Origin: Sulfurimonas sp.
GTDB taxonomy: Bacteria > Campylobacterota > Campylobacteria > Campylobacterales > Sulfurimonadaceae
Assembly (NCBI GenBank): GCA_030247515.1
Contig: JAOTSA010000008.1
Location: 1 to 38,201 of the forward strand
DNA length: 38,201 nt
Reading direction: 5' to 3'
The notes beneath the pieces were generated by a model. That model had not been told where the DNA came from. It searched no databases and saw only the letters and a list, made by a program, of their open reading frames with translations. The position numbers were made by a program, and so were the translations under genes. This document shows positions 1 through 38,201 of this stretch, in pieces (position 1 is the first letter of the stretch; each line of letters opens with the position of its first letter).

Positions 1-214
1 ATATCACTCTATACATACGAAGTTTTAGGCGGTAGATAATCTCTTTTTGACCTTTAAGCTTTTTTATTTTGCCAGACTGCATGAGAGATTTTTCGTTAGC
101 AGAAGAAAAGTTAAGTGAAAACTCATCAAGAGAATCAAGGATAAAAGCTTGATTTTGTTTATCTATAGATTTTAAATCTTTTTTAGCAGAATTAAAAAAT
201 TCAATACTATACAA
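1..214 (-). CDS. RelE/ParE-family toxin, C-terminus cut by window edge
   Basis: Read on the minus strand from a TTG at 214, an open frame runs off the left edge (71 codons visible). It begins YSIEFFNSAKKDLKSID and later has KIKKLKGQKEIIYRLKLRMYRV. This is the usual layout of RelE/ParE-type mRNA-interferase or gyrase toxins: an N-terminal beta strand, a Lys-rich helix pair, then a basic beta sheet with 'KL+G...YR+++..YR'. An in-frame TAG just upstream leaves TTG as the only plausible start. That start lies one base after the antitoxin stop, so translational coupling is likely. The C-terminal catalytic residues are outside the window, so RelE versus ParE cannot be decided. Confidence 0.75.
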   Translation of the reverse strand, partial: MYSIEFFNSAKKDLKSIDKQNQAFILDSLDEFSLNFSSANEKSLMQSGKIKKLKGQKEIIYRLKLRMYRVI

Positions 215-215
215 A

Positions 216-431
216 TTAAAGCCCTAATTCTTTGCGCATCTCTTCCATAGAAATAGTAGGCTCATTATCATTAAGCCTTTTTTCTGCTACTCGTATATCA
301 AGATAATCAAAGTACATCTCAAGAGCAGAAGCGATAATATGGCTTTTTTTCTCATTCAACTCTTCAGCATAACGAGTTATATCATTGTTTATAGAAGTAG
401 GTAATGTGATGTTTAATCTAGTTGTATTCAT
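216..431 (-). CDS. Ribbon-helix-helix antitoxin (RelB/CopG-like)
   Basis: This 71-residue protein opens with TTRLNITLPTSINNDITRYAEEL. That is the beta strand (R-L-N-I-T-L-P) followed by a helix typical of ribbon-helix-helix DNA-binding antitoxins. Residues 28-50 (KKSHIIASALEMYFDYLDI) form the second helix. The acidic, flexible tail ending MEEMRKELGL would be the toxin-neutralising part. A good Shine-Dalgarno sequence (AAGGAGT, 441-447 on the minus strand) precedes the ATG. The toxin gene follows with a one-base gap. Such antitoxins usually repress their own operon, presumably here at the TATAAT at 461-466. Confidence 0.85.
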   Translation of the reverse strand: MNTTRLNITLPTSINNDITRYAEELNEKKSHIIASALEMYFDYLDIRVAEKRLNDNEPTISMEEMRKELGL

Positions 432-460
432 GGTTTTGTCACTCCTTATTTATGTGCATA

Positions 461-466
461 ATTATA
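461..466 (-). promoter_or_regulatory. -10 box for the toxin-antitoxin operon
   Basis: A perfect TATAAT on the minus strand lies 30 bases upstream of the antitoxin ATG. No convincing -35 hexamer is visible at the usual distance, which is common for sigma-70 promoters in Campylobacterota. Confidence 0.55.
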
Positions 467-499
467 CACTATTTTAGAAAATAAGGATGGTACTTTTTC

Positions 500-613
500 A
501 AATCCCTCCCTATCCACCACAAAGACATATTTTATGAACTTTCAAAGACCTTGAAAAAGATTACAAAATCCCTCCTTATCCACTACTAAACCCTATTTTA
601 GGAACTTTTAAAG
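500..613. repeat. Two imperfect direct repeats, about 48 bp each, offset 66 bp
   Basis: Copy 1 (500-547) and copy 2 (566-613) both begin AAATCCCTCC, continue with TATCCAC, and share TATTTTA and GAACTTT further on. By eye about four in five bases match. They fill most of the spacer between the antitoxin gene and trpC. No open reading frame spans them in any frame I checked. They could be remnants of a duplicated intergenic element; nothing here shows a function. Confidence 0.6.
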
Positions 614-654
614 ATAGAAATAATGAATTTATAAAAAGTTTGCTTGCCTAATAT

Positions 655-686
655 AGTTTGGTTGATTTTTAAAAATCAACCAAACT
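655..686. terminator. Perfect 32-bp palindrome at the trpC stop codon
   Basis: AGTTTGGTTGATTTTT (655-670) is followed without a spacer by its exact reverse complement (671-686). In RNA it can form a hairpin of about 14 bp with a U/A-rich apex. It overlaps the trpC stop (TGA, minus strand, 676-678), so it probably marks the end of that transcript. No clean U-tract follows on the minus strand, so it is not a textbook intrinsic terminator. A protein-binding palindrome is the alternative. Confidence 0.5.
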
Positions 687-1461
687 TCAGTTTTCTAAGT
701 GCTGCCTCTTCATCATCTTGACGCATAAGAGATTCGCCTACCAAAAAGGCATCCACACCCGCTTTGCTCAAATCTTCTAGCTGTCCATGTTCGTATATCC
801 CACTCTCTGCAACGATAACTTTTCCGTTTGGTATCATGGGGATAAGTTCGTAAGAGAGGTTCATGTGCATCTCAAAAGTTTGGAGATTTCTGTGGTTTAT
901 GCCTATGATGTCGCTTCCCGCATAGATGGCTTTTACCAAATCGCTCTTATCATGAACCTCAACCAACGCTTCCATACCAAGATGTCTTGTGTAGCCTAAA
1001 AGCTCTTTTAGCTCATTTTTGCTTAGTGCGGCTGCTATGAGGAGGATAAAGTCTGCACCGTGAACCATCGCTTCAAGTATCTGGTACTTTGTTACGATAA
1101 AATCTTTTCTAAGAAGCGGGATACCTACATATCTTCTAATCTGCCCCAGATAATCCAGATTTCCCTGAAAAAAGTGCGGTTCTGTGAGAATCGAGATAGC
1201 ACTTGCACCGCCACGTTCATAGCTTTGTGCTATTGCAATCGGATCAAAATTTTCTCTTATCACGCCTCTTGATGGGGATGCTTTTTTTACCTCAGCAATG
1301 ATTCTGTAAGGGTCACTCTCTGTAGCTGTGAGGTACGGAAAAACATCTCTTGGCACTCTAGCGTTAAAAGCAAGTGAACGTCCTAACCAATCAAGTGAAA
1401 ACTCTTTCTCTCTTTTTACAACATCTTCTCTTGTTTTTTTGATTATCTCATCTAAAATCAT
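676..1461 (-). CDS. trpC: Indole-3-glycerol phosphate synthase
   Basis: TrpC closes the indole ring of CdRP to give indole-3-glycerol phosphate in tryptophan synthesis, acting in the cytosol. The 261-residue length is standard for the monofunctional enzyme. The (beta/alpha)8-barrel motifs are clear: [15 protein letters not shown] near residue 55 (catalytic Lys and phosphate contact), [34 protein letters not shown], and the C-terminal VAESGI and [10 protein letters not shown] phosphate-binding segments. It is the last gene of a four-gene minus-strand operon and its ATG overlaps the preceding stop (ATGA). No other trp gene is nearby, so the trp genes appear scattered in this genome. Confidence 0.97.
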
Positions 1462-2753
1462 TTTTGTTCTTTTTTCCTTTTTTGAATTTTCTCACACTCT
1501 TCTATCATTTGAACATGCTTTACAACCTCTTCATTGTCTCCGCCATCCATCATTCGGACTTTTTTGATGATTTTTGCCGCTTCACTGCACTTTTGAAGTT
1601 TGTAGTAACCCCACGCAAGAGAATCAAGATAGTAAGAGGAGTTAGGTTCTATTTTCAGGGCTTCTTCAACATAGATGATTCCCTTTTTTACATCAACATC
1701 ATGGTCTATAAGCAGATAGCCCAGATAGTTGAGATACATCGCATCTTTTTTTATCTCTATAACCTCTTTTAGCTTTGCAATAACACTTTTTTGCATCGTT
1801 TTATTATTTTTATCTTCACTGCTCTCGTACTCAAATATAGCACTTTGCCCTAAGAAAAGAGCATCTCCGCTCTCTTCGTAAAGCTCCTGTGCCATAGCAG
1901 CTGCTTTTTTATATGCTTTTTCTTGGATATAGAGTTGCAACAAAAGTTCATTATCATTTTTGCTCTCTTCTAAAAATTCTCTCATTTTTGGATAATCTCT
2001 TTTATACCCATAAATCTGAGTGATTTTTTTTGCTATTTCGACATTACCGTCTAATTTGTACATTCTTAAGTAAGTCGTCTCTAACGCATCAATATCGTTC
2101 TCACTACTATAAAATCCTGCAAGAGTGTTACAGATGTCAACAGAGCAGCCATAAATCCTAGAATGTGTCTCAAGCTGTGCGATTGCATCTTTTTTTCTCT
2201 CAAGGTTCATATACAAAAGAATCGCTATTTTTGTTATGATTTTTTCATTGTGTTCTATTGCGTAAGCACGCTTAAAATAGGTAAGTGCTTCTTCATACTC
2301 TTTGATTTTGACGCAAATATCTCCAGCCAAAAGATAGTCATCAACGCCTTGAGAGGTTGCAATAAGCTGAAGAGAGGTCTCTTTTGCCTCCTCCAACTTG
2401 TTTTGCTTCAAAAGTGCAACTATTTTAAATCTTTTCAGCTCTGCATCTTTGATCTTTGGCATAGCCTCATCTGCTTTTTGTACTACTTTGTCATATCTCT
2501 GTGCAGCCATATCATTTTTGAGTGAGCGATAAAAGTACTCTTTTTTGCCTGACTCTTTATAGAGAATTTCATATATTTTGGAAGCGTCATCATAGCCACC
2601 CTGCTCTTCAGCATAAAGTGCTGTAAATATATAGATATCCTCATACACAAAGCTTTTTTCATACCCTTTTGGTTCACTTGGCTGAGGAGTGGCACAGCCG
2701 CTAAAAAACAAAACTGCCCATATCGCTATCCACATCCACGCTCTACTTGACAT
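1458..2753 (-). CDS. TPR-repeat outer-membrane-type lipoprotein
   Basis: About 431 residues. The N-terminus is a short basic and hydrophobic segment ending in a lipobox (VLFFSGC), so the mature protein should be lipid-anchored at its Cys. The rest is helical repeat sequence with TPR character: for example [11 protein letters not shown] near residue 170, and the C-terminal stretch from [11 protein letters not shown] through [25 protein letters not shown]. It is likely a periplasm-facing scaffold; no enzymatic motif is seen. I chose the ATG at 2753 because a GGAG (2760-2763) sits six bases upstream and the signal peptide is then compact; the frame is open to 2774. It overlaps both neighbours by a few bases, so it is co-translated with them. 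Confidence 0.85.
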
Positions 2754-3126
2754 CCACAACTCCAAGGCACTCAAGTTTTAGCTCATCAACTCTTGTTTTA
2801 AAATAGTCCCAAAAAGGAAAAGTTCTGCACTGAGCAGGGCGTACCTCGTAAATCATGCAGCCATTGGACGCTTTGTCATAAAAAGCACACTCATAGCTAT
2901 CTCCCGCTTTGCGCTCTTTGATGGAGTATTTGTAGCCATTTTTGAAGAGAAATTTTTGCACAAACTCATCCGTTTCAAGCCCCACAAACGAGGCAATGGC
3001 TTCTATCTCTTGGGGGCTGACATAGATGTATCCACTCTCACCAGTACAACATTTTGCCTGACATGCAGCGCATGCGGATGGGTCAAAAGAGTAGCTAAAT
3101 CCCTCTTGTGTTATTATATTTGACAT
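2743..3126 (-). CDS. YkgJ-family cysteine cluster protein (CxxCxxxCC)
   Basis: This 127-residue protein carries Cys19-x2-Cys22-x3-Cys26-Cys27 near the N-terminus and Cys80, Cys90 and Cys100 (the last in VRPAQCRTFPFW) in the middle. This is the signature of the YkgJ/UPF0153 family, thought to bind zinc or an iron-sulfur cluster. 'RPxxCRxFPF' is a hallmark of the family. The exact reaction is not established for most members. It lies between the TrmN6-like methyltransferase and the TPR lipoprotein with overlapping ends, so it is part of that operon. Length is normal. Confidence 0.88.
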   Translation of the reverse strand: MSNIITQEGFSYSFDPSACAACQAKCCTGESGYIYVSPQEIEAIASFVGLETDEFVQKFLFKNGYKYSIKERKAGDSYECAFYDKASNGCMIYEVRPAQCRTFPFWDYFKTRVDELKLECLGVVDVK

Positions 3127-3809
3127 TTTATACTCTGCGCCTTTGCTTTTGCATATATCTCTTTTGCCTTTTGCGAAAACTCATCTCCATCAAAACTGAT
3201 AAAGGGTTCCCAAACTTTCATAAGCGATTTTGAACCGTTTCTTGCATGCACCATCACAAGCGATGCAACTCTGTCGCTTTTTGGATGTACAAACTGCACA
3301 TCCACCGCCCTCATCTTCACACGCTCAAGTTCTGTGCAGATAAACCCAAACTGTGAAGCATCATAACAGAAGATAAAGTGCGAATTTGGTTTTAGCAACT
3401 TTGAAACTTTTTTAAAAAATTTATCCAACGGTAAATTGATATTATAGCGTGCGTTAAATAATATCTCATTTTGGCTCTTAGTCACACCATCATGATAAAA
3501 AGGGGGATTTGAGATGATGTAGTCATACTTCACATCCTCTTCAAGCTCCAAAAAATCTTTTTTATGTATCTTGTAGGCTATCTTGTTCACTCGTGCGTTG
3601 ATGGTAGCATACTCTACAAAAACATCCTGCTTCTCAACCGCCTCAAGTTCCACTTTTGGATGCTCTTTTGCCACCAAAAGCCCTACAACTCCGCACCCTG
3701 CCCCGACATCAAGAACTCTTCCCTTTGGGCAAAATGTGCTGATGAAATCATACAAAAAGATAGAATCACTGTTGTAACAGTAGCCCGAAGATGGCTGATA
3801 AAGAAGCAT
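3114..3809 (-). CDS. TrmN6-like tRNA/small-substrate adenine methyltransferase
   Basis: A 231-residue SAM-dependent methyltransferase. Residues 33-41 (VLDVGAGCG) are the SAM-binding motif I. SNPPFYHDG near residue 100 is the (N/D)PPF motif of N6-adenine methyltransferases. The N-terminal YQPSSGYCYNSDSIFLYDF resembles the start of TrmN6/YfiC, which modifies A37 of tRNA-Val. It could be another NPPF-type methyltransferase, so no symbol is given. The ATG at 3809 is preferred because TAAGG lies six bases upstream; a TTG precedes it. It heads the operon that ends with trpC and diverges from kdsB. Confidence 0.8.
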   Translation of the reverse strand: MLLYQPSSGYCYNSDSIFLYDFISTFCPKGRVLDVGAGCGVVGLLVAKEHPKVELEAVEKQDVFVEYATINARVNKIAYKIHKKDFLELEEDVKYDYIISNPPFYHDGVTKSQNEILFNARYNINLPLDKFFKKVSKLLKPNSHFIFCYDASQFGFICTELERVKMRAVDVQFVHPKSDRVASLVMVHARNGSKSLMKVWEPFISFDGDEFSQKAKEIYAKAKAQSIKCQI

Positions 3810-3825
3810 CAAAAACCTTATCTGA

Positions 3826-3831
3826 TATAAT
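3826..3831 (+). promoter_or_regulatory. -10 box for kdsB
   Basis: TATAAT sits 27 bases upstream of the kdsB ATG in the 46-base divergent spacer. A Shine-Dalgarno sequence (AAAGG, 3848-3852) follows at normal spacing. The -35 region is not obvious. Confidence 0.5.
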
Positions 3832-3858
3832 CTCGTAATTATATCTTAAAGGCTTTAA

Positions 3859-4575
3859 ATGATAATTATCCCAGCAAGACTTGCTTCAACAAGGTTTCCT
3901 CAAAAAGTATTGGCTGATATCGGCGGTTTGCCGATGGTGGTTAGAACGGCAAAAAGAGTTGCACATCTTGATAGAGTTGTGGTAGCGGCTGACGATGAGT
4001 TGATTATCTCTATCTGCAAAGAGTATGGAGTAGAGGCGATGCTTACATCCACCACACACAAAAGCGGCACAGACCGTATCAACGAATGCGCAAACATCCT
4101 AAACTTGGCAGATGATGAGATAGTCATAAATGTGCAGGCAGACGAGCCGTTTATCGAGAGCGGTGTTGTGGAGGCGTTGCAAAAAAGACTGAATCTCCTA
4201 AAAGAGCAAAACGAGCCTTTTGTCATGGCAAGTTGCTACAATGCTATAAACAACGAGTCGGCACTTGACCCAAACCTTGTAAAAGTAGTGCTTGATGCCA
4301 CACACAACGCCATCTACTTCTCCCGCTCACCCATCCCTTTTAACAGAAGCGGAGAGGCAAACTACTTCGGACATATCGGGATTTACGGTTTTGACAAAAA
4401 AAGCCTTCAAGAGTTTTGCAGCCTAGAGGATGCACCGCTAGAAGATATAGAAAAACTTGAACAACTCCGTGCCATTTATCATCAAAAAAAGATAAGCATG
4501 GTTAAAGTGGCAAGTACAGGGTTTGGAATAGATACAGAGGAAGATCTAAGAAGAGCGGTGGAGATTTTTTTATAA
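3859..4575 (+). CDS. kdsB: 3-deoxy-manno-octulosonate cytidylyltransferase
   Basis: KdsB activates KDO with CTP to CMP-KDO, the donor for the inner core of lipopolysaccharide. The 238-residue size fits. The nucleotide-binding N-terminus is unmistakable: IIIPARLASTRFPQKVLADI at residues 2-21, followed by GLPMVVRTAKR. INVQADEPFI near residue 95 holds the metal-binding Asp, and FGHIGIYGF and LEDIEKLEQLRAI are family-typical. It stands alone in direction, with the Uma2-type gene 40 bases downstream. Confidence 0.96.
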   Translation: MIIIPARLASTRFPQKVLADIGGLPMVVRTAKRVAHLDRVVVAADDELIISICKEYGVEAMLTSTTHKSGTDRINECANILNLADDEIVINVQADEPFIESGVVEALQKRLNLLKEQNEPFVMASCYNAINNESALDPNLVKVVLDATHNAIYFSRSPIPFNRSGEANYFGHIGIYGFDKKSLQEFCSLEDAPLEDIEKLEQLRAIYHQKKISMVKVASTGFGIDTEEDLRRAVEIFL

Positions 4576-4615
4576 AAATTCCGTTATAATCAACGCAAAT
4601 CACAAAGGAGTGAGG

Positions 4616-5155
4616 ATGGGTGCTTTAAAATTGGATTTTATGCCATCATATACTTATGAAGAGTATAAAAATTGGGAAGGAAAATGGGAGATTATCAACG
4701 GTGTGGCATATGCCATGAGTCCTGCGCCTATGATAAAACATCAAAAAATCAGCAATAAAATAGCATGGTTACTTCAAGATATTCTCAAAGATTGCGAATT
4801 TTGCCAAGCACTTCTTCCCATCGATTGGAAGATAGATGAGCATACGGTTGTACAGCCTGATAATCTTGTCATTTGCCATACACCGCAAAATGAGGCTTAC
4901 ATACAACAAGCACCAGAAATCATCTTTGAAGTTCTCTCAAAATCCACCGCTTCAAAAGATATAAACTTAAAACACAAAATCTATGAAAAAGAGGGCGTAA
5001 ACTACTATATTACGGTCAATCCTGATGGTGAAGTTGCCAAAATTTACCACTTAAAAGAGGGACGCTATATAAAACTTTGCGACACACATGACGCTAGCGT
5101 AAAATTTGAACTTGAGAAATGCAGTATCGATTTTGATTTTTCTAAGATTTGGTAA
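4616..5155 (+). CDS. Uma2-family (DUF820) PD-(D/E)xK nuclease-fold protein
   Basis: About 179 residues. The fold signature is TYEEYKNWEGKWEIINGV with YAMSPAPMIKHQKISN at the N-terminus, then VVQPDNLVICH and APEIIFEVLSKSTASKD, then K and the IYEKEGVNYYITVNP motif. The Asp in 'QPDN', the Glu in 'FEVLS' and the downstream Lys match the PD-(D/E)xK metal site of the Uma2 group, common in cyanobacteria and mobile in other bacteria. The biological role of the family is unknown. The ATG at 4616 is preferred (AAGGAG five bases upstream); an in-frame GTG lies at 4610. No partner gene is evident. Confidence 0.82.
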   Translation: MGALKLDFMPSYTYEEYKNWEGKWEIINGVAYAMSPAPMIKHQKISNKIAWLLQDILKDCEFCQALLPIDWKIDEHTVVQPDNLVICHTPQNEAYIQQAPEIIFEVLSKSTASKDINLKHKIYEKEGVNYYITVNPDGEVAKIYHLKEGRYIKLCDTHDASVKFELEKCSIDFDFSKIW

Positions 5156-5190
5156 GTAGTAAAAGTGAGGTTTTTTGGGTAGTCAAGCTC

Positions 5191-5217
5191 TTACGCACTT
5201 ACGATGCAAGTGCGTAA
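5191..5217. other. 10-bp inverted repeat downstream of rpsO
   Basis: TTACGCACTT (5191-5200) and AAGTGCGTAA (5208-5217) are exact reverse complements around a 7-base loop. The hairpin lies between the convergent Uma2-like gene and rpsO. The T-run lies on the 5' side for rpsO transcripts, so a factor-independent terminator is doubtful. A 3'-end-protecting hairpin is possible. Confidence 0.55.
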
Positions 5218-5226
5218 AAAACAGAT

Positions 5227-5502
5227 TTAGATATTATCTCTAATACCTAGTTCTGCAACAAGCTTAAGATAAGCATCTTTATTTGTCTTTTTGAAATACT
5301 TCATAAGACGGCGACGCTGTCCTACTAGCTTTAAAAGACCAAGTCTTGATGCGTGATCTTTTGTAAACACTTTTAAGTGTTCAGTTAAGTCACTGATTCT
5401 ATTTGTTAATAGTGCAATTTGAACTTCACTTGATCCAGTGTCATTCTCATTACGACCAAATTTCGCAATGATTTCTCGTTTTTTAGCCAAATCTAAAGCC
5501 AT
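5227..5502 (-). CDS. rpsO: 30S ribosomal protein S15
   Basis: A 91-residue S15, the primary 16S rRNA binder of the central domain. [16 protein letters not shown] and [17 protein letters not shown] are family signatures, followed by [29 protein letters not shown], which contains the rRNA-contacting H-D-x-x-S-R region. I use the ATG at 5502, with GGAGG just upstream, because known S15 proteins begin here; a TTG at 5514 would add MEAI. It is divergent from rrf2-flhA. Confidence 0.97.
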
Positions 5503-5565
5503 GATAGCCTCCAAAAGGTATATAATCTAACAGTCACACAAATCAGTGTATAAAGTTGAAGCGAA

Positions 5566-5594
5566 ATAATATCTGATTTTGCCTTTTATTTCAA
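5566..5594 (-). promoter_or_regulatory. Sigma-70-type promoter for rpsO
   Basis: On the minus strand, TTGAAA (5589-5594) and TATTAT (5566-5571) are separated by 17 bp. They lie about 65 bases upstream of the rpsO ATG, leaving an untranslated leader. S15 often autoregulates through its leader; no specific structure is claimed here. Confidence 0.6.
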
Positions 5595-5599
5595 CTTCT

Positions 5600-5625
5600 T
5601 TTGATATAATTTTTCTAAAATCAAA
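5600..5625 (+). promoter_or_regulatory. rrf2 promoter -10 flanked by an inverted repeat
   Basis: TATAAT (5605-5610) lies 27 bases before the rrf2 ATG. It is bracketed by TTTGAT (5600-5605) and ATCAAA (5620-5625), which are reverse complements. The arrangement would suit a repressor such as Rrf2 itself, but the arms are short and AT-rich and may be chance. Confidence 0.4.
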
Positions 5626-5637
5626 TAAAGTAATATT

Positions 5638-6039
5638 ATGTTAATAACTCGTGCCAGTGAATACGCAATTCTTTCACTTATAGTTCTATCAAAATCTTCT
5701 ACACCCATAGATAGCGAAACGCTCTCAAACCAGCTCTCCATTCCTAAAAGTTTTTTAGCAAAGATTCTTCAAGCCATGGCAAAACATGGCATTTTAAAAT
5801 CCTACAAAGGCGTCAACGGTGGCTTTGCACTTTTGCATGAACCAAAAGATATAACCATGCTTCACGTCATGTCCTCTGTTGAGGGAAAAGCTCCTGCCGT
5901 TTTTGACTGTTCTCCTTCGATGTACTCATGTCCATCAGGCAAAGCACCGCTCTGTTCACTCTGGCCATTTTTAAATAAACTTCAAGGAAGAATTGACTCT
6001 TTTTTAGCGGATTTGACATTAGCAGATATTTTAGAGTAG
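5638..6039 (+). CDS. Rrf2-family transcriptional regulator with three cysteines
   Basis: A 133-residue winged-helix regulator. The N-terminal [18 protein letters not shown] and [29 protein letters not shown] are the classic Rrf2 DNA-binding region. Cys91, Cys98 and Cys106 form a C-x6-C-x7-C set in the position where IscR and NsrR hold a [2Fe-2S] or [4Fe-4S] cluster, so iron-sulfur or NO/redox sensing is likely. It lies four bases upstream of flhA and is probably co-transcribed with it; I recall this rpsO/rrf2/flhA order in Campylobacter. Targets cannot be read from sequence. Confidence 0.9.
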
Positions 6040-6043
6040 AAGC

Positions 6044-8212
6044 TTGGCAAAAAAACTTACCACTAGGCAGCAAATCGGCACAGCACTAAACTTTTTAATC
6101 GGACAAAGAGATTTAAGTGTTGTTATTTTTGTTATGGCGATTTTGGCGATTATCATTGTGCCTCTGCCCTCGGTTATGCTTGATATACTCCTTACCATCT
6201 CAATGGCTCTTGCGGTGCTTATCTTGCTTATCTCGCTCTATGTTCCAAAACCTACCGATTTGACTACATTTCCAACACTTATTTTGATTATAACACTCTT
6301 CAGATTGTCGCTAAATATTGCTACAACCAGAATGATTTTAAGTCATGGTCATGAAGGTCCAGAGGCGGTCAGTGATATCGTAACAAGTTTTGGAAACTTT
6401 GTTGTTGGCGGAAACTATGTCATAGGTATTATTATCTTCTCAATCTTAGTCATCATAAACTTTATGGTTATCACAAAAGGTTCAACAAGAGTTGCAGAGG
6501 TTGCAGCACGTTTTACGCTTGATTCTATGCCAGGAAAGCAGATGGCGGTCGATGCAGACCTCAATGCTGGGCTAATAGATGATGCAGAGGCAAAAAAAAG
6601 AAGAGCGGAAATCCTTCAAGATGCAAACTTTTACGGAGCAATGGACGGTTCGAGTAAGTTTGTCAAAGGTGACGCTGTTGCGGGGATTATCATCACACTT
6701 ATCAACATCATCGGTGGGTTTTTGATAGGTGTTTTTCAACATGACATGCCAGTTGGAGAGAGCGCTTCTGTCTTTACACTCTTGACTATCGGAGATGGAC
6801 TCGTTGGGCAGATTCCTGCACTTATCATCTCTACTGCAACTGGTATCATGATTACCCGCTCTTCTGGCGATGGAGATAACTTTGCAGAGGGTACTATCAA
6901 CCAAATCATGGGAAATGCAAAAATCATGATGATTGTTGGTTTTATCATGACTCTTTTTGCGCTTGTCCCAGGGCTTCCTACCGCTTCTATGGGTCTTGTT
7001 GGCATACTTTTTGCGCTTCTTGGTTGGTCACTCTACAAGTATGAGAGAGGCGAATTAAAGATACTTAATGTTGAGGGGATTCTCACACCAAAAGAGAAAG
7101 AGGCACAAGCAAAAGAGCGAGCTGCTGCACGCCCTCCAAAAACAAATGAAGAGATTGCCAAAGAGGAAGAGAGCGCACTTCAAGATATCCTCAAAGTTGA
7201 GATGCTTGAACTCACGCTGGGTTATCAGCTCATCCGTCTTGCAGACAATACACAAGGCGGCGATTTGCTTGAACGCATCCGCTCTATGCGCAGAAAAATA
7301 GCCGCAGATTTTGGTTTTTTAATGCCACAAGTACGCATCAGAGACAACCTTCATCTCCAACCACAACAGTACCAGATTCTTCTAAAAGGTATCGCTGTTG
7401 GCGAGGGCAAAATTGTTCCAGATAAATTTTTGGCAATGGATAGCGGCATGGCGACGGGCGACATTAAAGGTGAACCGACAAAAGAGCCTGCATTTGGACT
7501 TGATGCACTATGGATTCTACCAAGCCAAAAAGAGGATGCAATTATCAACGGCTATACCGTTGTTGACCCTGCTACTGTTATCTCCACACACATGAGTGAA
7601 CTAGTGAAGAAAAATGCACAAGACCTTCTTACTCGCCAAGAGGTGCAATCACTCATCACAAAAATCAAAAATGACTTTCCAGTTATCGTTGAAGATGTTC
7701 AAAAAGTTGCTTCTATCGGGCTTATACAAAGGGTTCTTAAAGCATTGTTGCATGAAAAAATTCCTCTTAAAGATATGCTCACCATCCTTGAGACCATCGC
7801 TGACATCGCCGAATATACCAAAAACGTGGAGATTATTACCGAGCAGGTACGTGCAAAACTCTCTCGTGTCATCACACAGATATACTCTGCCCATGATGGC
7901 GTGGTAAGACTACTCACTTTTGACACTGCATCTGAGCAGTTGATGCTTGAAAAATCACAAGAGCGTGATGGGATGCGTCATCTTCTTTTAAACGTCACAG
8001 AGATAAACGCACTCATCCAAGCAACAAGTGCTAAAGCTGCGGAGCTTTTACAAAAAGGGATTTCTCCTGTTGTGGTTATTGTTGACCCACAGTTGCGCCG
8101 AGGGATTGCAGAGATATTTGAGAGATTTTCTCTTGATGTGGTTACGCTCTCTCATGCTGAAATAGACTCAAATGCAACATTTGAGGTTATGGGTTCTATC
8201 TCTATCAAATAA
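6044..8212 (+). CDS. flhA: Flagellar export apparatus protein FlhA
   Basis: FlhA is the large export-gate subunit of the flagellar type III secretion system. The 722 residues divide into an N-terminal half with about eight membrane helices and a cytosolic C-terminal half that docks chaperone-substrate complexes. The FHIPEP signature region is present around residues 130-190 ([36 protein letters not shown]). The cytosolic part includes VRIRDNLHL and ILPSQKEDA. The start is TTG at 6044, four bases after the rrf2 stop, with only a weak Shine-Dalgarno sequence, so its translation may depend on coupling to rrf2. No other flagellar gene is adjacent. Confidence 0.96.
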
Positions 8213-8226
8213 CATCAAGGAAATAA

Positions 8227-9306
8227 ATGAATACACAAACCATTCACCATCTCTCGCATACTGACTTAGATGGCTACAGTTGCCAGCTTGTCATGCGCTA
8301 TACACAACATAAACTCTTTAACTACAATGCCAACTATGGAGCAGAGGTAAAGCAGACATTAGAATTGATACTTCAAAAAATAACAAATAATCTTGAAGAG
8401 ACAACGCTTTTGATAACCGACCTAAATTTGACGGCTGAAGAGTCCAAATGGCTAAACAGTGAAGTAGAAAAACTAAACAATAACAAAAAAAGAGTAACGC
8501 TTCTGCTTCTTGACCATCATGGAACAGGCGAAGAGAGTGCGCAAAAGTATCCGTGGTATTTTCTTGATACCACAAGATCTGCTACAAAAATCACCTATGA
8601 CTATGCAAAAGAGCATTTCTCTCTTGATGCTCCAGTGTGGATAGAACACTATGTCGCCATCGTCAATGCGGTGGATTTGTGGAAGATGGAGGAACATGCA
8701 AACTTTGAGTATGGAAAGGTATGTATGCGTCTTATGAGTGAGATGAGAGAGCTTAACAAAATTATGTTTCCGCTTGAAGACAACCACTATAAACTCTCAC
8801 TCTTGCTTGAAGCAACAAAATATATGGAGCTAGAAGGCGCACCCATCGTTTTGGATGAAAAGATTCATCTGCTCAAAAAAGATTTTTTCAAAACAGACAA
8901 AAATGACACGCTTGACAACTTGGCAACAAGCTACATCGTCAAACTTTTAGGCGATGCAAAAGATGAAAAGACGATTTACTACAAAGGATACAAAGGATAT
9001 CTTAGCTATGCCCTTGGCAACACATCTATCATCGGCAATGGCTTTTTACTAACATATCCAGAGTATGACTTTATCGTGGATGTAAGTTTTAAAGGAACAC
9101 TGAGTCTGCGTGCAAACAACGGCGTCAATGTTGCTACCATCTCCAAAGAGTGGTGTGGCGGCGGCGGACATCCAAATGCCGCTGGAGGTCGTATTATAGG
9201 GTTTAAAGAGCAGTATCGTTATGACCTTGTAAAGCAACAGATAGAAAAAATCATCAACGATAAAGAAGCAGTTGCGGGGGAGTTAGAGTATAAAAGAGAG
9301 GCTTAA
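8227..9306 (+). CDS. DHH-family phosphoesterase
   Basis: A 359-residue DHH/DHHA1 protein. Motif I is SHTDLDGYSCQ (His11, Asp13, Asp15), motif II is TDLNLT (Asp65), motif III is LLLDHHGTG (Asp96-His97-His98) and motif IV is VNAVDLWK. The C-terminal substrate-binding DHHA1 motif GGGGHPNAAGGRI lies near residue 311. All metal ligands of the di-manganese site appear intact. Family members hydrolyse nanoRNA, cyclic dinucleotides or pAp; which substrate applies here cannot be told. It starts 14 bases after flhA and may be read through from it. Confidence 0.9.
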   Translation: MNTQTIHHLSHTDLDGYSCQLVMRYTQHKLFNYNANYGAEVKQTLELILQKITNNLEETTLLITDLNLTAEESKWLNSEVEKLNNNKKRVTLLLLDHHGTGEESAQKYPWYFLDTTRSATKITYDYAKEHFSLDAPVWIEHYVAIVNAVDLWKMEEHANFEYGKVCMRLMSEMRELNKIMFPLEDNHYKLSLLLEATKYMELEGAPIVLDEKIHLLKKDFFKTDKNDTLDNLATSYIVKLLGDAKDEKTIYYKGYKGYLSYALGNTSIIGNGFLLTYPEYDFIVDVSFKGTLSLRANNGVNVATISKEWCGGGGHPNAAGGRIIGFKEQYRYDLVKQQIEKIINDKEAVAGELEYKREA

Positions 9307-9330
9307 TACCGCCTCTGCAAAGAGTTTTTT
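9297..9330 (+). terminator. Possible terminator between converging genes
   Basis: AGAGGC (9297-9302) pairs with GCCTCT (9311-9316). An overlapping small stem, CTCT-GCAA-AGAG, is followed directly by TTTTTT (9325-9330). The stems are short, so this is a moderate-to-weak terminator for the DHH gene. Confidence 0.4.
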
Positions 9331-9339
9331 ACCTAAATT

Positions 9340-10752
9340 CTATTGGCAATTGACAAAATAGCGTTCAATGCCATCTGCCATTCCTCTTGCCATAATTTTT
9401 ACATACTCACTATCAATAAGACGTGTTGCCTCTTTTGGATGCGAGAGAAAACCTACCTCAACCAAAACAGATGGCATCTGCGCTCCGACTAAAACCCAAA
9501 AAGGACCCTCTTTCACGCCGCCGTCTTTTACATCTTTGTATTTTGGATTTAGCGAGCCAAGCATTCCTCTTTGCAAATCTATAGCAAGTTTATTGGATGC
9601 AATAATGTTGTGGTGGTTTAAAAGATTAAGGTAACTATCCTTTCCATACATATTCATATCATCCATATCAGAAGAGTTCTCTTGTGCAGCTGCCTTTTTT
9701 GCTCTCTCTGAACGTGATGGAGAGAGAAAATAGCACTCAATCCCATGTACGTCATGAGCGCTTCCATTTGGAACGGCATTGGCATGAACGCTTACAAAAA
9801 TATCTGCTTTTTTATCATTTGCAAACTCTGTTCTTTTGCTGAGTTTTATGAAAGTATCATCATCTCTTGTCATATAAACAGCATGTCCACGGCTTTTTAG
9901 AATTTTAACAAGCTCTTGAGAGATGTTGAAAACAACTGCTTTTTCCTGATGACTACCATAGCCAATTGCTCCAGGGTCTGTTCCGCCATGTCCTGGGTCG
10001 ATAACTATTTTTTTACCACCTGCCATCTTTGGTAAATGAACTGCTTTTTCTATAATTTCTGGAACTTTTTGCGTACTTTTAATAGGTTCTGAACCAAAAG
10101 TAATCTCAAGCGTTGTCTCCTTTAGTGTATGAAAGAGTTCTATAGGAGTATTGTTATCTATCACAAGCCTAAGTGTTTCAGGGTTAAATTGAGCAATTTT
10201 TATCTTTGCCACACCATTTTTTGTGATATTATGCGAACTGGTCAACATAGATGTTTTGATATCAAAAATATACTTATACTGTTTTATCTTTTTTTCATGC
10301 AGAGTAAAATAATTTACCTTCTTTGGGTCTGTTTGCTGATCAAAAATCAACAGAAGCGTATTGTCTCTCCATTTTATAGATTGCAATTTTGCAACCGCAC
10401 CAACCTGTACATCTTCTATATGTTTTGTCTTTTTCATCGGTTTTGGTTCTGGCTGTTTGTAGCTTGTGCTGTTTTTTGAAGAGAGTGCTTTTAGTTCAGC
10501 AGCATAGTTTGAAACATCTATCTCAAGCTTTGCGCCACTTGTCACGATACCCTGTAAAGAGTCCATTTTCAAATTCTCATCACCGCTAACCATGGACTGC
10601 AAGTAAAGATTTTTATAGTCATTGTAAGCACGAAATACATCACTTTGCAAGCCGCTTTGCATGTATGTATCGGCACGTTTCAGCACATCCTCGTCCGCAT
10701 GCAACGCCATAACAACAAAAAACGATATCAAAAAGAAAAAGAGTTTTACCAT
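9340..10752 (-). CDS. N-acetylmuramoyl-L-alanine amidase (AmiA/AmiC type)
   Basis: A 470-residue periplasmic peptidoglycan amidase that cuts the bond between MurNAc and L-Ala, mainly in daughter-cell separation. Residues 1-19 are a Sec signal peptide (VKLFFFLISFFVVMALHA). A middle region of about 100-210 looks like an AMIN-type targeting domain. The C-terminal Amidase_3 domain carries the zinc set: IDPGHGGTDPGA (His), HQEKAVVFNI (Glu), FVSVHANA (His) and VEVGFLSHP (catalytic Glu). AQENSSDMDDMNMYGKDS may be part of a regulatory helix. It is last in the pyrH-to-amidase series and the end of the operon faces the DHH gene. Confidence 0.94.
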   Translation of the reverse strand: MVKLFFFLISFFVVMALHADEDVLKRADTYMQSGLQSDVFRAYNDYKNLYLQSMVSGDENLKMDSLQGIVTSGAKLEIDVSNYAAELKALSSKNSTSYKQPEPKPMKKTKHIEDVQVGAVAKLQSIKWRDNTLLLIFDQQTDPKKVNYFTLHEKKIKQYKYIFDIKTSMLTSSHNITKNGVAKIKIAQFNPETLRLVIDNNTPIELFHTLKETTLEITFGSEPIKSTQKVPEIIEKAVHLPKMAGGKKIVIDPGHGGTDPGAIGYGSHQEKAVVFNISQELVKILKSRGHAVYMTRDDDTFIKLSKRTEFANDKKADIFVSVHANAVPNGSAHDVHGIECYFLSPSRSERAKKAAAQENSSDMDDMNMYGKDSYLNLLNHHNIIASNKLAIDLQRGMLGSLNPKYKDVKDGGVKEGPFWVLVGAQMPSVLVEVGFLSHPKEATRLIDSEYVKIMARGMADGIERYFVNCQ

Positions 10753-10761
10753 CTGTTAAAA

Positions 10762-11853
10762 CTATTCACCATGAACCAATTTATCCATAAGCTCTTTTAC
10801 GGAGATGATTTCATTCACTCTGTATCCATTCGTACCTGAGAAGAAAAGTCCAGTTTCTGTGTTGCCAAGATAGGCATCGCTTAGTCTGTCTGCTATGCAG
10901 TAACCAACCTCTTTTGCCTCTTCTCCACGGTTACAAGGTGCGACACAGTTGGAGATACATTTGATAGAAGGACCTTCTCTCTTCTCTACCAAAAGAGTGA
11001 GATTTGTTCTTATCCCTTGCGCTGGGTAGCCAACAGGGGAGGAAAAGAGTTGAATATCCTCTTTTTTAGCCTCTAAAAGAACTTTTTTGAAGTTTTCGTG
11101 TGCATCACACTCATGCGTTGCGATGAAACGAGTCCCCATCTGCACGCCTCTAGCACCCAGTTCCATCATCTGCTCGATGTCGTTTTTATCCCAGATACCA
11201 CCTGCTGCGATTACGGGAATATCTCCCCAAAGTGCCGCCTCTTCAACAACTGGTCTAACAAGATTTTCGAGTTGATTTTCAGGCATAGCACACTGCTCGT
11301 AAGTAAAGCCTTGATGCCCACCACTCTTTGGACCCTCAAGCACTACTGCATCTGGAAGGCGGTTATAGCGTTGTTTCCATCTTTTACAGATAATTTTGAG
11401 TGCTTTTGCAGAGGAGACGATAGGCACAAGAGCAACATCTGGATACCCTTCTGTAAACTCTGGCATATTTGTAGGAAGACCCGCACCCGTGATAATGATA
11501 TCTATCCCGCTCTCGCACGCATCACGCACAACACGCCCATAATCATTGATAGCATAGAGAATATTTGCCGCAAGTGGTTTGTCACCACAAACCTTTCTTG
11601 CATTTTGGATAATCGCATCAAAACCCTCTTTTGAGTAAAATCCAAGTGCCTCAAGCGGTCTGCCCGCCACAAGCTTTGAAGCGTACTTTTTATCTTCATA
11701 ATAACCTGTTCCAACGGCACTAACAACACCTAAACCACCCTCTTTTGAGACATTGCCAGCCAGAGAGTCCCAGCTTACGCCAACTCCCATTCCGCCTTGA
11801 ACTATAGGTTTTTCTACTATATATTTACCGATTTTGAGTGATTCGTAGCTCAT
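10762..11853 (-). CDS. Nitronate monooxygenase-like FMN oxidoreductase
   Basis: A 363-residue TIM-barrel flavoprotein of the nitronate monooxygenase / FabK-like family. The N-terminal [19 protein letters not shown] is the family's FMN-binding start. IIITGAGLP lies mid-barrel, and [10 protein letters not shown] (His180) contains the conserved His that acts as catalytic base in nitronate monooxygenases. VIAAGGIWD and [11 protein letters not shown] bind the FMN phosphate. A C-terminal Cys pair ([14 protein letters not shown]) is an addition I cannot explain. It overlaps the tyrS stop by four bases. The true substrate may be an enoyl thioester rather than a nitronate. Confidence 0.85.
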
Positions 11854-13052
11854 GCGTTGACCTTTAACTTTGCAAATTTTCTTTTTCCGATTTGGAGAAT
11901 ATACTCTCCGCTTCCTAATTGTAACTGCTCATCGCTAATCTTTTCTTGATTTATCTTCACAGCACCCTGTTTGATATCTCTTCTTGCTTGAGAAGTTGAT
12001 GGTGTCAAACCACAGTCCACAAGTGCTTTCGTGATAGCTATCTCTCCATCCACGCTAAATTCTTCCATCTCGGTTGGGATTTCGTTTTTTGCATGAACTC
12101 GTTCAAACTCCTCTTTTGCCACATTTGCAGCTTCAAGAGAGTGAAATCTTGCAGTTATCTCTAACGCCAAATCCTCTTTTACTTTTTTTGGATGTAGCGA
12201 ACCATCAGCCACGCCCGCTTTAAGTGCTTCTATCTCGCTCAATGTTTTTGTACTAAGTAGCTCATAGTAACGCCACATAAGTTCATCAGAGACACTAAGC
12301 ACCTTTGCAAACATGTCATTTGGTACTTCTGTAACGCCGATATAGTTCCCCAAAGATTTGCTCATCTTCTGCACGCCATCAAGCCCCTCTAAGATGGGCA
12401 TCATAAGAACGGCTTGTTCTTTGCCTATCTCATAAGCTCTTTGAAGATGTCGCCCCATCAAAAGATTAAACTTCTGGTCAGTCCCGCCTATCTCAATATC
12501 GCTTTTGAGATGAACACTGTCATATCCCTGAAGCAAAGGGTAGATAAATTCGCTAATAGCAATGGGTGTTTGACTTTTGTATCTTTTGTCAAAATCATCA
12601 CGTTCTAGCATTCTTGCAACACTAAATGTGGTTGTGAGTGTGAGCATCCCTGAAGCTCCAAGCGGGTTAATCCACTCCGAGTTGAAAACAACTTCCGTTT
12701 TTGAAGCATCTAAAATCTTAAAAACCTGCTCTTTGTAACTCTTTGCATTCTCCAAGATTTCCACAGCACTTAAAGTTTTTCTTGTAGCACTTTTGCCTGT
12801 TGGGTCGCCGATTTGTGCGGTAAAATCACCGATGAGAAACTGAACCTTTGCACCATACTTCTGAAAAATTGCGAGTTTTTGCAAAAGAACTGTGTGTCCA
12901 AGATGCAAATCAGGAGCGGTCGGGTCAAAACCCGCTTTGACTGTATAGCTCTTGCCCTCCTCAAAATAGGCTTTTAAAAGCTTCTCTATCCTCTGGCTGT
13001 CGATAATCTCAGCACTTCCTCTTTGTATCTCTTTTAAGGCTTCTTGTAACAT
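11850..13052 (-). CDS. tyrS: Tyrosyl-tRNA synthetase
   Basis: A 400-residue class I synthetase that charges tRNA-Tyr. HLGHT at residues 50-54 is the HIGH motif and KMSKS at 229-233 is canonical. [25 protein letters not shown] around 177-201 holds the tyrosine pocket. Residues about 335-395 form the C-terminal S4 RNA-binding domain ([20 protein letters not shown]). This long-linker version is the TyrRS type found in many proteobacteria. It is in the middle of the pyrH-rpoZ-spoT-tyrS series. Confidence 0.97.
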
Positions 13053-13081
13053 ACTCTCTAACTTCCTATTATAATTATAAA

Positions 13082-15235
13082 TTATCTATACGCATCATCC
13101 GTGCGAATAAAATGTATCACTTTTATTTTCTGTTCGATTTTAGCACGAAGTGCGTTAATATCTGCTTCTTTGCTCTCAAATCCTATTTCACAGTAGCGTG
13201 TAGATTCGCTTTTGTTTTTTCCAAGTTCTATCTGGTTGATGTCGATTTTGAGTTTTGCCAAAAAGTTTAAAAACTCTGCCAATGTCCCTACCCCACTTTG
13301 CAGCGAAACAATCATGTCATAGTTGTAAATCTTGAGTTTTTCCCATCTTACAAAAACCATAGGCTCTTTTGCATCTAGTTTTTTCATAGCACTTGAACAC
13401 ATTTTGTGGTGTACATGCGCTTTCCCTTTCTCTAAAAATGCCATAACTTCATCGCCATTTTTTGGATGACAACAGTAATCAAACACAACATCGCCAACGC
13501 TTGATGTGCTAAAAATCTCCAAGCCTCTCAAGCTATAAAGTCTAAGCTTCAACATGTGTCTTGACAAAAATCCCTTAAAACGGCTACTTTCACTGATTTC
13601 AGTCATAAGTTTGTGCAACACATCTCTAAAGTGTTCTATATCTGTTGCGACACTTGCCCTTTTATCGCAGTTGTTTTTATCAAACCACTCTTCTACTTTT
13701 AAAGAGTTTTCATTCATCGCCGCTGCAACAATATTGATGCTTGATTTTGCATCGATTTCTCGTACTCGTGCGTTGCAGTTATACTTAATATTTGTTTTTG
13801 CTTTGGAAGTTTTTACCGCATCAAGCCAACTGCAGCGTGTGATTGTATTTTCGTCAAGTTCAATTTTTACAATATCGCCGTTATGAAGTTCGTTGATAAG
13901 AGATGTTTTGACTTTGTTCACCAGAGCTGATTTGGCATGATTGCCCACGTGTGTGTGTACGGCGTAAGCAAAGTCAAGTACAACTGCTCCTCGTGGAAGG
14001 GTAAAAACCTCTCCTTTTGGAGAAAAAACAGAGATATCCTCACTATAAAGGTCGTTTTTTATGAGGTCATAAAAATCTTCAACGGACTCATTTTGGTAGC
14101 CAAGATTGTGTAGCCAATCAAGTTTGATGTTGTCGTTGCCGCCGCTTTTGTATTTCCAATGCGCCGCAACGCCAAGCTCGGCGGTTTTGTGCATATCGTA
14201 CGTTCTGATTTGCACCTCAAAAATGGCAGTTTTGTAAAAGACAGTTGTGTGAATCGTCTTATATCCATTATCTTTAGGTACGGCAATATAATCTTTAAAG
14301 CGTGAAGAGAGCGGTTGAAAATGTAGATGGATAAGCCCTAAAATATTGTAACACTTTACAGGGTCATCTGTAAGAACCCTAAGTGCCAGAAGGTCTAAAA
14401 CTTCCTCAATCCCAACCCCTTTGCGTTGCATTTTTAGATAGATTGAGTATCTATGTTTTACACGAGAGAGTATCTCAATATCATCTTCACAAAAACCATT
14501 TTGCACCAAAACTTTGTGGATTGCCTCACGAAATTCATTTAGCCTCATCTCAATAGCATGATAGTGATTTTCTAAGTAGATATTGATTTGCTCTTTTTCC
14601 TCTTTAAAAAGATAAGAAAAGCTCAAATCCTCAAGAAGATTTTTTAAAAAAGAGATACCTAAACGGTGGGCAATTGGTGCGTAAACAACAAGTGTTTCTT
14701 CGGCGATTCTTTCTTGTTTGTGAGGAGCTAAAGAGTCGAGTGTAAGCATATTGTGAAGTCTATCACATAGCTTGACAACTAAAACACGTACATCTTTGAT
14801 ACTTGCAAGAAGCATTTTGCGAAATGAGAGTGCTGATACAACAAGTTTTTCGTTTGAGTTTGACGGAATGAGTTCGGCATCACGGATGGTGTCTATCTTT
14901 GTAAGCCCCTCCACCAGATGCGCTACATCAGGACCAAAGAGCTCTTTGACCTCTTCGATGCTTATAATCGTATCTTCTACTACATCATGTAAAAGTGCGG
15001 CTATCGCCATCGACTCATCATTTGTAATAGAAGAGACGATGCTTGCCACTAAAATAGGATGAATAACATAAGGTTCACCGCTTTTGCGGAACTGGCTCTC
15101 ATGTGCCACCTTAGAGTAGTCAAGTGCTTTTTGAAGCGTTGGACTTGGCGAAATTTGAGAAAAAAGATAGCTCGTCGCTGAGTCGATAGTAACTATCTCT
15201 TTTATCTGCTTGATATCTACTTGACTCAAGTTCAA
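13082..15235 (-). CDS. spoT: Bifunctional (p)ppGpp synthetase/hydrolase
   Basis: A 717-residue Rel/SpoT protein controlling the stringent response. The hydrolase HD domain is complete: HESQF (His45), IHP (His59), LLHDVVEDT (His83-Asp84) and CDRLHNM (Asp157, Asn161). The synthetase domain has [16 protein letters not shown] (257-272), LLALRV and the substrate segment [19 protein letters not shown] (312-330), so both activities look intact. A TGS domain follows from about 393 ([17 protein letters not shown]) and an ACT domain is C-terminal. A single long RSH is usual in this phylum. The start is a TTG, five bases after the rpoZ stop; the TTG two codons on is an alternative. Confidence 0.95.
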
Positions 15236-15239
15236 TCCA

Positions 15240-15458
15240 CTATTTTACTATATCAGAAAAGCCTTTGATAGTTACAAGGCCCTGAGCAATTTCCATAAGT
15301 GCCAAATCTGCTGGTTTAATTTTCTTAGAAACATTTAGTTTGCTTGTCGCACCGTTTAGAAGCTCATCCATTCTTTTTGCCACAGCGATTGCAAGCTGAT
15401 AGCGATCCATGTTTGGATTATTTTCTAGGATTGTTGCAGTTAATTCTTCTACTTTCAT
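15240..15458 (-). CDS. rpoZ: RNA polymerase omega subunit
   Basis: A 72-residue omega subunit, which helps fold and assemble beta-prime and takes part in ppGpp binding in many bacteria. NPNMDRYQLAIAVAKRMDEL is the conserved helix; KKIKPADLALMEIAQG follows. A strong AAGGAG precedes the ATG. It sits directly before spoT, the pairing found in many proteobacteria. Confidence 0.93.
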   Translation of the reverse strand: MKVEELTATILENNPNMDRYQLAIAVAKRMDELLNGATSKLNVSKKIKPADLALMEIAQGLVTIKGFSDIVK

Positions 15459-15484
15459 TTTATCTCCTTAGTTAAGATTTATAT

Positions 15485-16292
<808 letters not shown>

Positions 16293-16316
16293 TCGAAACA
16301 CAACAAAAGGATTTCT

Positions 16317-17108
16317 ATGCAAAATATGCTTCACGGTCGTCTTTGGCTCAACAAATCTGACCATGACTTTTTGGGCAAAGGACGTATGGAGCTGCTTATG
16401 CTCATAGAAAAAAGCGGCTCTATAACAAAAGCCGCCAAAGAGATGAAGATGAGCTACAAAGCGGCATGGGATGCAGTCGATGCCATGAACAACCTCTCAT
16501 CCTCTGCGCTTGTGGAGAGTTCCAAAGGCGGCAAAGGGGGCGGCGGCACTACCATAACTCCCTACGCAAAAGAGCTTATTGAGACTTACAAGATTTTGGA
16601 AGAGGAGCATCACCTTTTTTTGCAAAATCTAGCAAAGAGAATCCAAGAAAAAGATGGGCATATCTCGCTTCTTGAGAGCATGAGCGTGCGTCTGAGTGCG
16701 AGAAACCAACTAAAAGTAAAAGTTGCAGAGATTCACAAAAGCAGGGTTGAAAGCGAACTGACTCTTCAGCTGGGCGAAAATACATGGCTAAATGCAACCA
16801 TAACAAATGATTCGTTTGATGCGCTTGAAATCGCCATCGGAGTGGAGCTTTATGCCATTTTCAAAGCAAATGCACTGACTTTGAGCAGTGATACAGATCT
16901 TAAAAAAAGCGATGCAAACCGTTTTTTAGGAACTATAGCAAGAATAGAGCGAGATAGTTTTAATGCCCAAATCATCATTGAGCTTGAAAATAAAAAGAGC
17001 GTCTGTTCCACCATGAGCGTGGACATTTTTGATGAGCTGGGTGTCGGTGTGGGAAGTAAAGTTGTGGCATTTTGCAGACCAAAAAATATCATCTTGGGAA
17101 GATGGTAA
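16317..17108 (+). CDS. modE: ModE-type molybdate-responsive regulator (HTH plus two TOBE/Mop domains)
   Basis: A 263-residue regulator. Residues 24-60 (LLMLIEKSGSITKAAKEM and MSYKAAWDAVDAMN) are the ModE winged helix-turn-helix. KGGKGGGGTTITPYAKELI is the wing typical of LysR-like ModE N-termini. Residues about 125-185 (SARNQLKVKVAEIHKS) and 195-262 (NRFLGTIARIERDS) are two TOBE/Mop molybdate-binding domains. On binding molybdate such proteins dimerise on operators and usually repress modABC. It lies directly upstream of modA with its own promoter, and a candidate operator is at 17207-17230. Confidence 0.9.
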   Translation: MQNMLHGRLWLNKSDHDFLGKGRMELLMLIEKSGSITKAAKEMKMSYKAAWDAVDAMNNLSSSALVESSKGGKGGGGTTITPYAKELIETYKILEEEHHLFLQNLAKRIQEKDGHISLLESMSVRLSARNQLKVKVAEIHKSRVESELTLQLGENTWLNATITNDSFDALEIAIGVELYAIFKANALTLSSDTDLKKSDANRFLGTIARIERDSFNAQIIIELENKKSVCSTMSVDIFDELGVGVGSKVVAFCRPKNIILGRW

Positions 17109-17114
17109 GATGAC

Positions 17115-17192
17115 TTCTTGTAAGTTCAAAACTAAGCGAATGATTCTGCAGCATAGCGAAGCCTTAATGAGCGTGTTTTGAGCTTGCAAGAA
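17115..17192 (+). other. 78-nt long-stem hairpin between modE and modA
   Basis: An 18-base arm (17115-17132) pairs with 17175-17192 throughout, with just two G-U wobbles in RNA. The 42-base loop contains CTGCAG and two AGCGAA copies. It starts six bases after the modE stop and has no U-tract. It could be a transcript-end or leader structure, a repetitive palindromic element, or an unrecognised sensor RNA. Confidence 0.6.
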
Positions 17193-17206
17193 ATCTAGTA
17201 AATATG

Positions 17207-17230
17207 CGTTATATATTTGTAAATATTACG
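17207..17230 (+). promoter_or_regulatory. Candidate ModE operator in front of modA
   Basis: The 24-base imperfect inverted repeat starts CGTTATAT and ends AATATTACG. It has the half-sites and length of the E. coli ModE operator (CGTTATAT ... ATAACG) as I remember it. It lies immediately before the AGGAG Shine-Dalgarno sequence of modA, where bound ModE would block expression. The match is by eye. Confidence 0.55.
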
Positions 17231-17242
17231 AGGAGATAAACA

Positions 17243-18007
17243 ATGAGACGATGGATGGCTTTTTTGGCTCTGTTTTTTGTTTTGAGTACAGTTGTGCAGG
17301 CAGAGAAAATTACGGTTTTTGCGGCAAGTGATTTGAAATTTGCACTTGATTCGGTACGAGACGAATTTTTGAAAAAAAACCCAAATTGTGAAATGGAGAT
17401 GATATACGGAAGTTCGGGCAAAGGGATGCACCAAATCCAAAACGGCGCACCTTACCACCTCTTTTTTAGTGCAAATATGGAGTTTGTAGCAAAAATGTAC
17501 AAAGATGGCGACATCGTAACAGAGCCTAAAATGTACGCTCTTGGTCGTTTGGTTTTGTGGAGCAAATATAAGGATTTTAGACCAGAAGCGGGGTTTGAAA
17601 ACCTCAAAGAACCGTGGGTTCGCAAAATCGCCATAGCAAACCCCACGCATGCCCCTTACGGCGAAAAAGCAAAACAGACACTAGAGCAACTAGGGCTTTA
17701 TGAAAAGTTACAGCAAAAACTTGTTTTAGGCGAAAATATCTCGCAAACAGCAGGTTTCATCTCAAGCGGTGCGGCAGATGTGGGCATCATTGCGCTCTCG
17801 CTTGCACTTGCTCCAAATATTGCAGAGAGTTCGCAAAAAGGCTATTTTCTCATTGACGCACAACTCCACGCTCCGCTTCTTCAAGGATACGGCATAACAA
17901 AAAAAGGGCAAAACAGTGCAGAGGCTCAGAGATTTTATGACTTCATGCAGACAAAAGAGGCAAAAGAGATGATGAAAAAATACGGATTTACAACAGAGGA
18001 GAAGTGA
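17243..18007 (+). CDS. modA: Molybdate ABC transporter, periplasmic binding protein
   Basis: A 254-residue binding protein. Residues 1-20 are a Sec signal peptide ending VVQA. The mature protein starts EKITVFAASDLKFALDSV, the ModA opening with the anion-contacting Ser in 'AASDL'. IYGSSGKGMHQIQNGAPYHLFFSA gives the second anion-binding segment (Gly-Ser-Ser-Gly). IANPTHAPYGEKAKQ and SSGAADVGIIALSLA are also typical. It captures molybdate or tungstate and hands it to ModB. A strong AGGAG precedes its ATG, and it overlaps modB by one base. Confidence 0.95.
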   Translation: MRRWMAFLALFFVLSTVVQAEKITVFAASDLKFALDSVRDEFLKKNPNCEMEMIYGSSGKGMHQIQNGAPYHLFFSANMEFVAKMYKDGDIVTEPKMYALGRLVLWSKYKDFRPEAGFENLKEPWVRKIAIANPTHAPYGEKAKQTLEQLGLYEKLQQKLVLGENISQTAGFISSGAADVGIIALSLALAPNIAESSQKGYFLIDAQLHAPLLQGYGITKKGQNSAEAQRFYDFMQTKEAKEMMKKYGFTTEEK

Positions 18008-18687
18008 TGGATGAAAATTTTATACAAACCATGAAGCTCACATTTGAGCTAGCGGCACTTACGACGCTTATACTTTTGTGCATAGGAATCCCGCTTGCAT
18101 ACTTCCTCTCGCAAACAAAGTCACGGCTAAAACCCGTTATAGAAGCGTTTGTCTCCATGCCGCTTGTTCTTCCGCCCTCTGTTTTGGGCTTTTACATGCT
18201 GCTAGCATTTAGCCCAAAAAACAGCTTTGGCGCGTGGCTTGATGAGGCGTTTGATATAAGGCTTGTTTTTAGTTTTGAAGGACTTGTTATCGCTTCTGTC
18301 ATATTTAGCCTTCCATTTATGGTGCATCCCATCCAAAGCGGATTTAGCGCACTCTCAAGCTCACTCAAAGAGGCTTCATACACACTCGGAAAAAGTCCAT
18401 TTGAAACTCTTTGGTTTGTTCTACTACCAAACATAAAACCCTCTTTACTCACCGCTTCAGTCATCACATTTGCCCACACGGTAGGAGAGTTCGGAGTAGT
18501 TTTGATGATAGGCGGCAACATAGCAGGAGAGACAAAAGTAGCAAGCATCGCCATTTACGACGAGGTAGAATCGCTAAACTATGCAGTCGCAAACCAGTAC
18601 GCATTTACACTTTTTGTGATTACTTTTGCTATCTTACTTTTTGTTTATGCGGTCAATAAAAAGATGGTTAGAAGTGAGTTTAGATAA
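18007..18687 (+). CDS. modB: Molybdate ABC transporter permease
   Basis: About 226 residues with five or six hydrophobic helices. The EAA loop that contacts the ATPase is SLKEASYTLGKSPFETLWFV, near residues 118-137. PLVLPPSVLGFYMLLAF and the HTVGEFGVVLMIGGNIAGETKV segment are conserved in ModB. The ATG at 18007 overlaps the modA stop (TGATG); an in-frame GTG is at 18004. modC should follow directly but is displaced by about 1 kb. Confidence 0.95.
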   Translation: MDENFIQTMKLTFELAALTTLILLCIGIPLAYFLSQTKSRLKPVIEAFVSMPLVLPPSVLGFYMLLAFSPKNSFGAWLDEAFDIRLVFSFEGLVIASVIFSLPFMVHPIQSGFSALSSSLKEASYTLGKSPFETLWFVLLPNIKPSLLTASVITFAHTVGEFGVVLMIGGNIAGETKVASIAIYDEVESLNYAVANQYAFTLFVITFAILLFVYAVNKKMVRSEFR

Positions 18688-18815
18688 ATTTCTTGTGGTA
18701 AAATGATAAAAAAGCAGAGGTAATAAAGTTAAGGCTTTGGTGATTTTCAAGTAATGAACTCAATCAATATTTAGAGATGATTTGAGGGAAGATTGAAATA
18801 GAATTTGTTGATATA

Positions 18816-18844
18816 TTGACAAATTAAATTGATTTATATAAAAT
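18816..18844 (+). promoter_or_regulatory. Strong sigma-70 promoter of the inserted toxin-antitoxin pair
   Basis: A perfect TTGACA (18816-18821), a 17-base spacer and TAAAAT (18839-18844) lie about 30 bases before the antitoxin start. This promoter could also drive modC downstream of the pair. Confidence 0.65.
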
Positions 18845-18874
18845 GAGAATATGAATATATAAAAGGATATGAAA

Positions 18875-19129
18875 ATGTTAAGTATTGGCGTAGGTGAACT
18901 TCAAAAAAATATCTCTATTTTTCAAAATCTTACAGAGGTTTTGGAAGTAGTTGATAAAAGAACAAAACAACCTTTGGCTTTTGTTTATCCGATTCATAAA
19001 CAATCACAGACAGCTCTCATGGCTGGAAAATACAAAGATAAAGTAAATCTTTCATCGATGAATATAGAGCAAATAAAACAAGAAGCATTTCTAAAAGCTA
19101 TGGAAGAAAAATATGGTTTATCTTCTTGA
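18875..19129 (+). CDS. Phd/YefM-like antitoxin
   Basis: About 84 residues. MLSIGVGELQKNISIFQNLTEVLEVVDKRTKQPLAFVYP matches the N-terminal fold of Phd/YefM antitoxins: a strand and helix that set up dimeric DNA binding, then the 'P-LAFVYP' strand. The C-terminal SSMNIEQIKQEAFLKAMEEKYGL would wrap the toxin. AAAGG is spaced well from the ATG at 18875; an in-frame ATG at 18869 is too close to it. Its 3' end overlaps the toxin start by 17 bases, the usual coupling. The pair interrupts the molybdate operon. Confidence 0.8.
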   Translation: MLSIGVGELQKNISIFQNLTEVLEVVDKRTKQPLAFVYPIHKQSQTALMAGKYKDKVNLSSMNIEQIKQEAFLKAMEEKYGLSS

Positions 19130-19490
19130 TACTAATGTCATCATCAGATTTTTAATAGGAGATGATGAAAAGGTTTTAGCCGAGAGTATAAAAATCTTTG
19201 AACAAATCGAATCTTCAAAAATCCAAGTAGAGATGCTTGAGGGTGTTTTGATGGAAGCCTATTTTGTATTGACTAAGTTTTATAAAATAGATAAAAACAG
19301 TGTGATAAATGACCTTAAAACTATTTTAGCATTAAATGGAGTTGTCAATAACAACAAAGCGATACTCTTTGAAACTCTTTCAATCATAGAAAATAAAAAT
19401 ATTGATTTTGTTGATGCGCTGATTTGTTCAAAAAGTAAACTGCAGGGGTATGAAAAACTGAGTTTCGATAAAGATTTAAAAAAGTGTTGA
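19113..19490 (+). CDS. PIN-domain (VapC-like) toxin
   Basis: A 125-residue PIN-domain ribonuclease. The acidic metal-binding set is in place: Asp6 in YLLDTNVIIRFL, Glu48 in VLMEAYFVL, Asp101 in NIDFVDALIC and Asp119 in LSFDKDL. VapC toxins cleave tRNA or rRNA; the target here is unknown. All catalytic residues are intact, so the module is probably active. Confidence 0.87.
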   Translation: MVYLLDTNVIIRFLIGDDEKVLAESIKIFEQIESSKIQVEMLEGVLMEAYFVLTKFYKIDKNSVINDLKTILALNGVVNNNKAILFETLSIIENKNIDFVDALICSKSKLQGYEKLSFDKDLKKC

Positions 19491-19497
19491 AGATAAA

Positions 19498-19693
19498 ATG
19501 AAAACTTACAAACTCAACTACGACAAAGCTCTCTATAAGTTATATTGATAAAGAGGTTGAATTGGCTTAATGAAAAAGAGATAATTTAAAACGGAGACAG
19601 TGTCTCGGAAATTCGATTTAAGGCTGGTTTCACTATCTATTTTTAACTAGAATTGATGATAAAGATGAGTTTAAAAAATTATTGGAAGATTGA
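19498..19693 (+). pseudogene. Decayed small gene with several frameshifts
   Basis: Between vapC and modC the translation hops frames but stays protein-like. It reads MKTYKLNYDKALYKL, then IDKEVELA, then WLNEKEII, a stop, NGDSVSEIRFKAGFTIYF, and finally LTRIDDKDEFKKLLED and TGA. I read at least three frameshifts or stops in a single gene of about 65 codons. I do not recognise the intact family. It suggests a second inserted gene that is now dead. Confidence 0.55.
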
Positions 19694-19702
19694 AGAGAGC
19701 AA

Positions 19703-20575
19703 ATGATACACCTAAACATAACCAAACCGCTTCACACCGCAGATGGGACGATAGAGCTTAGCGTAAACAAAGAGATAGAGAGCGGCGATTTTTTGACACT
19801 TTTTGGGAAGAGTGGGAGTGGAAAAACTACGCTTTTGCGTATCATTGCGGGGCTTGAGACTCCTCAAAGCGGAACGATTGTCGTGGATGGCGTTGTTTGG
19901 TTTGACAATGAAAAAAAGATAAACTTGCCGCCGCAAAAGCGAAATGTGGGGTTTGTTTTTCAGGATTATGCGCTTTTTCCAAACATGAGCGTTCGCCAGA
20001 ACCTAGAGTTTGCGCTAAAAGAGACAAAAGAGAGCAAAAAAGTGGATGAGATACTCGAACTTATGGAGATTCAAAACCTCTCATCCATGAAGAGTGAACA
20101 CTTAAGCGGCGGGCAGAAACAGAGGGTTGCGGTGGCAAGGGCTTTGATGACAAATCCAAAGATACTGCTTTTGGATGAACCACTCTCTGCACTTGATGGT
20201 GCGATGCGGCTGAAGCTTCAAGAGGAGCTTTTGGCGGTACATCAGAGGTTTGGGCTTACATCTGTTTTGGTCAGTCATGACATCAGCGAGATATTTCGCC
20301 TCTCAAACAGAGTATTTCAAATCTCTTTGGGCGCTATCTCAAGGGATGCAAGCCCGAGCGAACTCTTTGCAAACCAAAATCTCAGCGGCAAATTTAAAGT
20401 CATAGGCGATATACTTAGCATCCAAAAAAATGATATTTTATATGTTGTGGAAGTTTTGGTTCACAACGAAATCATCAAAGTAACAGCGGTAAAAAACGAT
20501 ATAAAAAATCTAAACATCGGGGACAAAATAATGCTCTCAAGCAAAGCATTCAATCCAATCCTCTCAAAGGTTTAA
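19703..20575 (+). CDS. modC: Molybdate ABC transporter ATP-binding protein
   Basis: A 290-residue ABC ATPase with a C-terminal TOBE-type extension. The Walker A is GKSGSGKT (35-42), the Q-loop is in VFQDYALFP (Gln87), the signature LSGGQ is at 134-138, the Walker B is ILLLDEP (154-160) and the switch His is in VSHD (His192). Residues about 225-290 hold one TOBE domain ([19 protein letters not shown]). The family works as a ModC dimer on ModB. It starts ten bases after the decayed gene and keeps a good ATG, so the transporter is complete despite the insertion. Confidence 0.95.
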
Positions 20576-20577
20576 TC

Positions 20578-20970
20578 ATGAATATATTAAAGGGAACTAT
20601 CGTCTCTATCAAACAGAGCGAGAGCTTGATGCTTGTTTTTATGGATGTAGAGGGAGAACTTTTCAACTCGCTTCTCCTTGAGGGCGACAAAAATCATTTT
20701 GAAGTCGGAATGAATGTGCATCTGCTCTTCAAAGAGACAGAGGTCACGCTTGCCACGACATCATCCGCCCTCAGCGAGAGAAACGCATTTTGCTCAAAAA
20801 TCACGAACATAGAAAATGGCAAAATCTTATCCAATATCACGCTTGATTTTTTAGGCAACGACATCAACGCCATCATCACCAAAGGGGCATTGCATGGGTT
20901 AAAATGCAAAGTCGGGGATGAGTTTTTGTGGGTCGTGAAGGCAAATGAGGTTACTTTGCAACCAGAGTAA
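20578..20970 (+). CDS. Stand-alone tandem TOBE/Mop molybdate-binding protein
   Basis: A 130-residue protein with two Mop-like halves, about 3-65 (LKGTIVSIKQSESLMLVFMD) and 68-128 (NAFCSKITNIENGKILSN, then ALHGLKCKVGDEFLWVVKANEVTL). It has no DNA-binding or ATPase domain. Small di-Mop proteins (ModG type) store or buffer molybdate, and that is the likely role. It begins two bases after modC, so it is translated from the same message. A terminator follows at 20993. Confidence 0.8.
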   Translation: MNILKGTIVSIKQSESLMLVFMDVEGELFNSLLLEGDKNHFEVGMNVHLLFKETEVTLATTSSALSERNAFCSKITNIENGKILSNITLDFLGNDINAIITKGALHGLKCKVGDEFLWVVKANEVTLQPE

Positions 20971-20992
20971 TTTTGTGCTTATGCCTCCACGA

Positions 20993-21020
20993 GAGGCAAA
21001 GATTGCTTTGGCTCTTTTTT
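20993..21020 (+). terminator. Rho-independent terminator of the mod operon
   Basis: GAGGCAAAG (20993-21001) pairs with CTTTGGCTC (21006-21014), with one G-G mismatch and loop ATTG. TTTTTT follows (21015-21020). It is 23 bases after the last mod gene. Confidence 0.65.
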
Positions 21021-21062
21021 ATCTTACCCACCCCCGCTAAAGAAAAAACAGACACATTTTGC

Positions 21063-21068
21063 TATAAT
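21063..21068 (+). promoter_or_regulatory. -10 box for gatA
   Basis: TATAAT lies 33 bases before the GTG start of gatA. The -35 region is weak. Confidence 0.5.
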
Positions 21069-21100
21069 ACATCTCATAATTTATAACCATAGGAAAACTA

Positions 21101-22444
21101 GTGATTACATTAAAAGAAGCACTGAAATTAAGTAAAGAAGAACTAGAAAATTTTAAAAATGAGTTAAAAATAAAAATTGAATCAAATGCAGATTTAAACG
21201 CTTACATAGATGTTCACAATATGGGCGAAGGTGTGCCGATAGCTATAAAAGACAATATTCAAGTAAAAGATTGGTCGGTAACATCTGCTTCAAACATACT
21301 TCAAGGCTATATCGCTCCTTACAATGCTACCGTTATAGAAAAGATGTTGGCTAGCGGGCTTAGTCCGTTTGGGCGAACAAATATGGATGAGTTTGCTATG
21401 GGAAGTACGACGGAGTCAAGCTTTTACGGAAAAACGCTCAATCCTCACAACAAAGATTGCGTCCCTGGCGGAAGTTCTGGCGGAAGTGCGGCGGCTGTTG
21501 CAGCGGGTCTTGCGATAGCGGCACTTGGAAGTGATACGGGCGGAAGCATCCGTCAGCCTGCCTCTTTTTGCGGGATTGTGGGGATGAAACCGACTTATGG
21601 GCGTGTTAGCCGTTATGGGTTGGGAGCTTACGCTTCATCACTTGACCAGATAGGACCGATGACGCAAAATGTTGAGGATGCAGCGATTTTGTATGACATT
21701 ATCAGTGGACATGACGAAAAAGACTCAACAAGTGCAAACAAAAACGACAAAGTATGTGACAAGCTAAACCCCAACCGCAAACTTAAAGTCGCTGTTTTGC
21801 CAAAACATATCCAAAATGCAAGTGACGATGTAAAAAAAGCTTATGAACTTGCAGTAAATGCTCTTAAAAATGCAGGGCATGAGATAGTAGAAGCTGAGTT
21901 GATGGACGCAAAATATGATATCTCGGCTTACTATATAACGGCAACGGCGGAAGCTACTACAAACTTGGCTCGTTATGACGGTATCCGCTATGGAAACAGA
22001 GTTAGCGGCAAAGACTTAAACGACACATTTGTACAGACAAGAAGTCAGGGTTTTGGCGATGAAGTTAAACGCCGTATCTTGCTTGGAAACTTTGTACTCT
22101 CAAGCGGATATTATGAAGCTTACTATGTAAAAGCACAAAAAACTAGACATATCATAAAAGAGCAGTACGAAAATATATTTAAAGATGTGGATTTGATACT
22201 CTCTCCTGTTGCACCGACAACTGCAAACAAGTTTGGAGAGCTATCAACTCCGATGGAGATGTACTTAAGCGACCTCTATACCATCAGCGTAAACCTTGCG
22301 GGACTTCCTGCAATCTCCGTGCCTGTTGCAAAAAGCTCTAATGGAATGCCGATAGGTCTTCAGCTAATCGCAAATGCTTACGAAGAGCAGACGCTTTTTG
22401 ACGGTGCATTAAGCCTTGAGATAGCAGTAAATTACCAAAAATAA
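21101..22444 (+). CDS. gatA: Glu-tRNA(Gln)/Asp-tRNA(Asn) amidotransferase subunit A
   Basis: GatA releases ammonia from glutamine for the GatCAB complex, which turns mischarged Glu-tRNA-Gln and Asp-tRNA-Asn into the correct species. The 447-residue protein carries the full amidase triad: Lys50 (AIKDNI), Ser125 ([15 protein letters not shown]) and Ser149 (DTGGSIRQP); the spacing is the same as in characterised Gat[16 protein letters not shown] is also diagnostic. The start is a GTG. gatB and gatC are not in the window, as is common in Campylobacterota, where the three genes are dispersed. Confidence 0.97.
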
Positions 22445-22455
22445 AAAGGTCAATC

Positions 22456-22740
22456 ATGCGAAAGAGTTTCAGAGTTCAAAATGTAAAATGTGGCGGTTGT
22501 GCAAATACCATCAAAGAGGCTCTAATGGAGGAGTTTAGTGAAGTTGATGTTGATTTGATGCAAGAGCCTCGTGTCATTACTTTAGAGATAAAAGATGAGG
22601 AAGCCGAAAAAAGTTTTCGTAAAAAGATAAGATCTCTTGGCTATCCGATGGAAGATGAGGAGCTAGGAGTATTTACAAAAGGCGGACTTAAAGCCAAAAG
22701 TTTTATCTCATGCGCTATCGGAAAGATGAATGAAAATTAA
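22456..22740 (+). CDS. Heavy-metal-associated (HMA) domain protein
   Basis: A 94-residue protein. Residues 1-65 form an HMA-like beta-alpha-beta-beta-alpha-beta fold with KCGGC (Cys12, Cys15), the metal-binding CxxC of copper chaperones and P-type ATPase N-termini. After residue 70 there is a short extension with one further Cys (SFISCAIG). It may deliver Cu(I) or another soft metal. It starts 11 bases after gatA, and its end overlaps the stop of the opposing DUF155 gene by four bases. Confidence 0.85.
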   Translation: MRKSFRVQNVKCGGCANTIKEALMEEFSEVDVDLMQEPRVITLEIKDEEAEKSFRKKIRSLGYPMEDEELGVFTKGGLKAKSFISCAIGKMNEN

Positions 22741-23537
22741 AAATTTGGCTTAATGATATACTCATAAGTTGAAAAAAGTATCTCCACTCCGATAAGCCAG
22801 ATTATAATCCACTCCAAAAATTCACTCGATTTTTGGTTTACTCTGTCCGTTATGAACTCTACAGACTCTTTTAAAAACGATATTTTATACTCTACGACTT
22901 CAAACCTTGACTTTAGTTCAAGTTGAAGTGCAAGTTGATTGTAAAGCGACTCAAGCTCTATATCATCCCAAACTATATCAGGCTTATCTAACAAATAGAG
23001 CTGACTAAGTATCTCAAACCTCTCTTTTGCTATACCGACGGCGAAACTCATAAGATTTTTTCTATCATTTGCTTTAATATTTTCTATTCTATCATAGAGT
23101 TTTTTGCTCTCTTGCATCTTGACTTCAAGAGACTTTTCCCTTATCTCTAGTCCAACACTTTGTGAGAGTGCAAGGGAGATGATAGAAGCAACCGATTTGT
23201 TAAATTTGTTATATTTGATGGTGTGCGTATCAATAAGCGGTTTTTCATAAAGAGCGTCCACAACCATGGGATAGTCTTGGTTTACAAGTGCTGTTTGGTA
23301 GTGCGGTGCTTCTTTGATTTTTAGTCTTTGCAGAAACGACTTTATCTCATCATGACTAAAATTGCAAAATGTGATAACTCCAAAAGAAGTGGTAAATATA
23401 AATTTATCATTTGTTATTTCGCCTACAAGCGACTTCTCTATCGTTGTGAGGATTAAGCCAGGAAACTCTTTTTCAAGGTCATTTTTTGTGATGATTTTTG
23501 GTATCTCTACAGATACAAACAAAATTCTTGATTCCAT
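22737..23537 (-). CDS. RMD1/DUF155-family membrane protein
   Basis: A 266-residue protein of the DUF155 family (yeast Rmd1, human RMND1). A mixed N-terminal domain is followed by a helical region, LYLLDKPDIVWDDIELESLYNQLA and ELKSRFEVVEYKISFLKESVEF, a strong family signature. A C-terminal membrane helix (FLEWIIIWLIGVEILFSTYEYI) anchors it. The function in bacteria is not known; the eukaryotic relatives support mitochondrial translation. A TATAAT at 23569-23574 on the minus strand is the likely promoter, divergent from guaB. Confidence 0.85.
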   Translation of the reverse strand: MESRILFVSVEIPKIITKNDLEKEFPGLILTTIEKSLVGEITNDKFIFTTSFGVITFCNFSHDEIKSFLQRLKIKEAPHYQTALVNQDYPMVVDALYEKPLIDTHTIKYNKFNKSVASIISLALSQSVGLEIREKSLEVKMQESKKLYDRIENIKANDRKNLMSFAVGIAKERFEILSQLYLLDKPDIVWDDIELESLYNQLALQLELKSRFEVVEYKISFLKESVEFITDRVNQKSSEFLEWIIIWLIGVEILFSTYEYIIKPNF

Positions 23538-23568
23538 TTTTTCAGCCTTGTTTTGATGATTTTGCTCT

Positions 23569-23574
23569 ATTATA
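23569..23574 (-). promoter_or_regulatory. -10 box for the DUF155 gene
   Basis: TATAAT on the minus strand, 31 bases before the ATG of the DUF155 gene. Confidence 0.45.
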
Positions 23575-23633
23575 CAATTTTTTTATCTCTATTTTATTAC
23601 TATGGCTTTACCTCTTTTTAACCACAAAAAAAG

Positions 23634-23639
23634 TATAAT
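23634..23639 (+). promoter_or_regulatory. -10 box for guaB
   Basis: TATAAT on the plus strand, 52 bases before the guaB ATG. AAAAGGA serves as the Shine-Dalgarno sequence. Confidence 0.5.
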
Positions 23640-23664
23640 CTACAGAATTTTTATAGCAACATAA

Positions 23665-25137
<1,473 letters not shown>

Positions 25138-25148
25138 CCTTCTCCATC

Positions 25149-25171
25149 TGGGCATAAAAACTTTATGCCCA
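25149..25171 (+). terminator. Hairpin downstream of guaB
   Basis: TGGGCATAAA (25149-25158) and TTTATGCCCA (25162-25171) are exact reverse complements around AAC. The following bases are AAAAC and only later TCTCTTTTTCC, so termination strength is uncertain. Confidence 0.45.
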
Positions 25172-25240
25172 AAACATCTCTTTTTCCTATTTTTTTTAAA
25201 CAACTAAAAATATACAATACCCTTCCCTCTTTTTAATTTA

Positions 25241-25269
25241 TTGACTTTTATAAAAAAATAGAGTAAAAT
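25241..25269 (+). promoter_or_regulatory. Sigma-70 promoter for the SLAC1-family transporter cluster
   Basis: TTGACT (25241-25246), a 17-base spacer and TAAAAT (25264-25269) precede the ATG at 25309. This is one of the few places in the window with a good -35, so the cluster seems independently expressed. Confidence 0.6.
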
Positions 25270-25308
25270 CTATGAATATTATAATTTTACATAATAAAAG
25301 GCTTTAGG

Positions 25309-26271
25309 ATGGAAAATAGTCAAGAGATTAGCAGATTAAAATTTTTTCCCATCATGATGTATGCAGTTGTTATGGGCTTAAGTGGGCTGACTATAGCATA
25401 CCAAAAAGCAACACTCTGGCTTGATTTTCCTGCCTTTTTTGGTGAGATTTTTATGGTGCTGACAACTGCTGTTTTTATCCTTGTCTCATTTGTTTATGCA
25501 AAAAAGTTCTTTATCTACAAAGTAGCTGTAATGAGTGAGTTTTCGCATCCTGTACGCATCAACTTTTTTGCTGCCATCTCCATCTCCATGCTTATGTTAT
25601 CTATTATCTACAAAGAGAGCTTTCCTGTTGTGAGTGCCATTTTTTGGTATCCTGGGACACTTTTACATTTCTATCTCACTATGCACACCATAGCCTTTTG
25701 GATAAACAAAAACCAGCAGCTTGACCACTCAAATCCTGCTTGGTTTATCCCAATCGTTGGAAATGTTTTGATTCCTGTAGCAGGCGTTGGATTTGTTGAT
25801 ACTGGCTTATTGCTCTACTTTTTTAGTGTGGGGATGTTCTTTTGGATAATACTTTTTGCCGTACTTCTAAATCGCATCATATTTCACCACCAACTTGCCA
25901 TCAAGTTTATGCCGACACTTTTTATCCTTATCGCACCCCCAGCTGTAGGCTTTATCGCTTACTTTAAGATGTTTGGTATCATTGATACTTTTGCACTTTT
26001 TCTCTTCAATCTAGCACTCTTTTTTACACTTTTGGTTCTCTTTATGTACAAAAATTTTATTCGTATCAAGTTTTTTATCTCATGGTGGGCGTTTGTCTTC
26101 CCAATCGCAGCCATGGCGATAAGTTCTATGTTGATGTATCACGAGAGAGGTTCTCAGTTTTTACAACTTCTCTCTTATGTGATGCTTGGTGCAACAACAA
26201 TCATCGTTACCATTGTTGCCTACCAAACGATTTTGCATATGAAAAAAGGTGAGATTTGTATTCAAGAGTAG
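25309..26271 (+). CDS. TDT/SLAC1-family membrane transporter
   Basis: A 320-residue integral membrane protein with about ten helices. The helix pattern, FPIMMYAVVMGLSGLT near the N-terminus (the central-pore Phe/Gly helix type), HPVRINFFAAISISM, and WFIPIVGNVLIPVAGV are features of the TDT family (TehA tellurite-resistance protein, plant SLAC1 anion channel). The family moves monovalent anions or dicarboxylates; the substrate here cannot be told. It heads a three-gene plus-strand group with two small soluble proteins. Confidence 0.85.
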   Translation: MENSQEISRLKFFPIMMYAVVMGLSGLTIAYQKATLWLDFPAFFGEIFMVLTTAVFILVSFVYAKKFFIYKVAVMSEFSHPVRINFFAAISISMLMLSIIYKESFPVVSAIFWYPGTLLHFYLTMHTIAFWINKNQQLDHSNPAWFIPIVGNVLIPVAGVGFVDTGLLLYFFSVGMFFWIILFAVLLNRIIFHHQLAIKFMPTLFILIAPPAVGFIAYFKMFGIIDTFALFLFNLALFFTLLVLFMYKNFIRIKFFISWWAFVFPIAAMAISSMLMYHERGSQFLQLLSYVMLGATTIIVTIVAYQTILHMKKGEICIQE

Positions 26272-26307
26272 TTATACCAATAAAATTAAATTTCAAAAGG
26301 AAACAGA

Positions 26308-26706
26308 GTGAAAAAAAGTATATTTATGGACAAGTATCCAGTTTACAGCATTGAGTTTGCAAAAAGCGAGATGAGCGTTACAACAACACAAGAGGTTGTT
26401 GAGTATTTTAAAGAGAAGATTCAAAACCACCCTATTGCACAGTTTATTGCTGTTTTTGACCACTACACACATACAAAAAACTTAGGTGGTTCTATCATGA
26501 ACGGTTTGCTTGATGCGCAAAATGTTATCTTCTGCTTTGGGCAAGCGATTCCAGATACAAAAATCCTAGCGGCACGCCCTAGAAGTATCGGCGTTTGTGA
26601 GTTTGAAGATAAAGTTGTCATTGATTTTATCGAAGCTCCAAGAGAAGAACTTCACAAAGTTATGGAAGAGTGGACAAAAGAGCTGAAGAGTTATGATAAA
26701 CTTTGA
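26308..26706 (+). CDS. Conserved small soluble protein, function unknown
   Basis: A 132-residue protein starting at a GTG (AAAAGGA at 26295-26301). It has no signal peptide, membrane helix or known catalytic motif that I can see. FIAVFDHYTHTKNLGGSI, NVIFCFGQAIPDTKIL and RPRSIGVCEFEDKVVIDFIEAP are striking conserved-looking blocks, with two Cys (in IFCFG and GVCEF) and two His. It may be a DUF6858-type Campylobacterota protein, from memory and unverified. It lies between the TDT transporter and the aldolase-fold protein with small gaps, so it is probably in their operon. Confidence 0.7.
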   Translation: MKKSIFMDKYPVYSIEFAKSEMSVTTTQEVVEYFKEKIQNHPIAQFIAVFDHYTHTKNLGGSIMNGLLDAQNVIFCFGQAIPDTKILAARPRSIGVCEFEDKVVIDFIEAPREELHKVMEEWTKELKSYDKL

Positions 26707-26733
26707 TGTCAAATCAACTAAACTGGGTGATGT

Positions 26734-27324
26734 ATGAACAAAGAACATCTAAAAAATAAACTCTCTGCACTTGCTTTGGCGATGTTTCGCAAAGACTTTT
26801 TTGGTATCTTTCATGGTTCTATCTCTGCAAAAACAGAGTCGAATCGTTTTATCATCAATACAAAAGAGGCTATTTTTGACACACTAGATGATACAACTCT
26901 TATAGAGCTTTACTATAAAAAAGATTATCGGTGGAACCAAGCAAGTGTCGATGCAGATATTCATCACAATATTTACTCCCAGATATCTGATGCAAAATTT
27001 ATCTGCTTTACGATGCCTCCTTTTACAACCGCATATTCACTTGACCACAATGTCATTGTTCCAAGAGACTATTTTGGTTACAGTGAGTTGGGTTCTGTAG
27101 ATATCATAGACCCTAGAAGTTTTGATGATTGGTATGAGAGAGCAAGTAGCGAAATCGCCTACTATTTTCAAAGCAAAAAAAGAGATATCATGGTTATACG
27201 TGGCTATGGCATCTATGCGTACAACCGAGACATCCATGAGATGGCAAAAAAAATTGCCATTTTAGAGAAGAGTTGCAGACTGCTTCTGCTTGATGCGGCG
27301 CAAAAAGACTCCTCTTTTGACTAA
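26734..27324 (+). CDS. Class II aldolase/adducin-fold protein apparently lacking the zinc site
   Basis: A 196-residue protein. FRKDFFGIFHGSISAKTESNRFIIN, the HHNIYSQISDAKFICF segment and the C-terminal IRGYGIYAYNRDIHEMAKKI with AILEKSCRLLL follow the order of class II aldolase/adducin domains (compare FucA: RxD...H-N-H...HHG). The positions of the three zinc histidines appear replaced. 'VHNH' is CFTM, and the His of 'HHG' is Tyr in GYG. The catalytic Glu region is also unlike the enzyme. Adducin-type, non-catalytic members exist, so a structural or ligand-binding role is possible. Its stop overlaps that of bioA. Confidence 0.65.
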   Translation: MNKEHLKNKLSALALAMFRKDFFGIFHGSISAKTESNRFIINTKEAIFDTLDDTTLIELYYKKDYRWNQASVDADIHHNIYSQISDAKFICFTMPPFTTAYSLDHNVIVPRDYFGYSELGSVDIIDPRSFDDWYERASSEIAYYFQSKKRDIMVIRGYGIYAYNRDIHEMAKKIAILEKSCRLLLLDAAQKDSSFD

Positions 27325-28619
27325 AGTAGGCTCTCTATTGCATCATACGCAACATCCATCATCACATCACACTCCTCTTTTGTGATGATGTAAGGCGGCA
27401 TAAAATAGACAACATGTCCTAATGGACGGAGCAAAACACCTCTTTTTAGCCCATAGTTATAAACTTGAAGCCCTACTCTCTCTTTTGGGGCATACCCTTG
27501 AAGCTCTATGGCGCATATCATTCCTGTTTGTCTAACAGATAGAACATTTTTGAGACTTTTAAATCTCTCAAGCTTCTCTCCCATATAAGCAACCGTCTCT
27601 CTGTTTTTTTCTATAACGTTGTCACGTTCAAAAATATCAAGTGTTGCGTTTGCCGCCGCACATGCGAGAGCATTTCCCGTATAGCTATGTGAGTGCAAAA
27701 AAGCTCTGTTTTCATTATAGTCACAGTAAAACGCACCATATATCTCGTTGGTTGTTAGTACCACAGAAAGCGGCAAATAGCCGCCTGTAAGCCCTTTTGA
27801 AAGAACAAGAAAATCTGGTGTTATGTTAGCACTCTGACACGCAAACATCTCTCCAGTGCGCCCAAAACCAACCATAACTTCATCGGCTATAAGATGTATA
27901 TCATACTTGTTGCAAATCTTACGTACCAAAAACAAAAACTCTTTATGGTACATGTGCATAGATCCCGCTCCCTGCACAAGAGGCTCTAAGATGATGGCAC
28001 TTATATCATCGGCTCTTAAAGCACACAACGCTTCAAATGCAGATGCCGCCTCTCTTGCCGCTTCTATACTCCCATCTTTTGGCACTGGTGTTTGGATACT
28101 TTGGATAAGAAGCGGCTCATAAGTCTCTTTGTAGAGTTTGACATCGCCAACACTTAGCGCACCGATAGTTTCGCCATGATAAGAGTTAGTCAATGAGACA
28201 AAAATATTTTTTGTCTTAGAGTTGTTTTTGTGTGCATGAAAACTCATTTTAAGTGCAACTTCAACACCACTTGAGCCGTTATCAGCGTAAAAACACTTTT
28301 CAAGCCCTTTTGGTGTAAGTTTTACAAGTCTCTCAGATAACCTTATAACCTGCTCATGCGTAAAACCCGCAAGAATAACATGCTCCAAAGTCTCTAACTG
28401 CTCTCTTATTTTTGCATTGATATAACTGTTTGTATGTCCAAAAAGATTGACCCACCAACTGCTTATAGCATCAATATAACGGTTCCCGTCAAAATCTTCA
28501 AGATAGACACCATGTGCCTTTTTTATGGGGATGAGAGGCAACTGTTCATGGTCTTTCATCTGCGTACAAGGATGCCACAATACAGCCAAATCTCTCTGCG
28601 TTAGTTCGGCGTTATTCAT
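27321..28619 (-). CDS. bioA: Adenosylmethionine-8-amino-7-oxononanoate aminotransferase
   Basis: BioA makes 7,8-diaminopelargonic acid in biotin synthesis, using SAM as amino donor. The 432-residue class III aminotransferase carries LWHPCTQMKDHE near the N-terminus and SSWWVNLFGH (Trp55-Trp56, substrate pocket), both BioA-specific. NGSSGVEVALKMS contacts the cofactor phosphate, IADEVMVGFGRTG holds the PLP-binding Asp246, and LVLSKGLTGG the Schiff-base Lys275. Its ATG overlaps the stop of the small upstream gene (ATGA). Confidence 0.97.
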   Translation of the reverse strand: MNNAELTQRDLAVLWHPCTQMKDHEQLPLIPIKKAHGVYLEDFDGNRYIDAISSWWVNLFGHTNSYINAKIREQLETLEHVILAGFTHEQVIRLSERLVKLTPKGLEKCFYADNGSSGVEVALKMSFHAHKNNSKTKNIFVSLTNSYHGETIGALSVGDVKLYKETYEPLLIQSIQTPVPKDGSIEAAREAASAFEALCALRADDISAIILEPLVQGAGSMHMYHKEFLFLVRKICNKYDIHLIADEVMVGFGRTGEMFACQSANITPDFLVLSKGLTGGYLPLSVVLTTNEIYGAFYCDYNENRAFLHSHSYTGNALACAAANATLDIFERDNVIEKNRETVAYMGEKLERFKSLKNVLSVRQTGMICAIELQGYAPKERVGLQVYNYGLKRGVLLRPLGHVVYFMPPYIITKEECDVMMDVAYDAIESLL

Positions 28620-28963
28620 TGGGATGTTAGTGCCTTGTACTCATCGGTGTAGCTTAGATTTGTGCATGCCAAAAGCCCATACAGCTCTATTTCCAATCCA
28701 CTTAAATTGAAAAGTTCTTCCCCATCTTTATCTAAAAATATAAATTTCTCATATCTATGGTTCTCTTTGTCGATGTATTTGGAGTAAACAACATAATGAG
28801 CATTTTTGAGTTCTGCTATTTTTAAAGATGCTTTAAGAAATTTTTCACATGTTTTATCTATTTTTCTAATCTCTAAAACATCTGATTGGATAGTATTTAA
28901 AAGCACTTCTGGCAATTTTGGCAACTCCTCTTTAATGTTGGAGTATTTTTTTGTATCTCTCAT
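28616..28963 (-). CDS. Small conserved protein coupled to bioA, function unknown
   Basis: About 115 residues from the ATG at 28963, which has AAGGA seven bases upstream; an in-frame GTG at 28978 would add MQGFF. The protein is charged and soluble (IKEELPKLPEVLLNTIQSDV; FLDKDGEELFNLSGLEIELY) with no motif I recognise. It overlaps bioA by four bases, which ties its translation to biotin synthesis, but that does not show a role in it. Confidence 0.6.
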   Translation of the reverse strand: MRDTKKYSNIKEELPKLPEVLLNTIQSDVLEIRKIDKTCEKFLKASLKIAELKNAHYVVYSKYIDKENHRYEKFIFLDKDGEELFNLSGLEIELYGLLACTNLSYTDEYKALTSQ

Positions 28964-29122
28964 AAAAAATCCTTGCACCCTTTATAAAATATGTTCCGAT
29001 TTTACTATCTTTTGATTTACGTTTCTCTTATACCAACAAAAGTCCCTAAGTTCGGCTTTATCAAGGTTTAATACGAATTTACCTAAAATTACAAAAATAC
29101 CACGTATAAGGCTTATAACTTA

Positions 29123-30586
29123 ATGATAACATGGATGCAAAAACATAAAAAATATCTTATTGTAACGATATGGATTTCTACCGTTGCATTTGTCGGTGCT
29201 GGATTTGTTGGCTGGGGTCAGTATGAGTATGGCGACAAAGCAGGTGCAGTTGCAAAAGTGGGTAATGTAGAGATTACAATGGGTGAGTTACAAAAAAGCT
29301 ACTCTGACCTTTACAACCAATATGCACAGATATTCAAAGGAGATTTTGATGAAGAAAAAGCAAAAAGCTTTGGCTTACAGTCACAAGCTCTCAATTTCCT
29401 AACACAACAGGCTCTTGTTTTAAATCTTGCAAAATCATACAGCCTTGATGTTACTGAAAATGAGTTATTGGAACACATTAAATCCATGGAGTATTTTCAT
29501 AAAAATGGTGTTTTTAACAAAGAAGTTTACAAAGATATCCTCTCAAAAAACAACCTCAAAATCAAAGATTATGAAGCAAACTTAAAAAAAGAGATTCTTA
29601 TCAAAAAAACACTTATGCTGCTAAAGGTGGAAACAAAAGACAGTGAGTCAAAAATCATTGATACCGCAATGAGTGTTGCCGATAAAATCAATTATAAAGT
29701 GCTTAAAGAGAGTTCAATTGGGGTTGAAACAACAGATGAACTTCTTAAACCATTTTGGGAAAAAATACAAAATAACTTCATGAGTGAAGTAAGCTATGAG
29801 ATTAAATATATCAAACAACCAAGAATCACAAAAGAGCATAATGAAGCTCTCTTGAATGAGTATTACAATGAAAATAAAAGCAATTTAAAAGACAGTGAAG
29901 GGAAAATTCTCTCATTTGAAGAAGCAAAAGAAAAAATCAAAAGCGAGTTAGATGCAAAAGAGACAAAAAAAGAGGCTTTAAAACAGTATGTTGCCTATAA
30001 AAAAGGAGAAGTTGATACGACCTCCACTCAAAAAACAACACTTCTTGCTTCCAACAACCCTTTTGGAGCAGAGGCTTTGGATGTTGTCTCAAAACTCACA
30101 TTAGCATCTCCTTTTTCTAAACCTGTTGCGCTCGGAGATGAATATCTTATTTTTGAACTTGTTACAACAAACGCAGCAAAACCAAAAACTTATGAAGAAG
30201 CAAAAAGTGAAGTTCTGCCACTCTATATGAAAGAACAAAAAAGAGCCAAACTTTTAGAGTTAGCTAAAAACTCACACACAACGTTCAATGGAGCAACAAC
30301 TGACTTTATAACAGCCAATGACTCAAATGTGCTAACAGATTTAGCTAAAAATGAGGCAGATGAGTTTTTAAGTACCCTCTTTACATCTCAAGAAAAAAAG
30401 GGCTATATTGCTTTAGAGAGTGGAAATATTGTTATGTATAATGTTTTGGAACAGAAGTTGCTTAATAACACTAACACTGATCCAAACAACTCAATGTTAC
30501 GATTGAAAAGCGGCATGTTCAACGAAGGTTTGATTAAAAATCTTCAGAACAAGTACAAAACTGAGATTTTTATCCAAGGACTCTAA
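29123..30586 (+). CDS. PpiD/SurA-N-like membrane-anchored periplasmic chaperone
   Basis: A 487-residue protein. Residues about 11-33 (YLIVTIWISTVAFVGAGFVGW) form a membrane anchor, as in PpiD. A helical SurA_N-type region follows (AKVGNVEITMGELQKSYSDL; LNFLTQQALVLNLAKSYSLDVTENEL). Where a parvulin domain would be expected I see no parvulin signature, so it may be a chaperone without isomerase activity. It lies one base before ftsA and I recall this order in Campylobacter, where the gene is called a peptidyl-prolyl isomerase. Confidence 0.8.
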   Translation: MITWMQKHKKYLIVTIWISTVAFVGAGFVGWGQYEYGDKAGAVAKVGNVEITMGELQKSYSDLYNQYAQIFKGDFDEEKAKSFGLQSQALNFLTQQALVLNLAKSYSLDVTENELLEHIKSMEYFHKNGVFNKEVYKDILSKNNLKIKDYEANLKKEILIKKTLMLLKVETKDSESKIIDTAMSVADKINYKVLKESSIGVETTDELLKPFWEKIQNNFMSEVSYEIKYIKQPRITKEHNEALLNEYYNENKSNLKDSEGKILSFEEAKEKIKSELDAKETKKEALKQYVAYKKGEVDTTSTQKTTLLASNNPFGAEALDVVSKLTLASPFSKPVALGDEYLIFELVTTNAAKPKTYEEAKSEVLPLYMKEQKRAKLLELAKNSHTTFNGATTDFITANDSNVLTDLAKNEADEFLSTLFTSQEKKGYIALESGNIVMYNVLEQKLLNNTNTDPNNSMLRLKSGMFNEGLIKNLQNKYKTEIFIQGL

Positions 30587-30587
30587 G

Positions 30588-31943
30588 TTGAGCAGAACTA
30601 TTTTAGCCATAGATATAGGTTCTACAAAAATATGTGCGATTATTGCTGAGATAGGCAGTGACAAGTCCATATCCATCACAGGGGCTGGTGTCTGCAAGGC
30701 ACAAGGGCTTAAAAAGGGAAGCATAACTAACATAGAGCTTGCTTCAAAATCTATAAGAACTGCATTAAATGATGCAAAAAGAGTTTCAGGTTCAGAAGCT
30801 AAAACTGCTATCGTTTCCATATCTGGGTCTTATACCAAAAGTGTTAACTCAAGTGGTATCGTCAACATCCAAAACAAAGAAGTAAGTTTTAAAGAGATAG
30901 AGAGAGTCATGCAAGCTTCTCTTTATAACGCTAACATACCAAACGAATACGAGGTACTTCACGCTCTGCCTTACAACTTCAAAGTTGATGACCAAGACTA
31001 TATTGAAGACCCGTTGGGAATGAACGCTTCAAGACTTGAAGTTGACACACACATCATTACAACACAAAAATCCAATCTTAACAACTTGCGCAAAGCCGTT
31101 CGTGGCGCAGGTGTTGAAGTTGAAAACATCGTACTTGCTGGATATGCTTCTTCTATAGCTACACTCAATACAGATGAAAAAGAGCTAGGTGTTGCACTCA
31201 TAGATATGGGTGGACATACAAGCAATATAGTTATCCACTCTGGAAACTCCATACGATACAACGACTTTTTAGGTGTTGGTTCAAACCATGTGACAAGTGA
31301 CCTATCTATGGCACTTCATACTCCGCTTAACATCGCAGAAAACGTAAAGCTTGACTACGGTTCACTTTTGACACCAAGCAATGAGTTGATTGATATTCCT
31401 ATCATAGGAAACGAAAATTCTACACATGAAGTTTCATTGGAAGTTGTCCATAATGTTATCTATGCAAGAGCGGAAGAGACTCTTATGATTTTGGCTCAAC
31501 TAATTGAAAAAAGTGGTCTTAAGGATAAAATCGGAGCTGGTGTTGTTCTAACAGGCGGTTTTTCACAGATGGAAGGGATGAGAGAACTAGCAATTGCAAC
31601 CTTTGGCTCTATCCCTGTACGCCTTGCAAAACCTAAAGAGATGCATGGACTTTTTGACAACCTCCGTTCACCTGAATACTCAAGTGCTATCGGTCTTGTT
31701 ATTTATGCAGCTTCTGCATATACGCTTTATGAAATTGATGTCAATAGACGTATGAGACACTCAAACGAGGTCTTTGAAGAGCAACACACTATCAACCTTG
31801 TTAGTGAACCTGAAATTCCAGTTCCTCCATCTCAACAGGATAAAAAAAATATTATGGTTGATATTGGGTTTAAAAAAGAGAAGAAAAAAGATGAGGCTGG
31901 GGCGTTTACAAAATTTTGGAACTGGGCTACCCAGTTATTTTAA
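30588..31943 (+). CDS. ftsA: Cell division protein FtsA
   Basis: FtsA is an actin-like ATPase that anchors FtsZ to the membrane and recruits the divisome. The 451-residue protein starts at TTG one base after the previous stop. It carries ILAIDIGSTKICAIIAE (phosphate 1), IVSISGSYTKSVNSSG, VALIDMGGHTSNI (phosphate 2) and GVVLTGGFSQMEGM (adenosine motif). The C-terminal FWNWATQLF is a short amphipathic helix of the membrane-targeting kind. It is followed after nine bases by ftsZ. Confidence 0.96.
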   Translation: MSRTILAIDIGSTKICAIIAEIGSDKSISITGAGVCKAQGLKKGSITNIELASKSIRTALNDAKRVSGSEAKTAIVSISGSYTKSVNSSGIVNIQNKEVSFKEIERVMQASLYNANIPNEYEVLHALPYNFKVDDQDYIEDPLGMNASRLEVDTHIITTQKSNLNNLRKAVRGAGVEVENIVLAGYASSIATLNTDEKELGVALIDMGGHTSNIVIHSGNSIRYNDFLGVGSNHVTSDLSMALHTPLNIAENVKLDYGSLLTPSNELIDIPIIGNENSTHEVSLEVVHNVIYARAEETLMILAQLIEKSGLKDKIGAGVVLTGGFSQMEGMRELAIATFGSIPVRLAKPKEMHGLFDNLRSPEYSSAIGLVIYAASAYTLYEIDVNRRMRHSNEVFEEQHTINLVSEPEIPVPPSQQDKKNIMVDIGFKKEKKKDEAGAFTKFWNWATQLF

Positions 31944-31952
31944 GGAGAAGAT

Positions 31953-33074
31953 ATGGAACCATTTTTGATTGAAGAAGCACAAAAAATAAGCGGAGCTAGA
32001 ATAGTAGCTGTTGGTGTCGGTGGCGGCGGTGGAAACATGATTGGTCATATGATCAAAAATGGTGTAACAGGCATAGAGATGATTATGATCAACACTGATG
32101 CACAAGCACTGAGAGATGCAACAAATGCAAGAACGATTCAAATCGGTACAAAGCTGACAAAAGGGCTTGGTGCTGGAATGAAACCTGAGATTGGCAGAGA
32201 GTCTGCAATCGAGAGTTATGATGACATCAAAAATGCACTAACAGGGGCAGATATCGTCTTTATCTCTGCTGGTCTTGGTGGCGGAACTGGTACTGGTGCT
32301 GCTCCTATCGTTGCAAAAATTGCTAAAGAGGTTGATGCGCTTACTATTTCAATCGTTACAAAGCCTTTTACATTTGAAGCACCTAAGAGATTGAAACTTG
32401 CAAAAGCAGGTCTTGAAGAGCTTAAAAAAGAGAGTGATTCTATAGTTGTTATCCCTAACGACAAACTTCTCTCTATAATTGACAGAAAACTTGGCATCAA
32501 AGATAGCTTTAAAATCGTTGATGGTGTTTTAGCACAAGCTGTTAGTGGAACAGCAGGTGTTATCCTATCAAATGGCGAAAATGACATCAACCTTGACTTT
32601 GCTGACTTAAAAACAGTTATGAGCCATAAAGGTATGGCACTTATGGGTGTTGGCGAACATGAGGGAGAGAATGCAGCTTATGAGGCAATCAAAGCAGCAA
32701 TCGAATCTCCACTTCTTGACAATGTCTCTATCAATGGGGCAATGGGTGTTTTAGTTCACTTCTACATGCATCCAAACTTCCCGATGATGGAAATCAATGA
32801 TGCTATGATAGTAGTTCAAGAGAGTGCTCATGAAGATGCTGATGTTATTTTTGGTACATCAACAGATGAATCTCTTCCTGAAGATTATGTCAAAATAACA
32901 ATCGTTGCGACTGGTTTTGAAAAAGAACTTAAAGTAGTTACAACAAACAATGAGCATTTTGTGAGTGAAACTCATACACATAAAGCCATAATCCGCCCTA
33001 GACTTGTTGTCGGTGGTGATTTAGACGGCAACCATCTCGATTTTCCATCTTATTTGAGAAATCAACAAGACTAA
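31953..33074 (+). CDS. ftsZ: Cell division protein FtsZ
   Basis: FtsZ is the tubulin-like GTPase of the division ring. The 373-residue protein has the tubulin signature GGGTGTGAAP at about 108-117, the N-terminal AVGVGGGGGNMIGHMI, the synergy-loop region (NDINLDFADLKTVM) and a C-terminal tail LDFPSYLRNQQ, which matches the conserved peptide that binds FtsA. The TAAGGAG Shine-Dalgarno sequence is strong. Confidence 0.98.
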   Translation: MEPFLIEEAQKISGARIVAVGVGGGGGNMIGHMIKNGVTGIEMIMINTDAQALRDATNARTIQIGTKLTKGLGAGMKPEIGRESAIESYDDIKNALTGADIVFISAGLGGGTGTGAAPIVAKIAKEVDALTISIVTKPFTFEAPKRLKLAKAGLEELKKESDSIVVIPNDKLLSIIDRKLGIKDSFKIVDGVLAQAVSGTAGVILSNGENDINLDFADLKTVMSHKGMALMGVGEHEGENAAYEAIKAAIESPLLDNVSINGAMGVLVHFYMHPNFPMMEINDAMIVVQESAHEDADVIFGTSTDESLPEDYVKITIVATGFEKELKVVTTNNEHFVSETHTHKAIIRPRLVVGGDLDGNHLDFPSYLRNQQD

Positions 33075-33085
33075 CATTTTACCTC

Positions 33086-33104
33086 TCCTTGCCTTGCGCA
33101 AGGA
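33086..33104 (+). other. Small hairpin after ftsZ
   Basis: TCCTTGC (33086-33092) and GCAAGGA (33098-33104) pair around CTTGC. There is no U-tract, so it is at best a weak pause or processing site; transcription may continue into the following gene. Confidence 0.4.
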
Positions 33105-33133
33105 ACTAAACTATTACCCTAAAAGAGTATCAA

Positions 33134-33559
33134 ATGAAATTTCTGTTTTCTACAATTTTGCTTTCCATATCCTGTTTTGCATCCAATATAACATCACAAG
33201 AGATGCCTATTGATAAAATGCAAGGACAAAATAGAGAAATTGCAAAACTGGCGGCGGCTGAACTCTCAAAGTCGCTCCCACAAATCATTGACAAACATAC
33301 AAAACTTACAAAAGTAGAAGCACAAGATGCAACTTTGATTTATATTTATGAAATCAACGCTGCACCAAAAAGTGATGCACAAATCAAACAAGAAGACCAT
33401 AGCAGAATGAAAGAAGCTGTAACTTACGGAGTTTGTTCTAGCTCGCAACGCTTTTTAAAGGCAAACATTGCTATTCGTTACATCTATAACAGCGTACAAA
33501 GCAAGAGCGAACTTTTTCATTTTGATATAGACGCTAAAAGCTGCGAAAATCTCAAATAA
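33134..33559 (+). CDS. Small exported protein of unknown function
   Basis: A 141-residue protein. Residues 1-16 (MKFLFSTILLSISCFA) look like a signal peptide. The mature part has a helical N-terminal half (REIAKLAAAELSKSLPQIIDKHT), a strand pair (LIYIYEINAAP) and a C-terminal region with two Cys (TYGVCSSSQRF; DIDAKSCENLK) that could form a periplasmic disulfide. I do not recognise the family. It lies between ftsZ and the Crp/Fnr regulator. Confidence 0.7.
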   Translation: MKFLFSTILLSISCFASNITSQEMPIDKMQGQNREIAKLAAAELSKSLPQIIDKHTKLTKVEAQDATLIYIYEINAAPKSDAQIKQEDHSRMKEAVTYGVCSSSQRFLKANIAIRYIYNSVQSKSELFHFDIDAKSCENLK

Positions 33560-33571
33560 ACAAGTTCTATC

Positions 33572-34228
33572 GTGCTTCTAAAAGACACCCTTTCCTCTTT
33601 ACATTTTTTCTCATCTTTAGCCGATGAAGAGTTGGATTTGCTTGCCTCTTTCTCTTCAGTAAGCTCTTATACTAACGGGTATGTTATTCATTATGAAAAG
33701 CAAGAGAGTGGTCTGCTTCTTTTTTTATTGGAGGGAGTTGCAAAAGCATACAAAATCGACAAACACAATAACGAAATATTTCTACACTACATCTATGCGC
33801 CCTCTTTAATCTCCGATATCTCTAACTTAAAAAAAGAGAAACTTCTCTTATTTTCAAATGTTTCACTTGTTGAGGACTCTAAAGTTCTTGCAATAGATTA
33901 TAAAAAATTTAAAGAGTTTTTTTTGGCAAAAGGGCATCTTTGCATAGAGTTTGTCAACGAAATGATAGGAAAATCCAACCAACTGCAATCTCTCATCAAC
34001 AGAGAGTTTATCTTTAGTTCAGTTGCAAAAGTGGCAATGATGCTTCATAATGATTTGGATATGTTCAATTCGCTCAAAAGAAGTGAAATCTCTTTGATTT
34101 TGAATATTCAACCAGAGACGCTCTCAAGAGTTCTCAACAGGCTAAAGAGAGACGATATCATTGACTCTAAAAATGCAAAGATTATTGTTTTAAACAAAGA
34201 AGCTCTATTATCTGTTTATGAGGAGTAG
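33572..34228 (+). CDS. Crp/Fnr-family transcriptional regulator (likely N-oxide/redox regulator of nosZ)
   Basis: A 218-residue regulator. Residues 1-120 form a cNMP-binding-type beta barrel (LHFFSSLADEELDLLASFSSV; GYVIHYEKQESGLLLFLLEGVAKAYKI). A dimerisation helix and a C-terminal winged helix follow (LKRSEISLILNIQPETLSRVLNRLKRDDII), with the E-x2-SR recognition pattern seen in DNA-binding helices of Fnr, Nnr and Dnr. It has a single Cys, so it cannot be a classical oxygen-sensing iron-sulfur Fnr. A haem- or NO-dependent Dnr/Nss-like mode is possible. The GTG at 33572 has a poor Shine-Dalgarno sequence. It sits two genes upstream of nosZ, which carries a matching palindrome. Confidence 0.88.
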   Translation: MLLKDTLSSLHFFSSLADEELDLLASFSSVSSYTNGYVIHYEKQESGLLLFLLEGVAKAYKIDKHNNEIFLHYIYAPSLISDISNLKKEKLLLFSNVSLVEDSKVLAIDYKKFKEFFLAKGHLCIEFVNEMIGKSNQLQSLINREFIFSSVAKVAMMLHNDLDMFNSLKRSEISLILNIQPETLSRVLNRLKRDDIIDSKNAKIIVLNKEALLSVYEE

Positions 34229-34231
34229 TAT

Positions 34232-35167
34232 ATGAGAAAAATTAAAATTACGGGTGCGTTTATCTTTCTTTTTTCACTGTTACTGGCATTTATCTTTAAC
34301 TATACCTCAAAAAACAGTGCATATCACAATAACGAAATTGCTGTAATGAATGCACAAAAGAACTTCACACAAGATATCTCTAAAAATATCTTTTACTTTT
34401 ACAAGCACCCTGATAGCTCCTCAAAAGCGTTGGATGACTCTATAAAACTATTTTTAGAGAGTATGAACAACCAAGAAAGAGGACTGCATGAAAATGAAAA
34501 AATAAGAAAACTTTGGAACGATTTTTACCTTCATGTGCAACGTTTTAGAGACCAGATAAAAAACAAAACCATCTATTCAAATATTCTTCTTGAAAAAGAG
34601 GTCAAAGAAATCTACGAAATTAATCTTGCTCTTATGGTTGCAAGCGACAACTTTATCAATGATGCGATTACCCGTTTCAACCAAGAACAAGCTAGATATG
34701 TTGTGGTTCAGTATCTGCTGTTTTTTATCTTAGTATCGCTTCTTCTCTACATCTTTACACAACTGCAAAGCGTCATTGATTTTATTCAAAAATTTCTATT
34801 TGCTTCCAAAAAGATACTCTCTCAAACATCTATCAAAACACTTCAGCCTATTGAGATAGAGGAGAGCAACCACGATATTTTTGAAGCAAAAGAGAATTTT
34901 AATGAGCTTGTACAAAAAATTAACGACTCTATAGCCTCTTCAACACAATCAATGGAACATACCTATATATCTTTGGAGATAGTAGAACAAAATATAGAAA
35001 ATTTGGTAGAACTCATCTACACGATGCATGAGGATTCCAGAGACAAAGAGCTTAAGAAGAAAGAGGATGCTATCATCCAATCTTTTGAAGAATTAAGCAT
35101 TTCAGTCAAGAAACTAAAAAATCTTAAAAGCGATTTGGATAGTCTGATTACACATACAAATCCTTAA
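34232..35167 (+). CDS. Orphan two-helix membrane sensor-like protein
   Basis: A 311-residue protein. A helix at about 8-25 and a second at about 160-182 bracket a periplasmic region of roughly 135 residues, mostly helical (AVMNAQKNFTQDISKNIFYF; EVKEIYEINLALMVASDNFI). This resembles the PilJ/NarX-type sensor domain. After the second helix comes a coiled-coil region to the end, but no histidine kinase, methyl-accepting or GGDEF output domain. It starts three bases after the regulator, with GAGGAG inside that gene, so the two are coupled. It may signal by partner binding. Confidence 0.7.
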   Translation: MRKIKITGAFIFLFSLLLAFIFNYTSKNSAYHNNEIAVMNAQKNFTQDISKNIFYFYKHPDSSSKALDDSIKLFLESMNNQERGLHENEKIRKLWNDFYLHVQRFRDQIKNKTIYSNILLEKEVKEIYEINLALMVASDNFINDAITRFNQEQARYVVVQYLLFFILVSLLLYIFTQLQSVIDFIQKFLFASKKILSQTSIKTLQPIEIEESNHDIFEAKENFNELVQKINDSIASSTQSMEHTYISLEIVEQNIENLVELIYTMHEDSRDKELKKKEDAIIQSFEELSISVKKLKNLKSDLDSLITHTNP

Positions 35168-35184
35168 ATTTCAAAATTAATTCC

Positions 35185-35208
35185 AAAATTTGACCAGTGT
35201 CAAATTTT
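35185..35208 (+). promoter_or_regulatory. Perfect Fnr/Nnr-type palindrome upstream of nosZ
   Basis: AAAATTTGAC (35185-35194), spacer CAGT and its exact reverse complement (35199-35208) form a 10+4+10 palindrome. The core TTGAC-N4-GTCAA is a variant of the Fnr/Nnr box TTGAT-N4-ATCAA. Its centre is 41.5 bases upstream of the start expected from the TAATAT at 35226-35231, the class II activator position. Confidence 0.8.
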
Positions 35209-35225
35209 AACCCTCTCCTTTTTTC

Positions 35226-35231
35226 TAATAT
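35226..35231 (+). promoter_or_regulatory. -10 box for nosZ
   Basis: TAATAT lies 57 bases before the nosZ ATG. There is no -35, as expected for an activator-dependent promoter. Confidence 0.6.
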
Positions 35232-35287
35232 ACATTTATGATTTGAGTACTATCATAAAAACCTCAAACTAATTTAAGGAGAGAAAA

Positions 35288-37888
35288 ATGGCTAAGCATT
35301 CCAAAAAACTTGTTTCGCTTCTTGTTGGTGCTTCTGTAGCTGCGTCTTTTGCGCATGCGGCTGATGGTGAACTACAACAAGTAATGAAAGCAAGAGGACT
35401 CAGTGAAATCGATGTGGTTCGTGCTGCAAAGACTTATAATCCTTCGGGCGTTAAGGATGAGTTCGTTGTATTTAGTTCAGCTGGACAAGCTGGGCAAGTA
35501 ATCGTCTATGGTGTTCCATCGATGAGAATTTTAAAGTACATCGGTGTATTTACTCCAGAACCTTGGCAGGGATATGGATTTGACGAGGAGTCTAAAAAGG
35601 TTCTAAGACAAGGAAATGTCAGAGGAAGAGAGATTAACTGGGGAGATACACACCACCCTGCTCTCTCAGAAAAAGATGGAAAATATGATGGAAAATGGCT
35701 TGCTATCAACGACAAGGCAAACCCTCGTATCGCTATCATCGACTTAGCTGACTTTGAAACAAAACAAATCGTTGTAAACCCTGTTTTTAAATCTGCTCAC
35801 GGTGGAGCGTTCTTTACACAAAACAGTGATTACATCATTGAAGCGTGTCAGTATGCAGCTCCTTTTGACAACAATTATCATCCGATTGAAGACTATAAAG
35901 AGGTATATCGTGGTGGTGCTACGATGTGGAGATTTGACCCTAAAAAGGGAAGAATTAACGAAAAAGAGTCTTTCACTATCGAAATGCCTCCGTATATGCA
36001 AGATTTGAGTGACTCTGGTAAAGGCGTTTCTGATGGATGGGGCTTTACAAACTCATTTAACTCTGAGATGTACACAGGCGGAATTGAAGTTGGTATGCCA
36101 CCAAATGAAGCTGGTATGAGTAGAAATGATACTGACTTTTTACATGTTTACAACTGGAAAAAACTTGCAGAACTTGCAAAAGATTCTAAGAATGTAAAAA
36201 TCATAAATGACCACAAAGTTATCCCTATGGAAGTAGCTATCAAGCATGATGCACTTTTCTTGATTCCAGAACCAAAGTCACCGCACGGGGTTGACGTATC
36301 TCCAGATGGTGAGTACATCACGGTTTGTGGAAAGCTTGACACACACGCTTCTGTTTATAAGTGGAGCAAAATCAAAAAGCTAATTGAGAGCAAAGAGTAT
36401 GTAGGCAAAGACCCTTACGGTATCCCTATCTTAGATATGAAAAAGTCACTTCATGGACAAGCAGAGTTGGGTCTGGGGCCATTGCATAACCAATACTCAA
36501 ATGTTGATGGTGAAATCTATACTTCACTTTATGTTGACAGCCAAATTGTAAAGTGGAACTACAAAACTCTAAAAGTAATAGACAAAGTAAATGTTCACTA
36601 CAACGTTGGTCACCTTTGTGGAATGGAAGGAAAGTCTGCTGATCCTCAAGGAAAATATATCATTTCGCTTAACAAACTTGCGATTGACAGATTCCAAAAT
36701 GTTGGACCACTACATCCACAAAACCACCAGTTAATCGATATTAGCGGTAAAAAGATGGACTTACTTGTTGACATGCCTCTGCCACTTGGAGAGCCACACC
36801 AAGCAGTTGCGATTCGTGCAGAAAAGCTTCACGGACACGTAAGATACACAATGGGTACAAACTCAAGAGAAGATAAAATTCACGAGGGTAAAACACTTGC
36901 AGGTCAAGAGAGAATTGAGAGAAAAGGCAATAAAGTTTCAGTATATGCAACTATGGTTCGTTCTCACATAAATCCTGAGAGAATTACAGTAAACAAGGGC
37001 GATGAAGTAACTTTCTACATCACAAACCTTGAGCGTGCGCAAGATGAGGCACACGGCTTTACAGTTGACCACTATAACGTACACGCTTCGTTAGAGCCTG
37101 GTAAAACTTCAAGTATCAAGTTTACAGCTGATATTGAGGGTGTTTTCCCTTACTACTGTACAGAGTTTTGTTCTGCACTTCACTTAGAGATGATGGGTTA
37201 CCTAACAGTAAAAGACCCAAACAAAAAGTATGAGAGCACTCAAAAGAAAAAGATGCAGACAATGTCTCCTGAGCAACTAAAAGCTGAATACGACAAAACT
37301 GTTGCAACAAATGCTGCAACTGACGCTGTTATCCAGTCTGTTGTGAAGTTCTTAAAAGAGAACAAATATGAGAAACATAAAGTTGTTGCAGATCTTGTAA
37401 CTGACGCTATGGATCAATATGGCAAGATACCTGAGCAAAAGAAACTCTCTGATGCGGCTGTAAAAGCTGGCGATATGGAAAAAGCAATTCTATTTGAGAA
37501 CATGATTTGGCAGTATATGGTTAAAACTGCGGATGTTGGTATCAGAGCAAAAGATGCGCTTGTAAGGCTTATCGCTACAAAACAGTCAGCTGCTGCGGCT
37601 GCTGGTGAAAAAGCATTTGGCGAGGGTGGATGTGGCGGATGTCACGTTATCGGTAAAGTTTCTTCTGGTCCAGACTTGACTGGTGTTCTTCAAAGACATG
37701 GAGAAAACGGCGAGAAATGGGTAAAAGACTTCATCATGAATCCTGAAAAAATGTACACAGAACCTTATGTTAAAGGTATGATTGACTACTTCAACCTAAG
37801 AATGCCAAACCAGCATATGGATGAAAAAGAGACTAAAAACATCATCGAATACCTAAAATGGGTAGATCAAAACGCAAATCTCTTCTAA
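35288..37888 (+). CDS. nosZ: Nitrous oxide reductase, clade II with C-terminal cytochrome c
   Basis: NosZ reduces N2O to N2 in the periplasm, the last step of denitrification. Residues 1-24 are a Sec signal peptide without twin arginines, which marks clade II. The seven-bladed propeller holding the CuZ site starts with DTHHPALS (His122, His123). The cupredoxin CuA site is YYCTEFCSALHLEMMGY, with Cys624, Cys628, His632 and Met635. A helical linker (about 650-770) leads to a cytochrome c domain with CGGCH (Cys782, Cys785, His786) and probably Met839. At 866 residues the fusion has the length of the Campylobacterota enzymes. A strong AAGGAG precedes its ATG, and an Fnr-type box controls it. Confidence 0.98.
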   Translation: MAKHSKKLVSLLVGASVAASFAHAADGELQQVMKARGLSEIDVVRAAKTYNPSGVKDEFVVFSSAGQAGQVIVYGVPSMRILKYIGVFTPEPWQGYGFDEESKKVLRQGNVRGREINWGDTHHPALSEKDGKYDGKWLAINDKANPRIAIIDLADFETKQIVVNPVFKSAHGGAFFTQNSDYIIEACQYAAPFDNNYHPIEDYKEVYRGGATMWRFDPKKGRINEKESFTIEMPPYMQDLSDSGKGVSDGWGFTNSFNSEMYTGGIEVGMPPNEAGMSRNDTDFLHVYNWKKLAELAKDSKNVKIINDHKVIPMEVAIKHDALFLIPEPKSPHGVDVSPDGEYITVCGKLDTHASVYKWSKIKKLIESKEYVGKDPYGIPILDMKKSLHGQAELGLGPLHNQYSNVDGEIYTSLYVDSQIVKWNYKTLKVIDKVNVHYNVGHLCGMEGKSADPQGKYIISLNKLAIDRFQNVGPLHPQNHQLIDISGKKMDLLVDMPLPLGEPHQAVAIRAEKLHGHVRYTMGTNSREDKIHEGKTLAGQERIERKGNKVSVYATMVRSHINPERITVNKGDEVTFYITNLERAQDEAHGFTVDHYNVHASLEPGKTSSIKFTADIEGVFPYYCTEFCSALHLEMMGYLTVKDPNKKYESTQKKKMQTMSPEQLKAEYDKTVATNAATDAVIQSVVKFLKENKYEKHKVVADLVTDAMDQYGKIPEQKKLSDAAVKAGDMEKAILFENMIWQYMVKTADVGIRAKDALVRLIATKQSAAAAAGEKAFGEGGCGGCHVIGKVSSGPDLTGVLQRHGENGEKWVKDFIMNPEKMYTEPYVKGMIDYFNLRMPNQHMDEKETKNIIEYLKWVDQNANLF

Positions 37889-37912
37889 GAGAGACTTTTT
37901 TTAAAGCGTTGC

Positions 37913-37947
37913 AAAGGGGAAGGAATTTATTTCTTCCCCTTTTTTTA
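37913..37947 (+). terminator. Rho-independent terminator after nosZ
   Basis: AAAGGGGAAG (37913-37922) pairs with CTTCCCCTTT (37933-37942), closing a GAA/TTT inner extension, and is followed by TTTTT. This is the clearest intrinsic terminator in the window, so nosZ may be transcribed alone. Confidence 0.85.
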
Positions 37948-38007
37948 TTTTAAAAAGAACGTAAAAAAACCTTGTAAATCTCGAAAACCTTGTTTTTCGT
38001 AGCTTTA

Positions 38008-38017
38008 GGGGGGGGGG
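38008..38017 (+). repeat. Homopolymeric G10 tract
   Basis: Ten consecutive G bases in the 310-base spacer after nosZ. Poly-G tracts slip readily during replication in Campylobacterota. Here it lies outside any gene. Confidence 0.9.
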
Positions 38018-38067
38018 TGGTAGGGACATTTGTCCCTACCACTAAAACGGACAAGTTCGTTTTAGTG
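38017..38067 (+). other. Two adjacent, overlapping hairpins in the nosZ-to-next-gene spacer
   Basis: GTGGTAGGGAC (38017-38027) pairs exactly with 38032-38042. CACTAAAACG (38040-38049) pairs exactly with CGTTTTAGTG (38058-38067). They share the bases 38040-38042, so the two full stems compete. The first is GC-rich; neither is followed by a U-tract. Confidence 0.7.
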
Positions 38068-38120
38068 TGTAACATTAGTAAAAAATTTCATAAATCAATC
38101 TTATAAAAGAAATTTTGTTA

Positions 38121-38126
38121 TATAAT
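38121..38126 (+). promoter_or_regulatory. -10 box for the gene at the right edge
   Basis: TATAAT, 73 bases before the ATG that ends the window. An ATCAA half-site at 38094-38098 would put a putative 14-base Fnr-like site centre 41.5 bases before the predicted start, but its other half (ATTTC) is poor. Confidence 0.5.
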
Positions 38127-38131
38127 ACATG

Positions 38132-38178
38132 TAAAATAAAATTTGAATATTTATCTCAAATTTTGAAATTTTATTTTA
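38132..38178 (+). other. AT-rich 13-bp inverted repeat in the leader of the next gene
   Basis: TAAAATAAAATTT (38132-38144) and AAATTTTATTTTA (38166-38178) are exact reverse complements around a 21-base loop. They lie between the TATAAT and the Shine-Dalgarno sequence AAAGGA of the next gene. The stem is all A/T, so it may be weak in RNA. Confidence 0.55.
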
Positions 38179-38198
38179 TTTAACAAAGGAACTCTTTC

Positions 38199-38201
38199 AT
38201 G
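38199..38201 (+). other. Start codon of the next gene, rest outside the window
   Basis: An ATG preceded by CAAAGGA at eight bases. Downstream nos accessory genes would be expected after a clade II nosZ, but no coding sequence is visible. Confidence 0.5.

What the first reader, a model, noticed from the sequence alone, without database searches (positions are those of the whole stretch)
35185..35231. Perfect TTGAC-N4-GTCAA palindrome at exact class II position before nosZ
The 10+4+10 palindrome and the TAATAT -10 are spaced so that the centre falls 41.5 bases from the predicted start. That is the geometry of Fnr/Nnr/Dnr-activated promoters. The half-site GTCAA differs from the usual ATCAA, and the Crp/Fnr gene two genes upstream has only one Cys. 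A lineage-specific N-oxide regulator with its own half-site is therefore plausible.
Basis: partly seen in the sequence, partly recalled or inferred. Interest (0 to 1): 0.6.

Follow-up and report, generated by a model that had tools for sequence, protein, structure and literature searches.

The report
Conserved Crp/Fnr switch before nosZ
A short mirror-image DNA sequence in front of the nitrous-oxide reductase gene of a Sulfurimonas bacterium is a real, strongly conserved docking site for a Crp/Fnr-type gene activator, and the neighbouring genes suggest that the activator works with a membrane sensor related to known nitrate sensors.

Summary
A perfect 10+4+10 palindrome (AAAATTTGAC-CAGT-GTCAAATTTT, 35185-35208) lies before clade II nosZ, with TAATAT at 35226-35231, so its centre is at -41.5 from the predicted start. 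It is not chance. TTGAC-N4-GTCAA occurs once in the 2.06 Mb genome. In 40 related nosZ loci a TAnnAT stands at the same spacing although the distance to the ATG varies. Across 100 Sulfurimonas genomes the box plus spaced -10 gives 86 hits against 0 for the reversed control; of 31 classified, 24 precede nosZ and 4 napA. The nor operon instead carries TTGAT/ATCAA or half-and-half boxes (30 of 30, never double GTCAA).

The GTCAA form goes with an upstream Crp/Fnr gene (33572-34228) and its partner membrane gene (34232-35167). A paralogous pair precedes napA; its membrane protein is a PilJ/NarX-type nitrate sensor without a kinase. The nos copy has N-x-x-K where nitrate sensors have G-x-x-R.

Best reading: a class II Nss/Dnr-like operator, most likely used by the adjacent regulator. 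Site and geometry are well supported; regulator identity is inferred; the signal is unknown. It is a new variant of a known kind: the motif is known from HcpR, and Nss control of nos from Wolinella.

The parts
35185..35208 (.). Operator: perfect 10+4+10 palindrome AAAATTTGAC-CAGT-GTCAAATTTT, core TTGAC-N4-GTCAA at 35190-35203
   Evidence: sequence; for rarity; for conservation of the core in 40 nosZ loci
35226..35231 (+). -10 element TAATAT, first T 29.5 bases from the palindrome centre; predicted transcription start at 35238 (centre at -41.5)
   Evidence: TA and AT of TAnnAT at this spacing in 39-40 of 40 loci; 86 genus-wide composite hits against 0 for the reversed control
35276..35281 (+). 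Ribosome-binding site AAGGAG of nosZ
   Evidence: read from sequence
35288..37888 (+). nosZ, clade II Sec-dependent nitrous-oxide reductase with C-terminal cytochrome c domain
   Evidence: TIGR04246 896 bits (cut-off 625), Cytochrom_C PF00034
33572..34228 (+). Crp/Fnr-family regulator (one Cys, recognition helix IQPETLSRVLNRL), most likely the protein that binds the palindrome
   Evidence: PF13545 and PF00027 above cut-off; orthologue next to nosZ in 29 of 33 GTCAA-type loci and 0 of 11 ATCAA/mixed loci; best solved-structure match DNR 3dkw
34232..35167 (+). Membrane protein, kinase-less homologue of PilJ/NarQ-type sensors, 3 bases after the regulator gene; nitrate motif G-x-x-R replaced by N40-x-x-K43
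   Evidence: hhalign to the nap-linked PilJ protein E 3.5e-40; alignments; AlphaFold model, top fold matches NarQ fragments, prob 1.00 but E about 0.06

Best explanation
The palindrome is the operator of a class II, activator-dependent nosZ promoter. A dimer of a Crp/Fnr-family regulator of the Nss/Dnr type binds TTGAC-N4-GTCAA centred at -41.5, overlapping the place of a -35 element, and recruits RNA polymerase to the TAATAT -10. The regulator is most likely the one encoded two genes upstream (33572-34228). Shown here: the site, its conservation, the fixed geometry, the link to nosZ and napA, the co-occurrence with this regulator lineage. Inferred: binding, activation rather than repression, and the signal, which probably reports availability of a nitrogen oxide, possibly through the co-encoded PilJ/NarQ-like membrane protein (34232-35167).
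For: Perfect palindrome, unique in the genome. In 40 nosZ loci TTGAC/GTCAA is followed by TAnnAT at +29.5 in 39-40, with the ATG mostly 80 to 150 bases away. Genus-wide composite motif 86 against 0 control; 24 of 31 fetched hits precede nosZ and 4 napA. napA: 27 of 28 assessable loci have a class II site, 19 exact double-GTCAA and 4 more with one mismatch in the outer bases; own napA has ATGACCCAAATCAA with TATTAT at the same spacing. GTCAA type co-occurs with the local Crp: 29/33 against 0/11, Fisher p 1.8e-7. nos-linked and nap-linked Crp proteins share the helix IQP-[EAS]-TLSRVL and group together. In N. labii the exact TTGA-N6-TCAA boxes start 48-49 bases before the start sites of napA, norE and nosB (PMC11539149), which agrees with class II geometry.
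Against: No binding, footprint, start-site or expression data. Fisher p ignores relatedness of the loci. Four GTCAA-type nosZ loci (L034, L039, L065, L086) have no such regulator within the stretch searched, so another protein must serve there. The nap-linked paralogue has nearly the same recognition helix, so it may bind the nosZ box too. In N. labii nosZ transcript correlated negatively with two Crp/Fnr genes (PMC11539149).
Confidence: 0.82

Rival explanations
1. The box is a real Crp/Fnr class II operator, but its main ligand is the nap-linked paralogue (NssA-like, contig C1 of the genome) or both regulators bind it, so that nosZ belongs to a shared nap/nos regulon.
For: nap-linked and nos-linked Crp share the recognition helix; napA carries the same double-GTCAA box in most genomes; four GTCAA-type nosZ loci lack the nos-linked regulator; in W. 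succinogenes NssA, NssB and NssC act on the same reductases (PMC6682613).
Against: The nos-linked pair is kept directly before nosZ in 29 of 33 GTCAA loci; spacers differ: nosZ mostly TTGAC-CTTA/CATA-GTCAA, napA mostly TTGAC-ATAA-GTCAA; in this genome the napA box has drifted to ATGAC/ATCAA.
Confidence: 0.35
2. The palindrome is an intrinsic terminator of the upstream regulator-membrane gene operon.
For: It lies 18 bases after the stop codon and folds as a 10-bp hairpin of -7.0 kcal/mol.
Against: Paired arms outside TTGAC are not conserved (5-6 bp in 18 of 39 loci) and no locus has a T-rich tail (0 of 39); the terminator scan does not list it; the -10 spacing would have no reason to be fixed.
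Confidence: 0.03
3. It is a repressor operator of the same family: binding at -41.5 blocks RNA polymerase.
For: Negative correlation of nosZ with Crp/Fnr transcripts in N. labii (PMC11539149).
Against: The site takes the place of the -35 element, as at class II activated promoters, and the same layout precedes napA, nor and ahbAB; Nss proteins act as activators in W. succinogenes (PMC6682613).
Confidence: 0.08

Closest known systems
Nss regulators of Campylobacterota (NssR of C. jejuni; NssA, NssB, NssC of W. succinogenes)
   Same: Crp/Fnr family, same phylum, control of nap and nos genes, box of the TTGA-N6-TCAA kind (PMC11539149, PMC6682613)
   Different: Published boxes are TTAAC-N4-GTTAA (NssR) or the unspecific TTGA-N6-TCAA; here nosZ and napA use double GTCAA while nor uses ATCAA or mixed boxes. 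Orthology to NssA/B/C not tested (no named sequences at hand).
DNR/NNR of denitrifying proteobacteria
   Same: Class II Crp/Fnr activation of nos and nor; PDB 3dkw DNR is the best solved relative; no FNR-type Cys cluster
   Different: DNR box is TTGAT-N4-ATCAA; weak sequence similarity only
HcpR of deltaproteobacteria and some cyanobacteria
   Same: Predicted motif TTGAC-N4-GTCAA, identical half-site (PMC1274295)
   Different: Targets hcp/frdX (or norB), not nosZ or napA; different bacterial groups
NarX/NarQ and McpN (PilJ nitrate-sensor domains)
   Same: The nap-linked membrane protein has PilJ PF13675 (E 1.8e-17) and the G-x-x-R P-box; the nos-linked one is its full-length homologue
   Different: No histidine kinase or chemotaxis output found; encoded beside a Crp/Fnr gene; nos copy has N-x-x-K instead of G-x-x-R

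Membership tests
Class II Crp/Fnr-activated promoter | Palindromic Crp/Fnr box centred near -41.5 | tested here: met
   Spacing to TAnnAT fixed in 39-40 of 40 nosZ loci; start site itself not mapped
Class II Crp/Fnr-activated promoter | Regulator-dependent transcription | not testable with these tools
   needs deletion or in vitro transcription
FNR (O2-sensing) | Four Cys ligands for a [4Fe-4S] cluster | tested here: not met
   One Cys in 33572-34228; 0-5 Cys in relatives, count not conserved
FNR/DNR box | TTGAT-N4-ATCAA | tested here: not met
   Double GTCAA at nosZ; the ATCAA form exists elsewhere in the same genome
Nss family | Crp/Fnr protein of Campylobacterota with Dnr-type DNA-binding domain acting on N-oxide respiration genes | tested here: inconclusive
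   Crp/Fnr domains and nap/nos linkage met; direct orthology to NssA/B/C not tested
HcpR | TTGAC-N4-GTCAA before hcp/frdX | tested here: not met
   Same box, but tied to nosZ and napA; the only exact box in this genome is at nosZ
PilJ/NarX-type nitrate sensor (34232-35167) | Four-helix periplasmic domain with G-x-x-R | tested here: not met
   Full-length homology to a PilJ protein and NarQ-like fold match, but G and R are N40 and K43, K invariant in 31 sequences

The most novel reading that the evidence does not exclude
Sulfurimonas controls nitrate and nitrous-oxide respiration by duplicated two-gene modules in which a periplasmic PilJ/NarQ-like sensor without kinase hands its signal to a Crp/Fnr regulator. 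The nap copy reads nitrate; the nos copy, with N-x-x-K in place of G-x-x-R, reads another signal, possibly linked to nitrous oxide. That would be a new way of coupling a membrane sensor to a Crp/Fnr protein.
Probability: 0.3. Interest if true: 0.82.

Novelty: new variant of a known kind. Interest (0 to 1): 0.55.

Why it matters
Clade II NosZ bacteria are important N2O sinks, and how Nss-type regulators sense nitrate, NO and N2O is stated to be open (PMC8139620). The half-site split (GTCAA at nosZ and napA, ATCAA or mixed at nor) suggests that one cell sorts its N-oxide genes into sub-regulons. The regulator-plus-membrane-sensor pairs give a direct, testable proposal for the sensing step.

Tried and rejected
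Terminator reading: rejected. Search of the genome with one mismatch: 58 sites against 28 in the reversed control, not informative alone. A genus-wide count of the bare 14-mer: 199 against 106 across 100 genomes, which needed the spaced -10 to become clean. One residue of the recognition helix explaining TTGAC against TTGAT (position 188 equivalent, N or K): rejected, both occur with GTCAA sites. Glu181: also not the key, since most nos-linked regulators have Ala or Ser there with the same box. Pfam on the nos-linked membrane proteins gave no convincing family; the homology needed profile-profile comparison. Literature searches for a PilJ protein beside a Crp/Fnr gene in this group found nothing; subscription papers, among them Kern and Simon 2016, could not be read. 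The class II box seen behind nosZ in many relatives, probably the nosB promoter, was not found in the last 300 bases of the window.

Full report
What is there. The stretch lies in a Sulfurimonas genome (closest nosZ relatives 89-96% identical, labelled Sulfurimonas or Campylobacterota; 2.06 Mb in 185 contigs). Gene order is ftsA, ftsZ, a small secreted protein, a Crp/Fnr regulator (33572-34228), a membrane protein (34232-35167), nosZ (35288-37888). The 120-base gap before nosZ holds AAAATTTGAC-CAGT-GTCAAATTTT at 35185-35208 and TAATAT at 35226-35231. Three perfect 10+4+10 repeats occur in the window against 0.08 expected; TTGAC-N4-GTCAA occurs once in the genome.

Conservation. Eighty relatives of NosZ with their upstream DNA were fetched. 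Sixty have a Crp/Fnr-like box, counting the window; 40 of these have double GTCAA. In those 40 the consensus is ATAAT-TTGACC(T)(T)AGTCAA-ATTAT, the outer arms being A+T-rich, and TAnnAT stands with its first T 29.5 bases from the centre (T, A, A, T in 39, 39, 39 and 40 of 40), although the start codon lies at very different distances. A fixed distance to the -10 and a variable distance to the ATG is what a class II promoter predicts and what a terminator or a coding constraint does not. Terminator features are missing.

Which genes. Across 100 genomes of the genus the bare 14-mer occurs 199 times against 106 for the reversed pattern; with the -10 at the right distance 86 against 0 (sums). Of 31 such sites in fetched loci 24 precede nosZ, 4 precede napA, 3 other genes. 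A direct look at napA: of 28 assessable loci from other genomes, 27 have a class II box, 19 exact double GTCAA, 4 with both C and G but one outer mismatch, 3 mixed, 1 ATCAA. norCB: 30 of 30 have a class II box, 15 TTGAT/ATCAA, 15 half-and-half, none double GTCAA. In the window's own genome class II TTGAT-N4-ATCAA boxes precede nor, the siroheme decarboxylase ahbAB gene, a transport/NnrS cluster, a multihaem cytochrome and a cupredoxin-like gene, and napA has ATGACCCAAATCAA. So the cell has at least two box dialects, and nosZ has the purer GTCAA form.

The regulator. Its orthologue stands directly before the membrane gene and nosZ in 29 of 33 GTCAA-type loci with enough upstream DNA and in none of 11 ATCAA or mixed loci (Fisher p 1.8e-7, not corrected for relatedness). 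Two Sulfurovaceae loci with ATCAA-type or mixed boxes carry a different Crp/Fnr gene at that place. The napA genes have a paralogous regulator with nearly the same recognition helix, and nos- and nap-linked proteins form neighbouring groups in a tree (support for the nos group alone is low, 0.39). The protein has one Cys, hence no FNR cluster. DNR is the nearest solved structure.

The partner. The gene between regulator and nosZ encodes a predicted membrane protein, almost entirely helical, with no kinase domain. The nap-linked pair has a membrane protein with a PilJ domain (E 1.8e-17) whose profile finds PilJ and McpN, a proven nitrate sensor (PMC6381276). nos- and nap-linked proteins align over their whole length (E 3.5e-40). 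The nap form keeps N-I-A/V-G-K-Q-R-M, with the nitrate-binding G-x-x-R of NarX/NarQ (PMC8199190); the nos form has N-E-Q-K-x-F, so G becomes N40 and R becomes K43, K invariant in 31 sequences. The AlphaFold model (pLDDT 79.5, pTM 0.50) matches NarQ fragments best (prob 1.00 but E about 0.06, all-helical); one of them is NarQ R50K, described as an apo state. This suggests that the nos copy does not read nitrate in the NarQ way. That the membrane protein signals to the Crp/Fnr protein is inference from gene pairing only.

Comparison and verdict. Control of nos by Nss-type Crp/Fnr proteins is known in Wolinella (PMC6682613), TTGA-N6-TCAA boxes before nap, nor and nosB are reported in Nitrosophilus (PMC11539149), and TTGAC-N4-GTCAA is the predicted HcpR motif in other groups (PMC1274295). 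The finding is therefore a new variant of a known kind: a GTCAA sub-dialect found mainly at nosZ and napA, paired with sensor-like membrane proteins. The observation and its class II reading are sound; the regulator assignment is likely; the signal is open.

Noticed in passing
window 34232-35167; L115:451-1458: Paralogous kinase-less PilJ/NarQ-like membrane proteins encoded directly after Crp/Fnr genes before nosZ and before napA; nitrate motif kept in the nap copy, replaced by N-x-x-K in the nos copy.
   Followed up: yes
window 38008-38065: Between nosZ and the next gene: a run of about 10 G followed by two strong hairpins (one -18 kcal/mol); could end or process the nosZ transcript, and the G run could slip.
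   Followed up: no
window 33572-34228 and orthologues: Recognition-helix Glu181 is kept in the window's clade but is Ala or Ser in most nos-linked regulators, with no change of the TTGAC box, against the published Glu181 correlation.
   Followed up: partly
L129:3138-3151, L130:2991-3004, L120:17-30, L121:2993-3006 (own genome): Class II TTGAT-N4-ATCAA boxes before ahbAB, a transport/NnrS cluster, a multihaem cytochrome and a cupredoxin-like gene: a candidate second N-oxide regulon.
   Followed up: partly
L063, L081, L084, L085 about 2.65 kb after the nosZ start: A further class II TTGAC-N4-GTCAA box after nosZ, probably the nosB promoter; other loci have mixed or ATCAA boxes there.
   Followed up: partly
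L078, L080, L091, L068: nosZ boxes with TTGCC on the left arm (TTGCCCTAAGTCAA and similar) in Campylobacteraceae/Arcobacter-labelled genomes; three of the four keep the nos-linked regulator (L068 has too little upstream DNA to tell).
   Followed up: no
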